Both the position numbers and the translations under genes were made by a program. From positions 1,662,567-1,726,566 of the forward strand of contig NC_014804.1 in the NCBI RefSeq assembly GCF_000151105.2: a DNA stretch of 64,000 nt. Reading direction: 5' to 3'. Origin of the DNA: Thermococcus barophilus MP (GTDB lineage Archaea > Methanobacteriota_B > Thermococci > Thermococcales > Thermococcaceae). The notes under the pieces were generated by a model. The model was not told where the DNA came from and did not search any database. It saw only the letters and a program-made list of their open reading frames with translations. Within the stretch, counting starts at the first letter, position 1. The number at the start of each line of letters is the position of its first letter. This document shows positions 1-64,000 of this stretch, piece by piece.

Positions 1-542
1 GGACATCTGTACTCCTTCTCCTCCAGCTCTCCAAAAACTTCATCAAGCATAACCAAAATTTTCAGCTCATTTTCCCAATCTTCATGAACCATTCCCCAAT
101 AAGGAATTGATATTGGAACCTTGTCTTCTAAAATCAGGGCATTTATTCCAATACTCCTAATCTTTGGAGGTAGTTTTTGTGCAGGCTCAATTGAAACAAC
201 ATCTTGGTCATAAAATTCAATGTGCTGAGCTCGAATTGTTATACCAGAAGAGAGCCTTTTGTTCAGAGGATAAAGCTGAACAAATAGAGCACTCTCTGGC
301 TCAAAGTAAGCGGTTAAGCCGAGGTTTTTCTTCGTGAAAAAATAAACATAGGTTTCATCGTCAACATTTTCTCCAGCCAATGAGAATCCAAGCTTAGCCA
401 AAGCCCTTTTCAAGAAGAGAGGCTTAGGAAAAGAACCTCTAATCAAGAGATGCTCTCCTATCCAGCCGGCTAAAGGCATTGAGTATCCTATAAAATACTG
501 CCTCTGCACGCGAAGATAAGCAATGCTTGGAATTAGCTTCAT
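1..542 (-). CDS. Thermococcales hypothetical protein, 3' end outside window
   Basis: An open leftward frame starts with ATG at 542 (MKLIPSIAYLRVQRQYFIGY) and runs off the left edge after about 180 codons, so the C-terminus is missing. It is read without interruption and uses AGA/AGG and aromatic-rich codons like its neighbours. I do not recognise a family: no signal peptide, membrane helix or metal motif is visible. A TATA-like box (about 565-575, read leftward) in the 39-bp gap after the polD large-subunit gene suggests its own promoter. It is therefore probably not strictly part of the polD operon. Confidence 0.6.
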   Translation of the reverse strand, partial: MKLIPSIAYLRVQRQYFIGYSMPLAGWIGEHLLIRGSFPKPLFLKRALAKLGFSLAGENVDDETYVYFFTKKNLGLTAYFEPESALFVQLYPLNKRLSSGITIRAQHIEFYDQDVVSIEPAQKLPPKIRSIGINALILEDKVPISIPYWGMVHEDWENELKILVMLDEVFGELEEKEYRC

Positions 543-581
543 AACAAAGATAAAAGGGTGTTAAACTTTATAGCACTTTCG

Positions 582-3500
582 CTAAGCTCCAAAGAACTCA
601 TCTAAGCTGACGACCTTCTTTTTCTTCTTGGGTTTATGCTTCTCGGACTTTTCGGGTTTATGAGCCTGCATTTTAGTAAGCTCTCTTTTCTCAACTTTTT
701 TGGGAGCTTCTACTTTCTTCTGGACTTTCCTCCCATTTCCATGGAACTCATCAAGATAACCATTCTTGGTAACAATTTTTCCAGTTCTCTCAGCAATCAT
801 TCTGTCGCAGATGTCATTCGTGTTCAATGCTAACAGAGTTCTCTGGGTTTCAGGGAAGACATTTGCAAATAGACTCTTAATGTCCTTTTCCGTTAAGCAT
901 ATCCTTTGCCGCGTGTATGTAAGGACATCGTAATTAGTAACTAACAATTTTGCTGTGGGAAGGTACTTTTCAATTGCCCCCTTGCTGACCGTCAGTACTA
1001 TCTTTCCACCACATTTTGGACACTTCCCGCTTAATGGAGGTCTCCTATATTTGGTGTTACACTTAACACATCTAAACTCCTGCCTTGTGAAGCTCCTTAA
1101 GTTGCCTCTCAAATCTGGAATTAGATGAGAGTTAATTATCGTCTCAGCCACATGATGCTCGTTAACTGCTCTGATTTTTTCAGCTAAAGCCAACTGCTGC
1201 CTAACTTTTTCCTCCATATCACCCAGCTGCTTGTATTTGCTCAGCTTTGGTCCAAGAGCAATGTCATCGGTGTCATGGGTGAACTTTAACCCTTCATACA
1301 TCTCCGGCTTTCCTAATCTGTCTTCAACCCTTTCAACAACTCCAACAAGTTCTTTCGGAGATTTAAGTTCATACGTTGCTTCATAGAATTCAAGCGGATA
1401 ATAACGGGCAATGTCCATATTGTGGACTTCGCTGTCAACTTCTCTTGGATCAAGCCTCGTAGTTACGACGAGAGGAGCATCCATTTTGCCTCCACGTTTT
1501 TCTGGCAAATAAAAGCGAGAGAAGTTCAATAGTGCATCAAGTAGAAGCATGACAGCGTCCTCATCTCCGTCACAATTTGAAGTAGTAATATTATCACTAA
1601 CAATGACCGTATGATACTTGGCTACGCTCAATGAATACACCCACTCTTCAGGGGGTTTAACGTACTCCACACGGCGGACTCTAACAAGAATGCCCATCTC
1701 ATTAGCCCTACGATATGGTTGGAACTTGTGATTCGTCCATGCATTAACCACAGAATTCTTACGCTCACTAATGAAGTCAATCTCCTCAAAGAATCTCTTT
1801 GCTTGAATTCCATAATAATCGAGTCTGTAAACAGTGGAAACAGGGACCCTTCTGCCTCTGTGCTCATGGTATCTTTGGACGATATTGCCTGGTCGGGAGT
1901 TTGCGTTTTTGTCAACCCCCCAACTTGCGTAGAGATTGAATTTTGCTATCATCAAGGTGTCTATATCCTCAAGGAGAGGCTTGTTGACGCTATAAACAAC
2001 AATCATAGGTCTGCTTTTGATCGCAGTGCCATCACCTTCAAAGTAAGCTTGAAGCAAGTGCCTAACCTTCTCCTTTGGAAGCTTGAAGACAAATGCCGGG
2101 ACCCTTTTATCCTTAGCTCCTTTTCCAATCTTTAGAACTCTGGTGAAAAGCAGATAGATAACCCTTGAGCCAACAGTTATTTTCTCCCCACGCTCGTAGA
2201 TTCCAAAGCCATCTCCGAAGGCTTTCCTAAGGGCACGTTTAATGTCCTCTCTAACCTCTTCATCTCCGTTTGAGAAGCTTATCTGATAGACACTGTCACT
2301 CTCTCTTGCGTAACCTTCTGCTAAATAGTAGCCTATAAGCCTAAGGAGAGGCCCTATTGGAACGAAGCGCCTGATTTTTACGTGATCGGGCTTAAAGCCA
2401 ATGTAACAGTCAGGCACATCCTTAATCGAGAGACCCTTTTCTTTCAAAACCTCAAGGAGAACTGCCAAGGGTATGGAATTTCTCCTTATGTAGTCAGGAT
2501 TAACTTCAGCACCGATTTTCATTAGCCATTCAGCTATTCCGCGAACCATTATCCGCTCACGAAGCTCCTTAAACTCGTCTTTTGAGAATTCCTCGAGCAA
2601 ATCTATGCTGTCAATATCCTCTTCTGGAAACTCAATCTTAGGCACAAGAATTAAGTCACCTTCCTTTACTTCAAAAGCTCTCTTCTTAATAAACCTCCCA
2701 TTTTCGTAGACAAGCACTGGATGATCAACCGTCGTTTCAAAACTCCTGCCCAGCTCAAGTTCAAATCTTATGAGGTGATCAGTCGAAGGCAGTTTAATCA
2801 CATCTTCAATGTCAGTTAAAACTACTTTTCCACTCTCTTCGTCAAAGGAATAAACTTTGATATCTACTTTTGGCTTCTTTCTTACATATGCCATGTTTTC
2901 ATAGCTTTCTTCTTCAAATAGCTCATACAGCTCTCTGAGCGTTATTCTCTGAGGCATGCCGTTGAGCTGAACAAGTATTCTGGTATCACCAGGGAAGCAG
3001 TTCCTCCTCTTTGCAGCATGATAATACGGATGGGCATAGCCCACAAGAGCATCAACAAACCCTATAATCCTTCCAATGATTCCAGCGGATGTGTGCGGAG
3101 CTAAGCCTATGACAAGATGGCCAATCAAATCTTCCATCTTCTCGACATTGTAGAACCTTGGCAATCCATAGAATCTCTCAAGCAAATCGTCTATGAACTT
3201 TGCAACCCTCACAAGATACTTTCCAGCCTCTTTAGAAAGGATAACATCCTGAACTTTGAGCTCAACTATTTGGTCCTCACTCACCAAGGGCTTTCCTTCA
3301 AAGTCATGAGTATATCCGAGCTCTCTTAACTTCTCAACGCTGACTCCAATCTCTCTCGGCTTGAAGTGAGTTATCGGAGCATCTGTTGCATCAAAACGAA
3401 TCGTGCCATCCTTGAACACATAAACGTCATTCTTAGCCCTTAAAATTCCCTTCTCCAGGGGCTCTGGCACCTTATGTGCTGAGGTCATACCCATGACGCC

Positions 3501-5852
3501 CTTAAGCTTATCAAGAGTATTCACTCTCACATTCTGCATTGCCTGTTTTACAAGATGAGACGGATTTATGGTCTTTTTGACATAAGCCCTCATCTCAATG
3601 CCGCACTTTGGACAGATCGTTTCCTCGGTTGAGCTATAGTTACATTTTGGACATCTGTACAGCAGTTTAGCCTCAGCTCCACACACTGGACAGGTTGGGA
3701 AAATATCAATATGACTGCAGTTGGTGCACTTGAACTGAGCAATCTCAACTTCGGCTAATTTTCCTTCCTGTGCCGCCTTGTAGATGTCTCTTGAGCTACC
3801 CCCAGCCAAACCAATCGGGAAGAGGACGTGAACCGGTGGCTTCATCTTTCTCTCTTTAGCCTTTTCAGGTCTTCCCATTCTCGCACCAATCCAGCTTATC
3901 CCCCTGTCCCTGAGCTTTACTTCACTGACCTCATTGACTATGTCTATGGTAGTGTGGAATTCCTTCGGCTCAAATTTCTTCTCCAAGTTAGCCAATGGAG
4001 TAAGCAGAGCAGCACTCCAAGGATACTCAATGATTACGCTTTTATCTTCAACTCTGTGGGGCAGGCCGAGCAGTTCAAGGTAGCGCTTTCCTTTCCTTCC
4101 AAGCACTTCAAGATTTATTACAATCTTCTTGGCATATTTTGTTCCAAGGTACTTATCCCACTCAATCTCAGCATTGACAAGAAGGCTTTGAAGTTCAGCA
4201 ACTTCTTCTGGCTTGAGGGTGTTCCAGTAGAGAGTGTAGTATGGATGGAGAGGAATGTCAAGAACCTTTGAGAGGTGTATTGCCTCCTCAACTTTAGGTC
4301 TAATTTTCAGAGGGTCTTTCAGAAGCTCTGCCAAGAATTCTGGTTTTAAATCGAGATAATCAGCGGCTTCTTCAACTGCCTCTTCATCATTTTCAGCAAA
4401 GGGCTTGAGGGGAACTTCATATATATCTTCAACTGCTTTCACAAACTCCTGAATCCACCATTCTTCAACATAATTAGCTGGAAGTAAAGTTTGATTGTTC
4501 TCTACAAAATCTCCAAAGGCTATAATTGCATCGCCCAAGTAGAGTATTTCCTCGACTTGATCCCTAATCTTTAAAGCAAGATAGTAATCATCAACCCTAA
4601 TGACGGAGCCATCCTTGAGCTTAACGATTGGACCTTCGGCTGTTGTAGCAGGGGTAACGATACAGCCCTTTCCCGGCCTCTCAGTCTTCATCTGTGTACC
4701 CACAGCCAAGAATTCATCAACAAGAATCATGACGGCAGGATTTATGCTCCAGGTTGCAAATCCGCTCACCCTCGAACGACCATATCTTAAACGGAAGCCA
4801 CCATTCTCTGATGGTTCTGCAAATAGCGGTCTTCCACCAATAATTTCCTTTGTGTATTTGTTGTTTGGAGCAATGTTAGCTCTGAACCTTTCATAAAGTT
4901 CATAGTAAAAGCCTTTTTTGACCTTTACAGAGGTTTGTACCTCAGCCTTTTCCCCCTTTGATTTTTCAGCTTTCTCTTCTGTCCCTTCCTCTGTTTTGCC
5001 CTTCTCCTTTGCCTCAACAAATTCCTTGAGCCAGCCCCAGCCTTCAATGCCCATTTTATCAATGTATTTAACCAGCTTCTTCGCCTTCTGAAGAACACCT
5101 TCTGCCAAAACGAGAATCGCTCCACCTCTGAGCTGGTTTGTCTCAACTCCCGGAACGTCTCTATGAGAAACCTCAACGTCATCAGTCGCTTCACCGGTTA
5201 TCTCAACCGGAATATTCTGCATAGCCAATCTTACCTCATCTGCCGAAGGGTGATATTGCAAACGGGTAACGGCTCTGTGATACAAATCAACTTCTTCAAC
5301 CATTCTCTCTATGTGCTTCTCTGTGGGTTTAAACTTATCCAATCCAAGTTTTTTCCTAACGTAATCACCAACGAGAACACTTAACGCCTGAGCAGTTCCA
5401 CCAGAACTTCTGATTGGCCCAGCGTAATAGAGGGCCAAATACTCCGTCCCATCTGGATTCTTCTTGATCTTAACCTGAGCTATACCTTCAATCGGAGCAG
5501 AAACTATACCTTCTGTCAGAATAGCCAGTGCAGTTCTAACAGCCTGCTCCGCCAGCTTTTCTTTGCTGTCAAACTTTCCGAATTTACCTTCAATGATCTC
5601 ATCAACAATTTTAAGGGCGGCAAGCTCTTTACCATACTCTCTCGCAAGCTCTCTAATCCTCTCGGCAACACCTTTTGGACCAACCAAGCTTTCTACTCTA
5701 CCTGCCATGTCCGTTGCTTGGGGAATTTCAACATCCCTGACGGGATCTTTTCCCTGGGCTCTCGCCTTCTTAGCTATCTCATAAGCCTTATCAATTTCTT
5801 TCTGCAACATTTCAAAATACGCTTTCATCTCTTCGCTGTAAAGCTCGCTCAT
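582..5852 (-). CDS. polC: DNA polymerase D large (catalytic) subunit DP2, intein-containing precursor
   Basis: This is the catalytic subunit of the archaeal replicative family-D polymerase. The 1756-residue precursor holds a 475-residue intein (residues 952-1426), leaving about 1281 residues, which is normal for DP2. After splicing the catalytic motif C-D-G-D-E-D follows R-R-N, with the acidic residues at mature positions 953 and 955; PolD structures place the metal-binding aspartates in this double-psi barrel motif. A Cys-rich zinc segment (CTNC to CPKC) lies at about 709-752 and another (CVKC...CPKC) near precursor residue 1600. A Lys-rich tail ends in VSLDEFFGA, a PCNA-interacting (PIP) box. 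The start overlaps the DP1 stop by ATGA, so the two subunits are translationally coupled. Confidence 0.97.
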   Translation of the reverse strand: MSELYSEEMKAYFEMLQKEIDKAYEIAKKARAQGKDPVRDVEIPQATDMAGRVESLVGPKGVAERIRELAREYGKELAALKIVDEIIEGKFGKFDSKEKLAEQAVRTALAILTEGIVSAPIEGIAQVKIKKNPDGTEYLALYYAGPIRSSGGTAQALSVLVGDYVRKKLGLDKFKPTEKHIERMVEEVDLYHRAVTRLQYHPSADEVRLAMQNIPVEITGEATDDVEVSHRDVPGVETNQLRGGAILVLAEGVLQKAKKLVKYIDKMGIEGWGWLKEFVEAKEKGKTEEGTEEKAEKSKGEKAEVQTSVKVKKGFYYELYERFRANIAPNNKYTKEIIGGRPLFAEPSENGGFRLRYGRSRVSGFATWSINPAVMILVDEFLAVGTQMKTERPGKGCIVTPATTAEGPIVKLKDGSVIRVDDYYLALKIRDQVEEILYLGDAIIAFGDFVENNQTLLPANYVEEWWIQEFVKAVEDIYEVPLKPFAENDEEAVEEAADYLDLKPEFLAELLKDPLKIRPKVEEAIHLSKVLDIPLHPYYTLYWNTLKPEEVAELQSLLVNAEIEWDKYLGTKYAKKIVINLEVLGRKGKRYLELLGLPHRVEDKSVIIEYPWSAALLTPLANLEKKFEPKEFHTTIDIVNEVSEVKLRDRGISWIGARMGRPEKAKERKMKPPVHVLFPIGLAGGSSRDIYKAAQEGKLAEVEIAQFKCTNCSHIDIFPTCPVCGAEAKLLYRCPKCNYSSTEETICPKCGIEMRAYVKKTINPSHLVKQAMQNVRVNTLDKLKGVMGMTSAHKVPEPLEKGILRAKNDVYVFKDGTIRFDATDAPITHFKPREIGVSVEKLRELGYTHDFEGKPLVSEDQIVELKVQDVILSKEAGKYLVRVAKFIDDLLERFYGLPRFYNVEKMEDLIGHLVIGLAPHTSAGIIGRIIGFVDALVGYAHPYYHAAKRRNCFPGDTRILVQLNGMPQRITLRELYELFEEESYENMAYVRKKPKVDIKVYSFDEESGKVVLTDIEDVIKLPSTDHLIRFELELGRSFETTVDHPVLVYENGRFIKKRAFEVKEGDLILVPKIEFPEEDIDSIDLLEEFSKDEFKELRERIMVRGIAEWLMKIGAEVNPDYIRRNSIPLAVLLEVLKEKGLSIKDVPDCYIGFKPDHVKIRRFVPIGPLLRLIGYYLAEGYARESDSVYQISFSNGDEEVREDIKRALRKAFGDGFGIYERGEKITVGSRVIYLLFTRVLKIGKGAKDKRVPAFVFKLPKEKVRHLLQAYFEGDGTAIKSRPMIVVYSVNKPLLEDIDTLMIAKFNLYASWGVDKNANSRPGNIVQRYHEHRGRRVPVSTVYRLDYYGIQAKRFFEEIDFISERKNSVVNAWTNHKFQPYRRANEMGILVRVRRVEYVKPPEEWVYSLSVAKYHTVIVSDNITTSNCDGDEDAVMLLLDALLNFSRFYLPEKRGGKMDAPLVVTTRLDPREVDSEVHNMDIARYYPLEFYEATYELKSPKELVGVVERVEDRLGKPEMYEGLKFTHDTDDIALGPKLSKYKQLGDMEEKVRQQLALAEKIRAVNEHHVAETIINSHLIPDLRGNLRSFTRQEFRCVKCNTKYRRPPLSGKCPKCGGKIVLTVSKGAIEKYLPTAKLLVTNYDVLTYTRQRICLTEKDIKSLFANVFPETQRTLLALNTNDICDRMIAERTGKIVTKNGYLDEFHGNGRKVQKKVEAPKKVEKRELTKMQAHKPEKSEKHKPKKKKKVVSLDEFFGA
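1575..2999 (-). other. Intein in PolD DP2 with LAGLIDADG homing endonuclease
   Basis: The intein starts at Cys952 of the precursor (CFPGDTRILVQ, block A) and ends at Asn1426 (NITTSN), followed by Cys+1 of the C-extein. It is 475 codons and in frame. Block B is visible as FETTVDHPVLVY. Two LAGLIDADG-type helices are present, LIGYYLAEGYA and LLQAYFEGDGT, so the homing endonuclease may be active. Block F is YSLSVAKYHTVIVSD. The penultimate residue is Ser instead of the common His. It lies immediately before the polymerase catalytic aspartates, so the unspliced enzyme should be inactive. PolD inteins at this site are known in Pyrococcus. Confidence 0.93.
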
Positions 5853-7882
5853 TCACACCACCTGCTGAAGTCAACAACTGTCTTTAACCTTGCAGTTTCA
5901 ATATCAATTATCGGAACCCTCGCTGGAGTTGGAACGATATTGACCATCTTCTGGAATTCAGTCTGGGCTTGCCAAGTGGCCGAGTTGATCAAAAATACAC
6001 CGCGATAAATCTGATAATCAAGAACATGAACATGCCCCATTTGTACCAAATCCGGGACTTCCTCAATGACAAGCAGATCTTCTGGATCTGGCGCAATTGG
6101 AACTTTTCCACCAAACGTAGGTGCGACGTGCCTGAGCTTTAGCAGTTCAATCATCGGCTCAACGGGATGGAGATGGCTCTTACCAGGAATGTAGCTCACA
6201 ACATCCTCAATACCCCTTCCATGGACGATTAAAAAGTCCCTGCCGTGGAGGTTGATAACGGCTGGATTGCTTATGATCACTGCATTTTTTAGCTCATAGA
6301 GGGGTTTTGCATATTCCCTGTAGAATTCAGGCTGGGGCAGAGCAGTTCTTGCAGCATCGTGATTGCCTGGACCAATGAACATGGTTATATGATCCGGAAC
6401 ATTTGCCAAGAGGTTTGCCAATGCTTCATACTGGTCAAATATATCGGGAATTGCAAGCTCATTGTACTGACCCGGATAGATACCGATACCATCAACAACA
6501 TCGCCAGCAATTATCATGTACTTTATTCTGCTCACAATTTCCTCCTCTTCTCTGCTTTCAACGTTGCCATTGAGCCATTCAAGGAACTTCATGAACGCTT
6601 TTTCACAGAATTTTGTACTTCCAACGTGGATGTCACTTATCAAAACAGCATAAACCTTTTCCTCAAGGGGAGGCTTTTCTCGCTTGTAGAGTGGAACATC
6701 AGGCAAATAAAGCTTGCTTGCAAATAGGATTCCGCGTTTTGAATAATATCCTCTAAAAGCGACGACGCTGTCTGGAAGGACTTCAAATGCTTTCTTGTAA
6801 TCTTCGTTATCACGCCCCAGGAAAACTTTAACAATGCCGGTCATGTCTTCAACTTCAAAGATAAATCCCTTTTTAGTTTCTCTCTTTGAATTGACAAGGC
6901 CAATGATCGTAACTTCCCCCTCAGGATTAATATAGCTAAGCTTTCCAATATCTATTACCCCACTAACCTCTGGATTTTCCCGCAGAATTCTTCTCAATTT
7001 TTTCAATCTACTTTTGAAATAGTTCTCATAAACCTTGACTACTACCTCTCCTTCTTTACCATTTGCATTCTTAGCTTTTGGAGGTTTTAGCTTAACATTT
7101 CTTACGTCGAATTTAATCTCATACTCCGCCTTTATCCTCTTTGCAACAAACTCAAAGCTTTCATTTGGCTCAACCTTAAAATCCTCATAAATCGAATATG
7201 CCCTCCTTTCTTCAGCTGGAATTTCCTCCTCTTCCAGTGGAACCAAGACTCCATAGTCCCCATAAACTGCCTTCATTTTGACACCATTTTCTTCATCACC
7301 GGCACCAGTGTACTCTTCAGGAGAAGGGGCTCCAGTGGAAATGAAACTCTCCCCCCCTTCAATTGTGGGTTCTTCTTCCACTATTTCCGTAGAAATGGTT
7401 TCAGAAACCATATTTTCCATGGGTTCTCCAGTGGAAATAGAGGTCCCTTTTTCTGATGGTAGTTCTTGGATATCATGAGCTATTTCAGTCTTATCAGATG
7501 CTTGGGGAGGAATTTCGACCATTTTGCCAAGTTTTGCCGTCTTTTCACCACCCACAGCACTCTGAATTGAGATTTCTTTTGAACCCTTAGAAATGCTAAT
7601 TTCCATTGGAACCCCAGGTATAGAGGACGGAGTTTCTGCTTTAGTTTCCACTGAAGCTTTCGGAATGTATTTTGCAAAATTTTCCAGCGGAGATAACAAC
7701 CCCTTAGATTCAAGAAACTCCTTGGCAAGCCTTTCGTCAATTACAAATGTATTTTTCGTTCGTGCAAATTTTATGAGCTCCGCCAAAGTAAAGTTCTTCC
7801 TATAATATTCCGAAAGAATAAAGTAAGCGGGTGGAGTGATGAGATAGCGATTAGAAAGCAGGTCCTTCACCAGCTCATTCAT
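5849..7882 (-). CDS. polB: DNA polymerase D small subunit DP1 (3'-5' exonuclease)
   Basis: This proofreading subunit of PolD has an Mre11-like phosphodiesterase domain. Metal-binding motifs are visible at about residue 417 (DIHVG), 460-470 (GDVVDG), 507 (GPGNHD), 553 (VHGRG) and 616 (GHVHV). An OB-type domain (about 290-400) precedes it. Residues about 85-235 are a low-complexity acidic Ser/Thr/Glu/Pro linker, which explains the length of 677 versus roughly 615-620 in Pyrococcus. I chose ATG at 7882, which overlaps the cdc6 TGA by one base and follows GAGGAGG; an in-frame TTG at 7885 is the alternative. The linker coding sequence contains three perfect ORB cores. Confidence 0.95.
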   Translation of the reverse strand: MNELVKDLLSNRYLITPPAYFILSEYYRKNFTLAELIKFARTKNTFVIDERLAKEFLESKGLLSPLENFAKYIPKASVETKAETPSSIPGVPMEISISKGSKEISIQSAVGGEKTAKLGKMVEIPPQASDKTEIAHDIQELPSEKGTSISTGEPMENMVSETISTEIVEEEPTIEGGESFISTGAPSPEEYTGAGDEENGVKMKAVYGDYGVLVPLEEEEIPAEERRAYSIYEDFKVEPNESFEFVAKRIKAEYEIKFDVRNVKLKPPKAKNANGKEGEVVVKVYENYFKSRLKKLRRILRENPEVSGVIDIGKLSYINPEGEVTIIGLVNSKRETKKGFIFEVEDMTGIVKVFLGRDNEDYKKAFEVLPDSVVAFRGYYSKRGILFASKLYLPDVPLYKREKPPLEEKVYAVLISDIHVGSTKFCEKAFMKFLEWLNGNVESREEEEIVSRIKYMIIAGDVVDGIGIYPGQYNELAIPDIFDQYEALANLLANVPDHITMFIGPGNHDAARTALPQPEFYREYAKPLYELKNAVIISNPAVINLHGRDFLIVHGRGIEDVVSYIPGKSHLHPVEPMIELLKLRHVAPTFGGKVPIAPDPEDLLVIEEVPDLVQMGHVHVLDYQIYRGVFLINSATWQAQTEFQKMVNIVPTPARVPIIDIETARLKTVVDFSRWCE
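7230..7441 (+). repeat. Three ORB-like boxes inside the DP1 gene
   Basis: Perfect copies of the origin-recognition-box core tccagtgga lie at 7233-7241, 7331-7339 and 7427-7435, about 97 bp apart and all in one orientation. The middle one extends to ccagtggaaatgaaactc plus a run of seven C. This 18-mer is identical to the reverse complement of the origin box at 10971-10990, and differs at one base from the box at 10588-10610. A degenerate fourth copy (tccagcgga, then ccccttag) is at 7683-7703. On the gene strand, two copies read S-T-G and one reads V-P-L-E, so it is the DNA word and not a peptide that repeats. Function as Orc1/Cdc6 sites is inference. Confidence 0.7.
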
Positions 7883-9147
7883 CAAAACAACCTCCTCTGC
7901 CGAGCAATGCTTACAGTGAGGAGAGGCTGAAGGGAATAATCAAAGCGATAGATGTTCTTAACTTTATATGGAGTGACGTTTAGTCTTATTTCTTTTGTCC
8001 GCCCATATCTCCCCTTGCTAACCACTTTAGCATTGATGATGCCCAACATGTCGAGCTCATTTATTAGATCACTGACCCTTCTCTGGGTTAATGGCTCAAT
8101 ATCCATGTAATCACAGAGCTCTTTATACACAGCATAGACATCACCGGTGTTTGCTGGTAATTCACCATTTTCATCAAGAAGAACTATGGCATAAAGGAGA
8201 ATTTTTGAGTGTAGTGGGAGAGTCTTAATAACTTCCTCCATGGTATCCTGCTCAATCTTCTCCTGAGCCTTCCATACATGCTTTTCAGTAACTTTTGAAG
8301 CCCCTTCCCTCTCAGCAATTTCGCCACTCACTCTAAGCAAATCCAAAGCTCTCCTTGCATCTCCGTGTTCTCTTGCTGCTAAAGCTGCACAGAGAGGAAC
8401 AACGGCTTCATCAAGGACATCTGGATAAAATGCCTCTTGGGCTCTCTGCATCAATATATCCCTAAGCTGGTTTGCATCATATGGGGGAAAAACAACCTCC
8501 TCTTCGCTTAGACTCGAAAGAACCCTTGGATCAAGGTAGTCCTTAAATTTCAGATCATTTGAAATACCAACAATGCTGACTTTTGCATTTTTTAACTCAC
8601 TGTTTATTCTGGTCAGCGAATATAGAACGTCATCTCCACTTTTTTTGATGAGCTTATCAATCTCATCAAGAACTATTATAACAAATCTCTCCTTTGCATC
8701 GATAATTTGCTTTAGCTTTGCGTACACCTCATCTGTTGGCCATCCAACCAATGGAACCTCAAAACCACTTTCATGCTTGAAATGATTAACTATGTTTGCG
8801 AGAACTCGATACTGAGTATCGACAATCTCACAGTTGAGATATATAACATCAACAGGAACATTATACTTGCGAGATATTCTCTTTAGTTCTTCAGTTACAA
8901 ATTTTACGGTAACTGTTTTACCAGTGCCCGTTTTTCCATAGACAAAAACATTGGAGGGTGTTTCTCCTCTCAACACTGGAACCAGTATATGTGCCAATGC
9001 CTCTATCTGTTCCCTCCTGTGCGGCAATTCTTTTGGAGTATAGCTATGTCTAAGGACTTCTTTATTTTTGAAAATCTTTTTTGCATTCAAATATTTTTCA
9101 AAAATCGAATCAAGATATGTCTGTTCATTTTCCCTTCTTTTTTCCAT
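7882..9147 (-). CDS. cdc6: Cdc6/Orc1 replication initiator
   Basis: This AAA+ ATPase binds ORB sequences at the origin and loads MCM. Walker A (GKTGTGKT) is at about residue 67-75, Walker B (IVLDEIDK) near 155-160, sensor-1 (VGISND) follows, and a C-terminal winged helix spans about 330-421. The length of 421 is typical of Thermococcales Orc1/Cdc6. The ATG at 9147 is preceded by GGAGGG inside a short leader. It is the first gene of a leftward operon with DP1 and DP2 (stop/start overlaps at both junctions), linking initiator and replicative polymerase. The promoter carries an ORB, suggesting autoregulation. Confidence 0.96.
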   Translation of the reverse strand: MEKRRENEQTYLDSIFEKYLNAKKIFKNKEVLRHSYTPKELPHRREQIEALAHILVPVLRGETPSNVFVYGKTGTGKTVTVKFVTEELKRISRKYNVPVDVIYLNCEIVDTQYRVLANIVNHFKHESGFEVPLVGWPTDEVYAKLKQIIDAKERFVIIVLDEIDKLIKKSGDDVLYSLTRINSELKNAKVSIVGISNDLKFKDYLDPRVLSSLSEEEVVFPPYDANQLRDILMQRAQEAFYPDVLDEAVVPLCAALAAREHGDARRALDLLRVSGEIAEREGASKVTEKHVWKAQEKIEQDTMEEVIKTLPLHSKILLYAIVLLDENGELPANTGDVYAVYKELCDYMDIEPLTQRRVSDLINELDMLGIINAKVVSKGRYGRTKEIRLNVTPYKVKNIYRFDYSLQPLLTVSIARQRRLF

Positions 9148-9155
9148 TTCCCTGA

Positions 9156-9190
9156 CCCTCCAGTGGAAACATAGCCCCCATTTATAAAGG
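9156..9190 (-). promoter_or_regulatory. cdc6 promoter/leader overlapping an ORB
   Basis: Read leftward, a TATA box (CTTTATAAAT, 9180-9189) predicts transcription start near 9160. A perfect ORB core (tccagtgga, 9159-9167, followed by aaacatagcccc) covers that position and abuts the GGAGGG ribosome-binding site at 9156-9161. Cdc6 binding here would cover its own transcription start. TATA and ORB are seen directly; the start site and autoregulation are inferred. Confidence 0.6.
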
Positions 9191-9382
9191 CACTTCCCAT
9201 TTAATGCATTTATACATTACATTATGTTATATTATTGCTGATTTTTAGCTTATTCTGGAACATTTTATTCCCAGATGTGTTCTCATGAAAGCATTTTCCA
9301 GAGGAAACATAAGATGCAGAGGAAGCAATACGATAATATCTTTTGGGGGTATATATGCTTTATTGGGCAAGTTTTTGTAAAA

Positions 9383-9415
9383 GTTCATTAAGAGTCCACC
9401 AAAATATTAATGAAC
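9383..9415. repeat. Inverted repeat gttcattaa / ttaatgaac
   Basis: The 291-bp gap between cdc6 and the next gene contains this perfect 9-bp inverted repeat (arms 9383-9391 and 9407-9415, 15-base spacer). A degenerate ORB core (tccagagga, 9297-9305) also lies in the gap. The arm sequence shares TGAAC with the palindromes inside the origin. It could instead be a hairpin terminator for the leftward gene that ends at 9439, but there is no T-run. Confidence 0.45.
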
Positions 9416-9438
9416 AAGTAAATTAGAAAATGTAAAAT

Positions 9439-10053
9439 TCAGATATAGCCAATATCAATCCCCTTCTTTTTAGATATGCCTTGCGATCTGAGTATCTCAT
9501 CAATAAACTTCTCTGCTTCTTCTTTTGACATCCCAACTTTAACAACCAAGAACTTGATTAAATCATCCCTTGTTGCACCACGTTGGATTCTGTCAATAAG
9601 CATCAGGACTATTCTTTCAAAAACAGCTTGAGCAAAGTCTTCTTCCACTTTAAGTGCTCTTACAAGTTCATTTATTCCAATGAGTAAAGCAGTCAGAGCA
9701 TCGTTAAACTCTGCTTTCCCAAGGGTTTTTCTGTCAAGATCAACCCTAAGGATAATTTCATCATTAATGCCACTTAGCGTGAATTTCAATAGATTTATTT
9801 TGTCATTTAGGACAAGCATTGCATGATATATCTTTAACCGTTCCTCTAAAGGGAGTGCCGTTGTTTCCAAGCCAAATGGCACCATCAGATGAACGAACTC
9901 CTCACTGAACAGTATGTTGAGCACAAAAGGCATTTTTGGGTATTCTGCAATATAAAAGTGCTCTTCAATTTTCTTAACATTCCACGGCAGATCCACAATG
10001 TCCTGAGCATCATCCCTTCCTTCCCTCAGCCACTGAATGACTTGTTCCTCCAC
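9439..10053 (-). CDS. Origin-linked conserved hypothetical protein
   Basis: A 204-residue soluble protein of unknown function, encoded between cdc6 and the origin core. There are no membrane helices. The N-terminal half (about 20-120) has the alternating strand/helix look of the YbjN / type III-chaperone-like fold (FYIAEYPKMPFVLNILFSEE, then LPLEERLKIYHAMLVLNDKI); the C-terminal 60 residues look like a helical bundle with a UBA-like end (DDLIKFLVVKVGMSKEEAEK). The fold guess is inference. The start is GTG at 10053, five bases after GGTGATT; a degenerate ORB core (tccacagga, 10049-10057) covers the start codon. Confidence 0.7.
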   Translation of the reverse strand: MEEQVIQWLREGRDDAQDIVDLPWNVKKIEEHFYIAEYPKMPFVLNILFSEEFVHLMVPFGLETTALPLEERLKIYHAMLVLNDKINLLKFTLSGINDEIILRVDLDRKTLGKAEFNDALTALLIGINELVRALKVEEDFAQAVFERIVLMLIDRIQRGATRDDLIKFLVVKVGMSKEEAEKFIDEILRSQGISKKKGIDIGYI

Positions 10054-10204
10054 AGGAAATCACCAGAGAAATATTAGCATTTGTCCTTTAAAATATAATC
10101 GTTCCACAGGAAAGGAAACTGTTAGATGCGCAATTTTAGACATTGGGTTTTGATATTTGCAAACGATTGGATGGTAGCAGTTGTACATTTCAAATGGAAG
10201 TAGA

Positions 10205-10222
10205 ATGAACAAGATTGTTCAT
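10205..10222. repeat. Palindrome atgaaca-agat-tgttcat in oriC
   Basis: Perfect 7-bp arms with a 4-base spacer. The same arms recur at 10421-10435 with a 1-base spacer. Not an ORB; no binding protein is known to me. Confidence 0.6.
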
Positions 10223-10420
10223 TAAAACATGTGCATTGGTGAAAACATGTGAACATCATGTTAAATAGAAATTTTTAACAACCATTCAAGAAATTAACAC
10301 AATGTATCCCCCAGGGAGTTGTATTTCCAGTGGAGACTGGCACAACACCTTTCCATTTTTATTGTTTTTGGTGATAAACACTCCCACTTTCTATACACGT
10401 CATGGTATATAAACTTATCT

Positions 10421-10435
10421 ATGAACATTGTTCAT
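10421..10435. repeat. Palindrome atgaaca-t-tgttcat in oriC
   Basis: Perfect 7-bp arms with a single central base, at the left edge of the most AT-rich part of the origin. It is followed by aaattata; a half-site tgttcataaat recurs at about 10673. Confidence 0.6.
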
Positions 10436-10587
10436 AAATTATAATGAAAATTAGTACATTACTATGAAGATGTTATCCACTTCTTAAAAATAACATGAAC
10501 ACATGATCAATGTACTATGTAAAAACTTTTTTCAGAATTTGTTGTCATTGTATGTATCCGCTGTGATTGCTGAGCCTCCAAAAGTTA

Positions 10588-10615
10588 GTTCCAGTGGAAA
10601 TAAAACTCTGGGGGA
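10588..10615 (+). repeat. Full-length ORB
   Basis: gttccagtggaaataaaact then ctggggga: palindromic core plus the G-string that gives ORBs polarity. It faces the inverted box at 10646-10660, leaving about 50 bp between cores, the classical inverted ORB pair. Confidence 0.85.
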
Positions 10616-10645
10616 TCATTTCGATAAACATCTTAATAGGCTTTT

Positions 10646-10660
10646 ATTTCCACTGGAACT
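10646..10660 (-). repeat. ORB in inverted orientation
   Basis: atttccactggaact; reverse complement ccagtggaaataaaag matches the first 15 bases of the box at 10590. No G-string follows on the minus strand, so it is a mini-ORB. Confidence 0.75.
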
Positions 10661-10779
10661 ATTTGGCATTCAATGTTCATAAATATTCACTGCTCCCCAA
10701 CAACAGTTAGCGAGCCAACAAAACTGACTAGTTGATTACTATTGTCTTTTAACTGCCTCTTCCTAAAGAACCGGGAAGA

Positions 10780-11001
10780 TTGCATGATACTATTAGTGTT
10801 GAGCGTTGGGCTAAGAGTATTCGTCAACTGACTTCCTTTACACCCCAAAGGGCAACTTTCAAAAGGAAAATAAAAAATAAGTTGCTAAGTTGCATTGAGC
10901 ACTTTCTTTATATTCTCATAACGAGGAATAGTGGCTACGTAGATTTTCTTCGTAATATTGGTGGATGGAGTTTCATTTCCACTGGAAATTTAGCTGTTTA
11001 G
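10780..11001 (+). pseudogene. Possible gene relic inside the origin
   Basis: An open frame without a good start runs from a stop at 10750 through LPLPKEPGRLHDTISVERWA to an end at 11001. It begins only with TTG and has no ribosome-binding site. It uses CGT for arginine three times, rare in this window where AGA/AGG dominates. The peptide looks coding-like (a decayed transposase or other mobile gene is possible) but I recognise no family. Its last part is the ORB, read as F-I-S-T-G. It may be fortuitous. Confidence 0.25.
10971..10990 (-). repeat. ORB near the radA side of the origin
   Basis: tttcatttccactggaaatt; the reverse complement reads ccagtggaaatgaaa and continues actccatccacc. It shares 18 contiguous bases with the ORB-like box in the DP1 gene at 7332-7349. 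Confidence 0.75.
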
Positions 11002-11084
11002 GAATTCATTCGTCCAAAATCAACTTTACTTCTTTTGTATTTTTTATTTTGAAATACATGGAGCTTTTTTTGGAAAAAGAGAAA

Positions 11085-11094
11085 AGTATATAAC
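11085..11094 (+). promoter_or_regulatory. radA TATA box
   Basis: agtatataac preceded by gaaa (BRE-like), about 25 bp before a predicted start near 11115 and 48 bp before the radA ATG. It marks the right edge of the origin region. Confidence 0.6.
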
Positions 11095-11141
11095 CTCTTA
11101 CATCTTACACTTACCAGTGATCATGCTTATGGGTGGTAATG

Positions 11142-12209
11142 ATGGCGAGAAAGAAAAAGGTTGAGACTGTTGACGATGAAATAAAAGAGCTTGAAGAGTT
11201 TGAAGAGCTTTCAATTGATGCTGAAGTGGCCAAAACTTCAAAGAAAAAGAAAAAAGAAATCAAAACGCTCGAAGACTTGCCAGGTGTTGGTCCTGCAACT
11301 GCTGAAAAGCTTAGAGAAGCGGGATATGATAGCTTAGAAGCAATTGCCGTTGCATCACCAATAGAGCTCAAAGAAATTGCTGGAATAAGTGAAGGCGCTG
11401 CTTTAAAGATAATCCAGGCTGCAAGAGAAGCAGCTAATATTGGAACATTCATAAGGGCTGATGAATACTTCCAAAGGAGACAGACAATAGGCAGAATTTC
11501 CACTGGAAGCAAATCCCTTGACAAGCTACTTGGTGGGGGAATAGAGACCCAAGCAATCACCGAAGTTTTTGGAGAGTTTGGCAGTGGAAAGACCCAGATA
11601 GCTCATACTTTAGCTGTCATGGTTCAATTGCCACCTGAAGAAGGTGGTTTAAATGGAAGTGTCATCTGGATTGATACCGAAAACACATTCAGACCAGAAA
11701 GAATAAGGCAGATTGCTGAAAATAGGGGCTTGGATCCAGATGAAGTTCTCAAGAATATATATGTCGCAAGGGCATACAATACAAACCACCAAATGCTTCT
11801 TGTTGAAAAAGCGGAGGAGATAATCAAGGAGAAGCTCAACACTGACAGACCAGTCAAGCTTATGGTCGTTGACTCTTTAACAAGCCATTTCCGTTCTGAA
11901 TACGTTGGTAGGGGAGCTTTAGCAGAGAGACAGCAAAAGTTGGGGAAGCATTTGGCTGACCTACACCGCTTGGCAAACCTATATGACATTGCGATATTTG
12001 TTACAAACCAGGTTCAAGCAAGGCCAGATGCATTCTTTGGCGACCCAACGAGACCAATTGGTGGGCATATCTTGGCCCACTCAGCCACACTCAGAATATA
12101 CCTCAGAAAAGGCAAAGCTGGAAAGAGAATTGCAAGGCTCATTGATTCACCCCATCTACCCGAAGGAGAGGCAGCCTTCAGAATCACAGATAAAGGAATT
12201 GAGGATTAA
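11142..12209 (+). CDS. radA: DNA repair and recombination protein RadA
   Basis: This is the archaeal Rad51/RecA recombinase, which forms filaments on single-stranded DNA and catalyses strand exchange. From MARKKK (355 aa): an acidic/basic N-terminal tail, a helix-hairpin-helix domain ([20 protein letters not shown], 44-63), the polymerisation motif GTFIRADEY (about 101-109), Walker [10 protein letters not shown] (144-152), and Walker [12 protein letters not shown]. No intein is present. I chose ATG 11142, five bases after GGGTGGT; the in-frame GTG 11133 and ATG 11139 are less well placed. An ORB core (11499-11507) lies within the coding sequence, read as S-T-G. It is divergent from cdc6 across the origin. 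Confidence 0.97.
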
Positions 12210-12257
12210 TTTCTTCCTTTCTTAATCCTTTTAAATGGTTCGATTTATTCTTAGTTG

Positions 12258-13025
12258 ATGAGCATGAAAGTGGAAGCTAAGGTTGAACCCTCTCACGAAG
12301 AAATAATTGAAATTTTGGATAAAGCCCTCTCTGTTGAGGCTATCATAACTCTTTTTGCTTATTGTAGGGTATTCTATGAGGGGAGAGCCAAGAGTGAGCT
12401 TGGCCCCGGAGATAGGGTCATTATAATCAAGCCAGATGGCTCTTTTTTAATTCACCAGAAGAACAAAAGAGAACCTGTTAACTGGCAGCCGCCGGGGAGT
12501 GTTGTCAGCATCGTTCTTGAGGATGGGAGAATAATGCTGAGAAGTGTTAGGAGAAAACCGAAAGAAACCCTTGAAGTTGAGCTCATTAAAACTTATCTTG
12601 TGAGTTATTTCCAAGCAGAGGATTATGAGGAGCTGACATTAACTGGAAGTGAAGCAGAGATGGCTGATTTGATCTTTGAGAATCCCTCATTAATTGAGGA
12701 AGGATTTAAACCGCTCTTTAAGGAAAAGCCAATTAAACATGGAATAGTTGATGTGCTTGGAAAAGACAAACATGGCAATTTGGTTGTCCTTGAGCTTAAG
12801 CGCAGGAGAGCAGATCTGCATGCGGTCAGTCAACTTAAAAGATATGTTGATTCTCTGAGGGAGGAGCATAAAAATGTTCGTGGGATTTTGGTTGCCCCTT
12901 CTCTTACGGCTGGGGCTAAAAAATTACTTGAAAAAGAAGGGCTGGAATTTAAAAAGCTGAATCCACCAAAGCGTGAAAAGAGGAAAAAAGGCAAGCAGAA
13001 AACCCTTGATTTTCTCAGCCCATAG
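12258..13025 (+). CDS. nucS: Mismatch-specific endonuclease NucS/EndoMS
   Basis: A restriction-type endonuclease that makes a double-strand cut at mismatches. With the start at ATG 12258 (MSMKVEAK), the PD-(D/E)xK residues fall at D165, E179 and K181 (HGIVD, VLELKRR), the numbering I recall for the T. kodakarensis enzyme, which supports this start. The N-terminal beta-sandwich half has the conserved RAKSELGPGDRVIIIKPDGS segment. The C-terminus carries QKTLDFL, a PCNA-binding PIP box. The gene lies just downstream of radA with a TATA-like ttttaaatgg at about 12228; transcription would start almost at the start codon. The last 11 bp overlap the convergent DUF473 gene. Confidence 0.95.
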   Translation: MSMKVEAKVEPSHEEIIEILDKALSVEAIITLFAYCRVFYEGRAKSELGPGDRVIIIKPDGSFLIHQKNKREPVNWQPPGSVVSIVLEDGRIMLRSVRRKPKETLEVELIKTYLVSYFQAEDYEELTLTGSEAEMADLIFENPSLIEEGFKPLFKEKPIKHGIVDVLGKDKHGNLVVLELKRRRADLHAVSQLKRYVDSLREEHKNVRGILVAPSLTAGAKKLLEKEGLEFKKLNPPKREKRKKGKQKTLDFLSP

Positions 13026-13395
13026 CCATTTCGTGAGGAAGCATCTCTCTCACTCTTGCTTTGATCAAATCTCCCTCCCTTCTGATTTCGATAACTTTTC
13101 CAAGTCCTACCAAGCGAAGCTGAACTCTGCACACCATCTGCTCTCTCTCATCACTCTCCTCCCATAAAATTCTCTGCTCCATCTTCTCCATCCTTAATAT
13201 CTGGGCTATTATTCCCTCAGTCCCTTTTGTTATGTCTTGCAAGGTTTCGTATGTTAGAAATACCCTATCACCCTCCTTAAGGTGCTCAAGAACGAATACA
13301 TTGCTTGCACTCCTAATTTCCAATGTGCGGTATGGATTCCTCAGTAATTGATCAAGGGTTCGCCTTGTAATTCCCGCCAAAATTAGGACTTCCAT
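13015..13395 (-). CDS. DUF473 family protein
   Basis: A small (126 aa) archaeal protein of unknown function. The N-terminal signature MEVLILAGITRRTLDQLL, then RTLEIRSASNVFVLEHL and FLTYETLQDITKGTEGII, is that of DUF473. The start at ATG 13395 follows GAGGTGGTGCCT, so a longer frame extending to 13491 is not needed. It lies 10 bp downstream of the PAC2 gene in the same direction, so the two are probably co-transcribed. It ends convergently over the tail of nucS. Confidence 0.88.
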   Translation of the reverse strand: MEVLILAGITRRTLDQLLRNPYRTLEIRSASNVFVLEHLKEGDRVFLTYETLQDITKGTEGIIAQILRMEKMEQRILWEESDEREQMVCRVQLRLVGLGKVIEIRREGDLIKARVREMLPHEMAMG

Positions 13396-13405
13396 AGGCA
13401 CCACC

Positions 13406-14128
13406 TCACAGATAAATGCTCTCATATTGCTTCTCTGCCTTCTTTCTTGCCATTTCCATCTGTTCATGCATCTTTCTGAGCTGCTCTTCAATCATCTCTG
13501 CCTCCTTTATGAGGGGCTCTGTGGATATCTCAATCGGTGTGAGCTTCTTGATAACCTCAATAACGTTTGCCGCTGCTCTTGGGTCGGGTCTGTCTCCGAA
13601 GGTCTCGCCAAGCAACACATATCCGTTAATCTTTTCTTTTGAAGCCTCCCATAAGAGCTTCCCGCTCATGCCCATTATTGAGCCATACTGGAGTATTTTA
13701 ACCCCCAAACCTTCAAGCTCTTTGTTGAGATCCTCATTTGCCCCAACGCCCCACACTTCCATCTGTTCCTTGAAAAAGCCAATTCCCATTCCGCCAATGG
13801 AAATGAGCTTTTGGGCATTTGTTTCTTTCAAATAACTGATGATTTCTTTGGCTATTTCATTTACAAGAGTTGGTGGAACGTAGATGTCAGCAACGGCTAT
13901 GATGAGGTTATCTTTTCCATAGAATCTCAAAGGTGGGTTGGGTTTTCCTTCGAGGATTAAGCTCATTGGCGGTATGAACGGACTCTCGATGTATCCAATC
14001 ATCTCCATGTTGAGCTCTTTTGCCAAGAAGTTAGCGGCAATGTGTCCGACAAGTCCAATTCCCGGGTAACCTTCGATGAAAATGGGGTTTTCTATCTTTG
14101 GGAGAACTAACCTCACCGGCTTTTCCAT
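13406..14128 (-). CDS. PAC2 family proteasome assembly chaperone homologue
   Basis: A 240-residue protein of the PAC2 family (archaeal PbaA/PbaB type). PIFIEGYPGIGLVGHIAANF at the N-terminus and GETFGDRPDPRAAANVIEVI are typical. The C-terminus ends in ESIYL: the last three residues I-Y-L fit the hydrophobic-Tyr-X (HbYX) motif used to dock on the 20S proteasome, as described for PbaB. A charged helix (about 205-236) precedes it. It leads the two-gene unit with DUF473. The proteasome-docking role is inferred from the tail and family. Confidence 0.88.
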   Translation of the reverse strand: MEKPVRLVLPKIENPIFIEGYPGIGLVGHIAANFLAKELNMEMIGYIESPFIPPMSLILEGKPNPPLRFYGKDNLIIAVADIYVPPTLVNEIAKEIISYLKETNAQKLISIGGMGIGFFKEQMEVWGVGANEDLNKELEGLGVKILQYGSIMGMSGKLLWEASKEKINGYVLLGETFGDRPDPRAAANVIEVIKKLTPIEISTEPLIKEAEMIEEQLRKMHEQMEMARKKAEKQYESIYL

Positions 14129-14246
14129 CCTCTCACCTCAAGGCTTAGTTTGGCTTTCGAAGGTAATTAAGTTTTTGCCGCTAACTTGTAAATGCCGAAG
14201 TTAAAGTTTAAATAAACATAAATCGAAGATTAACAAGGTGATGTCC

Positions 14247-15020
14247 ATGCCAAAGATTGGAATTATTGGCGGTTCTGGTGTTTATGGCGTCTTTGAGCCA
14301 AAAGAGACGATAAAGGTTCACACACCTTACGGAAGACCATCAGCGCCTGTAGAGATAGGGGAAATTGAAGGGATTGAAGTGGCTTTCATTCCAAGACACG
14401 GTAAAAACCATGAGTTTCCACCACATGAAGTGCCGTATAGAGCAAACATTTGGGCTCTTCACGAGCTTGGCGTTGAGAGGGTCATAGGAATTACAGCCGT
14501 TGGCTCCCTCAGAGAAGAGTACAAACCTGGAGACATTGTAATTACCGATCAGTTCATTGACTTCACAAAGAAGAGGGAGTACACATTCTACAACGGTCCC
14601 AGAGTGGCTCACGTTTCGATGGCAGATCCCTTCTGTCCAGAAATGAGGAAGATATTCTATGAAACTGCCCAAGAGCTTGGCTTCCCGGTTCATGAAAAGG
14701 GAACTTACGTTTGTATCGAAGGGCCTCGCTTTTCTACAAGGGCTGAATCTGCGATGTTCAGGCAGTTTGCCCACATAATTGGGATGACCCTCGTTCCCGA
14801 AGTGGTCTTGGCGAGAGAACTCGGAATGTGCTATGTCAACATCGCAACGATTACGGACTATGATGTCTGGGCTGACAAGCCTGTTGATGCTCAAGAAGTT
14901 CTCAAAGTCATGAAGGAGAACAACTACAAAGTCCAAGAAATCCTCAAGAAGGGCATTCCAAGGATTCCTGAGGAAAGGAAGTGTGGCTGTGCTGATGTGC
15001 TTAAGACGATGTTTGTTTGA
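14247..15020 (+). CDS. mtnP: S-methyl-5'-thioadenosine phosphorylase
   Basis: Cleaves MTA with phosphate to adenine and 5-methylthioribose-1-phosphate in polyamine/methionine salvage. Family motifs: [10 protein letters not shown] at the N-terminus (phosphate site), [27 protein letters not shown], and ATITDYDVW. The tail has a CGC pair (KCGCAD), the thermostabilising CxC disulphide element described for the Pyrococcus and Sulfolobus enzymes. I chose ATG 14247 because AGGTGAT lies five bases upstream; earlier GTG 14238 and ATG 14241 lie in the ribosome-binding site. A TATA-like gtttaaataa is at about 14208. It precedes the MTA/SAH deaminase gene. Confidence 0.96.
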
Positions 15021-15100
15021 CTTCTTTTCTCTTTCCTTGTTGGCAAAAACCTTATAATTCTCCATTTATTAGACCCGTTTTAAAAAGAGAAGGTGATACC

Positions 15101-16378
15101 ATGAGCATATTAATCAAAAATGGCTACGTGATTTATGGCGAGAATCTTGATGTCATGAAAGCTGATATCTACATTGAGGACAACAAGATAACTAAAATCG
15201 GTAAGAATCTCAACATTTCAGCAGATTATGTAATAGATGCAAAAGGAAAAGTGGTTTCACCCGGGTTCATAAATCTGCACACCCATTCTCCGATGGGACT
15301 CTTCAGAGGGTTGGCTGATGATTTGCCTCTTATGGACTGGCTTAAACACCACATATGGCCAAAGGAAGCGAAGCTTACAAGAGAATATACAAAAGCCGGA
15401 GCATATCTTGGGGCATTGGAGATGATTAAAACGGGAACTACTGCGTTTTTGGATATGTACTTTTATATGGACGCCGTTGCAGAAGTGGTTCTTGAATCTG
15501 GTCTTAGGGGATACCTCAGCTATGGTATGATTGATCTGGGTGAGCCCGACAAAACTGAAAAAGAAATTAAAGTGGCTTTGGAAACGATGAAATTCATTGA
15601 GAAGCTGAGCTCTGAGAGAGTTCAGTTTGTATTTGGCCCTCACGCACCCTACACCTGCTCAATAGCTCTTCTCAAAAAGGTTAGAGAGCTTGCCAATGAA
15701 CACAAAAAGCTCATAACAATTCACGTAGCTGAGACGATGACTGAAATAGGTCAAATAACATCTCGCTATGGAAAGAGCCCTGTTGTTCTGCTCGATGATA
15801 TTGGCTTCTTGGCTGATGATGTTATAATAGCTCACGGGGTATGGCTTGACAGCAAGGACATACACATTTTGGCAAGGCATCGCGTGAGCATAGCCCACAA
15901 TCCTGCGTCGAACATGAAGCTTGCGAGTGGTGTCATGCCCATTGAGAGACTTTTGAATGCTGGGGTAAACGTAGGTCTCGGCACTGATGGAAGTGCAAGC
16001 AACAACAACTTGGACATGCTTGAGGAGATGAAAATCGCCGCTTTGCTTCACAAGGTTCACAATTTGGATCCAACGGTTGCAGATGCAAAGACAGTCTTTA
16101 AAATGGCAACTCAGAACGGTGCAAAGGCTTTGCGCTTGGATGCTGGTGTGATAAAAAAAGGTGCCTTGGCTGATTTAGTGATTATAGACTTTAACCAGCC
16201 GCACTTGAGGCCAATTAACAACGTTATAAGCCACCTCGTTTACTCGGCAAACGGCAACGATGTGGAAACGACAATAGTTGATGGGAAGATTTTGATGCTC
16301 GATAGAGAGGTTTTCACATTGGACGAGGAGAAGACTCTGGAAAAAGCTGAGGAAGTTGTGGAGAAGCTTGCGGGGTGA
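15101..16378 (+). CDS. mtaD: 5-methylthioadenosine/S-adenosylhomocysteine deaminase
   Basis: A metal-dependent amidohydrolase (425 aa) that deaminates MTA, SAH or related adenosines to inosine forms. Metal and substrate motifs: NLHTHSPMG (HxH), HVAET, HGVWLD, NPASNMKLASG and GTDGSASNNNLDM. The start at ATG 15101 has AAGGTGATACC directly upstream; an extension to 15017 would overlap the mtnP stop. Placement after MTA phosphorylase fits a methylthioadenosine salvage unit. Substrate preference among MTA, SAH and 5'-deoxyadenosine cannot be told from sequence. Confidence 0.93.
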   Translation: MSILIKNGYVIYGENLDVMKADIYIEDNKITKIGKNLNISADYVIDAKGKVVSPGFINLHTHSPMGLFRGLADDLPLMDWLKHHIWPKEAKLTREYTKAGAYLGALEMIKTGTTAFLDMYFYMDAVAEVVLESGLRGYLSYGMIDLGEPDKTEKEIKVALETMKFIEKLSSERVQFVFGPHAPYTCSIALLKKVRELANEHKKLITIHVAETMTEIGQITSRYGKSPVVLLDDIGFLADDVIIAHGVWLDSKDIHILARHRVSIAHNPASNMKLASGVMPIERLLNAGVNVGLGTDGSASNNNLDMLEEMKIAALLHKVHNLDPTVADAKTVFKMATQNGAKALRLDAGVIKKGALADLVIIDFNQPHLRPINNVISHLVYSANGNDVETTIVDGKILMLDREVFTLDEEKTLEKAEEVVEKLAG

Positions 16379-16382
16379 GATT

Positions 16383-16964
16383 GTGGAACTCCGCTTTAGA
16401 AATTTAATTTTTAAGATCGCTCAAGGTGATATAACTCGTTTTAGGTCTGAAGCCATTGTAAATGCTGCCAACAAGTATCTGGAGCATGGCGGCGGGGTTG
16501 CTTATGCCATAGCAAGAGCCGCCGCTGGAAACGTTCGGGAGTATATAAGGATAAGCAAGGAAGCTATGAGGGAGCAGATTGGGAGAGACTGGATTGAGCA
16601 CGGGGAAGTCGTTGTAACTCCAGCTTTAAGGTTGGAGCAGTATGGGATTAAATACGTCATTCACACAGTTGGTCCTTACTGCGGCGGCAGATGGGATGAA
16701 GATAAGAAGGAGAAGCTCAAGAAAGCCATTCTCGGAGCTTTGAGAAAAGCCGATGAATTAAAAGTTAGAAGCATAGCTTTTCCAGCTATAAGTGCTGGAA
16801 TTTATGGTTGTCCTCTTGAGGAAGTTGTGAGAACTTTCCTTGAGACAGTTGAGAAGTTTTCAGGGGAAGCAGATAATGTGAGGGAAGTCTATTTGGTGCT
16901 TTATTCAAGTGAGGATTATGAGAGGGCTTTGAAGGTGCTGGAAGTTGAGGGACGATTTAAATGA
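16383..16964 (+). CDS. Macro domain (ADP-ribose binding) protein
   Basis: A single macro domain of 193 residues. Signature segments: IAQGDITRFRSEAIVNAANKYLEHGGGVAYAI, where N-A-A-N and GGGVA line the ADP-ribose pocket, and IAFPAISAGIYGCPLEEV, the second phosphate loop. The likely role is binding or hydrolysis of ADP-ribose derivatives such as O-acetyl-ADP-ribose. The GTG start at 16383 follows GGGGTGAG, four bases after the mtaD stop, so it is translationally linked to the salvage genes. An upstream TTG extension (16356) lies within mtaD and is unlikely. Confidence 0.92.
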   Translation: MELRFRNLIFKIAQGDITRFRSEAIVNAANKYLEHGGGVAYAIARAAAGNVREYIRISKEAMREQIGRDWIEHGEVVVTPALRLEQYGIKYVIHTVGPYCGGRWDEDKKEKLKKAILGALRKADELKVRSIAFPAISAGIYGCPLEEVVRTFLETVEKFSGEADNVREVYLVLYSSEDYERALKVLEVEGRFK

Positions 16965-17199
16965 ACTTAAAAAGTCAATCTACATTGTGGGTGGTGTTTT
17001 ATCCCTTCTTATAATTGGAGGAGTACTTTCTGTTTATTCTAACAATGCCTTTGTTATAGCATCTTATGCGTTTTTTTGGTCTGGTATTAACTTTGCTCCT
17101 GTTCACATCTGCTTTCCAGAAAAGTTATCTTATTGTATTTTAAGTAGTTTAGTCAAGGAAAAAGTCTTAACATTCTTTTTCCCAATTTTCTCATGGTGA
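16945..17199 (+). CDS. Doubtful small membrane protein frame
   Basis: The 240-bp gap before nnr holds an open frame (start only TTG 16945, inside the macro gene). Residues about 10-32 (SIYIVGGVLSLLIIGGVLSV) and 37-50 look like two membrane helices with a coding-like N-terminus. The last third (FPEKLSYCILSSLVKEKV) looks non-coding. There is no ribosome-binding site. It could be a decayed membrane protein gene or chance. Confidence 0.25.
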   Translation: MRDDLNELKKSIYIVGGVLSLLIIGGVLSVYSNNAFVIASYAFFWSGINFAPVHICFPEKLSYCILSSLVKEKVLTFFFPIFSW

Positions 17200-17204
17200 T
17201 GCTT

Positions 17205-18647
17205 ATGAAAATTGAAGATGTTTACATTTGGGATACCAACGCTAAGTGGCTCGGCATTTCACCGTTTCAGCTTATGGAAAACGCTGGTGCTGGAGTGGCA
17301 AGAGCAATAGAAGAAAAGTTTGGAAGAGGACTTAAAGTTGCAATATTCTGTGGAACTGGAAACAACGGCGGAGATGGCTTTGTTGCTGCCAGGCATCTTA
17401 GCTTTGAGAATGATGTAACTGTTTTTCTCGTCGGCGATGAAATAAAAATCAGAAGTGAGGAAGCTAAACACAATTGGGAGATCCTCAAAAAGCTTGACTT
17501 TGTAAAAATCAAAATCCTTAAGGACTCAAGCCAGATAAAGGGTCTCAATCTTGAAGAGTATGATGTCATCGTTGATGCCCTTCTCGGCGCTGGAACTAAA
17601 GGAGAGCCGAGAGAGCCTATACGCTCAGCGATTAAAAAAATCAATGAATATTCCGGAAAGGCTAAGATTGTGAGTGTTGACCTGCCAAGTGGCTATCCTT
17701 CAAAAGTTCAGGTCAAATGCGACTTTGCCGTAACTTTCCAGTGGGACAAAGAAGAGTTTGAGGGCTTTGAAAGGATTGTTGCCAAAATTGGCTATCCAAA
17801 GGAGCTTTATCACTTAGTTGGCCCAGGAAATGCAAAGTTTGCCTTACGGAAGAAAGGAGAGCACAAAGGACAGAACGGAAGGCTTTTGATAATTGGTGGA
17901 AGTGAGGATTATTTTGGCGCTCCCTACTTAGCAGCAAAAGCTGCCAGCTATATCGTTGATTTAGTATATTTGGTGATGCCAGAATATTCAGCGAAACGCA
18001 TAACTGATCCGGACATGATTTTGAGGCCCGTTGAAGGAAAAAACTTCACAAGAGAGCATCTTGAAGAAGTTTTGGCATTAACTGAAAAGGCTGATGCCGT
18101 CATCGTAGGCCCAGGTATTGGACTCAGGGATGAAACCAGGGAGTTCGTTAGAGAATTTGTAAAGCGCTGTGAAAAGCCTTTAGTTATAGATGCTGACGGA
18201 TTAAAAGCCATAGCTGAAGATTTAAGCGTCCTCAATGGCAAAACATTCGTACTAACACCACATGCTGGAGAATTTAAAACGCTCTTTGGAGAGAAGCCGG
18301 AAGGCTCGCTGAAGGAGAAAGCTGGGCTTGTCATGAAGAAAGCAAAAGAAATTAACGGTGTAATTCTCCTTAAGGGGGTTTACGATATCATCAGCGATGG
18401 AAAAGTCTGGAAGTACAATAAAACAGGAAATAGGGGGATGACAACTGGGGGAACTGGAGATGTTTTGGCTGGTATTATTGGAGCATTGCTCGCTCTTGGA
18501 AATTCACCGCTTAGAGCAGCTTCCGTTGGAGCATTCCTCAATGGATTGGCTGGAGACACGGTCAAAGAGGAGCTTGGCGAGAACTTCACGGCACTGAATG
18601 TTGCGAAAAAAGTCCCTCATGCTGTTAAGTGGGTTTTGGAGTTTTAA
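17205..18647 (+). CDS. nnr: Bifunctional NAD(P)HX epimerase/ADP-dependent dehydratase
   Basis: Repairs hydrated NADH and NADPH. The N-terminal YjeF_N epimerase (about 1-210) shows GISPFQLMENAGAGVARAIE and CGTGNNGGDGFVAARHL. The C-terminal carbohydrate-kinase-like dehydratase (about 220-480) shows GPGIGLRDE, VIDADGLKAI, LTPHAGEFK and the GNRGMTTGGTGDVLAG nucleotide loop. The fusion is the usual archaeal arrangement (480 aa). The start at ATG 17205 follows GGTGATGCTT, the window's favourite start context; ATG 17193 lies upstream of that signal. It ends 7 bp from the convergent ArsR gene. Confidence 0.96.
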   Translation: MKIEDVYIWDTNAKWLGISPFQLMENAGAGVARAIEEKFGRGLKVAIFCGTGNNGGDGFVAARHLSFENDVTVFLVGDEIKIRSEEAKHNWEILKKLDFVKIKILKDSSQIKGLNLEEYDVIVDALLGAGTKGEPREPIRSAIKKINEYSGKAKIVSVDLPSGYPSKVQVKCDFAVTFQWDKEEFEGFERIVAKIGYPKELYHLVGPGNAKFALRKKGEHKGQNGRLLIIGGSEDYFGAPYLAAKAASYIVDLVYLVMPEYSAKRITDPDMILRPVEGKNFTREHLEEVLALTEKADAVIVGPGIGLRDETREFVREFVKRCEKPLVIDADGLKAIAEDLSVLNGKTFVLTPHAGEFKTLFGEKPEGSLKEKAGLVMKKAKEINGVILLKGVYDIISDGKVWKYNKTGNRGMTTGGTGDVLAGIIGALLALGNSPLRAASVGAFLNGLAGDTVKEELGENFTALNVAKKVPHAVKWVLEF

Positions 18648-18654
18648 TTTATTG

Positions 18655-19212
18655 TCATAGCTCCAGCAAATTCTTCATCTTTTTCGCTTTTTCGCAGAAC
18701 TCACATGATTGAAGAAACACAAGCAAATTTAACAGATGAAAAAGTTCGATCTCTTTCAGGTCTAAATCTGCTTGGGATACTTTTTGAATAATTGGTCTTG
18801 AGTTGTCCTCTATCTCTTTTAAAATCTGGGCGGTTAATCTGAGAAATTCATTCTCATTCTTTATCTTGATCCCAGATTTTTTGAGAATTTCCATGAGCCT
18901 TGATGCTTCTATCCGGAGATACTGCTTTCTAAATTCCTCGATGCTCTCATCTGGCTCAACTTTGAGAAGGAAGAGTCTTGCTGTTCGGGCATAAATTCTT
19001 TCGTTTCCTTCTTGTCCTATTTCTTCAACAAAGCCCGCATTCTCAAGGACTTTGATGTGTCTGTATACTGTCGAGCGATCTTTTTTTAAAAACGAACTCA
19101 ATTCGGCGATGCTCATTGGATGTCTTCTCAGAAGCTCAAGAATTTTAAAACGGGTGGGCTCTGCAAGTACTTTCATCCTCTCTATCTCTGTTATTATGAG
19201 AACTTCCCTCAT
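18655..19212 (-). CDS. ArsR-family winged-helix regulator with C-terminal CxxC
   Basis: A transcriptional regulator of 185 residues. The winged helix-turn-helix at about 10-75 reads LAEPTRFKILELLRRHPMSI then DRSTVYRHIKVLENAGFVEE. The C-terminal half is helical and ends with SCEFCEKAKKMKNLLEL; the two cysteines spaced CxxC could bind metal or sense redox (inference). ATG 19212 follows AGTGATGACT; ATG 19218 is an alternative. It is the last gene of the leftward ArsR-DUF211-ArsR operon and is only distantly similar to the ArsR protein that heads it. Confidence 0.87.
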   Translation of the reverse strand: MREVLIITEIERMKVLAEPTRFKILELLRRHPMSIAELSSFLKKDRSTVYRHIKVLENAGFVEEIGQEGNERIYARTARLFLLKVEPDESIEEFRKQYLRIEASRLMEILKKSGIKIKNENEFLRLTAQILKEIEDNSRPIIQKVSQADLDLKEIELFHLLNLLVFLQSCEFCEKAKKMKNLLEL

Positions 19213-19220
19213 AGTCATCA

Positions 19221-19526
19221 CTAAAATTCGTCTAATTTGTCCTGTGGAGTTTCACTTTCTTCAATTATCCTTTTTCCTGCAGCAACCATGTCTATGCTGT
19301 GCACAACGCCGCCAAATTCCTCTATTGTCCTGACTATTTCGTCGTAGTCTAAGTTATCGCCAACTATCGTTATTTTTATGTTCTCCGTTTCTTTGTCAAT
19401 TTCTACGAGTGTTATGTTAACCCCTTCAACTCCACGAATTTCGCTCAGTCCCAAAGCTAATTCCGTGACCATGGGCTGATGTGGTTTAAGCACATCAAGG
19501 ACGAGAAGTCTGATCCCTCTTGCCAT
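19221..19526 (-). CDS. DUF211 family protein
   Basis: A 101-residue ferredoxin-like-fold protein of the archaeal DUF211 family (ARGIRLLVLDVLKPHQP at the start, then GVEGVNITLVEIDKETENIKITI and IEEFGGVVHSID). Function unknown; homologues form oligomers and resemble small-molecule-binding ACT-type domains (inference). It lies between two ArsR regulators, 28 bp after the first and with a near-overlap to the second, so it is in the same operon. Confidence 0.9.
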   Translation of the reverse strand: MARGIRLLVLDVLKPHQPMVTELALGLSEIRGVEGVNITLVEIDKETENIKITIVGDNLDYDEIVRTIEEFGGVVHSIDMVAAGKRIIEESETPQDKLDEF

Positions 19527-19554
19527 TTTCTCTTCCCCTTCTCACCTCAAGTAT

Positions 19555-20133
19555 TCACTTTTTAAGGATTTCCCCAAGTTTTTTCAGCAACTTTAATGCC
19601 TCTTCATCTCTTCCTATCTCTGCCATGCTGAGCCATTCAATGGCATGGATTATGTCCTCATTTGAAAAGTCCTTAAGTAGCTCTTCCTTTTCTTCAATTT
19701 CCTTGGAGATTTTCATTTTGTATTCATGTTCCTTTTCAAGTATCCTGTCCATTGTGTTGAGTAGCTCTTCTTCATCGAATTCGTACCCAAGAGCTTTGAA
19801 TATGTCAAGCTTTGTTTTTAATCTTGATCTTGCAAAGTACCTCAGCTCTTCATCCCCAAGGTAGAGGTTTATGTAAAATGCGTCGGCTGTTCTGCCGTAA
19901 TACTTTTCAACGAGGTTCCCTTTCATCTCTGTTCTTTTAACCTCAACCAGTCCAGCTTCTTTAAGCTTTTCAATGTGGTGATACACTGTCTGTGGTGTTT
20001 TGCCGAGAATTTCAGAAAGCTGGGAAATCGTCATTTCCCTGTTCCTTAGGAGTTGAAGTATTTTCCTTCTTGTGTCTTCAAGCATAAGCTTGATGACCTT
20101 TGGATCGGTAATCACTTTGACTTTCTTACTCAT
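19555..20133 (-). CDS. ArsR-family winged-helix regulator heading the operon
   Basis: 192 residues. The winged helix (about 8-80) contains LEDTRRKILQLLRNREMTIS then TPQTVYHHIEKLKEAGLVEV. A tyrosine-rich segment (KYYGRTADAFYINLY) and a long coiled-coil C-terminal region (about 125-192) suggest dimerisation. The ATG at 20133 has GGTGATCGAA upstream. The promoter carries the perfect inverted repeat AACGTTC-N12-GAACGTT at the predicted transcription start, so autoregulation is likely. Ligand unknown. Confidence 0.88.
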   Translation of the reverse strand: MSKKVKVITDPKVIKLMLEDTRRKILQLLRNREMTISQLSEILGKTPQTVYHHIEKLKEAGLVEVKRTEMKGNLVEKYYGRTADAFYINLYLGDEELRYFARSRLKTKLDIFKALGYEFDEEELLNTMDRILEKEHEYKMKISKEIEEKEELLKDFSNEDIIHAIEWLSMAEIGRDEEALKLLKKLGEILKK

Positions 20134-20150
20134 TTCGATCACCTAATTTT

Positions 20151-20176
20151 AACGTTCTAATTTTTGTTTGAACGTT
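20151..20176. promoter_or_regulatory. Inverted-repeat operator of the ArsR operon
   Basis: AACGTTC (20151-20157) and GAACGTT (20170-20176) form a perfect 7-bp inverted repeat with a 12-base spacer. Read leftward, a TATA box (GGTTATATTG, about 20190-20181) predicts transcription start near 20160, inside the repeat. This is the geometry of a repressor site. Which ArsR protein of the operon binds is inferred. Confidence 0.65.
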
Positions 20177-20244
20177 TCTGCAATATAACCTTTTCGGGTT
20201 TTCACATCCAACGAGTTTGCTAACCACTAAAGACTATATTTTTG

Positions 20245-20327
20245 ACATTTTTCTTTTCACAAGCCTTACCTTTTAGGGCGGGGTACGGTGTTCTGCAAAT
20301 TAGCCATTAAGCAGGAAAGCAACACTT
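20245..20327 (+). mobile_element. Solitary 83-bp copy of the IS200/IS605-type left end
   Basis: This stretch matches the segment just upstream of tnpB (45360-45442 on the minus strand). Both are exactly 83 bp. They share acatttttctttt at one end, a central cttttagggcgggg, and ggaaagcaacactt at the other end; the interior is diverged. No transposase gene or right end is present here. It is either a relic after loss of an element or a small non-autonomous copy. It lies between the ArsR promoter and the promoter of the acyl-CoA synthetase gene. Confidence 0.7.
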
Positions 20328-20376
20328 AGGTAAAATTTAAATTTGGAGTGGGAGAAAGCAGAACGGAGGTGGAAAA

Positions 20377-21768
20377 ATGAACTTAGAGTTTCTATTTTAC
20401 CCCAGGAGTGTTGCTGTGATAGGAGCATCGCATGTTCCGGGCAAGATAGGCAATGCGATAATGAAGTCAGTAGCGCGGCAGTTCAATGGGAAGATCTATG
20501 CTGTCAACGTTAAGGGTGGAGAAATTGAAATTAATGGACAAAGGTTCAAGGTCTACAGAAGTATTCTTGAGATTCCAGATGAAGTTGATGTTGCTGTCAT
20601 AGCTATTCCAGCCAAGTTCGTCCCCGATGTCATAGATGAGTGTGGACAAAAGGGAGTTAAGGGGGCAATAGTTATCTCGGCTGGATTTAAAGAAGCTGGG
20701 AGGGCTGATTTGGAAGAGGAGCTCGTAAAGAGAGCAAGAAAATGGGGCATTAGAATTGTAGGTCCAAACTGTCTTGGAGTTACAAACCTTGAGAACGGCT
20801 TTGACTGTAACTTCAACCCACCAGAAAGACAGGCAAGGCCAAAATTTGGTGGTATTGCTTTTATGAGCCAAAGCGGTGCTTTTGGCGCTGCAATTCTTGA
20901 CTGGGCTGCAAAGCACAATGTGGGAATGAGCAAGTTCATCAGCTTAGGTAACATGGCAGACTTGGATGAGAGCGACTTTATGAGCTATTTAAAGGATGAC
21001 CCCAAGACAAAAGTCATAACTGCCTATCTTGAAGGTGTCAAAGATGGCAGGAAATTCTTCAAAATTGCAAGGGAAACAACCAAAGCCAAGCCCGTAATAA
21101 TTTTAAAGGCTGGGAGAACTGAGGCGGGAGCTAAGGCAGCTGCTTCTCATACTGGCTCACTTGCGGGAAGTTATGCAATATATGAAGCAGCATTTGAGCA
21201 GACTGGTGTTTTAAGTGCAAAAAGCATGAGACAGCTCTTCAACTATGCAAAAGCCTTAGCCATGCAGAAGCCAGCAAAAGGGGACAGAATTGCCATAGTC
21301 ACAAACGGTGGCGGCGCTGGTGTTATGATGAGTGATGGATTGCTTGAGAAAGGGCTTAAGCTCGCTCAGCTCAGCGATGAAACTAATGAGAAGTTCGCAA
21401 AAGCCATAGAGGAAGGAAAGCTGCCTCACCACATGAGCTATAAAAACCCAATTGATGTCATTGGAGATGCTCCGTCAAAGAGGTATGAGTTAGCTATGCG
21501 CTATGCTTTGGAGGATCCAAATGTTGACGTTCTTGTCGTCATTGCTTTGTTCCAGAGCCCAGCGCTCGATGAAGGAATTGTTGATGTTATGGAAAAAGTG
21601 CAAGAGTACGGGAAGCCAATAGTCTTCGTTGCTCCCGGTGGAGAATATCCGGAGAAAATGGCGCGCAGAATCGAGGAGAAAGGGGTTCCTGTATTTGAGA
21701 CCGTCGAGGATGGAGTAGACGCGGTTTATGCTCTGGTTAAATATGGAAAGTATTTGAGTGAGGTTTGA
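20377..21768 (+). CDS. ADP-forming acetate/acyl-CoA ligase, alpha subunit
   Basis: Converts an acyl-CoA plus ADP and phosphate to the acid and ATP, the substrate-level phosphorylation step of Thermococcales peptide and sugar fermentation. At 463 residues it is the usual length of a separate alpha subunit. The CoA-binding Rossmann domain begins FYPRSVAVIGASHVPGKIG; succinyl-CoA-ligase-like domains follow, with FMSQSGAFGAAILDW and AASHTGSLAGSYAIYEAAF, whose His is the conserved phosphorylated residue. The beta subunit is not adjacent, as is common in the order. A TATA-like taaaatttaa is at 20331, and GGAGGT lies seven bases before ATG 20377. Which of the several isoenzymes this is cannot be told. 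Confidence 0.94.
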   Translation: MNLEFLFYPRSVAVIGASHVPGKIGNAIMKSVARQFNGKIYAVNVKGGEIEINGQRFKVYRSILEIPDEVDVAVIAIPAKFVPDVIDECGQKGVKGAIVISAGFKEAGRADLEEELVKRARKWGIRIVGPNCLGVTNLENGFDCNFNPPERQARPKFGGIAFMSQSGAFGAAILDWAAKHNVGMSKFISLGNMADLDESDFMSYLKDDPKTKVITAYLEGVKDGRKFFKIARETTKAKPVIILKAGRTEAGAKAAASHTGSLAGSYAIYEAAFEQTGVLSAKSMRQLFNYAKALAMQKPAKGDRIAIVTNGGGAGVMMSDGLLEKGLKLAQLSDETNEKFAKAIEEGKLPHHMSYKNPIDVIGDAPSKRYELAMRYALEDPNVDVLVVIALFQSPALDEGIVDVMEKVQEYGKPIVFVAPGGEYPEKMARRIEEKGVPVFETVEDGVDAVYALVKYGKYLSEV

Positions 21769-21918
21769 CTTTTTATCTTTTTTAACAGAAAACTTTAAAT
21801 TCTCCTCTTGCATTTTTTAAACCATGTTCGGTGATTGTTTTTGGCTTAGCTGATGCTGAAATCAAAACTCTTTTACTTGGGTTAGTCTATTTGATCAAAG
21901 CTTTTGGAGGTGCTTTTG

Positions 21919-23073
21919 ATGGCTGAATTCAAGGTTACGCCATGGGATGTCGAAGGAATGGTGGATTACGACAAGCTGATAAAGGAATTCGGAACACAGC
22001 CGCTGACAGATGAACTGCTTGAGAAAACAGCCGTGCTGACAAAGAGCGAACTGCCGCTCTACTTCAGGAGAAGATTCTTTTTCTCCCACAGAGACTACGA
22101 TTTAGTCCTTAAAGACTATGAAGAGGGTAGGGGCTTTTTCCTGTATACGGGAAGAGGTCCGAGCGGGCCGATGCATATTGGTCACATAATTCCTTTCTTC
22201 GCTACGAAATGGCTTCAGGAGAAGTTTGGAGTCAATTTGTATGTTCAAATCACAGATGATGAGAAATTCCTATTTAAGCCAAACCTAAGCTTTGAAGACA
22301 CCAAGAGATGGGCATATGAAAACATTTTGGACATAATTGCGGTTGGCTTTGATCCAGATAAGACTTTCATATTCCAAGACAGCGAATTCACGAAGATTTA
22401 TGAAATGGCTATCCCAATAGCGAAAAAAGTGACGTATTCAATGGCAAAAGCCGTTTTTGGCTTCACGGAGCAGAGCAAGATTGGAATGATTTTTTACCCG
22501 GCAATTCAAGCTGCCCCAACGTTCTTTGAAAAGAGGAGATGTCTAATTCCAGCGGCAATTGATCAAGACCCTTACTGGAGAATTCAGCGAGACTTTGCCG
22601 AGAGCTTGGGGTATTACAAGACGGCCGCACTCCACAGTAAGTTTGTTCCTCCTTTGACAGGATTGGAGGGTAAAATGAGCGCATCAAAGCCTGAAACTGC
22701 TGTTTATTTAACAGATGATCCAGAAGAGGCAGGCAAAAAGATCTGGAAGTTTGCCTTAACCGGTGGTCAGCCAACGGTAAAAGAGCAGAGGGAAAAAGGT
22801 GGAAATCCTGAAAAATGTGTGGTCTTCAAATGGCTCGAGATATTCTTTGAGCCGGATGATAAGGCTCTGCTTGAGAGATACCACGCATGCAAGAGCGGTG
22901 CTCTGCTTTGTGGGGAATGCAAGCGCTATCTCATAAAGAAAGTCCAGGAATTCCTTAAAGAGCACCAGAAGAGAAGGGAGAAAGCTAAAGATGAGATTGA
23001 GAAGTTCAAGTACACCGGTGAGTTGGCAAGGGAGCAGTGGGACAAAGCAATCCCCGAGCCTCTGAGGAGGTGA
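21919..23073 (+). CDS. trpS: Tryptophanyl-tRNA synthetase
   Basis: A class I synthetase charging tRNA-Trp. The 384-residue protein shows the archaeal/eukaryotic type: GRGPSGPMHIGHIIPF (HIGH-like motif), QITDDEKFLFK, AAIDQDPYWRIQRDFAESLG and GKMSASKPETAVYLTDD (KMSAS). A helical anticodon-binding domain follows. The N-terminal extension starts AEFKVTPWDVEGMVDYDKLI, characteristic of this group. I chose ATG 21919 after GGAGGTGCTTTTG; an upstream in-frame start at 21904 would precede that ribosome-binding site. The 150-bp gap before it holds no further gene that I can see. Confidence 0.97.
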   Translation: MAEFKVTPWDVEGMVDYDKLIKEFGTQPLTDELLEKTAVLTKSELPLYFRRRFFFSHRDYDLVLKDYEEGRGFFLYTGRGPSGPMHIGHIIPFFATKWLQEKFGVNLYVQITDDEKFLFKPNLSFEDTKRWAYENILDIIAVGFDPDKTFIFQDSEFTKIYEMAIPIAKKVTYSMAKAVFGFTEQSKIGMIFYPAIQAAPTFFEKRRCLIPAAIDQDPYWRIQRDFAESLGYYKTAALHSKFVPPLTGLEGKMSASKPETAVYLTDDPEEAGKKIWKFALTGGQPTVKEQREKGGNPEKCVVFKWLEIFFEPDDKALLERYHACKSGALLCGECKRYLIKKVQEFLKEHQKRREKAKDEIEKFKYTGELAREQWDKAIPEPLRR

Positions 23074-23156
23074 TTTTCTTCTTCCTTAATTTTTTGTGAG
23101 CTATTGTTTTGGGCATAATTATAAACTCTAATAGATTACTTAACTTTGGTGATCCC

Positions 23157-23834
23157 ATGATCCGCTTACCATTTAGAGATGGCTTTTATGAGGTCAATCC
23201 AAGCAAGATAATATGCCTCGGGAGGAATTACGCTGAACACGCAAAGGAGTTAGGTCATGAGGTTCCAAAAGAACCAGTAATTTTCCTTAAGCCTCCTTCC
23301 GCTTTGATAGGGCCAAATCAGACAATAATTCTACCAAAAAAGAGCAGAGAAGTTCACCACGAAGTTGAGCTTGCCGTTATTATAGGAAAGAGGGGGAAGA
23401 ACATCCCAAGAGAGAAAGCCATGGATTACGTGCTGGGCTATACAATCCTGCTCGACATCACCGCCAGAGACCTGCAGTGGGAAGCTAAGAGAAAGGGTCT
23501 CCCTTGGACAGTTGCTAAAGGCTTTGACACCTTTGCTCCTATTGGACCAAGAATTGTCCCAAAAGAAGAGCTTGATCCAAGCGACCTTGAGATAGGGCTG
23601 AAAGTTAACGGAGAAGTCAGGCAGCTCTCAAGGACAGGCAAGATGATTTTTAAGATTCCGGAGATAATCGAGTACATCTCAAGCATAATGACCCTCGAGA
23701 AGGGCGATATAATTGCAACGGGAACTCCAGAGGGTGTTGGCCCTCTAAGGCACGGCGACACAGTTGAGGCGTGGATTGAAGGGATCGGAGTTTTAAAGGA
23801 AAATGTGCTGGCGGAGAGGTCAATACTATGCTGA
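23157..23834 (+). CDS. Fumarylacetoacetate hydrolase family protein
   Basis: A 225-residue FAH-fold enzyme. ICLGRNYAEHAKELG and EPVIFLKPPSALIGP are the usual N-terminal signatures; the metal ligands are visible in HHEVELAVIIGKRG and GYTILLDITARDLQ. The C-terminal GDIIATGTPEGVGPL closes the active site. Family members include acylpyruvate hydrolases, oxaloacetate decarboxylases and 2-hydroxyhepta-2,4-diene-1,7-dioate isomerases; the substrate here is not predictable. ATG 23157 follows GGTGATCCC. Its end overlaps the convergent neighbour by 9 bp. Confidence 0.93.
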   Translation: MIRLPFRDGFYEVNPSKIICLGRNYAEHAKELGHEVPKEPVIFLKPPSALIGPNQTIILPKKSREVHHEVELAVIIGKRGKNIPREKAMDYVLGYTILLDITARDLQWEAKRKGLPWTVAKGFDTFAPIGPRIVPKEELDPSDLEIGLKVNGEVRQLSRTGKMIFKIPEIIEYISSIMTLEKGDIIATGTPEGVGPLRHGDTVEAWIEGIGVLKENVLAERSILC

Positions 23835-24212
23835 TTTCTTTTCTCTCAGCTTTACAGAAATCCACTGCATCTTATTTTCTTCATTTTTAACAACCAAAAT
23901 GTAGTCTCCTTGTGGAATCTTGACATTGTTGAACTCAACACCTTTTACATGTTCCCAAGCCTTATAGTATTCGAAGTGCTCTCCCTGCTTCATTTTCTCA
24001 AAGTTTTCTCTGGTCATAATATAAACGCTTATCTTTCCGTTTGCCTTTACATACCCTTCAAGGATTGAATCCCCTAAAAGATGGTACATTTTGTATTCGT
24101 TGAGGTTTGTTTTCCACTGGTATGTATAGCTCCCGTAGTGGGAAATTAGACCATAAACTGCAATCCCGATTATGATTAGCATCGCTAATGCTGCTACGAT
24201 ACCTCTTCTCAT
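23826..24212 (-). CDS. Membrane-anchored hypothetical protein
   Basis: 128 residues with one N-terminal membrane anchor (GIVAALAMLIIIGIAVYGLI, about 4-23), and the rest predicted outside. The extracytoplasmic domain is short and beta-rich (SILEGYVKANGKISVYIMTR, VEFNNVKIPQGDYILVVKNE), reminiscent of small GOLD/emp24-like sandwiches, which is only a resemblance. The start ATG 24212 follows GGTGATAGC; a longer frame to 24266 is not supported. Conserved-looking Thermococcales gene of unknown function. The Trm14 gene stops inside the upstream region at 24253. Confidence 0.7.
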   Translation of the reverse strand: MRRGIVAALAMLIIIGIAVYGLISHYGSYTYQWKTNLNEYKMYHLLGDSILEGYVKANGKISVYIMTRENFEKMKQGEHFEYYKAWEHVKGVEFNNVKIPQGDYILVVKNEENKMQWISVKLREKKSA

Positions 24213-24252
24213 GCTATCACCGAAAAGAGTAAAGAAAATCGGCTTAAAAGTT

Positions 24253-25392
<1,140 letters not shown>

Positions 25393-26112
25393 TCAGAAAA
25401 GTTCTCCATTAATGAATCTTTTTGTTAGTTCACTTTTTGGTCTTTCGAACACTTCCTTAGTTTTGCCAACTTCAACTATCTTTCCAGCGTACATGTGGGC
25501 GACCCTGTCGGCGAGCCTCTTCGCCTGGAACATGTTGTGGGTCGAGAAGACTATCGTCGTGCCGTTTTCCTTGGTGATTTCCTTTACGATGTCCTCTATT
25601 ATGGCCGAGTTCGTTGGGTCAAGGTTGGCTGTAGGCTCGTCCATCAGGAGGAGCTTCGGCTCAAGGACTATCGCCCTCGCTATGGCGACCCTCTGTTTTT
25701 CTCCGCCGGACAGCGTTTTGGCCTTTCTCTTTTCGTAGCCCTCAAGCCTCACAAGGGAGAGCACCTCGTGAACTTTTTTCTCTATCTCTGCCCTGGAGTA
25801 GCCCCTCAGCTTTAACCCATAGGCGATGTTCTTGAAAACGGTCGTGTTGAACATTACCGGGGTCTGAAACACCATGGTGATGTTTTTTCTCAGCTCCCCC
25901 GGCCGGCTCCAGTTGACAGGCTTCCCATCGAAAAAGTACTCCCCCGAGTCGGGCCTCTCAAGCAAGGCCAAAATCCTCAGCAGGGTGGTCTTCCCGGCCC
26001 CGCTGTGCCCCATGACGCAGAATATCTCGCCCTTTTTGACCTCAAGGCTCACACCGTCCAGCGCCCTGTGGTCTTCGTAGCTCTTAACTAAGTTCTCGGC
26101 CCTCACTATCAT
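25393..26112 (-). CDS. tupC: Tungstate-type ABC transporter ATPase
   Basis: A 239-residue ABC ATPase with Walker A (GHSGAGKTT), Q-loop (VFQTPVMF), signature LSGGEKQR, Walker B (LLLMDEPTANLD) and H-loop (STHN). ATG 26112 overlaps the permease stop as ATGA, so it is the third gene of a tupABC-like operon. Most of the gene is clearly GC-rich (one 60-base line at 25681 counts 55 %) whereas its last about 60 bp are AT-rich like the surroundings. Substrate is inferred from the binding protein: tungstate, possibly molybdate. Confidence 0.9.
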   Translation of the reverse strand: MIVRAENLVKSYEDHRALDGVSLEVKKGEIFCVMGHSGAGKTTLLRILALLERPDSGEYFFDGKPVNWSRPGELRKNITMVFQTPVMFNTTVFKNIAYGLKLRGYSRAEIEKKVHEVLSLVRLEGYEKRKAKTLSGGEKQRVAIARAIVLEPKLLLMDEPTANLDPTNSAIIEDIVKEITKENGTTIVFSTHNMFQAKRLADRVAHMYAGKIVEVGKTKEVFERPKSELTKRFINGELF

Positions 26113-26816
26113 TCCAACCACTTCCGCACAAGGTTTGAAAGCAGGTTCACAGCCAATACTATGCCCATGAGGATTATGCCCAGCGCTATCGCCATATTTA
26201 TCTCCGCCCTGACGGTGTACATCTGTATTGCAGTGGTGAGAACCCGGGTGTTGTAAACGCCACCCCTAACGTAGATGTTGCCGCCGATCATGAGGGCTAT
26301 GCCGAGCTCGGCTATGGCCCTGTTGAAGGCCGCTATGATGGCTAAGACTATACCTCCGACGCTCTCCCTGACCACTTGGAAGGATGCACGCATCTCATCG
26401 GCACCGAGAGTTAAGGCCAGCTCTCTCACCTCACCCTCTATCGACTCCAGCGAGTTCACGACTATGCTCATAATTATTGGGGTTATCAACAATGCTTGAC
26501 CGACGCTTATCCCCATCTCCGTGTAGAGAAGGCCGAGGGAACCGAGCGGGCCGAGGGGGACGAACATCAGGTAGAGCACCAGGCCCCAGATAACGGTCGG
26601 GACTCCCATGAGCCCGTTTATCAGGGTCTTAACCAGCCATTTGCCGGGGAAGTCCTTCAGGCCGAGGAGCACTGAAATCGGCAGAGACCACGCCACCGCC
26701 ATCAGTGTCGCTATGCCTGAAACCTTGATGGAACGGAGGGCTATCTCTATCACGTAGGGGTCGTCTATCAGCTTCACAGCCTCTGAAAATCCCTGGATTA
26801 TGTAGTCCCACGCCAT
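26109..26816 (-). CDS. tupB: Tungstate-type ABC transporter permease
   Basis: A 235-residue permease with five to six membrane helices (for example GIATLMAVAWSLPISVLLGL, MGVPTVIWGLVLYLMFVPLG, and VNLLSNLV at the end). The cytoplasmic EAA-type loop is ELALTLGADEMRASFQVV, followed by ESVGGIVLAIIAAFNRAIAE. This is the TupB pattern. The gene is the most GC-rich part of the tract (39 of 60 counted at 26521-26580). It lies 39 bp after the binding-protein gene. Confidence 0.9.
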   Translation of the reverse strand: MAWDYIIQGFSEAVKLIDDPYVIEIALRSIKVSGIATLMAVAWSLPISVLLGLKDFPGKWLVKTLINGLMGVPTVIWGLVLYLMFVPLGPLGSLGLLYTEMGISVGQALLITPIIMSIVVNSLESIEGEVRELALTLGADEMRASFQVVRESVGGIVLAIIAAFNRAIAELGIALMIGGNIYVRGGVYNTRVLTTAIQMYTVRAEINMAIALGIILMGIVLAVNLLSNLVRKWLE

Positions 26817-26855
26817 CTTTCATCCACCCTGAGATGGAGGAAAGAAATAAAAGGC

Positions 26856-27884
26856 TTAGCCCCCAACCACCGAGGCCGGGAACTCGAAGAAGTCGTAGGT
26901 GGCGTTGTACCTGAACTTCTCGGGACATTCGGTGTATTTATCCCCGTCCTTCATGAAGCCGTACTTGAGGATCCACCTGAAGACATCCCCCTGCTCGCCC
27001 TTGAGAACCGGAACGGCCGGGTAGAACAGGGGCCTTCCAAACTCGTCCTTCCCGTACTCGGCTATAGCCTTCTGACCCTCGTCGCTGGTGAGCCACTCGG
27101 CCAAGAGCATCGCATCCTTAAAGTCCTTGCCGGGTATCTTCTTCGGGTTGATTATGATTATGGCGTAGACGTTTATGAGCTCCTCCCCCTTGTCAACGAG
27201 GACGTCCAGGTTTATCTTGCCTTCCTTCTGGTACTTGAGGTAGGTTCCTATGTCCGAGATGGTGTATGCCTTCCTCTCGCTCGTGTAGAGGAGCGTGTTG
27301 CCCATTCCGGCACCGGTGGTTCCGAACCAGCTCTCGTTCTTCAGCTCGTTGAAATCGAAGCCAGCGTTCTTCCACAGGGCTATTTCCTTCGTGTTTGTTC
27401 CCGAACCGTCGTCCCTTGAGACCCAGACGATTTTGTCGGGATGGGCCCTGCCGTACTCGACGATCTTCTTGAGCGCCTCGGAAACGCTTAAACCTCTAAT
27501 TCCAGCAGGGTCGTCCTTCGGGCCGACTATCACGAAGAAGTTGTAAGCAAAGACCTTTCTGTTCACCCCGTAGCCCTCCTCCATGAAGGCCTGTTCCTTC
27601 GGGAGTGCATGCACGAGTATGGCATCGCTGGCACCGCTTTTAGCATCGAGAATCGCTCCCCCTGTCCCCTTGGGGATGAAGCGGAGCTCTATGTTGTACT
27701 TCTCCTTGAAAATTGGTGCAACCACGTTCTCAAGGATTCCGGTATCGTAGAGGCTGGTGGTGGTTGAAATCGTAAGAACCTTGGGCTTTGCCGTTGCAAC
27801 CTCATTGCTGTTACCTATACATCCATAAGAAAAGCTGACAAGAATGAGAGCTAACAAAAATCCCAGCTTTAGCCTCTTATTCAT
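26856..27884 (-). CDS. tupA: Tungstate-type ABC transporter substrate-binding lipoprotein
   Basis: 342 residues. The signal peptide ends in a lipobox-like SYGC (about residue 24), so it is probably lipid-anchored outside the membrane. TISTTTSLYDTGILENVVAP is the TupA signature; GTGGAILDAKSGASDAILVH, ysRDDGSGTNTKE and TTGAGMGNTL supply the oxyanion-binding loops. The ATG at 27884 follows GGTGAACATC. A TATA box (tatttataaa, 27914-27923 read leftward) sits about 30 bp upstream. The signal-peptide region is AT-rich, whereas the mature part is GC-rich, a visible mosaic. Thermococcales more often carry WtpA; by its motifs this is the Tup type. Confidence 0.9.
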   Translation of the reverse strand: MNKRLKLGFLLALILVSFSYGCIGNSNEVATAKPKVLTISTTTSLYDTGILENVVAPIFKEKYNIELRFIPKGTGGAILDAKSGASDAILVHALPKEQAFMEEGYGVNRKVFAYNFFVIVGPKDDPAGIRGLSVSEALKKIVEYGRAHPDKIVWVSRDDGSGTNTKEIALWKNAGFDFNELKNESWFGTTGAGMGNTLLYTSERKAYTISDIGTYLKYQKEGKINLDVLVDKGEELINVYAIIIINPKKIPGKDFKDAMLLAEWLTSDEGQKAIAEYGKDEFGRPLFYPAVPVLKGEQGDVFRWILKYGFMKDGDKYTECPEKFRYNATYDFFEFPASVVGG

Positions 27885-27962
27885 GATGTTCACCATTTAT
27901 TCGTGTAGAAACAATATTTATAAACATTTTTGCATATTTTAAATGCTTTCGTTTAACAGATG

Positions 27963-29033
27963 CTACTCAAGTATAGCGATTATTCCCTTCCATTTCTTCC
28001 CAAAGCATTCACTTGCTATGACTTTCTTTCCAGTAATCTTTTCCAAAAGCTTTTTTGCTGAGTCGCACTTTTTAAATCCAGTTGCTATACCCACAGTAAA
28101 TCCTTCAATTTCCTTAATCCCAACTCTCTTCACATTGCTCGGTTCAATCTTCTCTCTAAACTTCCAAAGTATTCTCCTTGGGTCAAGCAAAAGCTCTTGC
28201 TCAATCTCCTCAAGAACATCACTGTATGCCCATTGGAATTCCTCTTCCCTCTTCTCTTCTTTTTCAAATAGGGTGAATTTCCCTGTCTGCCACTCTCTAA
28301 GGAAGTATCTTGCTGTTTCTTCAATGTCAACTTCTCCTCCTTTTCTAAGTAAACCCTTCTTTCTACCGATCGCCTCCAAAATCTGCTCCTCACTTTCAAA
28401 CTCTTGAATGTCATATTTCTCAGTCAAGGCTTCTTTTCTGGTATCAATGATACGTCTAATAAGCTTTAATGCCGGCTTTACCGGGTCTTCAATCTTATCT
28501 GCTGGGAACCCTCCTTTGATTACAAGTTCGTCAAAGTCATCTATCGGTACAACACCGGGAGAGTCTATTAACCATATTTTCTTACTGAGCCTTATAAGCT
28601 GTTTTCCTTTGGTATACCCAGGAATTGGGGCGACTCCAACGGCATGTTTACCTTTAAGGACATTAATTATTGTGCTCTTTCCAACATTTGGATAGCCAAT
28701 TAATGCAACTTTAACTTTTTCTTTTCCTTCATCAAACAGCTCTTTTGCTATCTTTTTGATTTCTCTTCTCAGGATTCCAGTTCCTTTTCGTTCTCTTGCA
28801 CTGATAAAAACCATCGGAACATCGCTCTTTCTCTTATACTCTTCAGCCCATTCTTTAGGAACTAAATCGGCTTTGTTCATAGCTATGAGCAGTTTTTTTC
28901 CGCTTTCCTTCACTAACCTCTCAACCTTTGGGTTTCTCGTTCCAATTGGATCCCTCGCATCAACTACCTCAATTACAATATCAGCCTCGTCTATCACTTC
29001 TCTCACTATTCTCCATGCTTTTTTCTGCTTCAT
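27963..29033 (-). CDS. Circularly permuted GTPase (YlqF/YawG family)
   Basis: A 356-residue GTPase with permuted motif order: G4 NKADL and G5 ISARERKG come before G1 GYPNVGKST, then G2/G3 (DSPGV). Family members act in large-subunit ribosome biogenesis. The N-terminal DEADIVIEVVDARDPIGTRN is characteristic. The C-terminal about 120 residues are charged, with a final domain (GIKEIEGFTVGIATGFKKCD) that may be an RNA- or protein-binding module. ATG 29033 follows GGTGGTGAAAG. The first 53 bp overlap the preceding gene. Confidence 0.92.
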   Translation of the reverse strand: MKQKKAWRIVREVIDEADIVIEVVDARDPIGTRNPKVERLVKESGKKLLIAMNKADLVPKEWAEEYKRKSDVPMVFISARERKGTGILRREIKKIAKELFDEGKEKVKVALIGYPNVGKSTIINVLKGKHAVGVAPIPGYTKGKQLIRLSKKIWLIDSPGVVPIDDFDELVIKGGFPADKIEDPVKPALKLIRRIIDTRKEALTEKYDIQEFESEEQILEAIGRKKGLLRKGGEVDIEETARYFLREWQTGKFTLFEKEEKREEEFQWAYSDVLEEIEQELLLDPRRILWKFREKIEPSNVKRVGIKEIEGFTVGIATGFKKCDSAKKLLEKITGKKVIASECFGKKWKGIIAILE

Positions 29034-29322
29034 CTTTCACCACCGTTATCTCGAAAATTACAGTTCCACCCTCAGTATAGGGAGGTCCAGGATCGAGACA
29101 CTGCACATAGGCTTTGCCTCCTTTTCCCAGTCCAAGTTCACTTGGTTTAATACCTTTTCTCAGTGCCACGATATAAGGCATTAGGGAGGCGAATGCGTGA
29201 GTGCATACTGCATCTGTTTCTTTTAGGTTTATCTGTGGTCCTTCAATAACTATTCTGTCACCTACTTTAAACACTGGACATTTTCCTCTAATTTCTATGA
29301 CATTTATAATCAGTTTCCCCAT
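28981..29322 (-). CDS. TIGR04076 family protein
   Basis: A small 113-residue protein. IRGKCPVFKVGDRIVIEGP and AVCTHAFASLMPYIVALRKG, with conserved cysteines in GKCP, VCTH and VQCLDPGPPYTEGG, match the TIGR04076 family (unknown function, possibly metal-binding). ATG 29322 follows GGTGGTATC. The last about 20 residues (AEKSMENSERSDRRG) are encoded in the region shared with the GTPase start and look like an unselected extension. Confidence 0.85.
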   Translation of the reverse strand: MGKLIINVIEIRGKCPVFKVGDRIVIEGPQINLKETDAVCTHAFASLMPYIVALRKGIKPSELGLGKGGKAYVQCLDPGPPYTEGGTVIFEITVVKDEAEKSMENSERSDRRG

Positions 29323-29408
29323 GATACCACCGAAATGTAAATAAGGCTTTAAGTTCAAAAGATTAATTCAGATGTGGATGGCCGACTGTAATTTTAACGA
29401 TAATTCTC

Positions 29409-30839
29409 ATGGTGGTGCTCAAGGTGTCAGAGGATATTGAAGCGAAAATTAGAAGGTTGAGAGAGTTGGGAAAGGCAACTGCCGAGCAAGAAGCCAGACC
29501 TCCCAAGCCCGCTGTGACAAGACCTCCGAGAAGAGTTTCTAAAATTGGAAGTCTTAGAGAAAGGGAAAGAAAAAGAAGAATTATAATAGGAGCTGCAATC
29601 GTGATTATAATACTCTTGGCGATTTCATTTGCCGCTTATACTTATTACCAGAATAGAACCCTCAGGGAGTTAGAGAAAGCGAAACAGCAAAAAATTGCTG
29701 AGGTCAATAGGTATTTTACAGGGGAACTTGCCAATGATACTGCCAAATTTGAGCTGATCAAACAAATTCAAGCTGCTAAAAGTATTGAGGAGCTTAACAA
29801 GATTGATGTGAAGAAAGTCTATGAGGAACGTTTGGCTGAGTTGCAAAGAAGAAAAGAGGAAGAAGCTAAGAAAAAAGCTCTTGAAGAGCTAAACAAAGCC
29901 AAAGCTCAGCAAATATCTGCAATTGAGCAAGCATTTGAACCGTTGTTGGCTCAGCCTCTTCCGGAAGACTTGAAAAATAAGGCAATTAAGAAATTAAATC
30001 AACTTAAACAGGAAGTTGAGAATGCTCAAAGTAAGGAACAAGTTCTCGCCGTTGATCCCACACCGTATCTGATGGATTTATGGAAAGAATACTATTATTA
30101 CTTAATTGATTCTATTCCAACTCAAAAGGTAATTCTAAAGAAGGGTGAGGAGAAGAGAATATATACAAAAATTGAAGCCAAATACGTAATCAGTAAAATA
30201 ACAGATCTTGGGGAGCTCCTTCAATATACAATTGAAAAAGCGGAAATGGTGCAAATTGCCCTTGTGTTAACAAGAGACAGGATAAATGGGGCATTTCTTT
30301 CACCGGGTGATAAGATCAAAATTTATGCTAAAAATGGTACAAAAGGCCAATACATCAAAATCGCAGATGAAGGGTATGTTGATTTGGTGCTTCTCCCTAC
30401 GACAGCAGGTCAAATTTCACTGAGCGAATCTCAGAGTGAGGGAAGTACGGTTTCGACGTCATCAACCACATCCTATTCAGAATCACACTCAACAAGCTAT
30501 ACTCCCGGAGATACTACAATAACAAATGCTCAAAATGCAAATAACCAATATTCTACAACTCAATCAAGCAGTGACAGCTCAAGTGCATATTACAATTATA
30601 ATGTCAACTTGGCTGAAGTTCTGAAGGCAATTGCAGCTGGAAAAATCGAAGCTCCAGAGGATGTTAAAGAACAGCTCTCACAGTATGGATGGAAAATTAT
30701 TGATCTCGAAAAAGATTCAGGCATGCTTGTGCTCGATCCCACGGCCAGATTTCTTGTAATAATCGAAGTTCCGGCCGAATTTGTTACGGACATATTAAAC
30801 CATAAGGACATGATCTATATTGCAAAAATCACGGGGTGA
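29409..30839 (+). CDS. DUF515 family membrane protein of a pilus-type operon
   Basis: 476 residues, matching my recollection of the archaeal DUF515 family. A basic cytoplasmic N-terminus (1-57, with PPKPAVTRPPRRVSK) is followed by one membrane helix (about 58-80, RIIIGAAIVIIILLAISFAA), a coiled coil (about 84-215), and a globular domain. A Ser/Thr/Asn-rich linker (about 336-397) follows, then a conserved C-terminal domain (VLKAIAAGKIEAPEDVKEQL). The topology suggests a bitopic scaffold that could link an extracellular structure to the membrane. It is the first gene of the operon with a secretion ATPase and two platform proteins. The start among ATG 29409 and GTG 29412/29415 is uncertain. Confidence 0.8.
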   Translation: MVVLKVSEDIEAKIRRLRELGKATAEQEARPPKPAVTRPPRRVSKIGSLRERERKRRIIIGAAIVIIILLAISFAAYTYYQNRTLRELEKAKQQKIAEVNRYFTGELANDTAKFELIKQIQAAKSIEELNKIDVKKVYEERLAELQRRKEEEAKKKALEELNKAKAQQISAIEQAFEPLLAQPLPEDLKNKAIKKLNQLKQEVENAQSKEQVLAVDPTPYLMDLWKEYYYYLIDSIPTQKVILKKGEEKRIYTKIEAKYVISKITDLGELLQYTIEKAEMVQIALVLTRDRINGAFLSPGDKIKIYAKNGTKGQYIKIADEGYVDLVLLPTTAGQISLSESQSEGSTVSTSSTTSYSESHSTSYTPGDTTITNAQNANNQYSTTQSSSDSSSAYYNYNVNLAEVLKAIAAGKIEAPEDVKEQLSQYGWKIIDLEKDSGMLVLDPTARFLVIIEVPAEFVTDILNHKDMIYIAKITG

Positions 30840-30845
30840 CAGACA

Positions 30846-31886
30846 ATGAAAAGGTCTCTCCTTTCATTTTTCCTTGTTTTTTGGCTATTTGGAGCATTCT
30901 TAAATGCCTCTGTAACTGGTGAGGACTATCCTCTTCCTGGAGGGGATTACAATAATATTGGGATTAAGGCAAGTCTTTATATTGATCTAAACATAACATT
31001 GATTAATACTGCCCCATTTCCAAAATTTGTAATCGTTAACCCATATTACAATTACATAATATATAGAGAGAATGGGGAAGTTTTAAGGGAAATTGGAAAT
31101 GTGTCTTATATAACACCTGCTTTGAACACTCTCAACTACCTTCCAGGCTTCTGGGTCAATCCGTATGAGACTCTGAAAGTTGAAGTAATGGTTAGAGATG
31201 ATAACGTTATTGATCTACCATTAAAAGAGTACAAATCCGCATTTCCACACAGCATAACTATTGTTTATCCAAACACGACTTCTGTGGTGTATTATGTTAA
31301 GACAGAGAAAGATGTGCAAAACTTTTTTTATGGTACTGTATACCCCCAACTGTTATTAACTCCTCGCTACTATTTCGATGTCCAAACTTCTTTCTTTGGA
31401 AGAGACGGGGATATTAAAATACTAAAATATGATGGGGAAGTAACTTTGGTTCTCCAGAATATTCCCAACAAGTATGGACTATTCAGGACATTATTTGCCG
31501 TTGGATTGCCGGCTGTTTTTGAGAATGCCAATCATTATGGATTTACTCCGGAATACACCATGAGGTACAGTGAGTATGTTTCTGAATTTCTACCAAGCTT
31601 TTTAGGAGTGAAAGAGGAACCTAAAACACAAAATGTCTCCAAAAAAGAATTTAATTTATACCCTCTATCAAACAAGCTTTTGAGTGGGAAAAAGATTGAA
31701 AACATAAAGCAACCAAAAACTAAATTGGAGAGCTTTGATTACCCTGTATGGATTGTGTGGCTTGGAAGTAGTCCCCTTGAAATAAAATATCACGTATCTT
31801 GGAACAATGATGAAAAGGTGAATGCAATTGAAAGACAAAAAGAGAAAGCACTCTGGTTTGTCTTGGATAGAAGAAATCCTGAGTAA
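30846..31886 (+). CDS. Secreted protein of the pilus-type operon
   Basis: 346 residues with a cleavable-looking signal peptide (MKRSLLSFFLVFWLFGAFLN) and a beta-rich, Tyr/Asn-rich body (VNPYYNYIIYRENGEVLREI). No C-terminal anchor is obvious; the tail becomes charged (NAIERQKEKALWFVLDRRNP). I do not recognise a family. It begins 6 bp after the DUF515 gene and overlaps the ATPase gene by up to 65 bp, so all are translated as a unit. It is likely an extracytoplasmic component or surface subunit of the assembly system (inference). Confidence 0.75.
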   Translation: MKRSLLSFFLVFWLFGAFLNASVTGEDYPLPGGDYNNIGIKASLYIDLNITLINTAPFPKFVIVNPYYNYIIYRENGEVLREIGNVSYITPALNTLNYLPGFWVNPYETLKVEVMVRDDNVIDLPLKEYKSAFPHSITIVYPNTTSVVYYVKTEKDVQNFFYGTVYPQLLLTPRYYFDVQTSFFGRDGDIKILKYDGEVTLVLQNIPNKYGLFRTLFAVGLPAVFENANHYGFTPEYTMRYSEYVSEFLPSFLGVKEEPKTQNVSKKEFNLYPLSNKLLSGKKIENIKQPKTKLESFDYPVWIVWLGSSPLEIKYHVSWNNDEKVNAIERQKEKALWFVLDRRNPE

Positions 31887-33717
31887 AGATGCCGCTCCTT
31901 TAGAGAATATTTTGGGAGAGACAGACAAAAAGAAGGAAGATAAATCCCGGGGAGCGGCGTTCCCATTTGGAAGTGGAGGAGGGTTAGACAGCATTCTATC
32001 TGAGAACTCCACAAAAGAAGAAAAAACAAAATCTCCATTTCCATTTTTGAAAGAAGAAAAAAGTGGGGTTAAATTGGAGGATATTCTTGGAGTTCCCGAA
32101 AAGAAGCCTGTGGAACAGACATTTCCAAAGGAGGGGAGGAAAGAAACGCCCTTAACACTTCAGGATATTTTAGGAGCGCCCCACAAGAGAGGTGTAATTC
32201 CTCCTTATGTTGGAGAGGTTAAAGTCCTGGATGCATATGGGAATGTGCGCATTCTCAAAGTTAAAGGGGAGCCAGTACCGATATATGAACTAAGGCTTCC
32301 TGAGCTTAGTAAAGATGAAGAGAAACTTCTCAAGATGGTGAGAGATAGAGCAGTTGTTGAGATTCAAATTGATCCGGAGAGCATACCAGACATAGAAGAG
32401 AGACGGAGAATTTTCCTTAAAGCCGTAAAAAATATGGTAAGGGAGATGGCTCCCACTTTATCTGAGGGGAGAATAGAGATCCTTACTGAGCTTGTTGTTC
32501 AAAATATGATAGGGTATGGCAGACTTGACCCATTGGTGAGAGATGATAATCTTGAAGAAATAATGGTTATTGGAACCAACAAGCCGGTCTATGTGTGGCA
32601 CAGAAGGTTTAACATGTGTAAAACTAATATTGTATTTAAGGATGATAGGGAGATTTTAAACATAATTGAGCGTATCGCAAGGGAAGTTGGAAGAAGGATT
32701 GATCAGCAAAGTCCGCTTTTAGATGCCCGTTTGCCTGATGGAAGCAGAGTAAATGCTACTATTCCACCGATCAGCTTAGATGGCCCAACAATTACAATTA
32801 GAAAGTTTAAAAAGGATCCACTGACGATAATTGACCTTATAAAGTATGGTACACTTAATACTGAGGTTGCAGCTTTGCTTTGGATATTTGTCGATGGATT
32901 GGGCATTAAGCCCGCAAATATCCTTGTCGCTGGTGGAACTGGTTCGGGTAAAACAACAACGCTGAATTCTCTTGCAATGTTTATTCCACCGAGTGAAAGA
33001 GTCATCTCCATTGAAGACACTGCTGAACTTCAGTTGCCGATAGAACATTGGGTCAGATTGGAAACAAGACCCCCAAATGTTGAGGGAAAAGGAGAAATTA
33101 CGATGGATGATCTCGTTAAGAACACGTTGCGTATGAGACCTGATAGAATCATAGTTGGTGAGGTCAGAGGGCCAGAGGCAAGAACGATGTTTACAGCCAT
33201 GAACACAGGGCATGATGGTTGTATGGGCACAATTCACTCCAACTCAGCAAGAGAAACAATTGTTAGGCTTGAGAGTCCACCAATGAACGTTCCAAGAATT
33301 ATGATACCTGCTTTGGATATTATCATCATGCAAATCAGGTACCATAGTAGAAAAAAGGGAACAATAAGAAGAATCACAGAAATCGCTGAAGTCTCGGGAA
33401 TTGAGGGTGAGAGTATTCAGTTGAACAAGTTGTACAAGTACGATCCGGCTAAGGATGAACTTGTTGCAACGGGAGTTCCAAGCAGGTTTATGAATATTTT
33501 AGCTCAGCACACCGGACTAAGCCTCACTGAGCTTGAAATTGAAAAAGAGAAGAGAAAACTCGTGCTGGAGTGGATGATAGAGAGAGGAATAAGAGGTATT
33601 GAGGAAGTCGGACACTATATAAGACAGTTCTACATAGACTCAGAAGATCTTCTTAAGAGAATTGAGAGAGAAAGTACATCTGCTGAACTTGCAAAGAAAG
33701 TTAAGAGCTTTATTTAA
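31828..33717 (+). CDS. Type II/IV secretion system ATPase (TadA/PilB-like)
   Basis: A hexameric assembly ATPase powering a type IV pilus-like machine. The core (about 190-560) has the Walker A AGGTGSGKTTT (about 367-377), Asp box SIEDTAEL, Walker B DRIIVGEVRG and His box GTIHSN. The first about 125 residues are low-complexity and carry five L-x-x-I-L-(G/S) segments (WIEEILSKD, LENILGETD, LDSILSEN, LEDILGVPE, LQDILGAPH). I prefer TTG 31828, six bases after AGGTGA; ATG 31822 touches that signal. Followed by two TadB/C-type membrane proteins. Confidence 0.92.
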   Translation: MKDKKRKHSGLSWIEEILSKDAAPLENILGETDKKKEDKSRGAAFPFGSGGGLDSILSENSTKEEKTKSPFPFLKEEKSGVKLEDILGVPEKKPVEQTFPKEGRKETPLTLQDILGAPHKRGVIPPYVGEVKVLDAYGNVRILKVKGEPVPIYELRLPELSKDEEKLLKMVRDRAVVEIQIDPESIPDIEERRRIFLKAVKNMVREMAPTLSEGRIEILTELVVQNMIGYGRLDPLVRDDNLEEIMVIGTNKPVYVWHRRFNMCKTNIVFKDDREILNIIERIAREVGRRIDQQSPLLDARLPDGSRVNATIPPISLDGPTITIRKFKKDPLTIIDLIKYGTLNTEVAALLWIFVDGLGIKPANILVAGGTGSGKTTTLNSLAMFIPPSERVISIEDTAELQLPIEHWVRLETRPPNVEGKGEITMDDLVKNTLRMRPDRIIVGEVRGPEARTMFTAMNTGHDGCMGTIHSNSARETIVRLESPPMNVPRIMIPALDIIIMQIRYHSRKKGTIRRITEIAEVSGIEGESIQLNKLYKYDPAKDELVATGVPSRFMNILAQHTGLSLTELEIEKEKRKLVLEWMIERGIRGIEEVGHYIRQFYIDSEDLLKRIERESTSAELAKKVKSFI

Positions 33718-33728
33718 GGTGGTGTCTG

Positions 33729-34790
33729 TTGGGAATTGGTAAAAAAATAACTGATATCTTCGAGAAAATTGGCGAAAAAACTCTGGAACTTAGTGAGAAG
33801 CCCATTAGACGAATTCCTCAAGGAAAAAGCATTCAAGAGAGGCTTCAGGTACTCAAGAAAATGCAGGAGGAAGTCGAAACAGAAAGAAAGGAAGAGAGGG
33901 AAAAAGAAATTGAGGAGCTTGTAGAATGGAGAGAGAAAGAACTTCAAAAGCCTTTTTCTGAAAGAATTGCAGAAGCAGTATTAAAGTATTTCAGTGGTCC
34001 AGTTAGATCCTTGACAAAGTCGTTAAAGGGATTGGAGTATGACCTGTATAGGGCCAATATTAGAATGAGTAAGGACAAATATGTGGCATTGATGATTGGA
34101 GTTAGCATCATTTCAAGTATTTTTACATTCTTAGTTGGAGTTCTCCTCATGCTCCCCGTGGATGTTTCGGTGTTATTAGCACTTCTTGGATTCATTGGTG
34201 GATTCCTCTATATGAGGAATTACCCCAGAATTGTGTGGAAACACAGGGTTGCAGAGGTAGAAAGAGCAATGCCTTATGTTCTTAGGCATTTAGCATCTTT
34301 ATTAAGTGCTGGTGTCGGTATTGCAGAGGCAATATTATCGGTTGCAAATTCGGATTATGGCGTGATTTCGGAGGAATTCGAACTTATAATCAGAGATATG
34401 CGTGGTGGTGCATCCTTTGAGGAGGCTTTGACAAGATTTGAAGAGAGAATGGCATCAGAAAATGTGAGCAGAGTTGTGAAGCAAATGCTGAGGGCAGTAA
34501 AATTTGGAGGGAATTTATCGGGAATACTCTACAAGCTGGCTGAGGACTTTTCATTTGAGTACAGAATGAGGCTTGTGGAGTATGTTCAAAAAGTCAATGG
34601 GTTAGCATTCGTTTACATGTTTATAAGCGTCGTCATGCCCACAATGCTTGTGGTCGCCGTATTGGCGGCATCAATAATGAATAAAAGATTGATTATGCCC
34701 ATTCAAGGATTGGCAGTGGTACTGCTTTTTGGCTTTCCAGCAATGGCATTTCTGATGGTTGTGATGATAAAACGCAGTGAGCCGAGGTGA
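33729..34790 (+). CDS. TadB/TadC-type pilus platform membrane protein 1
   Basis: 353 residues. The N-terminal about 90 residues are a charged coiled coil (QEEVETERKEEREKEIEELV). Membrane helices are at about 118-140 (ALMIGVSIISSIFTFLVGVL), 145-160, and two near the C-terminus, with a cytoplasmic T2SSF domain between (VAEVERAMPYVLRHLASLLS, GVGIAEAILSV). The start is TTG 33729 after AGGTGG. Together with the next gene it forms the usual pair of archaeal platform proteins (FlaJ/TadB-TadC type) that dock on the ATPase. Confidence 0.88.
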   Translation: MGIGKKITDIFEKIGEKTLELSEKPIRRIPQGKSIQERLQVLKKMQEEVETERKEEREKEIEELVEWREKELQKPFSERIAEAVLKYFSGPVRSLTKSLKGLEYDLYRANIRMSKDKYVALMIGVSIISSIFTFLVGVLLMLPVDVSVLLALLGFIGGFLYMRNYPRIVWKHRVAEVERAMPYVLRHLASLLSAGVGIAEAILSVANSDYGVISEEFELIIRDMRGGASFEEALTRFEERMASENVSRVVKQMLRAVKFGGNLSGILYKLAEDFSFEYRMRLVEYVQKVNGLAFVYMFISVVMPTMLVVAVLAASIMNKRLIMPIQGLAVVLLFGFPAMAFLMVVMIKRSEPR

Positions 34791-34795
34791 GTAAA

Positions 34796-35704
34796 ATGGT
34801 CAGAGTTCAAATTACCCCTTATCTTGTTAAAATTACAGAAAAAGTTATCCCCAAGAAGCTCTTAAAAAAATATGACTTGCTTTTGTATTCTGCGGGAATA
34901 GCTTTTAGAGCAAGTGAATATCTGTTGATGTCGTTCCTTATATCTATAATTATCGGGACAGTATTGTCAATGCTTAACTCCATTTATGGGGTTGTAGCTT
35001 TTATTGTAACGCTGATTAGCACAATTTGGGTATATCCCTATTGGAGAATCGTCAAAAGGATTGAGGACATGGAGCAGATGCTTCCTGATGCTTTCTTCTA
35101 TTTAGCAAGTTCTCTTAGAGCTGGCATCTCATTCTCAGAAGCATTGGAAGAGCTCACTACAGCAAAGTTCGGAGCATTAACTGAAGAGTTTAGAAAAACA
35201 GTTGCAGAAATCAAAAAAGGCAGACCAACTGTGGAAGCATTAAAAGCGTTTGCCCTAAGGAACAAAAAATCTCCAGTGATATACAGGTCAATGATGATTA
35301 TAATTGAAGCACTCGAAAGGGGTGCACCAATGGCTGATGTTCTCGTTTCAGTTGGTAATGACGTTCGTGAAATTTTAAGAATCAAAAAGGAGAGAAAAGC
35401 TTCAACTGGAATGCAGACAATGTTCTTCATAATCGCGAGTGGCTTCGTGGGTCCATTGATTCTTGGAGTTGTGTCCCAGGTGATTGCTGGATTGAGCGGT
35501 GTTGGGGGCTCAGTAATCCTGCCAATCTCATCTATAAAAAACATACTTTTGATATTTGTTGCTTTGCAAGCAATAATCTCGGGGATAGGAATTGGAGTAA
35601 TAAGGGAAGGAAAGTTTTTGGGAGGCTTAAAATACAGTGCAGTGCTGGCAGTTGTGGGAGTTATAGTGTTTAACCTTGCTGGCTCTATAAATCTGGGTAT
35701 TTAG
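34796..35704 (+). CDS. TadB/TadC-type pilus platform membrane protein 2
   Basis: 302 residues with T2SSF motif segments (EDMEQMLPDAFFYLASSLRA, GISFSEALEEL) and helices at about 35-75 and three near the C-terminus. ATG 34796 follows GAGGTGAG; GTG 34787 overlaps the upstream TGA. It is paralogous to the preceding gene. No prepilin gene or prepilin peptidase follows; the convergent FKBP gene ends the operon. Confidence 0.87.
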   Translation: MVRVQITPYLVKITEKVIPKKLLKKYDLLLYSAGIAFRASEYLLMSFLISIIIGTVLSMLNSIYGVVAFIVTLISTIWVYPYWRIVKRIEDMEQMLPDAFFYLASSLRAGISFSEALEELTTAKFGALTEEFRKTVAEIKKGRPTVEALKAFALRNKKSPVIYRSMMIIIEALERGAPMADVLVSVGNDVREILRIKKERKASTGMQTMFFIIASGFVGPLILGVVSQVIAGLSGVGGSVILPISSIKNILLIFVALQAIISGIGIGVIREGKFLGGLKYSAVLAVVGVIVFNLAGSINLGI

Positions 35705-36180
35705 GCTTCCTGTTTTTCTTCCGCTTTTTGGATGTCGATTATTTCAACTTCAAAGATCAAGGTTTTTCCAGCAAGCGGATGGTTGAAGTCTAATGTAACA
35801 TTTTCTTCTCCTACCTCTGCGATTCTTGCTATCCCGCTGTCTGTCATGACATACATGTCCTTAACCGGCTCTATCCCCGCGTTTTCGAAATCTGAGCGGG
35901 GAACATTAATGATGAGTTCCTCCTTGGGCATTCCGTATCCAAGCTCTGGGGGTATTGTTATGGTTTTCTTTTCCCCAACTTCCATTCCAATTAATGCTTC
36001 ATCCAGCCCGGGGATCAGTTCGCCAACTCCAACATTGGCACCTATTGGTTGATATTTGCGATCTTCAACATAAATGCCAGCTTCTTTAGCGATGTCTTCA
36101 TAACTCGTATCAAAAACTTCCCCATCTTCAAATCTTCCAACGTAGTTGAAAACTACAAAGTCTCCTTTTTCAACTTTCAT
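35701..36180 (-). CDS. FKBP-type peptidyl-prolyl cis-trans isomerase
   Basis: A 159-residue SlyD-like archaeal FKBP. The FKBP core is seen in KGDFVVFNYVGRFEDGEVFDTS and the split GELIPGLDEALIGMEVGEKKTITIPPELGYG; the inserted IF (chaperone) domain is at about 80-130, and the closing strand is LAGKTLIFEVEIIDI. It assists protein folding in the cytoplasm. ATG 36180 follows GGTGA. It ends convergently, overlapping the pilus platform gene by 4 bp. Confidence 0.95.
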   Translation of the reverse strand: MKVEKGDFVVFNYVGRFEDGEVFDTSYEDIAKEAGIYVEDRKYQPIGANVGVGELIPGLDEALIGMEVGEKKTITIPPELGYGMPKEELIINVPRSDFENAGIEPVKDMYVMTDSGIARIAEVGEENVTLDFNHPLAGKTLIFEVEIIDIQKAEEKQEA

Positions 36181-36309
36181 TTTTTTCACCAAACTTTCTT
36201 GATAATCCCCATAGTGATAACACCTTTATAACGTTTTTGGTTAATATTATACAAGTTTGGGAAAAGTATATATACAATGCTGATGACTGATATTTGGAGG
36301 TTGTATGTT

Positions 36310-36606
36310 ATGGGATACTTTGCTGAAATGCTTAAAAGAGAGTTTGAAGAGCTTAATGTTGAGGAAGTCTACACAACCAAGCTTGGGAACAGGGACATAG
36401 AGATTCTGGAAGTCAGTGTTTATGGAACCAAGTTTCTTGCAATGTTTCAGAGTGAGGAAAAGAAGCACGGGCTTTATCTTTGGTCGTTGATAATAACAAG
36501 TGCAAACAACACAAGGACGATTCAGGGCATGGATAAACTTGATACTTTAAAGATGAGGATTAAAGAGAATGTGAGGGCAATAATGGAAGGCATGGAAAAG
36601 AGTTAA
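36310..36606 (+). CDS. Conserved hypothetical small protein
   Basis: 98 residues, soluble, mixed alpha/beta (YFAEMLKREFEELNVEEVYT, then TKFLAMFQSEEKKHGLYLWS). A clear TATA box (agtatatata, 36265-36274) and GGAGG nine bases before ATG 36310 support a real gene with a short leader. I recognise no family. The stop overlaps the convergent DUF2118 gene by 4 bp. Confidence 0.72.
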   Translation: MGYFAEMLKREFEELNVEEVYTTKLGNRDIEILEVSVYGTKFLAMFQSEEKKHGLYLWSLIITSANNTRTIQGMDKLDTLKMRIKENVRAIMEGMEKS

Positions 36607-37100
36607 TCCTCCGGAAGCAAATAGTAGAGATAATGTGGCCTATTTGTGAACTCATCTATAAAGACCACAACACCGTTCTTTGGCGGCTTTAGGTAGTGAA
36701 CTTCACCCTTTTTTGTTGTTACAGCGGCAAATGCATCACTTTTTCTTACCCTATTACCAACGCCTGCGATTAAAGTTGATACATAACCTTCAACAGGCAG
36801 GATCATTAGCTCATCGCCTTTGTACAGTCTAATCTCTGTTCTCCTATCCGGCAAAACAACTATAGCATCGCAGAGCATTTTGTGCTCATATTTATCAACA
36901 TAAAAGTGAAATCTATCATAAACTTCTTTTTTCAAAATTTTTGCTCTTTCTATGTCTATGAACTCTGGAATCTTCTCTCCCTTTTTGAGTCTCACTTCAA
37001 CGTTTCCCTGAATGATTATGCAGTTAACTTTAGCTCTTCCCTCTTTATCAAAGCACTCTTCATACGAGGACTCCACATATAATTGAGGTATCCTTTCCAT
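36603..37100 (-). CDS. DUF2118 family protein
   Basis: 165 residues. The C-terminal half resembles a biotinyl/lipoyl-like beta barrel (ELMILPVEGYVSTLIAGVGN, RVRKSDAFAAVTTKKGEVHY), the known architecture of DUF2118. The N-terminal part reads RIPQLYVESSYEECFDKEGR. There is no lipoyl-lysine motif of the usual MKM form, so it is unlikely to carry a cofactor. Archaeal protein of unknown function; ATG 37100. Confidence 0.8.
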   Translation of the reverse strand: MERIPQLYVESSYEECFDKEGRAKVNCIIIQGNVEVRLKKGEKIPEFIDIERAKILKKEVYDRFHFYVDKYEHKMLCDAIVVLPDRRTEIRLYKGDELMILPVEGYVSTLIAGVGNRVRKSDAFAAVTTKKGEVHYLKPPKNGVVVFIDEFTNRPHYLYYLLPED

Positions 37101-37173
37101 ACATTAATCACCTAACTTTTTCAACAATGTAAAACTTTTTAAGTTTATCCATCATAACTATTGTTTGGTCAAA

Positions 37174-38013
37174 ATGAAAAGAAAAGGCCTAGCATTGTTT
37201 TCAGTGCTGTTTCTCTTGATGGCACTTATAATGAGCGGTCAGGCCAAAATAGAGGAGATTCCAAAAGGTTCACAAAATTATTATTGGGTTGGTCTGTTTT
37301 TTGGGATCATTGTGATAGCCGCGGGCTTTATTATTATCCAAATACTTCTGAGCTGGCAGGATCTGCCTACAAAAAGGAGAAATGAGGGAATTAATCAGCA
37401 AATAATAGTTGCAATTTTTGCTGGAACGTTGATGCTCTCTCTACCTCTGCTTTATATGGCATATAAAGCTCAGCTCTCTCCGATGGTGGCAAATAATACT
37501 ACAACACAAGGGGTGTATGTTGTTAACGGAAGCTATCATGTAACGTATTACGAAAAATACTTTAGAAATCCTGTTTTTCAAGAATCCTCCAATGTGGGAG
37601 TTATACTTTATGGTGTGTTTGGAGTGGTTTCTGCCACTTTGGTTTATCTTTCAATGGTATTTTATAAAGACTTAAGTGCCAAGAGAAAAATAAAGAAGCT
37701 TAAAAAGGAAGTTCAGGAGTTTGACAAAAGGCTTAAAGAAGAGGGAATTTCATTCATCGGAGATCCCAAAGATATTGTTGTTAAGCTGTACAAAAATGCT
37801 GTCATATGGCTTGAAATTTTGGGAATTCCCTACAGAGAAAGCTGGACCCACTGGGAACATGCGAAGAGAGTAAGATACAAACACGACGCTTATGTTGAGC
37901 TTGCACGACTTTTTGAAAAAGCCAAATATGCTCCAGAAAAAGTAACGATGGAAGATGCCAAAAGGGCTTATGAACTTTACCTAATAATTAAAGGTGAGGG
38001 GCATGAGAGTTAG
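37174..38013 (+). CDS. DUF4129-type membrane protein
   Basis: 279 residues: a signal peptide or first helix (ALFSVLFLLMALIMSG), then helices at about 40-60 (YYWVGLFFGIIVIAAGFIII), 75-95 and 145-165. A cytoplasmic C-terminal domain (WLEILGIPYRESWTHWEHAK, then YVELARLFEKAKYAPEKVTM) matches DUF4129. An extracellular loop carries NNTT/NGS sequons. It is the first gene of a five-gene MoxR/DUF58 operon. ATG 37174 is close to a TATA-like tttttaagtt (37136), so the mRNA may be nearly leaderless. Confidence 0.78.
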   Translation: MKRKGLALFSVLFLLMALIMSGQAKIEEIPKGSQNYYWVGLFFGIIVIAAGFIIIQILLSWQDLPTKRRNEGINQQIIVAIFAGTLMLSLPLLYMAYKAQLSPMVANNTTTQGVYVVNGSYHVTYYEKYFRNPVFQESSNVGVILYGVFGVVSATLVYLSMVFYKDLSAKRKIKKLKKEVQEFDKRLKEEGISFIGDPKDIVVKLYKNAVIWLEILGIPYRESWTHWEHAKRVRYKHDAYVELARLFEKAKYAPEKVTMEDAKRAYELYLIIKGEGHES

Positions 38014-38437
38014 CAAAGCTTTATTCCTTGCAGTTCCCTTTGCCTTAATGGCGTTTCTCTCTGGTTCTTATTTGGTGAGATGGCTTGGTGTTATAATTGC
38101 TGGTGTTATTCTGATTGTAGTTCTTTTTGGCTTTGAAATTCAAAGTGAATATATCCCACGAAGAAAGCGAAACTTGATTTCTGGCAAAAGTGACCTTGAA
38201 AGATTGACTTCTGTTGTTAAAAGAGCAAAAAAAGGGAAGATGGCAAGAGAAATTATTGCTGAGGAGATCAGAGAAATTTATGCTCTCCTCTCTGATGAAT
38301 ACACCCGTTTTGACCTTAAGTCAAATCCTAATGAGGCATTAAGACTTCTCCACTCTGAAGGCGACTTTTATGAAAATTTGAAAAAAGCCTTGGAAATCGT
38401 GGAGGCTGATTTGAATGAAGATAGAAGAAGTGCATGA
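38003..38437 (+). CDS. Small membrane protein of the MoxR operon
   Basis: 144 residues: two N-terminal helices ([38 protein letters not shown]) and a charged cytoplasmic tail ([20 protein letters not shown]). ATG 38003 follows GGTGAGGGGC and overlaps the upstream gene by 11 bp; its own end overlaps moxR by 23 bp. Families like this recur in archaeal MoxR-DUF58 clusters; I cannot name one. Confidence 0.75.
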
Positions 38438-39368
38438 GAAAGGGAAACTTATATTAAATGAAGTTGGAAAAGCAATAGTTGGCAAAGAGGAAGTTCTTAA
38501 GCTCATATTGACGACAATCCTTGCAGATGGGCACATTTTGATTGAAGATTTGCCGGGATTGGCAAAGACACTTATGGCAAAGAGCTTTGCAACAGCCTTG
38601 GGGGTTAAGTTCAGAAGAGTTCAGTTTACACCCGATTTATTGCCCTCGGACATTTTGGGTGTAAGCGTCTTCAACCAGAAAACACTGGAGTTTGAATTCC
38701 GAAAAGGCCCAATCTTCACAAACATATTATTGGCCGATGAGATTAACAGAGCTCCGCCAAAGACTCAATCTGCACTATTGGAGGCAATGCAGGAGAGACA
38801 GGTGACGATTGAGGGTAAGACATATTATTTGGACAGGCCATTTGTTGTTATTGCAACTCAGAACCCAATAGAGCAGGAGGGGACATATCCACTGCCAGAA
38901 GCTCAGCTTGACCGTTTTCTTGTCAGACTTAGAGTTGGTTATCCAACAAAGCAGGAAGAAATTGAGATACTTAGGAGAAGAATTGAGAGGAAAAAGGAGG
39001 AAGTTGACATTAATCCAATAGTGACTCCAGAAGAAGTTGTTGAGATGCAGAAAGCTGTTGAAGATGTTTATGTCAGCGACGCAGTATTGGAGTATATAAC
39101 AGACATCGTAAAAGCCACAAGGGAAAACAAGAGGGAAATTGATATCGGTGCTTCCCCGAGAGGGAGCTTGGCTTTACTTAAGCTCTCGAGAGCTTACGCT
39201 GCTTTGGAGGGAAGGGACTACGTGATTCCAGACGATGTTAAGAAGGTTGCGGTGCCTGCTCTAAGCCATCGTTTGATACTGAAGAGAGAGCTCTGGTATA
39301 CAAGGGTTAGTCAGGAGAGTGTTATGCAGAGAATTCTGGAGAAAATTCCAGTTCCGAAGTTTGAGTAA
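38415..39368 (+). CDS. MoxR-family AAA+ ATPase
   Basis: 317 residues, a chaperone-like ATPase thought to mature or activate partner complexes. Walker A is degenerate in usual MoxR style ([18 protein letters not shown]), Walker B is [20 protein letters not shown], sensor 1 [20 protein letters not shown], sensor 2 [17 protein letters not shown]. It is in an operon with the DUF58 and DUF4129 proteins, the standard partner set. ATG 38415. Confidence 0.95.
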
Positions 39369-39379
39369 AGGGGATCCTT

Positions 39380-40618
39380 ATGGAAAGAAAATTCCAGCCT
39401 ACAGGAAAGGCAGAGCAGCTGTTGCTTGCCTTATGGCTTTCAGTGATGGTAGCTTTTTTCATGCTGCGCTGGGATATGATATACCTTACGCTACCTATGT
39501 TGTGGCTCTTTTTTGTTGCAATGACTTTTTTCAAACCAAGGCTTGACGTTGAAATCAAAAGAATTTTGCCTCATGACAGAATTCTTGAAGGGAGTGAAAT
39601 AGAGATAAGGCTGAAGATTAAGGCAAATGAGAGGATCCCAAGCTTAAAAATAGCTGATGACCTGCCGAAGGGTCTTGAGCTCGTTGAAGGCAAAAACGAG
39701 TTTTTGCTCTCCTTTACAAGGGGTGAGGAAAAAGAGGTATCTTATAAAGTCAAAGTCAAACGCGGCATTCATGAGTTTAATTTCATTAAGCTCAGCTATC
39801 AAGACCCCTTTGGCTTTTTCAAGATAGAAAAAATAATAGATTTGTACGATGAGCTTATAGGTGTTCCGATAGTTGAAGATGTTGTAACGCCGTACTCAAC
39901 TAAAGGAACAAAGGTTACAGTTGGGCCTCTGCCTTCTCCAAGAATCGGAGAAGGTGTTGAGTTTCACGCGATTAGAGAATACCAGCCCGGTGATCCGTTA
40001 AAGATAATCAACTGGAAAGCAACCGCAAAGACTGGAAAAATAATGAGCAATGAGTATGAAAGCGAGAGAAAAGTTGATGTAATTTTAATCGTCGATGCAA
40101 CATATAAGGGGGAGAGCACCTTTGATCATCTGATAAGAGCCGCTGCTTCATTCATGCTTGACTGCCTCAACAGTGGAACAAGCTTTGGGCTTTTACTGGC
40201 TGAGGACGTTCCATTGTGGATTAGAGTAGATTATGGAAAGAGGCACTTCTTCAAGTGCATTGACTTTTTGAGCATGGCAAAGCCAGATAAGAACAACATG
40301 ATAGCGTACCAAGTTGAGCATCTGGTTAGGAGCAGATTCCCAGCGAGAGCACAGATCCTATACTTTTCTCCACTCATAACCGAGGAAGGTAGGGAAGCTT
40401 TAAAGGTGCTATACCGCTACGGCTACAAAGTGGTTGTCATTAGCCCAGATCCATACTCAGCACTTAAGCCTAAGAGTGTGGAAGAGGCTTTAGCCTTAAA
40501 GATCCTCCAGCTTAAGAGAAAAGCCCATTTAAGGAAGCTTGCTGCATATGGTATAATAATAGACTGGGACGTTAATAAATCCCTTAAAACAGCGATAGCG
40601 GAGGTAGTTAAAATATGA
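39380..40618 (+). CDS. DUF58 (vWA-like) protein
   Basis: 412 residues: two N-terminal helices (LLLALWLSVMVAFFMLRW, DMIYLTLPMLWLFFVAMTFF), a beta domain, then the DUF58 signature EGVEFHAIREYQPGDPLKIINWKATAKTG split around 195-225, followed by a von Willebrand A-like fold (DVILIVDATYKGES). This is the usual partner of MoxR ATPase. It begins 11 bp after moxR and overlaps the next gene by ATGA. Confidence 0.93.
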   Translation: MERKFQPTGKAEQLLLALWLSVMVAFFMLRWDMIYLTLPMLWLFFVAMTFFKPRLDVEIKRILPHDRILEGSEIEIRLKIKANERIPSLKIADDLPKGLELVEGKNEFLLSFTRGEEKEVSYKVKVKRGIHEFNFIKLSYQDPFGFFKIEKIIDLYDELIGVPIVEDVVTPYSTKGTKVTVGPLPSPRIGEGVEFHAIREYQPGDPLKIINWKATAKTGKIMSNEYESERKVDVILIVDATYKGESTFDHLIRAAASFMLDCLNSGTSFGLLLAEDVPLWIRVDYGKRHFFKCIDFLSMAKPDKNNMIAYQVEHLVRSRFPARAQILYFSPLITEEGREALKVLYRYGYKVVVISPDPYSALKPKSVEEALALKILQLKRKAHLRKLAAYGIIIDWDVNKSLKTAIAEVVKI

Positions 40619-41034
40619 AAAAGCCGAGGATAAAATTTTCGCCGATACCTTTAATCATTTTGGCATTTCTCTTGCTCAGCTACCCGAAGATTTTGCCCAT
40701 TTTGATCTTGGCTTTACCGGCATTTTTGTCTTACTTCCTTGGAGTGTTCTTTTTGGTGGTTTTCATAATTTTTCTCCTTTACTACAAAATTGGGGGAATG
40801 TTTGGTGTTCTTTTAGTTGCTTTAGCTCTGCTCTTTGTGGAATCTGCATATTTGGATAGAGAAAAAGCGCCAAGAGAGCATTATTTAATTTTGACGGTTT
40901 CAGTCCTCTTAGCCCTGCCGACTTATTTGTTCATCAGGACTTTAGCAGTTGCAATGCCCCGCTTGGAGGTTACGGCAGTTGCGATGCTTATACTTCTTGT
41001 CCTGTATGCCTTTTCGAAAGTTGTTACTGACTAA
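40615..41034 (+). CDS. Polytopic membrane protein of the MoxR operon
   Basis: 139 residues, almost entirely hydrophobic, with about four to five helices (IPLIILAFLLLSYPKILPIL, YFLGVFFLVVFIIFLLYYKI, GVLLVALALLFVESAYLD, YLILTVSVLLALPTYLFI). ATG 40615 overlaps the DUF58 stop. No family recognised. It closes the operon; the convergent kinase gene overlaps its end by 4 bp. Confidence 0.75.
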   Translation: MKKPRIKFSPIPLIILAFLLLSYPKILPILILALPAFLSYFLGVFFLVVFIIFLLYYKIGGMFGVLLVALALLFVESAYLDREKAPREHYLILTVSVLLALPTYLFIRTLAVAMPRLEVTAVAMLILLVLYAFSKVVTD

Positions 41035-41861
41035 ATGCTCCAGCTTCCTTTTTTCTTCAGGACTTCCCTTGCTCTAAAGAGCCCCTGAGCAACGCATTCT
41101 TTCAATGACTTTCCCTTTGCATAATACGCTAAAAATCCACCAGCAAAGGCATCGCCTGCCCCCGTCGGATCAACAATCTCGTTTATGGGCAATGCCTTAA
41201 ACTCTGCAAACTTCTCTCCATCATAGACGAGGACGCCTCTTTCTCCTTTCGTTATCACAATGATTTTAGCCCCCCATTCATGGAGAACTTTCGCTGCTTC
41301 TTTGATGTCCTCGGTTTTTGTTATCATTCTTGCTTCTCTTTCGTTTGGAAAAATTATCTCTGTATTTTTTACTATATTTTTCAAAAGCTCGGTTTTTGCT
41401 TTATAGTCCTCTATATATGTTGGATTAAAATCGAGGCTTATTCTTTTGCCCTTTAGACGTTTAACTAATTTTAGCTGCTCTTCGGGTGGGATTGGTGCTA
41501 TGTGGAAAACCTTGGCACTCATGTATTCCCTTGGAATTTCAATTTCACCCATCCTTTGAGCAACGCCCATATCAACGGGAGCGTCAACGGTTCCATCTTC
41601 ATGATATATCATATAGATGTGAATTGTTCTCCCTTCGAGAATGTAAACTCCTCTAATATCCAAGATTTCGCTCAGCTTTTTTAACCACTCTTCTGGAAAA
41701 TCTCTGCCAACCTTAGTAACCAACCCAACTTTTGCACCGCTTAGGGCTGCTGAGGTTGCAACGGCAGCGGCAGCTCCTCCCGGCTGCAGAATCTCTTCTC
41801 TTCTGGGAAACTTGATATGGTCTATTGAGACATGGCCAATGACAACCAGATCTAACTCCAT
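41031..41861 (-). CDS. PfkB-family sugar kinase
   Basis: 276 residues, ribokinase fold. The N-terminal VVIGHVSIDHI and LQPGGAAAAVATSAALSGAK, and the C-terminal signature VDPTGAGDAFAGGFLAYYAK with catalytic Asp, are clear. It is shorter than typical ribokinase and has the Thermococcales style related to the inositol/nucleoside-type kinases. The substrate is not predictable from context. ATG 41861. Confidence 0.9.
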   Translation of the reverse strand: MELDLVVIGHVSIDHIKFPRREEILQPGGAAAAVATSAALSGAKVGLVTKVGRDFPEEWLKKLSEILDIRGVYILEGRTIHIYMIYHEDGTVDAPVDMGVAQRMGEIEIPREYMSAKVFHIAPIPPEEQLKLVKRLKGKRISLDFNPTYIEDYKAKTELLKNIVKNTEIIFPNEREARMITKTEDIKEAAKVLHEWGAKIIVITKGERGVLVYDGEKFAEFKALPINEIVDPTGAGDAFAGGFLAYYAKGKSLKECVAQGLFRAREVLKKKGSWSI

Positions 41862-42011
41862 ATCGCCCTCCCATAGCTTGACAGATTGCTTTATTTATCT
41901 TTTGGCTGTTGAGTAACCCTTTTCTACTCCCCTTATTTCGTTCAGATGATCATCGAAAAGATTTAAAAAGGTCAAAAGAATCTTAAAACTAAAACTTAGT
42001 GGGTGATTAAA

Positions 42012-43511
42012 ATGAAAGAAGTCTTCCAAAACGAGGTTATAAAACAAATTTTGCTGAAATACAGAACAATATGGGCAATTGGACACGCTCAAAGTGTTCT
42101 CGGCTGGGATATGGAGGTAAACATGCCAAAGGAGGGCATAACTGAAAGGAGCGTTGCTCAAGGGGAACTTTCAGTGTTAAATCAGAAGCTAATCTTGGAT
42201 GAAAAATTTGTTGAACTCGTTGAAAAAGCAGAAGGAGAAGAGCTTAACGATTATGAAAGGGGTGTTGTGAGGGTTCTCAAGCGCTCGATTAAGATAGCAA
42301 AGGCATTCCCTCCAGAATTTGTCAGAGAGATGAGTGAGGTTAGGAGCAAGGCAACGATGGTATGGGAAGAGGCAAAGCAAAAGAACGATTTCAAACTCTT
42401 TGAGCCTTATCTTGACAAAATCATAGAACTTTCAAGGAAAGCCGCTGACTATCTCGGCTATGATGAGTATCCATACGACGCTTTACTCGACCTGTACGAA
42501 GAAGGATTGAAGACCAGGGACTTAGACCCAATATTTGAGAAACTTGAAAAAGAACTCAAACCAATTCTCGATAAAATTCTTGAGGAATGGAAATTCCCAA
42601 AAGAGCATCCGCTTGAAAAAGAGAAGTACGATATTGAAGCAATGAAAAAGGTAAATCTCGAGGTACTCAAGCTTTTTGGTTATCCCATAGGAACAAGAGG
42701 CCGCTTAGATGTTTCGCCTCATCCGTTCACCACAGAATTTGGAATAAAAGATGTCAGAATAACAACGAGATATGAGGGTTTTGACTTTAAGAGAACTCTG
42801 CTGGCGGTAGTCCATGAATTTGGACATGCTCTCTATGAACTTCAGCAAGATGAAAGGTTCATGTTCTCCCCAATAGCAGGTGGGGTTTCTCTGGGCATTC
42901 ACGAGAGCCAGAGTAGATTCTGGGAGAACATCATCGGTCGCTCAAGAGAATTTGCAGAATTAGTTTACCCAATCCTCCGGGATAATCTTCCGTTTATCTC
43001 AAACTACACTCCAGAAGACATCTATTATTACTTCAACACTGTTAGACCAGATTTCATTAGAGTTGAGGCTGATGAAGTAACTTACAACATGCACATCCTA
43101 TTGAGGTACAAGCTTGAAAAGCTCATGATAAACGAAGGATTAAGGGCAAGTGAAGTTGCAGAGCTTTGGAACGAGGAGATGGAGCGCTTGTTGGGAATCA
43201 GGCCAAAAACTTACAGTGAAGGGGTTCTTCAGGATATACACTGGGCTCATGCAACAATTGGCTACTTCCCAACATACACATTGGGCACCCTTCTATCAGC
43301 CCAGATCAGGACATACATCACTAAGGACATTCCGGACTTCTATGAGAAAGTTCAGAGAGGGGAATTCGAGCCAATAAAAGAATGGCTGAGGGAAAAAGTA
43401 CACAAATATGGATCAGTATATCCACCAAAAGAATTATTGGAGAGGAGCTTTGGAGAGGGCGTAAATCCAGAATACTTCATTGAGTATTTGAAGGAGAAGT
43501 ATCTCGGATAG
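42012..43511 (+). CDS. Thermostable M32 metallocarboxypeptidase
   Basis: 499 residues, the same length as Pyrococcus furiosus carboxypeptidase as I recall it. The zinc motif HEFGH lies in LLAVVHEFGHALYELQQDER, with the downstream glutamate in GIHESQSRFWENIIG; DXRXT is seen as DVRITTRYE. It releases C-terminal residues in peptide catabolism. ATG 42012 follows GGTGATTAAA. It ends over the tail of the convergent ASCH gene (35 bp overlap). Confidence 0.96.
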   Translation: MKEVFQNEVIKQILLKYRTIWAIGHAQSVLGWDMEVNMPKEGITERSVAQGELSVLNQKLILDEKFVELVEKAEGEELNDYERGVVRVLKRSIKIAKAFPPEFVREMSEVRSKATMVWEEAKQKNDFKLFEPYLDKIIELSRKAADYLGYDEYPYDALLDLYEEGLKTRDLDPIFEKLEKELKPILDKILEEWKFPKEHPLEKEKYDIEAMKKVNLEVLKLFGYPIGTRGRLDVSPHPFTTEFGIKDVRITTRYEGFDFKRTLLAVVHEFGHALYELQQDERFMFSPIAGGVSLGIHESQSRFWENIIGRSREFAELVYPILRDNLPFISNYTPEDIYYYFNTVRPDFIRVEADEVTYNMHILLRYKLEKLMINEGLRASEVAELWNEEMERLLGIRPKTYSEGVLQDIHWAHATIGYFPTYTLGTLLSAQIRTYITKDIPDFYEKVQRGEFEPIKEWLREKVHKYGSVYPPKELLERSFGEGVNPEYFIEYLKEKYLG

Positions 43512-43827
43512 GTTCTATTTCAATAGCCACAACCCCCCATTTTTTCTCTTCTTCTTCGCTGTAAAACTGTCTGTAAATTTTAACTCCTTCTTCTATGCTT
43601 TTAATCCCAGGTAAAACGTTCTCCAAGCCTTCTTTTTCGAGCATCTCTTTAAAGGAAGGGTAAACCCTAATGTCCTTAACTTTGACTTTAAGCTTTCCCT
43701 CGAAGATTATAATGTCCCCTGGCTTAATTTGTCTGCGCTTTTCATCATACAACCGACCCTCTATTTTTTTCTTTCCTTCGGCTATCAGCTTGAGGTACTC
43801 TTCTTGAAGACCCATTTCCCACTTCAT
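43477..43827 (-). CDS. ASCH-domain protein
   Basis: 116 residues. The ASCH (PUA-like) fold is evident: GLQEEYLKLIAEGKKKIEGRLYD with the G-x-K-x-x-E-x-R signature, QIKPGDIIIF, and WGVVAIEIEPI. RNA or nucleotide binding is the family expectation. ATG 43827 follows GAGGTGATTTC. It lies next to a broken DUF433/DUF5615 toxin-antitoxin pair, just after the truncated toxin end (43837), and the three may once have been co-transcribed. Confidence 0.88.
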   Translation of the reverse strand: MKWEMGLQEEYLKLIAEGKKKIEGRLYDEKRRQIKPGDIIIFEGKLKVKVKDIRVYPSFKEMLEKEGLENVLPGIKSIEEGVKIYRQFYSEEEEKKWGVVAIEIEPIRDTSPSNTQ

Positions 43828-43836
43828 GAAATCACC

Positions 43837-43972
43837 TCAAAGCTTGGAAATCCTCATTTTGTCTTCATGAACGCTTACAACTTTTCCATAGAACTCTACA
43901 TCACTTTCAAAAACTTTCTTGAGCCTACTGTAGATGTACTTAATATTTTTGGGAGGTAATATTTTTGGGAGG
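43837..43972 (-). pseudogene. 3' remnant of a DUF5615 (PIN-like) toxin gene
   Basis: Read leftward, the frame P-P-K-N-I-K then YIYSRLKKVFESDVEFYGKV and VSVHEDKMRISKL ends in TGA at 43837. It has no start codon and matches the C-terminal part of DUF5615 proteins (the PPK segment, a helix, then a final strand ending in R-I-x-x-L). The N-terminal part is 1.5 kb away at 45428-45595, on the other side of the TnpB element. The middle third of the protein appears to be missing. Confidence 0.75.
43941..43972 (+). repeat. Exact 16-bp tandem duplication at the element's right end
   Basis: taatatttttgggagg occurs twice in direct succession (43941-43956 and 43957-43972). The left copy is in frame with the toxin remnant. 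The gggagg of the right copy pairs with cctccc at 43985-43990 as the terminal hairpin of the element. Confidence 0.9.
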
Positions 43973-44060
43973 AAACCGGACTGACCTCCCCCCTGCCGCG
44001 AGGGGTGAAAGTTCAGCTTTAACTCCTCGCCATTGGCAGGGAGGTTTGAGGGGTCTCATT
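43973..44060 (-). ncRNA. Candidate omega RNA of the TnpB element
   Basis: TnpB-associated guide RNAs span the 3' end of tnpB and the right end. Here the sequence from the last tnpB codons through the two hairpins (arms 44001-44005/43990-43994 and 43985-43990/43967-43972) fits that plan. The guide would then be the leftward-read flank starting AAAAATATTA. Extent and transcription are inferred from family knowledge. Confidence 0.45.
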
Positions 44061-45326
44061 CCAACCCAATTCAAAGCGGGCCTTCGACCCCCCTGGCCGG
44101 GTCTTCGGCCAGTTACCCCTCTCTTGGGCAAGCAAACCACCCAAGTTCGGGGTTATGGTTTTCACCTTGCGCAAAATGTTAAACGCTCCAACCAAGTCTG
44201 CATTGAAAACAAGCCCCTCTGTGGGACACTTAAACAACCCACGAACGAAGCGAGCCCCTTCGTGGGGCTTCCCACAGAGGGGGCAAAGCTGAGAAGTGAA
44301 AGCCTCATTCACCAAAATGACTCGAATACCATACTCTTCAGAGACTTCGGTTAAGCGTTTAATAACAGTATTGAACCGCCAAATATGAGAGAGAATGAAA
44401 TTCTGCTTTTTACCTCTTTCAGAATTCCTTGCAATTTCCTTTGGGTAACCGACCACGATTTTACTGACGCCCAAATCGTAGAGTTTTTTAACCGTTTGCC
44501 TCACGGCAGTATTAATGTAATGCTTCGCTTGAAGTTTGGCCTTCTCATGCATTCTCTTAAGCTTCCTGCTCTTCTTTGCTCCAGACTTGTTGAGTTTTGA
44601 TTGATACTCAGCAATTCTCTTCCTCCAGTAAAAGTCGATACTCTTTAACGGTCTTCCATTCATGAGGAAGCTTTCACCGTTTTCAGCGTAAACGGCCATT
44701 AAGTTGTTCACGCCCAAGTCAATTCCTGCCGAAAGGTTGCCCAATGGTTCCCTTGGGACTTTAACCCATTCTTTACCCTCAAGTTTTTCCTCGACCGTGA
44801 GGCTTAGATGAGCGTACCACTTCCGCTTTACCCAATCATAAGTGATTTCCAACCGCCCTTGCTTGCCCTTCAAGTGTATTCTGCCCTTGAACTGGATTTC
44901 AAGGCGTTTGAATTTACCAAGGCCTTTGAGGATTAACCTGTTCCCCTCAATCCGATACTGGTCGTTTCTGAGGACGATTAAGGGCTTTCTCCTCCCGTCT
45001 TCTTTCAGGTAGTTTGGAGGTTTCGGTTTTAGCCAAGAGGGAAGTTCTCCGTTCCGCTTCTTCCGAAGGAGGGAGAAGAAACTTCTCCAGCTTTCAGCAT
45101 TCTTCCTGCAGATTTGTTGGACGGTTGCAGAACCGATTTTCTTCTTAAACTCTTCATAAACGGTTTTTTCTGTGCCATTAAAGTCCACGATTTTGCCCTC
45201 GAAGAATTGCTGTCTTCTCAGATAGTTCACCCTGTTCCATGCTTTGGCTCCGAGGTCTGCTAACTCAGAAAGGATTTTTGTCTGCTCTTTGCTCGGCTGG
45301 AGTTTGACTATTACTGTTCGCTTCAT
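44019..45326 (-). CDS. tnpB: RNA-guided endonuclease TnpB
   Basis: 435 residues, the Cas12 ancestor encoded by IS200/IS605 elements. RuvC residues are in place: D203 (GIDLGVNNLMAVY), E341 (VNEAFTSQLC) and D377 (FNADLVGAFNIL). The zinc ribbon between them has CPLCG (C348, C351) but the second pair is reduced to one cysteine (C367, FKCPTEG), with H355 as a possible fourth ligand. The C-terminal tail after 390 (GNWPKTRPGGSKARFELGWN) is Pro/Gly/Trp-rich and typical of Thermococcales copies. No frameshift is visible, so it could be active. ATG 45326. Confidence 0.93.
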   Translation of the reverse strand: MKRTVIVKLQPSKEQTKILSELADLGAKAWNRVNYLRRQQFFEGKIVDFNGTEKTVYEEFKKKIGSATVQQICRKNAESWRSFFSLLRKKRNGELPSWLKPKPPNYLKEDGRRKPLIVLRNDQYRIEGNRLILKGLGKFKRLEIQFKGRIHLKGKQGRLEITYDWVKRKWYAHLSLTVEEKLEGKEWVKVPREPLGNLSAGIDLGVNNLMAVYAENGESFLMNGRPLKSIDFYWRKRIAEYQSKLNKSGAKKSRKLKRMHEKAKLQAKHYINTAVRQTVKKLYDLGVSKIVVGYPKEIARNSERGKKQNFILSHIWRFNTVIKRLTEVSEEYGIRVILVNEAFTSQLCPLCGKPHEGARFVRGLFKCPTEGLVFNADLVGAFNILRKVKTITPNLGGLLAQERGNWPKTRPGGSKARFELGWNETPQTSLPMARS

Positions 45327-45427
45327 CTCAAATTATAGTATGATTTTTAGGCTTTAAAAAAGTGTTGCTTTCCCGCTCAACTGTTGGTTTTAGAATTTCT
45401 GCATCCCCGCCCTAAAAGACGAGGCTT

Positions 45428-45595
45428 TCAAAAGAAAAATGTAACAAGAACTCGGTCTTCATTTTGTGATATTTCTGCTACTTTTTCATCGCTAATTCCA
45501 GGATTTAGCTCAGTTATTGATATTATATCAAATCCTTCCTCTCGCAGTTTTTTCACGACTTTCAATGGAATGTTCTCATCAGCTAGAAATTTCAA
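45428..45595 (-). pseudogene. 5' remnant of a DUF5615 (PIN-like) toxin gene
   Basis: TTG 45595 (preceded by GGAGGAGGAAT) opens MKFLADENIPLKVVKKLREE, then GFDIISITELNPGISDEKVA and EISQNEDRVLVTF, the N-terminal half of a DUF5615 protein including the conserved D-E-N. It breaks off exactly at VTF, where D-K-D-F-G would follow, and ends after FF at TGA 45428 inside the TnpB element. The toxin is therefore truncated at about 55 residues. Confidence 0.82.
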
Positions 45596-45802
45596 TGTAT
45601 TCCTCCTCCTTGAGTATCATAGATGCATATCTGATAGCCTCATATATGTCCTCTTTTTTTAACTGGGGATAATTTTCTAAAATCTCTTCAATACTCCATC
45701 CATTGGCCAGTAGCTCTAATATGAAATACACCGGTATCCGTGTTCCTTTAATAACAGCTTTCCCCCCATTTTTTTGGGATTAATTTCGATTCGTGTAAAC
45801 AT
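45579..45802 (-). pseudogene. DUF433 antitoxin gene with a one-base frameshift
   Basis: ATG 45802 (after GAGGTGA) reads MFTRIEINPKK, then is out of frame; one extra base at the A7 run (about 45768-45774) restores GGKAVIKGTRIPVYFILELL and the rest of a full DUF433 domain, to TGA 45579. The run is followed by G6, a slippery context. The stop overlaps the TTG start of the DUF5615 toxin gene, the usual antitoxin-toxin coupling. It is a true mutation, a slippage-rescued gene or a sequencing error. Confidence 0.8.
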
Positions 45803-45814
45803 TTCATTCACCTC

Positions 45815-46930
45815 TCAGAGCAAATATCTAATTATCATAGGTGTAACTTTCAATGCTCTAGCTAAAAGCTTTGGATGTTTTATAAGGGCTTTTATTGTCT
45901 TTGCGTGTTCGTCAAAATCTGCTGTGCTTTCAATAACCTCTATTGCTTCCCTGCTTGATAAGACCTCGAAGAGCTTTTCAATCTGTTCTTGGTTGAGGTT
46001 CTTGAAAAGCCTCCTCGCTTTCAATCCAAAGGAAATCTCACGTTTTATATTCTTACAAAGCCTTTCATAGTCCTCGGGTTTTCCGTTAATAAGAGAATAA
46101 GCGAGAGCATATGCACAGTACATTCCGTATGCAATTCCTCCGGCGGTTAAAGGCTTAATCTGCAAAGCTGCATCTCCCACCAATGCAACGTTTCCTTTAA
46201 CCCACGGCTTTCTAACGCCCAATGCAACACTTCCAGCTTTAAACTCAACAATATTGGTCTCTTTTAGCATTCTGGCTCTGATGAAATTAAAGAGAGCGTC
46301 AAGCCTTCCAAAGGTTCCAACTCTTGCCAAGCTTTCATTTATTGGAGCAACCCAGAAGAAAAAGTCTTCATTGAGTTCTTTATTCACCCAAAGCTCAACG
46401 AAGTCTGGTTTTTCAAACTCTCCAACGATCTCAACTTCATAACCACTTAAGAATTCTGCTTTGGTTTTTGCACCAATCTCTTGAGCCACTTTGCTGTTCA
46501 CACCATCAGCTCCGATATAAAAGTCAGCGTTTATCTCAAACCTGTCATTAAACCTCTGAAGAACAGCTTTTCCATTTCTGAAGCCCAGAAATCTTGTATT
46601 CATATAGTATTCGGCTCCCCTTTTCACCGCCCTTTCTGCTAAGCTTTTTTCAAGAATCTTCCTGTCAACCATGTACGCTTGGGGTTCTTTTCTCTCAATC
46701 TCAAAGCTCTGTATCTTTGAGTAGAAAACTGCTCCTCTCAGTTTGTTGATTATAGCATCTTTTGGAAGTTTCAACTCCTCATAACTCTTTGCTCCAATAA
46801 TTCCGGTACATGCCTTTCCACCAAAAGAGCTCTTTGCCTCAATCACGGCTATTCTGTAGTGTCTCGCAAGCAAAGTTGCTAAATAACTACCAACCACACT
46901 ACCACCAATAATTACAATATCATACTTCAT
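45815..46930 (-). CDS. Geranylgeranyl reductase family FAD-dependent oxidoreductase
   Basis: 371 residues. The FAD dinucleotide-binding motif is DIVIIGGSVVGSYLATLLAR; the family motifs GADGVNSKVAQEIG and GNVALVGDAALQIKPLTAGGI follow. Related archaeal enzymes saturate isoprenoid chains of membrane lipids or related quinone/dolichol compounds; the exact substrate is unknown. ATG 46930. The DUF433 gene starts 12 bp after its stop, so the toxin-antitoxin remnant sits downstream in the same transcription unit. Confidence 0.9.
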   Translation of the reverse strand: MKYDIVIIGGSVVGSYLATLLARHYRIAVIEAKSSFGGKACTGIIGAKSYEELKLPKDAIINKLRGAVFYSKIQSFEIERKEPQAYMVDRKILEKSLAERAVKRGAEYYMNTRFLGFRNGKAVLQRFNDRFEINADFYIGADGVNSKVAQEIGAKTKAEFLSGYEVEIVGEFEKPDFVELWVNKELNEDFFFWVAPINESLARVGTFGRLDALFNFIRARMLKETNIVEFKAGSVALGVRKPWVKGNVALVGDAALQIKPLTAGGIAYGMYCAYALAYSLINGKPEDYERLCKNIKREISFGLKARRLFKNLNQEQIEKLFEVLSSREAIEVIESTADFDEHAKTIKALIKHPKLLARALKVTPMIIRYLL

Positions 46931-46993
46931 CTCTCCCCCTCAACTTAGATGAGCTTTTAAATCCTATAAAGTTTAGCTTTAATGGTGATAGCA

Positions 46994-47593
46994 ATGAAAG
47001 TTTTGGTTACGGGTTTTGAACCATTTGGAGGAGAAAATGTAAACCCTTCTTGGGAAGCTGTTAAAATGCTTCCAGATGCTATAAGGGATGCTGAAATTGT
47101 CAAGTATCAGCTCCCGGTCAGCTTCAAAAAAGTTAAGGAGCTTTTGCCAGATATCATCTCAAAGGAGAAGCCAGGGGTGATAATCCTAACAGGCCAAGCT
47201 GGGGGAAGAGTAAACGTAACAGTTGAAAGAGTTGCGATAAATGTTATGGATTCAAAGAAAGAGGACAACGATGGATATAAACCGGAAGATGAGCCAATCT
47301 TTGAAGATGCTCCCGCAGCTTACTTTTCAACTCTGCCTATAAAACGAATCGTAAAGGCTTTGAGGGAAAATAAGATACCAGCAGTGGTTTCGAATACCGC
47401 TGGAACTTATGTGTGCAACACTGCAATGTTTACGGCTCTCCACTATGTTGCTACAAATGAATTAAAGGCCAAAGCTGGATTTATTCATGTTCCCTACATC
47501 CCGGAGCAAGTGTTGGAGAAAAATGCTCCATCAATGCCGTTAGAAATGATAAAAAGAGCAATAGAAATCGCCATTAGAGAAAGTCTTGACTAA
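46994..47593 (+). CDS. pcp: Pyroglutamyl-peptidase I
   Basis: 199 residues, a C15 cysteine peptidase removing N-terminal pyroglutamate. The N-terminal MKVLVTGFEPFGGENVNPSW, catalytic Cys in SNTAGTYVCNTAMFTALHYV, His in GFIHVPYIPEQ and the Glu-bearing segment VERVAINVMDSK are all present. ATG 46994 follows GGTGATAGCA; the ATG at 46982 lies before that signal. Confidence 0.96.
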   Translation: MKVLVTGFEPFGGENVNPSWEAVKMLPDAIRDAEIVKYQLPVSFKKVKELLPDIISKEKPGVIILTGQAGGRVNVTVERVAINVMDSKKEDNDGYKPEDEPIFEDAPAAYFSTLPIKRIVKALRENKIPAVVSNTAGTYVCNTAMFTALHYVATNELKAKAGFIHVPYIPEQVLEKNAPSMPLEMIKRAIEIAIRESLD

Positions 47594-47679
47594 TCTTTCT
47601 TTTCACTTTTAGGCAATATTTTTAAAATGTATTTCTTACTATCATTCAAGGCGAGAGCATAAAACCTTGTGAGAAGGTG

Positions 47680-49665
47680 ATGCCTATTCTCATACTTGGA
47701 GTTGATATAATCAGTGAAAATCCAAAGAGGTTTGCTGTGGTTAGTTGGTTCAATGGAAGACTTGAGAAAAAGGGGGAGTTCACATTTTATAGGTTAGTTC
47801 GTTTTATCCGGGCAAAAAGGCCGGATATAATTGCAATGGACAACATCCATGAGCTTGGTGATGAATTAAAGAAGTTTCTAAGAGCTTTACCCCAGGGAAC
47901 TAAGCTCGTTCAGGTCACTGGAAGGCCCGGAGAACAACGATCTCTCTGGAGTTTGGCAAGGGAGAATGGAATTAGAGTTGGTGATAAGTTCGACCCTTAT
48001 GAGGAAGCCAAGGTTTGTGCCCTACTGGCATCTAAGGGGGTTGGCTATGAGGTTTTGGCATTTGAAGATGAGGTTATAATAAAGGTCTCCAGAGGTAGGA
48101 GTCAGGGAAAGGGCGGCTGGAGTCAAGACAGATATAGGAGAAGAGTTCATAACCTTATTCAAAATAAAGTCAGAGAAATCGAAGAAGCACTAAGGAAGGC
48201 AGACATTCCTTTTGATTTGGAAGTTGAAGAAAAAGACTACGGGTTAGCGAGAGGAGAGTTTAAGGTCTATGCTTCAAGAGAGGAATTAGCGGGACTTATA
48301 AAGCCAATGCACGGTGGAGATGTTGAAATTAAAATAAACCCCGTGGAAAGAAAGAGCTTGGAGTTTGTGCCCCTGAAGAGCGAAAAAGCCATTCAAGTGA
48401 GAAAAAGTGTTATAGTTGGTCTCGATCCGGGGATAACTGTGGGTATAGCTGCTTTGGACTTGGATGGGAATATCGTGGCAGTTTACAGCGAGAGAAATAT
48501 GGCGGTAAGCGATATTGTGAGATTTATCTCCGATATTGGCCATCCAATAATCCTCGCAACCGATGTCAATCCAGCTCCGGGTTTGGTTGAGAAAATCGCC
48601 CGTTCATTTAAGGCTATCCTCTATGTTCCGAGGGAGAGCTTGCGTGTAGAGGAAAAGAATGAGCTTTTGAGAAGCTTAGGCATCAGCGTCGATGATGATC
48701 ATCAAAGAGATGCTTTGGCAGCTGCTTATAAGGCTTATTTAAGGTTGAAGCCAAAGCTTGAGCATGTTGATGCAAAGCTCAGAGAACTCGGATTAATGAA
48801 GAAGAGCAATGAGATCAAAGCTTTAGTTATTCAGGGATATAACCTCGGAGAGGCTATAATGAAAGTTAAGCTGAGAGAGAGACCAAAAGAGGAAATCAAA
48901 GCCCTCCCCGAAGAAGAAAGCGTTGATGTAACACCTTACATTGAGAAAATCAAGGAGCTTGAAAGGACAATTGAAATGCTTGAGAGGGAAAATCAAGAGC
49001 TTAGAGCGATAATTGAAGAGCAGAAGAAAAAGATTGAAAAGCTTGAGGATAAGCTGGCATATTATGATGAAGAAGTTAGGGCTAAAGTAATCAAAAGCAG
49101 GGAGATTGAGATCAGGGACAAGAGGATTGCATACCTTGAGAAGGAACTCAGAGAGGCAAAAGCGATAATTGAAAAACTCAGCAGGGACTTAGTTTTGGCA
49201 AAGAGAATGCACCTCCTTGAGCTTAAAGGTTCTGCAGTTCCTCTTAAAGTCCTTGAGAACTTAACATGGAAGGAGATAGAAAGGTTAGAGCGTTCTGCAC
49301 AAATTAAAAAAGACGATATAATCTATGTTGTTAATCCTTCAGGGGCTGGGAAGAGCATAGCGGAACATCTTGTTGAAAAAGGAATCAGAGCTTTGATAAG
49401 TGCAAAAACTCTGCCAGATAATGTTTATGGAGTGCTCAGAGAGAACAAAGTCCCGGTGTTTTATGAGGATGAAATTGAGGTTAAGAGAGTTGACGAGTTT
49501 GCAATAGTTGATAGGGAAGAGCTTGAAAGAGCAATAGAGCAGAAGTTAGCTCAGTGGGAAGAGGAGGATAGGGAGAAGGAAATTCAGGAGTTCTTGAAAT
49601 TGGTTGAAGAATACCGTATTGAGAGGATTAAAGAGCTTAAGAGGAAGGCTGAGGAGGAAGGATGA
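47680..49665 (+). CDS. DUF460 (RuvC/RNase H-like) coiled-coil protein
   Basis: 661 residues, an archaeal DUF460/COG2433 protein. The central RNase H-like domain begins VIVGLDPGITVGIAALDLDG (about 248) and ends VDDDHQRDALAAAYKAYLRL, with the acidic residues placed as in RuvC-like nucleases. The N-terminal domain (ILGVDIISENPKRFAVVSWF) looks like a second, degenerate copy. A long coiled coil (about 405-530, LERTIEMLERENQELRAIIE) leads to a C-terminal domain containing NPSGAGKSIAEHLVEKG. Function unknown; a nucleic-acid role is inferred. ATG 47680. Confidence 0.88.
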   Translation: MPILILGVDIISENPKRFAVVSWFNGRLEKKGEFTFYRLVRFIRAKRPDIIAMDNIHELGDELKKFLRALPQGTKLVQVTGRPGEQRSLWSLARENGIRVGDKFDPYEEAKVCALLASKGVGYEVLAFEDEVIIKVSRGRSQGKGGWSQDRYRRRVHNLIQNKVREIEEALRKADIPFDLEVEEKDYGLARGEFKVYASREELAGLIKPMHGGDVEIKINPVERKSLEFVPLKSEKAIQVRKSVIVGLDPGITVGIAALDLDGNIVAVYSERNMAVSDIVRFISDIGHPIILATDVNPAPGLVEKIARSFKAILYVPRESLRVEEKNELLRSLGISVDDDHQRDALAAAYKAYLRLKPKLEHVDAKLRELGLMKKSNEIKALVIQGYNLGEAIMKVKLRERPKEEIKALPEEESVDVTPYIEKIKELERTIEMLERENQELRAIIEEQKKKIEKLEDKLAYYDEEVRAKVIKSREIEIRDKRIAYLEKELREAKAIIEKLSRDLVLAKRMHLLELKGSAVPLKVLENLTWKEIERLERSAQIKKDDIIYVVNPSGAGKSIAEHLVEKGIRALISAKTLPDNVYGVLRENKVPVFYEDEIEVKRVDEFAIVDREELERAIEQKLAQWEEEDREKEIQEFLKLVEEYRIERIKELKRKAEEEG

Positions 49666-49672
49666 TTTGAAA

Positions 49673-50908
49673 ATGGTTTGGTACTTGATCCTAATAATTG
49701 GAATTTTTTGCTTTCTGCTGATCCACATTTATGAGCTTAAAAATTCTGAAAAGCTCGGTTACAATTCTCTTATTCTTCAGGACGCCTTTCTAAAAGGGCA
49801 ACTTGAAAAAGTACTAACAGTTAATGGAACTCTTGCGAAATATCATAACAGTTCTTATGTTATCAACTTTACTTCTGGAAGAATTGTTGTTCTTAAGTTC
49901 TCGAAAAATGGACTCAGAAAGGTAGTAGAATTAAAACCCGTTAACCGCGATGTTCAAGGCTATAAGGATTTGCTGTTCTTAACAAATGGAACGACTCTTG
50001 AAGTTTACAACCTAAGCAAAAGAAAGAGAATCTTAAGGATAGATGCTGATAAAGTATTGCTGTCAAATATCGTAGCATATCTAAGAATCAAAGGGAGCTC
50101 ATACAATTTGGACTATAACACCTTAAAACTGGAACCTGTTGAAAACGATGGAATAATCTTTAGAACTGGTCGGGATATCATAAGTATCAGTGGAGGAGTT
50201 ATTTTTAAAGACGGAAAAGTTGTTTCTGGCTACAGAGGCAACTTCACAAAGTTTTTAGTGCTTCCTAATGCATATATGGTGGTTTCTCAGAATGAGAATT
50301 ATACCGACATACTCTTGTGGGACACAAGGATGGAGAGGATATCTACAATTTATATGGATAGAATCTTTTGGGACGCAAAGATTTACAACAAGACTCTGTT
50401 TATAAGTGCGGTGCATCTTGCCCATAATGGAACCTTTGAGATTGTTGATAGGATTAATTTAGCAATTGTAGATCTTAAGACACTTCAAGGTAGTGTTATA
50501 GAAGAGAAGTGTCTTGGATTTGGAGCATATAATAAGAGACTCTGCACTCTCTGCATTAGGAATGATGTGCTGAGGGCAGAAACACTCTCTGGTCGGAAGT
50601 GCTCCTTCTGGGACTCCCCCAATCTGCCGATTTTAAGTGTTCTTGCAGCTGGAGGAAATGGATTTATATTCTATGAGCTCAGGTTTGCTTACCCAACGGG
50701 CTACGTTGGGGAATACAGAAACGTCTATGTAATTGGTAGGTCACTCAGTTTGTCTGCTGAAGAGTACTATGCCCCAGAGCCTGGAGAAAACTTAAAAATC
50801 CCAAAAGTATTTTACAATGATTCACCAATTTTAAAAGTCGCTTCATGGGAGAGCTATTTTGCCACAGTTTATAAAGATGGGAGTGTGGAGGTCTGGAAAG
50901 TCACATGA
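49673..50908 (+). CDS. Membrane-anchored beta-propeller-like hypothetical protein
   Basis: 411 residues: an N-terminal signal anchor (YLILIIGIFCFLLIHIYEL), then an extracytoplasmic domain dominated by short beta strands and hydrophobic-charged repeats (GRIVVLKFSKNGLRKVVELK, TTLEVYNLSKRKRILRID), ending WESYFATVYKDGSVEVWKVT, reminiscent of WD/PQQ-type propeller blades. Several N-x-T/S sequons are present. I cannot assign a family. It starts 7 bp after the DUF460 stop; TTG 49667 is an alternative. Confidence 0.65.
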   Translation: MVWYLILIIGIFCFLLIHIYELKNSEKLGYNSLILQDAFLKGQLEKVLTVNGTLAKYHNSSYVINFTSGRIVVLKFSKNGLRKVVELKPVNRDVQGYKDLLFLTNGTTLEVYNLSKRKRILRIDADKVLLSNIVAYLRIKGSSYNLDYNTLKLEPVENDGIIFRTGRDIISISGGVIFKDGKVVSGYRGNFTKFLVLPNAYMVVSQNENYTDILLWDTRMERISTIYMDRIFWDAKIYNKTLFISAVHLAHNGTFEIVDRINLAIVDLKTLQGSVIEEKCLGFGAYNKRLCTLCIRNDVLRAETLSGRKCSFWDSPNLPILSVLAAGGNGFIFYELRFAYPTGYVGEYRNVYVIGRSLSLSAEEYYAPEPGENLKIPKVFYNDSPILKVASWESYFATVYKDGSVEVWKVT

Positions 50909-51200
50909 CTCCAGTAAGAAGTGATTTCAAAGTTCTCAAGTATTTCCCAGTTTCTTCAGCCCCTTTATCCGTTATTTCAACAGCAGTCCTTGGTCTGTCT
51001 GCAAAGACTTTTGTCAGCTTTACATAACCTGCTTTCTCCAATGTTTTTAGATGAGAGTCTAAGTTGCCGGGAGTTACATCTAAAACCTTTTGCAGTTCCT
51101 TAAACAGAACCCTTCCCCTTGGCAGGAGGTAGAGCATGATACCTAACCTAATGGGGTTTCCAAGCACATGGTTTTTCACCAGCTGTCTAATTGTATCCAT
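50901..51200 (-). CDS. Winged-helix transcriptional regulator
   Basis: 99 residues, a single winged helix-turn-helix (GNPIRLGIMLYLLPRGRVLF, LDVTPGNLDSHLKTLEKAGY, RPRTAVEITDKG) like the PF13601 group of small ArsR/MarR-related regulators. ATG 51200 follows GGTGG and touches the stop of the upstream membrane protein (TAAG-ATG). The two are an operon, suggesting the regulator controls or is controlled by that membrane protein. Confidence 0.88.
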   Translation of the reverse strand: MDTIRQLVKNHVLGNPIRLGIMLYLLPRGRVLFKELQKVLDVTPGNLDSHLKTLEKAGYVKLTKVFADRPRTAVEITDKGAEETGKYLRTLKSLLTGVM

Positions 51201-51201
51201 C

Positions 51202-51804
51202 TTACCACCGTTCTATTGCTTTAAACGCTGAATACAGGTACCAGAAAACTGTGATTGAGTAGCTGGCTGTCACCACAAACCCGGCCCAGATCATGGCACC
51301 CTCTTCCATGTTCCACACTACCGGTATGGAGCAGAGCGGTATCAGAAACGCTGGCACCATCTCAAATTCTCTTCCAACAACGAGCCACATTCCGCCGATT
51401 GATATGCCTATAAAGCTTAAAAAGCCGACTGCCAGCCTTGCCTCAGCATTGAGGGCTATCTGCATTGATGGTATTATCATCCATCCAATAATGCTACCAA
51501 CGATCCAAGGAATTGCTATCATAGCACCCACTATCTTTCTTTTTTTCCCGGTTTGCTGGATTTTCTGGAGCCGTTCTACCCTGCTCCACAATTTAATGGT
51601 AAAGGGTATCCCGATCACTATTGCTGCCATCCAGTACAGGGCTAAGCCAATTCCTTTAAAATTCACGAGTTCCAGAAGGACATAAAATCCTGCCATTATG
51701 AAAAGCCAGAATGAAAAATTCATTGCTGCGTACATCTTTGCAGCGGCTATCAGTTTTCCTTCAACTTTTCCCAACATATTTTTGAGCTCCTCAATTTCTT
51801 TCAT
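51202..51804 (-). CDS. Membrane protein paired with a winged-helix regulator
   Basis: 200 residues: an N-terminal amphipathic segment (EIEELKNMLGKVEGKLIAAA) followed by about six helices (FSFWLFIMAGFYVLLELVNF, IGLALYWMAAIVIGIPFTI, MIAIPWIVGSIIGWMIIPSM, and others). No family recognised. ATG 51804 follows TTGGTGAGAACC; a TATA-like ttatatt is about 25-30 bp upstream. Such regulator/membrane pairs are frequent in archaea and bacteria. Confidence 0.75.
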   Translation of the reverse strand: MKEIEELKNMLGKVEGKLIAAAKMYAAMNFSFWLFIMAGFYVLLELVNFKGIGLALYWMAAIVIGIPFTIKLWSRVERLQKIQQTGKKRKIVGAMIAIPWIVGSIIGWMIIPSMQIALNAEARLAVGFLSFIGISIGGMWLVVGREFEMVPAFLIPLCSIPVVWNMEEGAMIWAGFVVTASYSITVFWYLYSAFKAIERW

Positions 51805-51902
51805 GGTTCTCACCAATACTTAATATAACTTTAAAGTATTTAACCCGATAAGACTTTCTGAAATTCAGAGAAAACCTTAAGCTCTCGAGAGTCTAAATTA
51901 AA

Positions 51903-52922
51903 ATGATGAAAGTTGAAGAACTTTATCAAAAAGAGGGCAACAAAATTAGATGCCTTATTTGTGAGAGGCAGTGCATAATTGCTGAAGGAAAGAGGGGGGT
52001 GTGCAAAAACTATGCCAACTTGAATGGCAAATTGATCCACCTCAGTTACGGAAAATTAAGTGCAGTCGAAAGCAGGCCAATTGAAATAAAGCCTTTCTTC
52101 CATTACTATCCGAACAGCACGGCTTTGACTTTTTCTGGTTTTGGTTGCAACTTTTACTGCCCTTGGTGTCAAAACTACCATCTGAGTTTCTCTGAGCCGC
52201 CTCGGGAATTAAGGATAATTTCTCCAAAAGAACTTGTAGATTTAGCCTTAAAACATGGAGATGAGGGCTTGTGTGCAAGCTTCAATGAGCCGGCAACACT
52301 TTATACTTATCTCTTGGATGTCTTTGAACTTGGAAAAAAGAGAGGCCTTTATGGTTGTCTTGTCACAAATGGTTATTTCACTATTAAAGCTTTGGAAAGA
52401 CTAATCGAAAGCGGTGTCTCTGGCTTCAGCATTGACATCAAAGGCTGTCCGGGGATAAAAGTTCTTACAACAGTGGATCACAAGAAAGTGTTCAGAAATG
52501 CAAAGAGGGCATTGGACTTGAATGTCCACGTTGAGATGGTTTACCTTGTTGTTACCAACGCAAATGATTTTGAAGAATGCTATAGTTGGATCTTTAAGAT
52601 GCACTCCGAAATGCTTGGAGAGAATGTTCCTCTCCACATAAACCGCTATTACCCAATGAACTACTGGAGGGAAAAGCCAACTTCTGCTAAGACGCTTTTA
52701 GATCTCAAAGAAATTGCTCAGAAGGAGTACAACATCAGCTACGTTTACCTCGGCAACATTGGTTCGATAGAGCATGAGACAACCTACTGTCCAAAATGCG
52801 GCAAAAAGCTCATCGTTCGCTCTGCATATAGGGTTGTTGAATGGAATCTGACAAAAGACAACAGATGTCCAAGATGTGGAGAGAAGATTCCGATTTATGG
52901 AAAAGCCAACATAAGCTTTTGA
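51903..52922 (+). CDS. AmmeMemoRadiSam-type radical SAM protein
   Basis: 339 residues. The iron-sulfur motif CNFYCPWC is in FSGFGCNFYCPWCQNYHLSF; the N-terminal C-x-x-C (RCLICERQCIIAEGKRGVCK) and a C-terminal zinc ribbon (CPKCGKKL ... CPRCGEK) flank it. Related to pyruvate-formate-lyase activases and to the AmrS group of the widespread Memo/AMMECR1/radical SAM triad. The substrate is unknown; Memo and AMMECR1 genes are not in the window. ATG 51903/51906 without a Shine-Dalgarno, so a leaderless mRNA is likely. Confidence 0.9.
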   Translation: MMKVEELYQKEGNKIRCLICERQCIIAEGKRGVCKNYANLNGKLIHLSYGKLSAVESRPIEIKPFFHYYPNSTALTFSGFGCNFYCPWCQNYHLSFSEPPRELRIISPKELVDLALKHGDEGLCASFNEPATLYTYLLDVFELGKKRGLYGCLVTNGYFTIKALERLIESGVSGFSIDIKGCPGIKVLTTVDHKKVFRNAKRALDLNVHVEMVYLVVTNANDFEECYSWIFKMHSEMLGENVPLHINRYYPMNYWREKPTSAKTLLDLKEIAQKEYNISYVYLGNIGSIEHETTYCPKCGKKLIVRSAYRVVEWNLTKDNRCPRCGEKIPIYGKANISF

Positions 52923-52954
52923 ATGTTTGCCTCTCATCACAGCTCTCATCGGCT

Positions 52955-53920
52955 TTATTCCACTTTAAATGTCAATCCAAGCTCTTTAGCCTTCTTCTGC
53001 ACCTGCAGTTTGAACTGACATGCCTTGCATATCTCTCCAGTTGTCGGCTGTCCGCAGATCTTGCAGCGGTTCAGCTCTCTCTTCGCATAGTGTTTTGCTA
53101 AAATTGGAAAGAGCTTATCATAGCTCCTTAAAATTTGATATTTCGTTCCCGGATGTTTTTCTTCCATCTCATTCAGCCAGTCTCTTATTTCGGCTCTGAA
53201 TGCCTCAACGGCATACGGACATTCGCTGAAATCAACCTCAATGTTATTTAAAACAGCGTAAAGAACAATTTCCTTTTCTGGCACCTCTCTTAGGGGCTTA
53301 ATTCTCGGGACTAAATCTTCGTGAATAACTTCATAATACGGCCCAGTTCTCCCCAATCTCGCAATATCTCCGCGCATTATGTTCATCAAGAACACCTGCG
53401 CCTCGTCATCTAAGTTTAACCCAATGGCTAATTTGTCTGCTTGAACATCTTGTGCCGCGTAGTTGAGTAGCCACCTCCTCCATACTCCACAATAAGAGCA
53501 AGCACCAACCCTCTCTCCCTTCTCAAAGCTCCCCATTATTTGAACTGTCTCATCAAGGGTGAAGCCGATGTATTCCTTGAAGGAATAGACGTGGTGCTCT
53601 ATCCCTAAGAGCTCCGCATTCTTCTTTGCTATTTCAACGCTTGGCGGTCTGTAACCTTCAATTCCTTCATCTATTGTTATGGCAACAATTTCAAAAGGAA
53701 ACTTCTTCCTAAGCTTGGCTAAAAGATGCAGGAGAACAACACTGTCCTTTCCACCGCTCACCCCAACGGCTATCCTCTCGCCGCGCTTAATCATTCTGTA
53801 CTTCCTCACAGTCTGCTTTACTTTTTTCTCAACCATTTCGTTGAAGTGTTTGTGGCAGTAGTATTTGCCTTCATAACGAGCGTGATAAACAGCTTCTCTC
53901 CCGCACTTTGAGCACTTCAT
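52955..53920 (-). CDS. ttuA: tRNA thiolation enzyme TtuA/Ncs6-like
   Basis: 321 residues. The N-terminal zinc finger (CSKCGREAVYHARYEGKYYC), PP-loop SGGKDS (GVSGGKDSVVLLHLL), iron-sulfur cysteines CSYCGVW and the later SECPY, and the C-terminal zinc ribbon CKICGQPTTGEICKAC are all visible. This is the TtuA type (2-thiouridine at position 54 of tRNA, thermostabilising); Ncs6/Ctu1 for position 34 is a close relative. ATG 53920. Convergent with the radical SAM gene. Confidence 0.9.
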   Translation of the reverse strand: MKCSKCGREAVYHARYEGKYYCHKHFNEMVEKKVKQTVRKYRMIKRGERIAVGVSGGKDSVVLLHLLAKLRKKFPFEIVAITIDEGIEGYRPPSVEIAKKNAELLGIEHHVYSFKEYIGFTLDETVQIMGSFEKGERVGACSYCGVWRRWLLNYAAQDVQADKLAIGLNLDDEAQVFLMNIMRGDIARLGRTGPYYEVIHEDLVPRIKPLREVPEKEIVLYAVLNNIEVDFSECPYAVEAFRAEIRDWLNEMEEKHPGTKYQILRSYDKLFPILAKHYAKRELNRCKICGQPTTGEICKACQFKLQVQKKAKELGLTFKVE

Positions 53921-54057
53921 GACCTCACCTAACTTTCAGAAGAAGCTTCGTTTTAAAAGGATTTAGGTTGGGCAGTGATGGCTTATTGTGAGCATAGAAG
54001 CTCATTATCGAAAACTTTTTTATTAATGAAAAACTTTTCTATACACGGGGGATAGGT

Positions 54058-54792
54058 GTGGAGCTCCTTAAAACGGGAATAGAAAAACTTGATGAGGCAA
54101 TCGGTGGGGGCTTGCTTGAAGACAGCGTCATGCTGATAATCTATGACACCTATTCTATGGGATGGGCATTGGGCGTCAAGATTTTACAGAATAGGATAGA
54201 TAGAGGTGACTTTGGCGTAATAATAAACTCCGTTCTTCCATTATCCTCTCTCTCAATGGAGTTTAAGATTGCAAATTTTGACATCTATGAAACTTCACGC
54301 ACTGGGAATTTGGGTATAATAGATATATTCGCTTCTTTTAATAAGATACAGTATACCGAACCGTTTGTTTATTATACGGATATGGACACATCTACCTTCC
54401 TTCCAAAATTCATAGCTCTATACCGGAGAATGCTCAGTGAAATGATTAAAGATAGACGTCCCGTTGGTCTTGCCGTCACAATGGATGGCCTTGCCTTTCT
54501 GCTGGGAGAAGAACAGTACATAAGAATACTTCAGAAAAACGCTGCAATAAAAGAAACTGCAAGAATTAAAGAAAGCAGAAAAAGGCCCCTAAACGTATTC
54601 CTGGTGAACAGGGACAGGGTGTCAAGAAGGTTCATTTCTTGGCTTGCACTTTACAGCCAGTACATTATTGAGTTTTACTCTTTAGAAGAGGGAAACGAGG
54701 AGAAAATGGTCGTTAGGAAATCCCCTCTCCCAGAATTTGAACCCAGAACGTATAAATTTAGACTGAAAAAGGGTGAAGTGATGATACGTTAA
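54058..54792 (+). CDS. KaiC/RadA-like protein with a lost Walker A
   Basis: 244 residues, starting GTG 54058. The opening LKTGIEKLDEAIGGGLLEDS is the KaiC/GvpD/RadA entry motif, but where G-x-x-G-x-G-K-T should follow it reads LIIYDTYSMGWALGVKILQN, with no Lys-Thr. The rest of the fold (VIINSVLPLSSL, GLAVTMDGLAFLL as a Walker B-like strand, FLVNRDRVSRRF) remains. It should not bind ATP normally and may be a structural or regulatory pseudo-ATPase. TATA-like tttttatta at about 54017. Confidence 0.72.
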   Translation: MELLKTGIEKLDEAIGGGLLEDSVMLIIYDTYSMGWALGVKILQNRIDRGDFGVIINSVLPLSSLSMEFKIANFDIYETSRTGNLGIIDIFASFNKIQYTEPFVYYTDMDTSTFLPKFIALYRRMLSEMIKDRRPVGLAVTMDGLAFLLGEEQYIRILQKNAAIKETARIKESRKRPLNVFLVNRDRVSRRFISWLALYSQYIIEFYSLEEGNEEKMVVRKSPLPEFEPRTYKFRLKKGEVMIR

Positions 54793-55322
54793 ATTTCAGC
54801 CGATTTCTCTGCTTTTTTGAGTTCCAATGCCAATTTTACAGCATCTCTTGGATCGCTTGTAAATTCAACTTTTACAATCCTTTTATGGTCGAAGTAGCCA
54901 TCTCTGGCTAATAATTCAAGCCTATCGCTTGCATACCCTGTGTCTGTAACAACAATCAACGGAATGCCGTAGTCATATGCCATTAATGCCTCAACCATTG
55001 TGCCGATACCGCCTCCTAAAACCACTAAAACATCTGCAGAGTTTATCATTATGGCACTCCTCTCTGCAAAATCCATTCCGGTTTTTATTCTTATTGTGTT
55101 GAACTCATTGCCTTCTTGTCTCTCTGGAAGTATTCCAATCACGACCCCTCCGGCTTTCGTGAATTCCTCGCTGACTATTTTCATGATTCCCCCTCTGCCC
55201 CCGGTTAATAAAACCACTTCATCTTTGTACTTTCCGAGCTCTCTTGCAAATTCTCTCGCCTTTTTCTCTGCTTTTTCCAGCGGTTTTTCATCACTTGAGC
55301 CCGCTATCGCTATTTGAATCAT
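54789..55322 (-). CDS. SLOG/TIGR00725 family protein
   Basis: 177 residues, a Rossmann-like fold of the LOG superfamily. IAIAGSSDEKPLEKAEKKAR, VVLLTGGRGGIMKIVSEEF and VLVVLGGGIGTMVEALMAYD (the G-G-x-G-T loop) match TIGR00725. The catalytic P-G-G-x-G-T-x-x-E of cytokinin-type phosphohydrolases is G-G-G-I-G-T-M-V-E here. Function unknown (nucleotide binding expected). ATG 55322, convergent by 4 bp with the KaiC-like gene. Confidence 0.88.
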   Translation of the reverse strand: MIQIAIAGSSDEKPLEKAEKKAREFARELGKYKDEVVLLTGGRGGIMKIVSEEFTKAGGVVIGILPERQEGNEFNTIRIKTGMDFAERSAIMINSADVLVVLGGGIGTMVEALMAYDYGIPLIVVTDTGYASDRLELLARDGYFDHKRIVKVEFTSDPRDAVKLALELKKAEKSAEI

Positions 55323-55326
55323 GCAA

Positions 55327-56454
55327 TCACCCTATTAGGTTCCGTATGGCGGGGATTAGATTTATTGCAAGCAGCAAAACTCCAATGCCAATGAAAGCAA
55401 AGCTTATTGGCTTTGCGACCTTCTCAGGGAGGTATTCTTTTAGTGTTTCATCGAGCATTCTGCCGCCATCAAGAGGTATTAACGGGAAGAGGTTCATCAG
55501 ACCTATTCCGAGGTTTAAGATGTAAATCCAATACAAAGCAAATGCCAATGGGAGAATGATGTTTTCGTATCCTATTGTTGATACCACATATTGGGAGGGA
55601 TACACCCCCAGATAACCTTTTTCAGGGTTGTTTGGATTTTCTCCGAGAGGTACTTTGACAATAATTTTTTCACCATTTCGCAGAATTTCCAGTGCTATAA
55701 TCTGCCCAGGCTTTGTTGTGTTCATGAAGTTCAAGAAATCTTCAATGGTCTTTATCTGCTCTCCATTTATTCCAATTATTATGTCCCCTTCGTGGAGATG
55801 GTTTATGGCTGGACCTTTTGGATCAAACTGTGTTATCTCAACACCTGCAGGCTGAAGAACTGGGGCTAAAGCATAATTAAGAAGCATGAGAGCAAGCAGA
55901 GCGGTAACAATGTTAGCCATTGAACCAGCGGCATAAACCCTTAGTCTTTTAACAAGGGGTACCTTTTTTAGTTCCTCTTCATCAGGCTCAACAAAAGCTC
56001 CGGGGATTACAAAAAACAGAACAAGTCCAACGGACTTTAAAGGCAAATCCTCAGCTCTCGCAACAACTCCGTGGCTCAGTTCGTGGACAACCATTACAAC
56101 GATTAAACCAATCAAACCATACCACAGTGGTATTGTAACGCCAGGAATTACGAGCTGAACTCCAGCGACTTGGGCTTTAGCTTTTATAGCAATAAAGGCA
56201 GATTTTATTAACATGTAAAAGACAAACGCCATCCCTCCAAATCCCACAATAATTCCAATTGTTCCATAAACCTTCCAAAAACGCCTGTACTTCAGAGCAA
56301 TCTTATCTATGAATCCAAGAAGCTTTTTTGTACGCCACATTATCACAAACATGTCAACCGCTAAGCCTTCCTCCTCTTCTTCTTTTCTTCCAAAGAGAAC
56401 ATAGAGAATTCCCCAGAATGCAAGGATGATAATAAGGACTGTCCAAAGATTCAT
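55327..56454 (-). CDS. Site-2 protease family intramembrane metalloprotease
   Basis: 375 residues, an M50 protease cleaving membrane proteins. Helices and the zinc motif HELSHG (VVMVVHELSHGVVARAEDLP), a PDZ domain (DPKGPAINHLHEGDIIIGIN), and the second metal motif FPLIPLDGGRMLDETL are visible. ATG 56454 follows AGAGAGGTGTTAAA; a longer frame to 56475 lacks support. It lies just upstream of the SLOG gene (4-bp spacing). Confidence 0.93.
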   Translation of the reverse strand: MNLWTVLIIILAFWGILYVLFGRKEEEEEGLAVDMFVIMWRTKKLLGFIDKIALKYRRFWKVYGTIGIIVGFGGMAFVFYMLIKSAFIAIKAKAQVAGVQLVIPGVTIPLWYGLIGLIVVMVVHELSHGVVARAEDLPLKSVGLVLFFVIPGAFVEPDEEELKKVPLVKRLRVYAAGSMANIVTALLALMLLNYALAPVLQPAGVEITQFDPKGPAINHLHEGDIIIGINGEQIKTIEDFLNFMNTTKPGQIIALEILRNGEKIIVKVPLGENPNNPEKGYLGVYPSQYVVSTIGYENIILPLAFALYWIYILNLGIGLMNLFPLIPLDGGRMLDETLKEYLPEKVAKPISFAFIGIGVLLLAINLIPAIRNLIG

Positions 56455-56509
56455 TTTTAACACCTCTCTAACCACACTCCTCTGCTCCCTTTATAAAGTT
56501 TAGGAGAGC

Positions 56510-57451
56510 CTAACTCTTAATGATCTTTCCTTCTTTTGCACTCTCTAATGCCATTATCGCTACTTTCAATGCATGCAAACCATCTCTTCCAGAAACAATT
56601 GGCTCAACGCCTTTTTCAATGCACTCAACAAAATGCTCTATCTCATTCCTTAAAGGTTCTCTCTTCTGAATCTTTGCTTTTCTAATCCATTCATGATTGT
56701 ATAAGGTTAGCTCTTGGTTAATGTAATCAAGCTCTGCAATTCCTTCTGTTCCCACAACACTGAGCTTTCTGACTTTATGGGGAGTCAGCCAGTTTGTCTC
56801 AACAATTCCAGTTGCTGATTCAAAGGTCAGCACCATCACAGCGTAATCTTCCAGCTCAAGAGGATTTTTAGCGCTTCCGGCTTTTGCGTAAACTTCCTTA
56901 ACCTGTTCTCCCAATAAAAAGCTCATGACATCGATATCGTGAACTGCTAAGTCAATTATCACACCAACGTCTTTAATTTGCGGAGGGAAAGGGCCGACAC
57001 GCTTTGCCATCAGAGTTACGATCTCCCCAAGGGCTCCGTCTCTCAAAATTTCCCTCAGTTTAAGCACAGCTGGATTGAATCTCTCAATGTGCCCGACCAT
57101 CAGAACGACATTATTTGCTTTTGCTGCTTTAATGATTTCTTGAGCGCTTTCAATGCTCTCTGCTATAGGTTTTTCAACCAAAATGTTAATCCCCTTCTCA
57201 ATAAAATCCAAAGCAATCTGTTTGTGAAGAGAAGTAGGAACTGCAATGCTTACTGCATCGACTTTACTCATCAGCTCCCTATAATCTTGAAACGCCCTAA
57301 TCTTGTACTGTCCTGCAATCTCTTTTGCCCTTTTAAAATTTGCATCTGCAACCCCTATGAACTCAACTTTCCCTTCTTCTGCTAATTCACTGTAAACCCT
57401 TGCATGATGCCTCCCCATGTTTCCAACGCCGACAACGCCAACCCTAAGCAT
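56510..57451 (-). CDS. UDP-GlcNAc(3-keto)-uronate-type dehydrogenase (WlbA-like)
   Basis: 313 residues of the Gfo/Idh/MocA family. GVVGVGNMGRHHARVYSE binds NAD(H), NILVEKPIAES holds the catalytic Lys, and VIIDLAVHDIDVMSFLLGE the second motif with Asp-His. With the aminotransferase and N-acetyltransferase genes beside it, it fits step one (3-oxidation) of UDP-2,3-diacetamido-2,3-dideoxy-glucuronate synthesis (WbpB/WlbA). The 6-dehydrogenase (WbpA) is not seen in the window. ATG 57451. Confidence 0.88.
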   Translation of the reverse strand: MLRVGVVGVGNMGRHHARVYSELAEEGKVEFIGVADANFKRAKEIAGQYKIRAFQDYRELMSKVDAVSIAVPTSLHKQIALDFIEKGINILVEKPIAESIESAQEIIKAAKANNVVLMVGHIERFNPAVLKLREILRDGALGEIVTLMAKRVGPFPPQIKDVGVIIDLAVHDIDVMSFLLGEQVKEVYAKAGSAKNPLELEDYAVMVLTFESATGIVETNWLTPHKVRKLSVVGTEGIAELDYINQELTLYNHEWIRKAKIQKREPLRNEIEHFVECIEKGVEPIVSGRDGLHALKVAIMALESAKEGKIIKS

Positions 57452-57473
57452 TCAAACCACCTTAAAAGTGAGA

Positions 57474-58577
57474 TTAAGAGGAAAGTTCTTTGAGGGTTTG
57501 AATTATATAAGCAATATCTTCCCCGCTCACTGCTGGATGCACTGGCAGGCTGAGGACTTCCTTACTAGCTTCTATGGCGTTCGGACAACAGTCCTTTGGA
57601 TAGCCGAGCTTTTGATACAATGGCTGCCAATGGATGGGCATTGGATAGTGAATTCCCGTCCCGATTCCTCTTTCTCTAAACTTTTCAGCTAATTCATCCC
57701 TATTTAATGGAAAGTCATCTTCAACTCTGATGACATACTGATGAAAGACATGCTTAACTCTGGGATCGACATAAGGTGGCGTTAACCCCTTGATCTTGCT
57801 GATTCCCTCGGTTAGGAGTTTTGCATTCTCAATCCTCTTAGCATTCCACCCATCAAGCTTTTTGAGCTGAACTCTCCCAATTGTAGCGGCAATGTTTGTC
57901 ATTCTTAAGTTGTAGCCGAGCTCTTCATGATAGTACTTCTTTGTTTGTCCGTGGTTTATCAAAAGCCTGGCTCTCCTCGCTAATTCGTCATCGTTGGTGA
58001 CAATCATCCCTCCTTCTCCAGTGGTCATGTTTTTTGTGGGGTAGAAGCTGAAGGCTGCAATGTCTCCGAAGGTTCCAACTTTTTGCCCTTCGAACTCAGC
58101 ACCGTGAGCTTGTGCACAATCCTCAATGAGGTAAAGTTTGTAATCTTCTGCAATTTCTTTGAAAACCTTTATATCAGCCGGCTGACCGTAGAGGTGAACC
58201 ACGAGAATTGCTCTCGTCTTGTTGTTAATTTTCTCCAAAACGTCATTGGGGTCGAGGTTGAATGTTTTTGGATCAATGTCAGCAAAAACGGGCTTTGCTC
58301 CCTGGAAGAGTATTGAGTTGGCAGAGGCGATGAAAGTGAAGGGTGTAGTTATGACCTCGTCTCCTTCTTTAATTTTTAGGGCTTTCAGTGCCACGTCGAG
58401 GGCTGTTGTCCCATTACAGGTTGCTACTCCATGTTTTGCACCCAAATACTCGGCGAATTCTTTTTCAAAGGCTTTTACGATGTCTCCATAGGCTAACATT
58501 CCGCTTTTTAAAACCTCAACAACAGCGTTTATCTCCTCATCTCCAATTAAAGGCTTGGCAATTGGGATTTGTCTCAT
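57474..58577 (-). CDS. PLP-dependent sugar aminotransferase (WbpE/DegT family)
   Basis: 367 residues of the DegT/DnrJ/EryC1/StrS fold I family. The PLP lysine is in AAFSFYPTKNMTTGEGGMIV; GVATCNGTTALDVALKALKI and LIEDCAQAHGAEFEGQKVG bind the cofactor. Given the neighbours it probably transfers an amino group to C3 of the keto-sugar nucleotide. It begins after the acetyltransferase gene with 10-bp spacing. ATG 58577. Confidence 0.92.
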   Translation of the reverse strand: MRQIPIAKPLIGDEEINAVVEVLKSGMLAYGDIVKAFEKEFAEYLGAKHGVATCNGTTALDVALKALKIKEGDEVITTPFTFIASANSILFQGAKPVFADIDPKTFNLDPNDVLEKINNKTRAILVVHLYGQPADIKVFKEIAEDYKLYLIEDCAQAHGAEFEGQKVGTFGDIAAFSFYPTKNMTTGEGGMIVTNDDELARRARLLINHGQTKKYYHEELGYNLRMTNIAATIGRVQLKKLDGWNAKRIENAKLLTEGISKIKGLTPPYVDPRVKHVFHQYVIRVEDDFPLNRDELAEKFRERGIGTGIHYPMPIHWQPLYQKLGYPKDCCPNAIEASKEVLSLPVHPAVSGEDIAYIIQTLKELSS

Positions 58578-58587
58578 TTTAACCGCC

Positions 58588-59193
58588 TCACAAGTCTTTT
58601 TCCTTTAAATAGCGTTCATAATCTTCTTTCCTGATTTTAACTTCTCTCCCGCAGTGGGAGCATTTGAAGATTATGTGATTTTCATCCTCGCCAATTTTCT
58701 CTTTTAATTTTCTACCACAGTAGCATACGAAGCCCTTTAATCTTGCGGGGTTGCCGTAAACCAAGCCGAAGGGTGGCACGTCTTTGGTGACAACGGCTCC
58801 GGCACCGACCATGGCGTACTCGCCGATTGTTACTCCGCAAACTATTGTTGCGTGAGCTCCAATGCTTGCTCCTTTTTTAACTAAGGTTGGCACAAGCTCC
58901 CAGTCCTCGCTGAAGGCTCTTGGGTAAAGGTCGTTTGTGAAGGTCATGTGTGGGCCGAGGAAGACATCGTCTTCAACTTTTACTCCACGATAAACGCTTA
59001 CGCCATTCTGGATTTTTACGTTGTTTCCTATTTCTACTCCAACGTCAATGTAAACGTCTTTTCCAATGTTGCAGTTCTTTCCAATTTTTGCACCCTTTCT
59101 TATATGAGCGAAGTGCCAAATCCTTGTTCCCTCACCAATTTCAACTTCATCCTCAACAACAGCCGTCGGATGAACGAAATACTTTTGAGACAT
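58588..59193 (-). CDS. Left-handed beta-helix N-acetyltransferase (WbpD/WlbB-like)
   Basis: 201 residues of hexapeptide repeats ([40 protein letters not shown]). The acetyl-CoA site and catalytic region contain [20 protein letters not shown] and [20 protein letters not shown]. It ends with a small zinc-binding tail (CYCGRK ... CSHCGRE), frequent in this family. It would acetylate the 3-amino sugar nucleotide. It is the first gene of the leftward sugar operon; ATG 59193 follows GTGGTG. Divergent from the glycosyltransferase operon across 73 bp with back-to-back TATA-like ttataaaa. Confidence 0.93.
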
Positions 59194-59266
59194 TTTAAAC
59201 ACCACAAGGTATTGGTGACCTAAATTATAAAAGCATTGTTAAGCTAACTCATGTGAGGTATAACCT

Positions 59267-60457
59267 ATGGATGCAAAAGCAGACCTCATAATATTTTCTC
59301 AAGCGTTTCCTCCGGAAAAAGGAGGTAACGCGTCAAGAATGGGGGATTTATACAAATATCTCACCAAATTTGGAGTCAAAGTTACTGTTGTTTCTGCAGT
59401 TGAAACTTATCCATTTGGAACATTTCCCCGGGAATCCAGGCTAATTAAAAAAGATGGCGATATTATTCGGCTGTTTACATATCAACCGATTAAAAAAGAT
59501 GCTTCACTCATTGAGCGAACTTTATATTACACTATTTTTCCAGTTTTGGCGAGCATATGGCTGGTTTTCAATAGGAAATCTTCGAACGTTATTTTAGTAA
59601 CTTCACCACCGCCTCAAATGTACTTGATCGCTCTCATAGGTAAACTCATGAGAAAGAAAGTTATTGTTGATGTTAGAGACTTGTTTTTGGATGTCAGCGT
59701 TAATTTGGGCTTTATAAAAAAAGGAAGCTTAATTGAGAGGATTTTTAGATTTTTAGAATCGAAAGCTCTCCAAAAAGCAGATGCTGTAACTCTTGTTACT
59801 CCAAAGATAAGACACCAATTGGTTGAGGAATATGGAATAAATCCCGCCAAATGTTATGTAGTTCCTAATGGTGTGGATTTGGAGACATTCAAGTGCGACA
59901 AATCAAAAAGAAAACTTCAAATGGTTTACGCTGGCTACTTTGGACATGCCCAGGATTTTGACACATTTTTGAAAGGATATGCACTCTTAAGAGAAAATGA
60001 AAGAGTACCTTTAATCTTGGCAGGCGGCGGAGAAACACTTGAAGATGTGCTTAAAAATGTTGAGAAGCTTGGAATTTCTAAATGGATAAAATATGTTGGG
60101 ATGCTGTCTAGGAAAGACGTTGTTAAGTTGCTGTGCTCTTCCTCCATTGGCGTTGCTCCAATAAAAGTGGACGAAAGTCTGAAGTATGCAATTCCATCAA
60201 AAATATATGAGTATTTGGCATGTGGTTTGCCGTTTATTGGAGTGGGTGTTGGAGAGATAGAGAAGATTGCAGAGGAAAGCAGAGCTGGATGTGTAGGAAA
60301 AACTCCAGAAGAAGTTGCTGAGTGTATTATGAAGCTTTTAAACTCAAATCTTGAAAAGCTGAAGGTTCGAGCTCTTAGATATGTTACGAGGTTCAGCAGA
60401 GAAAGCTCTGCTAAAAAGTTCCTTATAGTATTGAACTCTCTGAGGGGAGAAACATGA
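59267..60457 (+). CDS. GT4-type glycosyltransferase
   Basis: 396 residues, a GT-B fold. N-terminal FSQAFPPEKGGNASRMGDLY, a WcaI/WbuB-like DVRDLFLDVSVNLGF segment, VVPNGVDLETFK as the linker motif and AGYFGHAQDF for the donor domain. The catalytic E-x7-E region is read as SKIYEYLACGLPFIGVGVGE, with reduced conservation of the second Glu. It acts in assembly of a surface polysaccharide or N-glycan. ATG 59267 after GTGAGGT; overlaps the next gene by 4 bp. Confidence 0.92.
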   Translation: MDAKADLIIFSQAFPPEKGGNASRMGDLYKYLTKFGVKVTVVSAVETYPFGTFPRESRLIKKDGDIIRLFTYQPIKKDASLIERTLYYTIFPVLASIWLVFNRKSSNVILVTSPPPQMYLIALIGKLMRKKVIVDVRDLFLDVSVNLGFIKKGSLIERIFRFLESKALQKADAVTLVTPKIRHQLVEEYGINPAKCYVVPNGVDLETFKCDKSKRKLQMVYAGYFGHAQDFDTFLKGYALLRENERVPLILAGGGETLEDVLKNVEKLGISKWIKYVGMLSRKDVVKLLCSSSIGVAPIKVDESLKYAIPSKIYEYLACGLPFIGVGVGEIEKIAEESRAGCVGKTPEEVAECIMKLLNSNLEKLKVRALRYVTRFSRESSAKKFLIVLNSLRGET

Positions 60458-61677
60458 AAACAAAAATTGCTGAGTACTTGAAAGCACTACTGAAAAACAC
60501 TGAGAAATATTTAGTGATTGAAAACGAAATTGCCTACATAAAAGACCCCGTTTTTGGAATAGTAAGAAATAGAGTTAGCGCTGAGTATCTGAAATCTATA
60601 ATTCGGCTATACGGTGAGTCTGAGAGAGATATTATCAAAAAACTTGTGCGCTTCCTTCTTTTGAGACAGAATTTAAACGGTTCTTGGAATGAAATTCACC
60701 CCAATTACAACCAAGAATCGGCTCTCGTAACATCTTTTGTTGGAGAAGCATTGCTCTTAGCGTTGCCATATTTAGAGGGTGAGCTGAAAAAAAGAACAGA
60801 AAATGCTCTGCGAAAGGCGAGAGATTATGTTTTATTAAGTGAGATTGGGCAGGGATATTTTCTTAAATCTAAGCTCTACACAGCTGACTATCTTAATGTT
60901 GATGCAACTTGTGGGGCATTCTTAGCTCAGTATTACAAAGTTTTTGGAGATAAAGAAGCGTTAGAAGGTGCAAAAAGAGCTGCGAGAAGAGTGTGCACAT
61001 TCCAAGAAAAAGATGGGGCATTTCCGTATACAGTGAATAGAGGAAATGAGAAATATCCATTGAATGTTCCGTGTATTCACTACCAAGGGGTTACGCTCTA
61101 TTACCTCTCAAAGGTTCAAGAAGTTATTCGGGAAGAGTGGCTTAAGGAGTGTATGCTCAAGGGAACGCAATGGCTCTTGAACGTTCAAAGAAATGATGGA
61201 AAATTTGATTGGTCAAAGAGCGGTTTGATGTTTGCTTATTATCTTACGGGAGCTTATGCATTTGGAATTGCATCTTTTGTGTACACATCTCAATGGGATG
61301 AGAAATATTTGGAGAATGCAACAAAACTATTGCCAATTTTGGGAGAGAACACTCCAAATATAGTCCTTAGATGGGAGAAAGGAAAGTGGAGAGATTTCCC
61401 AAGAGATGTAGTTGTTTCATTTAAGAGTGCTTGGCTTGGGAATTATCCTGTAAAACGCAAGCTATTTAGACTTGGCTATGCTGTCTATAGGCAGATTGCA
61501 AGGAGAAGGTTCTCTGAAGATGTTAGGGAAGATATGGTATTCAAATTTGTAACAAAGCTTTTTGGAATAAAGGCCTCAACAGTTGAGCCTTCTAAGAACT
61601 TCCCTGACATGTTCATGACATCTGAAGTTTTGGATTGTTTAAGTTATGCATTAACATTTTTAAAAGGTGAGAAATAA
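60454..61677 (+). CDS. Alpha/alpha-toroid protein of the glycan locus
   Basis: 407 residues, no membrane helix. Helical-pair repeats with Q-x-x-x-G-x-(W/F) signatures (QNLNGSWNEI, QEKDGAFPYT, QRNDGKFDWS) resemble the QW motifs of squalene cyclase/prenyltransferase-like and glycan-active alpha/alpha-barrels. Acidic and aromatic residues cluster around NVPCIHYQGVTLYYLSK. The biochemical activity is unknown; a sugar epimerase, lyase or hydrolase is possible. It is translationally coupled (ATGA and TAATG overlaps) between two glycosyltransferases. Confidence 0.72.
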   Translation: MKTKIAEYLKALLKNTEKYLVIENEIAYIKDPVFGIVRNRVSAEYLKSIIRLYGESERDIIKKLVRFLLLRQNLNGSWNEIHPNYNQESALVTSFVGEALLLALPYLEGELKKRTENALRKARDYVLLSEIGQGYFLKSKLYTADYLNVDATCGAFLAQYYKVFGDKEALEGAKRAARRVCTFQEKDGAFPYTVNRGNEKYPLNVPCIHYQGVTLYYLSKVQEVIREEWLKECMLKGTQWLLNVQRNDGKFDWSKSGLMFAYYLTGAYAFGIASFVYTSQWDEKYLENATKLLPILGENTPNIVLRWEKGKWRDFPRDVVVSFKSAWLGNYPVKRKLFRLGYAVYRQIARRRFSEDVREDMVFKFVTKLFGIKASTVEPSKNFPDMFMTSEVLDCLSYALTFLKGEK

Positions 61678-62888
61678 TGAGGATTATCTTCCTTGCATCT
61701 AACTTTCCAGACCCAGTGAACAAAACATGGGCACCTTGGAACAAGAGTGCAGTTGACAGTGTTTTGGAGTTTGCAGAGCCAATCGTGATAGCACCGAGGC
61801 CTTTTGCACCTCCCTTTTCCAAGTTTTCGAAGATACCTAAGTATAATAGACACTTTGGATATCCAGTTCATTATCCGAGATTTTTGTACTTGCTTCCAAA
61901 ATCCTTGTTTTATTGTCTAACAGGTGAATCTTACAGGTGTTTTGTTGGAAGATATATTCTGAAGGGCGTAGAACAAGGAAATATTCAAAAGCCAGATGTT
62001 ATTCATGCGTTACATCCTTATCTTGATGGTTATGGCAGCGTTCCAATTGCAAAGAAACTTAAAGTTCCTCTTGTGGTAACAGTTCATAGCCCTAACAATC
62101 TGAAGGTGTGCTCTAAAAAAGTACTTTCAGCTCTTGAACATGCGGATAAAATTGTAGCAGTGGCAAAATTTATTGTCAAAAAACTTGAGGACATAGGAAT
62201 TTCGGGAGAGAAAATTGAATACATCAGTTTGGGTGTTAATACTGAAGAATTTAAACCTCTCAGCGAGAAGGATTCTCAAATTGTTGTATCAAAGTATAAG
62301 ATTGATCCCACAGACAGAGTAATCTTATATGTTGGTAGATTAACTAAAAACAAAAATATCAAAACACTTTTGTTGGCAATCTGGGAGGTTTTCAGAACTT
62401 CTCCGAAGCTGAGAGCTAACACGAAGATTGTAATTGTTGGTGATGGTCCCGAAAGAGATTCTCTTCAAAAGCTGGTAAAAGAGTTGGGTTTAAGTAAGAA
62501 TGTTATCTTTACTGGTCTTGTTTCGCATGATTCTAGGGAACTGAGGGAACTGTATGGAATTGCGGATATATTTGTTCTTCCAAGCTTTTCAGAAGGAAAA
62601 CCAGTTGCACTGTATGAAGCTATGAGCAGTGGGTGTGCTATTATCGCGTCTAATGTTGGTGGAATTCCAGAGCAAGTTTTTGATAACATCAATGGGTTCC
62701 TCATACATCCAAATGATGTGAATGGGTTAGCGAGAAAGCTCATTTATCTTCTTGAAAATGAGAAAGACTTAGAAAGAATGAAGAGAGAGAGTAGGAAACT
62801 TATTTTTGAGCTTGGTTATACTTGGGAGGAATATGAAAAAAGAATAAGACAGGTTTATGAATACATTCTAAATTCACAAGGCATATAA
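61677..62888 (+). CDS. GT4 glycosyltransferase
   Basis: 403 residues, GT-B fold. HALHPYLDGYGSVPIAKKLK in the acceptor half, ISLGVNTEEFKPL linker, VILYVGRLTKNKNIKTLLLA and GDGPERDSLQKLVKELGLSK in the donor half, and the E-x7-E motif LPSFSEGKPVALYEAMSSGC with both glutamates. Third gene of the rightward glycan operon. Confidence 0.95.
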   Translation: MRIIFLASNFPDPVNKTWAPWNKSAVDSVLEFAEPIVIAPRPFAPPFSKFSKIPKYNRHFGYPVHYPRFLYLLPKSLFYCLTGESYRCFVGRYILKGVEQGNIQKPDVIHALHPYLDGYGSVPIAKKLKVPLVVTVHSPNNLKVCSKKVLSALEHADKIVAVAKFIVKKLEDIGISGEKIEYISLGVNTEEFKPLSEKDSQIVVSKYKIDPTDRVILYVGRLTKNKNIKTLLLAIWEVFRTSPKLRANTKIVIVGDGPERDSLQKLVKELGLSKNVIFTGLVSHDSRELRELYGIADIFVLPSFSEGKPVALYEAMSSGCAIIASNVGGIPEQVFDNINGFLIHPNDVNGLARKLIYLLENEKDLERMKRESRKLIFELGYTWEEYEKRIRQVYEYILNSQGI

Positions 62889-62921
62889 ATTTAGTTCGAG
62901 AATAATTTAAGGGTGAAAAAT

Positions 62922-64000
62922 ATGGCTGATAATGAAATAAAGAAAGTTCTGCTAATAACTATTGATTGCTTTCGCGGTGATCATCTTCACTACAATGGGT
63001 ATGGGAGAAAAATAACCCCCACGATGGATATGCTGGCTAAGAAAGGTTCCAACTTCTTCATGGCATTTTCAAATGGCCCGCATACTCATTACTCTTTCCC
63101 TTCAATTTTAACATCAACGTATCCTCTGATGTTTGAAGGTCCAAAAATTGGAGCTGGAAGGATAACTTTAGCTGAAGTCATGAAAATGCTTGGATTCAAA
63201 ACTGTTGGATTGAACTCCAATCCGTTTCTGTCAGAATATTTTGGATATGGAAAAGGTTTTGATGTATTCAATGATTTTTTGTCTGGTGAAAGAGCGAAGA
63301 AAAAGAGCACTATGATGGTAAAACTCAGACGCAAATTTTCTGATAAAAGTATGCTTTATAAATTTCTCCGCTTTGTGGATAAGTACATGGCGGTAAAGAA
63401 AAGAAGAACACCATATGTTCCAGCAGAGGAGCTTAGGAGCAGAGTTATTGACTACTTAAAAAGATACAGAGATGAAAAACTCTTTTTGTGGGCTCATTTT
63501 ATGGATGCTCATTATCCTTATTTACCGAGTAGAGAAACAATGGAAGAGCTTGGCTTCGAGGATGTTAATGATTTCAAGAAAGCAAGACTCTTCACTAAGA
63601 TGCTCAATGCTCCAGAGAAAGTCACTCCAGAGGAGGTTCAAATTTTAATTAACTTATACGATGCGCAGATTTACACAGTAGACCAAGAAATCAGGGAAAT
63701 ATTTGAGTACCTTGATGAAAACGGACTGTTGGAGGAAACACTAATTGTAATTACTGCAGACCATGGGGAAGAATTTGGAGAGCATGGAGACTTTACACAT
63801 AGAGTTGATAGAGACAGGCCAGCATTGTACAATGTTCATATCCACGTGCCTCTGATTTTCTACTCTGGTAACTGGGAATATGATGATGTAAACAAAAATG
63901 TATCCTTAATTGACTTAGCACCGACTATTGTTGACCTCGTTGCTTCTCAAAAAGTTAAGAAGTTCATGGGTAGAAGTTTGGTTCCTTTGATGAGCAAAGA
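62922..64000 (+). CDS. Alkaline phosphatase/sulfatase superfamily enzyme, cut by window end
   Basis: 359 codons are in the window. ATG 62922 follows GGGTGAAAAAT. The metal-binding Asp is in LLITIDCFRGDHL, the second metal pair in VITADHGEEFGEHGDF, and a His in NVHIHVPLIFYSG. The nucleophile region reads SNGPHTHYSFPSILTSTYP, without the C/S-x-P-x-R sulfatase signature, so it may be a phosphodiesterase or phosphoglycerol-type transferase acting on glycan or lipid, not a true sulfatase. No signal peptide is seen. It continues past the right edge. Confidence 0.85.
   Translation, partial: MADNEIKKVLLITIDCFRGDHLHYNGYGRKITPTMDMLAKKGSNFFMAFSNGPHTHYSFPSILTSTYPLMFEGPKIGAGRITLAEVMKMLGFKTVGLNSNPFLSEYFGYGKGFDVFNDFLSGERAKKKSTMMVKLRRKFSDKSMLYKFLRFVDKYMAVKKRRTPYVPAEELRSRVIDYLKRYRDEKLFLWAHFMDAHYPYLPSRETMEELGFEDVNDFKKARLFTKMLNAPEKVTPEEVQILINLYDAQIYTVDQEIREIFEYLDENGLLEETLIVITADHGEEFGEHGDFTHRVDRDRPALYNVHIHVPLIFYSGNWEYDDVNKNVSLIDLAPTIVDLVASQKVKKFMGRSLVPLMSK

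Follow-up and report, generated by a model that had tools for sequence, protein, structure and literature searches.

What is left when one end of a transposable element stands alone in front of a host promoter? Directly upstream of an acyl-CoA synthetase gene of Thermococcus barophilus MP lies a short sequence that resembles the left end (LE) of a tnpB insertion sequence, 25 kb from an intact element of this kind. It was found in a sequence-only reading of the window, the stretch of 64,000 nucleotides analyzed here, which offered three options: a scar, a miniature element, or a domesticated promoter or hairpin. The genome is archaeal and comprises 2.06 Mb in two contigs (2,010,078 and 54,159 bases). 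The sequence is a genuine transposon scar, the solo LE of a known element family, and not a device. The first option is supported by an empty site in a sister genome and by the bare state of the LE core.

The insertion and its empty site

When the site was searched across the genus together with its flanking sequence, the query was split into two neighboring matches in genome G006, which is empty at this locus. The alignment reads ACTATATTTTGACTTAGGTAAAATTTAAATTT in G006 and, in the window, ACTATATTTTTGAC, a 79-bp insert and TTAGGTAAAATTTAAATTT in succession. There is flanking identity on both sides of the empty site, and the flanks join exactly save for a single homopolymeric T. The two bases AC could be assigned to either end of the insert; since elements of this family go in on the 3' side of the target, the insert is naturally read as 20247-20325 (Table 1). 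The insertion follows a fixed short motif without target duplication, TTGAC-insert-TTAGG being found against TTTTGAC-TTAGG in the empty site. The 83 bp at 20245-20327 that had been proposed as the LE therefore keep their identity and lose part of their extent, as the outer AC and TT are target bases, 2 bp of flank on each side, and not element.

An uninterrupted TTTGACYTARGTAAA precedes the acyl-CoA synthetase gene in G001, G002, G003, G004 and G006, and none is present in the T. barophilus genome, which together with the empty site of G006 makes the insertion a derived event of the T. barophilus lineage. In the sample, a single species carries the remnant. A motif scan of the genome contigs for the empty promoter named one relative, Thermococcus sp. 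GB_MAG1_027. A 29-mer from the remnant interior found nothing in the genome contigs, a set that possibly does not include the remnant's own genome, and the 92-bp site found nothing in a plasmid collection. On the right side, the acyl-CoA synthetase gene is the first gene after 20325, with neither tnpA nor tnpB before it, and the remnant is not accompanied by a right end (RE) motif, consisting of a hairpin plus AGGAGGTCAG, in agreement with the initial observation that neither gene nor right end adjoins it. Its last element bases, GCAACAC, are joined straight to the native flank, which begins at 20326.

Table 1. Features of the remnant, its surroundings and the intact tnpB element of the window
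Feature	Position	Strand	Remarks
Insertion: bare LE core of an IS200/IS605-type tnpB element	20247..20325	+	79 bp; absent in G006
TTGAC target (left-flank) motif, kept from the pre-insertion site	20242..20246	+	TTTTGAC joins TTAGG in G006
CAAG guide-like tetranucleotide, 5' of the LE hairpin	20260..20263	+	co-varies with the target motif
LE hairpin CCTTACCT-TTTA-GGGCGGGG, decayed	20264..20283	+	one A-C mismatch, G-T wobbles; from alignment A2 and pair counts
Third conserved block GGAAAGCA, closing the LE core	20314..20321	+	GGAAAGC in 53/68 gene-linked copies
Native right flank TTAGGTAAAATTTAAATTT, including TATA-like box of the downstream gene	20326..20344	+	conserved in G001, G002, G003, G004, G006
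Acetate/acyl-CoA ligase (ADP-forming type) alpha subunit gene	20377..21768	+	TIGR02717 E=1e-160, PF13607, PF13380
Divergent ArsR-like winged-helix regulator gene, upstream of the remnant	19555..20142	-	PF12840, PF01022
RE of the window's intact element, hairpin ending ...GGGGGGAGGTCAG	43981..44007	-	similar terminus AGGAGGTCA[GT] after tnpB in ~30 other copies
tnpB of the window's intact element, 435 aa	44019..45326	-	PF01385, PF07282; NF040570 guided_TnpB 186 bits
LE core of the window's intact element, TTAC/AAAG subgroup (comparison sequence)	45362..45440	-

Left ends of the tnpB family

The similarity to the tnpB-adjacent end of the window is well above background: the alignment of 20247-20325 with the LE at 45360-45442 (minus strand) scores 54, whereas 2000 dinucleotide-preserving shuffles reach 27 at most, and the same match is recovered by genome-wide BLAST (E = 3e-7). 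The CTTTTAGGGCGGGG block occurs exactly twice in the genome, in the remnant and in the LE of the window's tnpB element. That the similarity is a product of chance, or that the remnant is host sequence unrelated to an insertion sequence, is scarcely credible in the face of the shuffle test, these E-values and the empty site of G006; nothing was found in its favor.

The closest kin in the genome is the LE of an internally deleted tnpB element at C1:491430 (86% identity, E = 4e-24, alignment score 114). The implied tie to the tnpB copy 25 kb away, which shares 76% identity, accordingly gives way to this nearer relative. The interior, first described as diverged, is so with respect to the window's copy, which belongs to another subgroup (TTAC/AAAG), but is identical to the C1:491430 LE over GGGGTACGGTGTTCTGCAAATTAGCCATTAAGC. 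There are at least four LE-tnpB loci in the genome (C1:491441, 758855, 1707932 and 1793387), one of them the window's tnpB; those at 758855, with an open tnpB, and 1793387, with a frameshifted one, were added by a covariance-model search. Decay extends to the tnpB copies of this genome, one being internally deleted and one frameshifted.

The intact element of the window (43981-45440) disrupts a gene that is uninterrupted in G006 (L143) and that by eye encodes a DUF5615/PIN-like protein. Relative to G006, ~70 bp of target flank are missing beside its RE, which points to a one-sided deletion with or after the insertion and leaves the RE boundary of this element only approximate; its right flank was for this reason dropped as a guide to the exact boundary.

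The family was searched in 94 genomes, first with the remnant as query and afterwards with a covariance model of the LE for which 52 copies were aligned, and the flanks of matches were examined. The remnant scores 86.4 bits against this model, which itself includes the remnant copy. The resulting survey, large and not exhaustive, comprises 132 distinct full-length LE cores among the matches listed, 124 of which have tnpB or tnpA within 260 nt downstream. This identifies the remnant as one end of such an element, a tnpB element of the IS200/IS605 type, an assignment made by LE homology and by a subterminal hairpin that carries one mismatch. The eight cores without either gene are four at contig ends, three other wrecks and the remnant. 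One wreck has an interrupted tnpB (L131), and the other two (L056, L098) keep the element promoter or a wrecked tnpB start, so that the remnant is the only bare copy in the 132 cores among the matches listed.

From 5' to 3', the LE core consists of a T-rich tract, a guide-like tetranucleotide, an 8-bp hairpin, an interior and the conserved GGAAAGCA. The hairpin is paired in 95.6% of cells over 52 copies, with far fewer paired when it is slid, and one of its pairs shows a compensatory C-G to G-C change in seven sequences. GGAAAGC is found in 53 of the 68 gene-linked LE copies of the first set, with the tnpB start close in 46 and further off in 7; its invariance within alignment A2 is no evidence, that alignment having been selected for the block in question. 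Nearly all copies end, after tnpB, in a hairpin plus AGGAGGTCAG or AGGAGGTCAT. An interior second hairpin of the remnant (TTCTGC...GCAGGAA), considered as a substitute RE, was set aside; it occurs in the fold of the remnant and not in the consensus fold.

Target and guide vary together. Among 127 copies, 52 combine TGAC with CAAG, 67 combine TTAC with AAAG and 5 + 3 are mixed (Fisher P = 6e-26, uncorrected for relatedness); the counts of the first set, in the same order, were 43, 13, and 4 and 1. Among classified copies with a TGAC target, 52 of 55 carry the CAAG guide, and the remnant fits this rule. Because its target and guide agree, the left junction can be taken as an ordinary product of transposition.

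Two further features of the family were observed in passing. About 200 nt separate the LE core from the tnpB start in L040, L041, L045, L090, L091 and L191, a spacer that seems to hold a short open frame with a TATA-like box of its own. In genome G083, five LE copies (C4:22320, C5:461144, C5:802410, C5:1095577 and C5:1236638) have identical model scores, which suggests a recently active element.

A probable path from full element to bare end

The reading that we favor, with a probability of about 0.8, is that a full tnpB element inserted and then lost tnpB and the RE, leaving 20247-20325. A tnpB-only, TTGAC-targeted element of the IS200/IS605 type inserted 3' of TTGAC, in the region before the promoter of the acyl-CoA synthetase gene, once the lineage had parted from its closest sister genome; the empty site, the target motif and the guide match show this insertion. 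All that followed the LE core, down to the final base of the RE, would then have been lost, and the LE core now abuts the original right flank. The RE terminus AGGAGGTCA[GT] of intact copies is missing, the hairpin has decayed relative to its relatives, and tnpB copies elsewhere in the genome are in decay too, all of which support a former full element. The relatives show an empty site and none was found with a full element at the locus; the junction is therefore what is observed, and we infer from it the full-length stage and its deletion.

Two routes of deletion are conceivable. The loss may have been an illegitimate deletion via 1-2 T of microhomology; a plain deletion requires a right breakpoint 0-2 bp from the element boundary, a position that an undirected deletion would rarely hit, and selection for keeping a promoter that starts at the boundary may have helped. 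Alternatively, a transposase may have mis-excised the element, cutting after GCAACAC inside it rather than after TTGAC and sealing the cut to the right flank, which would give exactly the observed right junction. As the genome has no Y1 transposase (none at E<=1e-3; two are found in G001), a transposase-mediated event would have to be old or driven in trans. It is a long shot that such a product survived owing to TnpB, in which case scars of this LE-only kind would be expected among the products of escape from tnpB. Precise excision would restore TTGAC beside a flank matched by the element's own guide RNA, and this type of configuration, the donor joint, is what TnpB cuts in ISDra2 (PMC8612924). 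An LE core left in place puts GCAACAC, not TTGAC, beside the flank, and the scar, speculatively, would be TnpB-immune and fixed.

The absence of a Y1 transposase bears equally on the suggestion of a miniature element, in which the remnant would be a non-autonomous, LE-only unit of 79 nt mobilized in trans, with GCAACAC as substitute right cleavage site. The normal TTGAC insertion on the left and the exact right junction speak for this, and single-hairpin miniature elements of ~46 bp do exist in Thermococcaceae, a degraded one at C1:1880533 of the same genome; these, however, retain the RE terminus AGGAGGTCAG that the remnant lacks. Moreover, no second copy with its right boundary was found in the genome or in the 132 full-length LE cores among the matches listed, and we regard mobility of this kind as unlikely.

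Its place would be in keeping with co-option of the LE remnant as a regulatory element of the acyl-CoA synthetase gene, be it promoter, operator spacer or RNA hairpin. It does sit before the promoter, as first described, ~10 bp upstream of the TATA-like box, where it splits the TTTGACYTARGTAAA conserved before the gene in five congeners, and expression of the gene may, judging from this arrangement, have changed. The TATA-like region is nevertheless native and conserved, and the TATA of the element itself is not part of the remnant; the hairpin is mismatched, the DNA of the remnant folds no better than shuffles do (z -0.43), a gathering scan of the window gave no Rfam match, and the remnant is known from a single species in the sample. 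Domestication is on these grounds unsupported and very unlikely.

The downstream gene product scores 535 bits with TIGR02717, just under the curated cut-off of 567. A candidate genome-wide operator, TTTTGACYTARGTAAA, was rejected, being found mostly at just the acyl-CoA synthetase site of each genome, with a reversed-pattern control scoring similarly.

Insertion of a full element followed by loss of tnpB and the RE would leave a remnant that is now inert and decaying, parting TTTTGAC from TTAGGTAAA with the TATA region intact. It is one sharply bounded event, matched by an intact empty site, in which the decay of a tnpB element can be followed in an archaeon without Y1 transposase, and its two junctions limit which sort of deletion could have made it. 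It also carries a caution, in that a lone conserved hairpin ahead of a promoter may seem domesticated yet be plain debris.

Comparison with known systems

Like the tnpB-only (IS1341-type) elements of the IS200/IS605 family, and like IS608 as their biochemical type (PMC5934647), the remnant lies 3' of a short motif, with no duplication of the target. It likewise has a subterminal hairpin with a guide tetranucleotide on its 5' side, and its LE core is homologous to the LEs that precede tnpB. In IS608 the left cleavage site is TTAC and the left guide AAAG (PMC5934647), the pair of the sister subgroup described here, whereas the remnant has TTGAC and CAAG; from complete elements it differs by having no tnpB, tnpA or RE.

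A 46-bp single-hairpin element, which joins the LE hairpin to AGGAGGTCAG and follows either TTAC or TGAC, occurs at scattered sites in Thermococcaceae (L022 in G001, L025 in G006, L026 and L023 in G003, L035, L100, L138, L139, L140 and others). One of its sites, in G006 (1553404), lacks ~200 bp of the right flank when compared with G001. In the T. barophilus genome, a second short LE-hairpin insertion, degraded, follows TTTTGAC from C1:1880533 onward (L024), and the corresponding G006 site is approximately empty. No description of a Thermococcus IS605 miniature element, the 46-bp element included, was found in the literature searched.

The PATEs of Haloquadratum walsbyi are terminal-only IS605 elements that arise by repeat-mediated core deletions, the 1500-bp ISHwa23 being reduced to 52 bp (Dyall-Smith et al. 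2011, PMC3119063). PATEs and the remnant are alike non-coding leftovers of IS605-type elements. PATEs, however, keep both ends fused by deletion between two similar palindromes, whereas the remnant, which stops at GCAACAC with the right end missing and the second palindrome unused, is not PATE-like; the PATE-like ~46-bp elements are the nearer match. As with MITEs, it is short, non-coding and derived from an insertion sequence, but it is a single bare copy without paired ends. The remnant is a further instance of an already known sort of transposon debris, and essentially an ordinary one.

Follow-up and report, generated by a model that had tools for sequence, protein, structure and literature searches.

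The operon described here is the motor and platform module of an EppA-dependent, Epd-like ('clade 1') archaeal type IV pilus. It lies within a 64 kb stretch of the Thermococcus barophilus MP chromosome, which we call the window. The pilins and the EppA-type prepilin peptidase are missing only locally. What is new here is that DUF515, encoded by the first gene, likely corresponds in archaea to RcpC/CpaB, which forms the alignment ring of bacterial Tad pili. Taken as a whole, we consider it probable that an Epd-like motor/platform module, served by pilins in trans, works with an RcpC/CpaB-like DUF515 ring and a secreted protein that acts as its outer partner.

The ORF list places five consecutive ORFs on one strand (+) at 29409–35704:

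29409..30839, + strand: DUF515 protein, 476 aa, EpdF-like, proposed RcpC/CpaB-type alignment-ring subunit (PF04415, E 3e-149; 9GZR fold match; epd-operon slot in Methanococcus-type loci)
30846..31886, + strand: secreted partner, 346 aa, putative MMP0235 counterpart, predicted beta-rich (signal-like N-terminal helix, model, profile homology)
31822..33717, + strand: assembly ATPase, 631 aa, CpaF/TadA-like, EpdL equivalent (T2SSE, PF00437, E 1e-51)
33729..34790, + strand: platform protein 1, TadB/TadC-like, single T2SSF domain (PF00482, E 2e-23)
34787..35704, + strand: platform protein 2, TadB/TadC-like, single T2SSF domain (PF00482, E 1e-16)

With one T2SSE and two T2SSF proteins supported by Pfam, the pilus-type assembly operon proposed in an earlier, sequence-only reading is borne out. 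That reading also called it one overlapping operon; the operon stands, but of its four junctions two are overlaps, of 65 nt and 4 nt, and two are gaps, of 6 nt and 11 nt. A CpaF/TadA-like ATPase accompanied by two separate single-domain platform proteins, one of the criteria for clade 1 T4P, is what the operon encodes. The archaellum (ArlI/ArlJ) has a homologous ATPase and platform, but differs in having its own ATPase and a fused two-domain platform protein at G000:C1:1064-1067 kb. The window ATPase is not of the ArlI type (FlaI model 328 bits against a cut-off of 550), and its platform genes are two and unfused. Only two sets of T2SSF genes and two ATPases of the secretion type pass the Pfam cut-offs genome-wide, those of the window operon and those of the archaellum.

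The ATPase also carries a repetitive N-terminal tail:

31822..32223, + strand: ATPase N-terminal tail with five LxxIL-type peptides (5 observed against 0.68 in shuffles, P 0.0002, pattern chosen post hoc)

Because the patterns were picked after inspecting the tails, the shuffles overstate the strength of both tail patterns. The LxxIL peptide was not evident by eye in Methanococcus-type ATPase tails or in three bacterial CpaF tails. The window ATPase is intein-free, its insertion site, which we take to be the KlbA intein site, being empty.

The sequence-only reading had stressed that the operon comes with no class III pilin gene or prepilin peptidase. This holds within the 64 kb and fails across the genome, where both are encoded in trans. 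A six-frame regular-expression search for EppA-type class III signals gave zero matches across the window, while the one PF01478 match and all seven PF04021 matches in the genome lie outside it. The peptidase is of the large EppA type (375 aa, PF06819 + PF01478), and its PF06819 domain is common to Methanococcus-type EppA. An EppA-type gene and two pilin genes of ~60 aa occupy G000:C1:1073793-1075315. The short class III pilins encoded in trans are 58–61 aa long, with Gln at +1 and Glu at +5 (N-termini AQGALE, AQSALE, AQGAIE and GQAAIE). A minor-pilin/DUF2341 cluster sits at about 1.802–1.815 Mb of the same chromosome, its minor pilins adjoined by FtsZ-family and squalene-cyclase genes.

To survey the gene neighbourhood, 20 loci were fetched from the 92 genomes in the window's family that carry DUF515. 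All 20 have DUF515, the ATPase and the two platform genes in this order, so it is not due to chance. The secreted-protein gene lies between DUF515 and the ATPase in 18 of the 20; L068 and L069 lack it and keep the other operon genes, and the DUF515 frame is split in two in L057 and L058. In a second sample, of 20 platform loci from other families, DUF515 adjoins the ATPase in L157 and L159 and is two genes apart in L156. The sequence-only reading was to be given up if DUF515 and this ATPase did not co-occur in other genomes; they do co-occur, throughout the window-family sample and in these three cases beyond it. Of the 55 other-family genomes having a listed platform match, 23 gave no PF04415 match; in two of these 23 (G127, G217) a Thermococcaceae model does pick up DUF515. 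The secreted protein is encoded directly after DUF515 in 34/40 other-family loci, and no EppA-type pilin gene was seen in 24/40 of those stretches. In one of 26 named loci, L138, no ATPase was found within 3.3 kb after the secreted protein.

Methanococcus-type genomes connect the system to a studied pilus. There epdA and epdB flank the DUF515 gene within the 11-gene epd operon, and because of this slot we infer that DUF515 is MMP0234/EpdF; gene order and prepilin sites likewise suggest that the secreted protein is MMP0235. The order eppA–epdA–DUF515–secreted protein–epdB–epdC plus four genes in L072 and L073 fits mmp0231–0241. The prepilin sites of L073 (RAQI, KGQV, KGQV) are those tabulated for EpdA/B/C in PMC4371748. 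PMC4187195 gives the EpdA site as RGQI, not RAQI; the EpdA position reads RGQI in L072 and RAQI in L073. In published work, mmp0234 is essential for piliation and mmp0235 dispensable (PMC4187195). A screen for transformation defects recovered insertions in epdF, epdJ, epdK and epdL, and the lone transposon hit in the gene that follows epdF could owe its effect to polarity.

The window system resembles the M. maripaludis Epd pilus (EpdJ/K/L, EpdF, EppA) in its CpaF-like ATPase with two single-domain platform proteins, its EppA with short class III pilins, its DUF515 with a secreted partner, and the spread of its parts over several loci. Unlike in Epd, the DUF515–secreted protein pair travels with the ATPase and platform genes in the window's family, whereas it lies within the pilin/EppA operon in Methanococcus-type genomes. 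The window DUF515 also has extra stalk residues (about 138–210) and a long Ser/Thr insertion, unlike the Methanococcus-type protein. Makarova 2016 (PMC4858521) places Thermococci T4P in clade 1 and notes FtsZ-family and squalene-cyclase genes within clade 1 loci. As in the Thermococcus clade 1 T4P of that paper, minor pilins, a DUF2341 protein and FtsZ-family and squalene-cyclase-like genes occur here in trans, and the window system is almost certainly that pilus. DUF515 is unnamed in the main text of PMC4858521 ('duf5', 0 occurrences).

Based on sequence, model and fold comparison, DUF515 can be divided as follows:

29577..29639, + strand: single transmembrane segment, residues about 57–77 (one hydrophobic segment, within model helix 50–102)
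30243..30836, + strand: predicted RcpC D2-like domain, residues about 279–476 (VIA-align Z 9.0, rmsd 2.5, 85 residues, 9gzr_A 128–236)
30408..30602, + strand: Ser/Thr-rich low-confidence insertion, residues about 334–398 (pLDDT under 50; sequence)

DUF515 is thus predicted to have a lone N-terminal membrane anchor and an extracytoplasmic domain (model pLDDT 71.7, pTM 0.51). It is probably the envelope-spanning scaffold that had been suggested. The coiled coil and Ser/Thr-rich stretch named in that suggestion are both present; the Ser/Thr stretch as a spanning linker is not sustained, being a low-confidence insertion inside the RcpC-matching range, and the spacer is more likely the helical part ahead of it.

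The model argues with moderate strength for an RcpC D2 fold. RcpC (9GZR) came first in Foldseek with an E of 0.065, which is not significant alone, and with poor overall superposition. It was also the top VIA row (Z 9.0, the next row in the same range reaching Z 4.8). VIA re-aligns Foldseek's list, and its own rule counts this Z 9.0 as level with a helical match to the stalk at Z 8.4; on its scale, Z 7–8 is typical of models that lack clear relatives. The profile evidence runs through relatives. The Pfam RcpC model PF16976 is over cut-off in 9/63 genomes, all of other lineages, in methanobacterial-type DUF515 proteins. Of its 27 listed matches, 21 were confirmed inside the DUF515 frame, four (G270, G390, G305, G339) had no frame comparison and two (G137:C41, G371:C1:532647) lie elsewhere; weak matches also appear in the H. 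volcanii and S. acidocaldarius controls. In hhalign, 16 other-lineage DUF515 proteins matched 8 CpaB proteins at 88% (control 0.4%), and window-family DUF515 matched those relatives at 100% (E 1e-44). Directly against CpaB, the window's branch gave a weak 9.5% over 24 columns. PF16976 had no match in the 4/4 window-family members tested, and a search of PDB sequences with the 16-member DUF515 profile, up to E 10, did not bring up RcpC. A literature text search for DUF515 found nothing related; a 2025 table (PMC11915815) already labels a methanobacterial group RcpC/CpaB, and part of the DUF515–RcpC link is therefore already in print.

The comparison extends to the Tad/Flp pilus (T4c; RcpC/CpaB ring, 9GZR), which shares an RcpC-like domain on a single-pass anchor, a CpaF-like ATPase, two platform proteins and a parallel order. 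The bacterial order is cpaB-AAA-cpaF-T2SSF-T2SSF, and the window order parallels cpaB-X-cpaF-tadB-tadC. Among the 40 plasmid records listed, CpaF-type genes are 38–45% identical to the window ATPase over 61–71% of the query, with a best E of 1e-92 to an annotated CpaF. Only one of RcpC's two globular domains is matched, and the sequence link is indirect, via relatives. Unlike Tad, the genome has no secretin (RcpA/CpaC): PF00263 gave 0 matches, the control search being positive in 6/14. The slot after cpaB holds a secretin-type gene in 6/8 plasmid loci; here the secreted protein fills it.

That protein has a signal-like N-terminal helix and a beta-rich model (pLDDT 65.2), and a Pfam scan returned no family for it. 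Fold comparison gave matches too weak to place it in a family (best Foldseek E 0.11 among 350,542 chains, best VIA Z 3.9). The family spans four archaeal groups, hhalign giving 70–97% in 5/6 pairs against at most 2.1% in seven controls, though some of these alignments take in the signal peptide. Methanococcus-type and methanobacterial-type members match directly at 4%, and their link passes through a third group. The protein was considered as a pilin and rejected, as no class III signal was found and MMP0235 is reported dispensable. That result (PMC4187195), with the absence of the gene in L068 and L069, also speaks against the suggestion that it is a structural part. It may instead be a conserved outer partner of the DUF515 ring.

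In the mechanism we propose, EppA would process the short pilins encoded elsewhere on the chromosome, and the CpaF/TadA-like ATPase would polymerise them by way of the pair of single-domain platform proteins. DUF515 (EpdF) would be a single-pass membrane protein whose helical stalk holds up the RcpC/CpaB-like domain. The dodecamer of RcpC suggests, by analogy, that DUF515 may form a ring that guides the growing filament across the envelope with no secretin involved. The secreted protein would be the ring's outer partner, for use or anchoring rather than assembly, and the pilus may serve attachment and possibly DNA uptake. Of this picture, the computations show the identity of the module, the placement of pilins and EppA in trans, the conserved pairing of DUF515 with the secreted protein, and the fold and profile links to RcpC.

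DUF515 might be a generic envelope tether in the same pilus module, forming no ring and resembling RcpC by convergence or through a widespread SAF-like fold. The weak direct hhalign link to CpaB, the Foldseek E, the window-family members without PF16976 and the profile that misses RcpC in the PDB sequences would all fit a tether. Against it stand the over-threshold PF16976 matches in methanobacterial-type orthologues, the first rank of 9GZR in both fold comparisons and the occupation of cpaB's gene slot by DUF515, and we consider it unlikely. Far less probable still is a pilin-less secretion machine exporting the 346-aa protein. A window without pilin or peptidase and an operon product with a signal-like N-terminus invite that idea, which we rejected since EppA and class III pilins are encoded in trans here and lie beside the same ATPase–platform genes in several other archaea (an EppA-type gene is present in 7/20 such loci of other families). 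The window operon is, moreover, the sole non-archaellum motor set over cut-offs, and both the reported dispensability of MMP0235 for piliation and the two window-family genomes without the gene count against such a machine.

The secreted protein could also be an adhesin at the pilus tip instead of an outer ring or anchor partner. A possible role at the tip is raised for MMP0235 or MMP0238 in PMC4187195, the model is beta-rich, and mean column identity is 42% (23 sequences) against 60% for DUF515. Its position directly behind DUF515 in other families, often in stretches without an EppA-type pilin gene, points the other way, as do the sortase-like C-terminal tail and adjacent sortase gene of methanobacterial-type members, which fit wall anchoring, and the proposal of DUF2341 proteins as the adhesins. 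We regard the adhesin as possible, if rather doubtful.

A broader and tentative extension of the ring proposal is that the Tad ring is archaeal and pre-dates the secretin. In archaea that lack an outer membrane, the DUF515 ring would dock onto a dedicated secreted exit collar of the MMP0235 type, which in methanobacterial-type genomes would have a sortase of its own to fix it to the wall. When an Epd-like machine moved to bacteria, a secretin might have replaced the collar in the slot after cpaB. The repeated LxxIL peptides might let the motor tail dock on a partner with an avidity that can be tuned.

No function is assigned to the DUF515 family, and a reading as archaeal RcpC/CpaB offers one that is grounded in structure and can be tested. 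In Denise et al. 2019, the descent of bacterial Tad pili from Epd-like pili of archaea was drawn from two platform genes, pilins and a TadZ-like ATPase; DUF515 would add a component to that derivation. If true, the alignment ring would be older than the need to cross an outer membrane. The reading also suggests a role for the essential mmp0234 within the pilus operon of M. maripaludis, and singles out genes with which to ask about pilus DNA uptake in the naturally competent Thermococcus kodakarensis.

Reading frames, Pfam matches and junctions confirmed that a five-gene, same-strand, pilus-type operon occupies positions 29409-35704 of the window (G000:C1:1662567-1726566, on the Thermococcus barophilus MP contig), as the sequence-only reading had proposed. 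Its genes, in order, are:

within 29409-35704, same strand as the other four: DUF515 gene, first of the operon (PF04415)
within 29409-35704, same strand: secreted-protein gene, second, with no Pfam family match
within 29409-35704, same strand: T2SSE ATPase gene, third
within 29409-35704, same strand: two platform genes, fourth and fifth, with one T2SSF domain each

Successive junctions are a 6-nt gap, a 65-nt overlap, an 11-nt gap and a 4-nt overlap. The closest named record found for DUF515 came from a Thermococcus sp. MAG (99% identity; the record of the host genome itself was possibly excluded). The host genome is 2.06 Mb (completeness 99.83%). Above the Pfam cut-off it has two sets of T2SSF genes and as many secretion ATPases, namely the window operon and an archaellum-type set at 1.064 Mb; a third secretion-ATPase match scores slightly below. 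Downstream of the operon lies a same-strand cluster of DUF4129, MoxR-type AAA and DUF58 genes (37165-40618). At 26001-28000, a block covering an ABC transporter permease and binding protein has a G+C of 0.52, against 0.37-0.44 in the remaining 2-kb blocks, and is possibly a recent transfer.

Of the 94 genomes in the window's family, 92 have a PF04415 match; the other two are 69% (G057) and 75% (G086) complete. PF04415 matched none of the 21 genomes from other families of the phylum set, and 148/396 across the domain. The neighbourhood survey bore out the suggested association of DUF515 with this ATPase: the order DUF515, ATPase, platform 1, platform 2 was kept in all 20 family loci fetched, 18 of which carry the secreted-protein gene between DUF515 and the ATPase. 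At loci L068 and L069, which have no such gene between them, the ATPase starts within about 20 nt after DUF515. Among 26 named DUF515 loci, the ATPase frame was complete in 19 and cut by a contig end in three (L120-L122); the sequence stops before an ATPase could appear in L116, L119 and L134, and L138 showed none within the 3.3 kb examined. The L138 contig was assigned to an Anaerolineae bacterium, probably through a binning error; its DUF515 fragment and secreted protein are Thermococcus-like. In L057, L058, G090 and G091 the DUF515 frame is broken by stops or a frame change, through decay or sequencing error.

In other families, among the platform-1 matches listed, PF04415 was also found in 32 of 55 genomes against 10.2 expected (Fisher P 6e-14, a value that ignores the kinship of genomes). 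Within 20 platform loci from these families, DUF515 is the immediate neighbour of the ATPase in L157 and L159 and is two genes off in L156, and an EppA-type gene occurs in seven (L146-L149, L157, L158, L164). The gene order in the family and this co-occurrence suggest a single machine made up of DUF515, EppA, short pilins, the ATPase and the platforms, with its genes split differently between lineages.

DUF515 is likely, though not proven, to be homologous to RcpC/CpaB, the alignment ring of the bacterial Tad pilus. With PF16976, the Pfam model of RcpC, the methanobacterial-type DUF515 of L101 scores 30.1 bits (cut-off 28.8) and that of L088 23.9 bits, below the cut-off; those of L083, L108 and L090 gave no match. 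(Group labels, whether Thermococcaceae, Methanococcus-type or methanobacterial-type, were assigned from closest named records and gene content.) A survey of 63 genomes (59 of other families and four of the window's family) returned PF16976 in 26 at E up to 0.1 and in nine above the cut-off, with none of the four window-family genomes matching. Twenty-one of the 27 matches listed lie inside the DUF515 frame, four have no checkable DUF515 place and two lie elsewhere. Profile comparison with hhalign joined 16 other-lineage DUF515 sequences to eight plasmid-borne CpaB at 88.4% (E 2.8e-6) and window-family DUF515 (24 sequences) to the same 16 at 100% (E 1e-44). Window-family DUF515 against CpaB gave 9.5%, at the same PGDKIKIY site, and the control, secreted protein against CpaB, 0.4%. 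RcpC was not found by the DUF515 profile in a PDB sequence search.

For an AlphaFold2 model of the window DUF515 (24 sequences; pLDDT 71.7, pTM 0.51), the top Foldseek match among 350,542 chains is RcpC (9GZR; E 0.065, prob 0.60, overall superposition poor), with a second 9GZR RcpC chain at rank 8. The top VIA-align row for this predicted structure is also RcpC, pairing model residues 279-476 with RcpC 128-236 (85 residues, rmsd 2.5, Z 9.0). The runner-up over that region has Z 4.8, and a row of Z 8.4 covers the helical stalk only. The two results are not independent, since VIA re-aligns Foldseek's list. RcpC is reported to assemble into a dodecameric conduit whose pore measures about 5 nm (PMC12307814). 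Gene order in plasmid Tad loci is cpaB, AAA ATPase, CpaF, T2SSF, T2SSF in L113, and the same in L112 plus two pilin-type genes ahead of CpaF. Against CpaF-type genes, the window ATPase shows 38-45% identity with 61-71% of its length aligned (40 records, among the matches listed). A secretin-type gene directly follows cpaB in six of eight plasmid Tad loci; no secretin match was obtained in the whole T. barophilus genome.

The secreted partner is conserved. In 40 other-family DUF515 loci, a similar protein is encoded directly next in 34 (cut short in L093, split in L106), a count that takes in L099 and L108, whose protein had no homology test. It follows one small gene in L075 and L078 and is absent from L100 and L110; in L085 and L089 DUF515 was not placed by the models used, but the locus holds a protein of the same cluster. 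Profile comparisons link four groups of this protein in five pairs (96.7, 95.0, 94.0, 91.9 and 70.3%); the sixth pair gave 4% and seven controls at most 2.1%. The six methanobacterial-type copies whose sequence was read end in a tail made of TG, a membrane helix and Arg. Genes of one sequence cluster occur in 11 loci, and both members scanned (L101, L099) matched PF04203 Sortase. In L101 (10911-12619) and other methanobacterial-type loci like it, the genes for DUF515 and the secreted protein are followed by a sortase gene, and the tail of the secreted protein is sortase-like. The secreted protein may be an external partner of a putative DUF515 ring, or may anchor that ring to the wall.

The N-terminal tail of the ATPase carries repeated LxxIL peptides. 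Hydrophobic-x-x-[IL]-[LIF] peptides number 97 in the tails of 21 family ATPases, window included, against 12.2 in shuffles (maximum 24 in 1000); the window tail (31822-32223) has five against 0.68 (P 0.0002). A single LxxIL[GA]-type copy occurs in the first 110 residues of 9/20 other archaeal ATPases, against 0.97 expected; both patterns were picked after the tails had been read. The plain reading is of a docking peptide multiplied in the window's family. Fourteen of 21 ATPase orthologues (window 31822-33717, L052-L071) have an insert of about 200-520 aa after NTGH(D/N)G, the KlbA intein site; the window copy is empty.

The reported absence of pilin and prepilin peptidase holds for the 64-kb window, where a regex scan found no EppA-type signals, but not for the genome, where both sit in trans. 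The one PF01478 prepilin-peptidase match is a 375-aa protein (1073793-1074920) that also has PF06819, in common with the Methanococcus-type EppA of L073, and directly upstream on the same strand are class III signal genes of 61 and 58 aa. PF04021 matches seven places in the genome and none in the window. A cluster at about 1.802-1.815 Mb encodes a squalene-cyclase-like protein, a tubulin/CetZ-like GTPase, a DUF2341 protein, one PF04021-matching protein and several with similar N-termini, as judged by eye. This arrangement agrees with the clade 1 system described by Makarova et al. 2016 (PMC4858521), who mention FtsZ-family and squalene-cyclase genes in the clade 1 loci of most Thermococci, as well as numerous pilin genes that stand alone. 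The EppA-type protein is the single A24-type peptidase match despite the archaellum-type ATPase/platform set; an archaellin peptidase of divergent sequence may have escaped the search.

Methanococcus-type loci L072 and L073 provide a link to function. Their order (122-aa gene, EppA, class III pilin, DUF515, secreted protein, two class III pilins, four more genes) is the 11-gene mmp0231-0241 plan. The prepilin sites of L073 (RAQI, KGQV, KGQV) are those tabulated for EpdA, EpdB and EpdC (PMC4371748), and the first of L072 (RGQI) is that given elsewhere for EpdA (PMC4187195). From gene order and sites we infer that DUF515 is MMP0234 and the secreted protein MMP0235. Piliation needs mmp0234 and not mmp0235, according to results given as in preparation (PMC4187195), and the ATPase and two membrane proteins lie at a separate locus (PMC3875500). 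Transformation-defective transposon insertions were recovered in epdF, a neighbour of epdA, and in epdJ, epdK and epdL; the gene following epdF had one, possibly polar (PMC10133366).

In the portions consulted of the literature on DUF515 and on RcpC/CpaB in archaea, we found no published tie of DUF515 or EpdF to RcpC. Denise et al. 2019 (PMC6668835) trace Tad back to Epd-like pili, using evidence from platforms, pilins and TadZ, and RcpC occurs once in the text available, as an accessory component of the Tad model. A group from pseudomurein-bearing archaea is labelled 'Flp pilus assembly protein RcpC/CpaB' in PMC11915815, listed beside 'Sortase E', a coiled-coil gene and an MreB-like gene, and set aside there as probably not involved in pseudomurein biosynthesis. 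As L101 holds DUF515, sortase and MreB genes within one locus, it looks like that same locus. Further related literature includes PMC13170226 and PMC10191384. As a system, the operon is an ordinary pilus module, and its lack of a pilin is accounted for; what deserves attention is that DUF515 probably belongs to the alignment-ring family of Tad pili, together with its conserved secreted partner.
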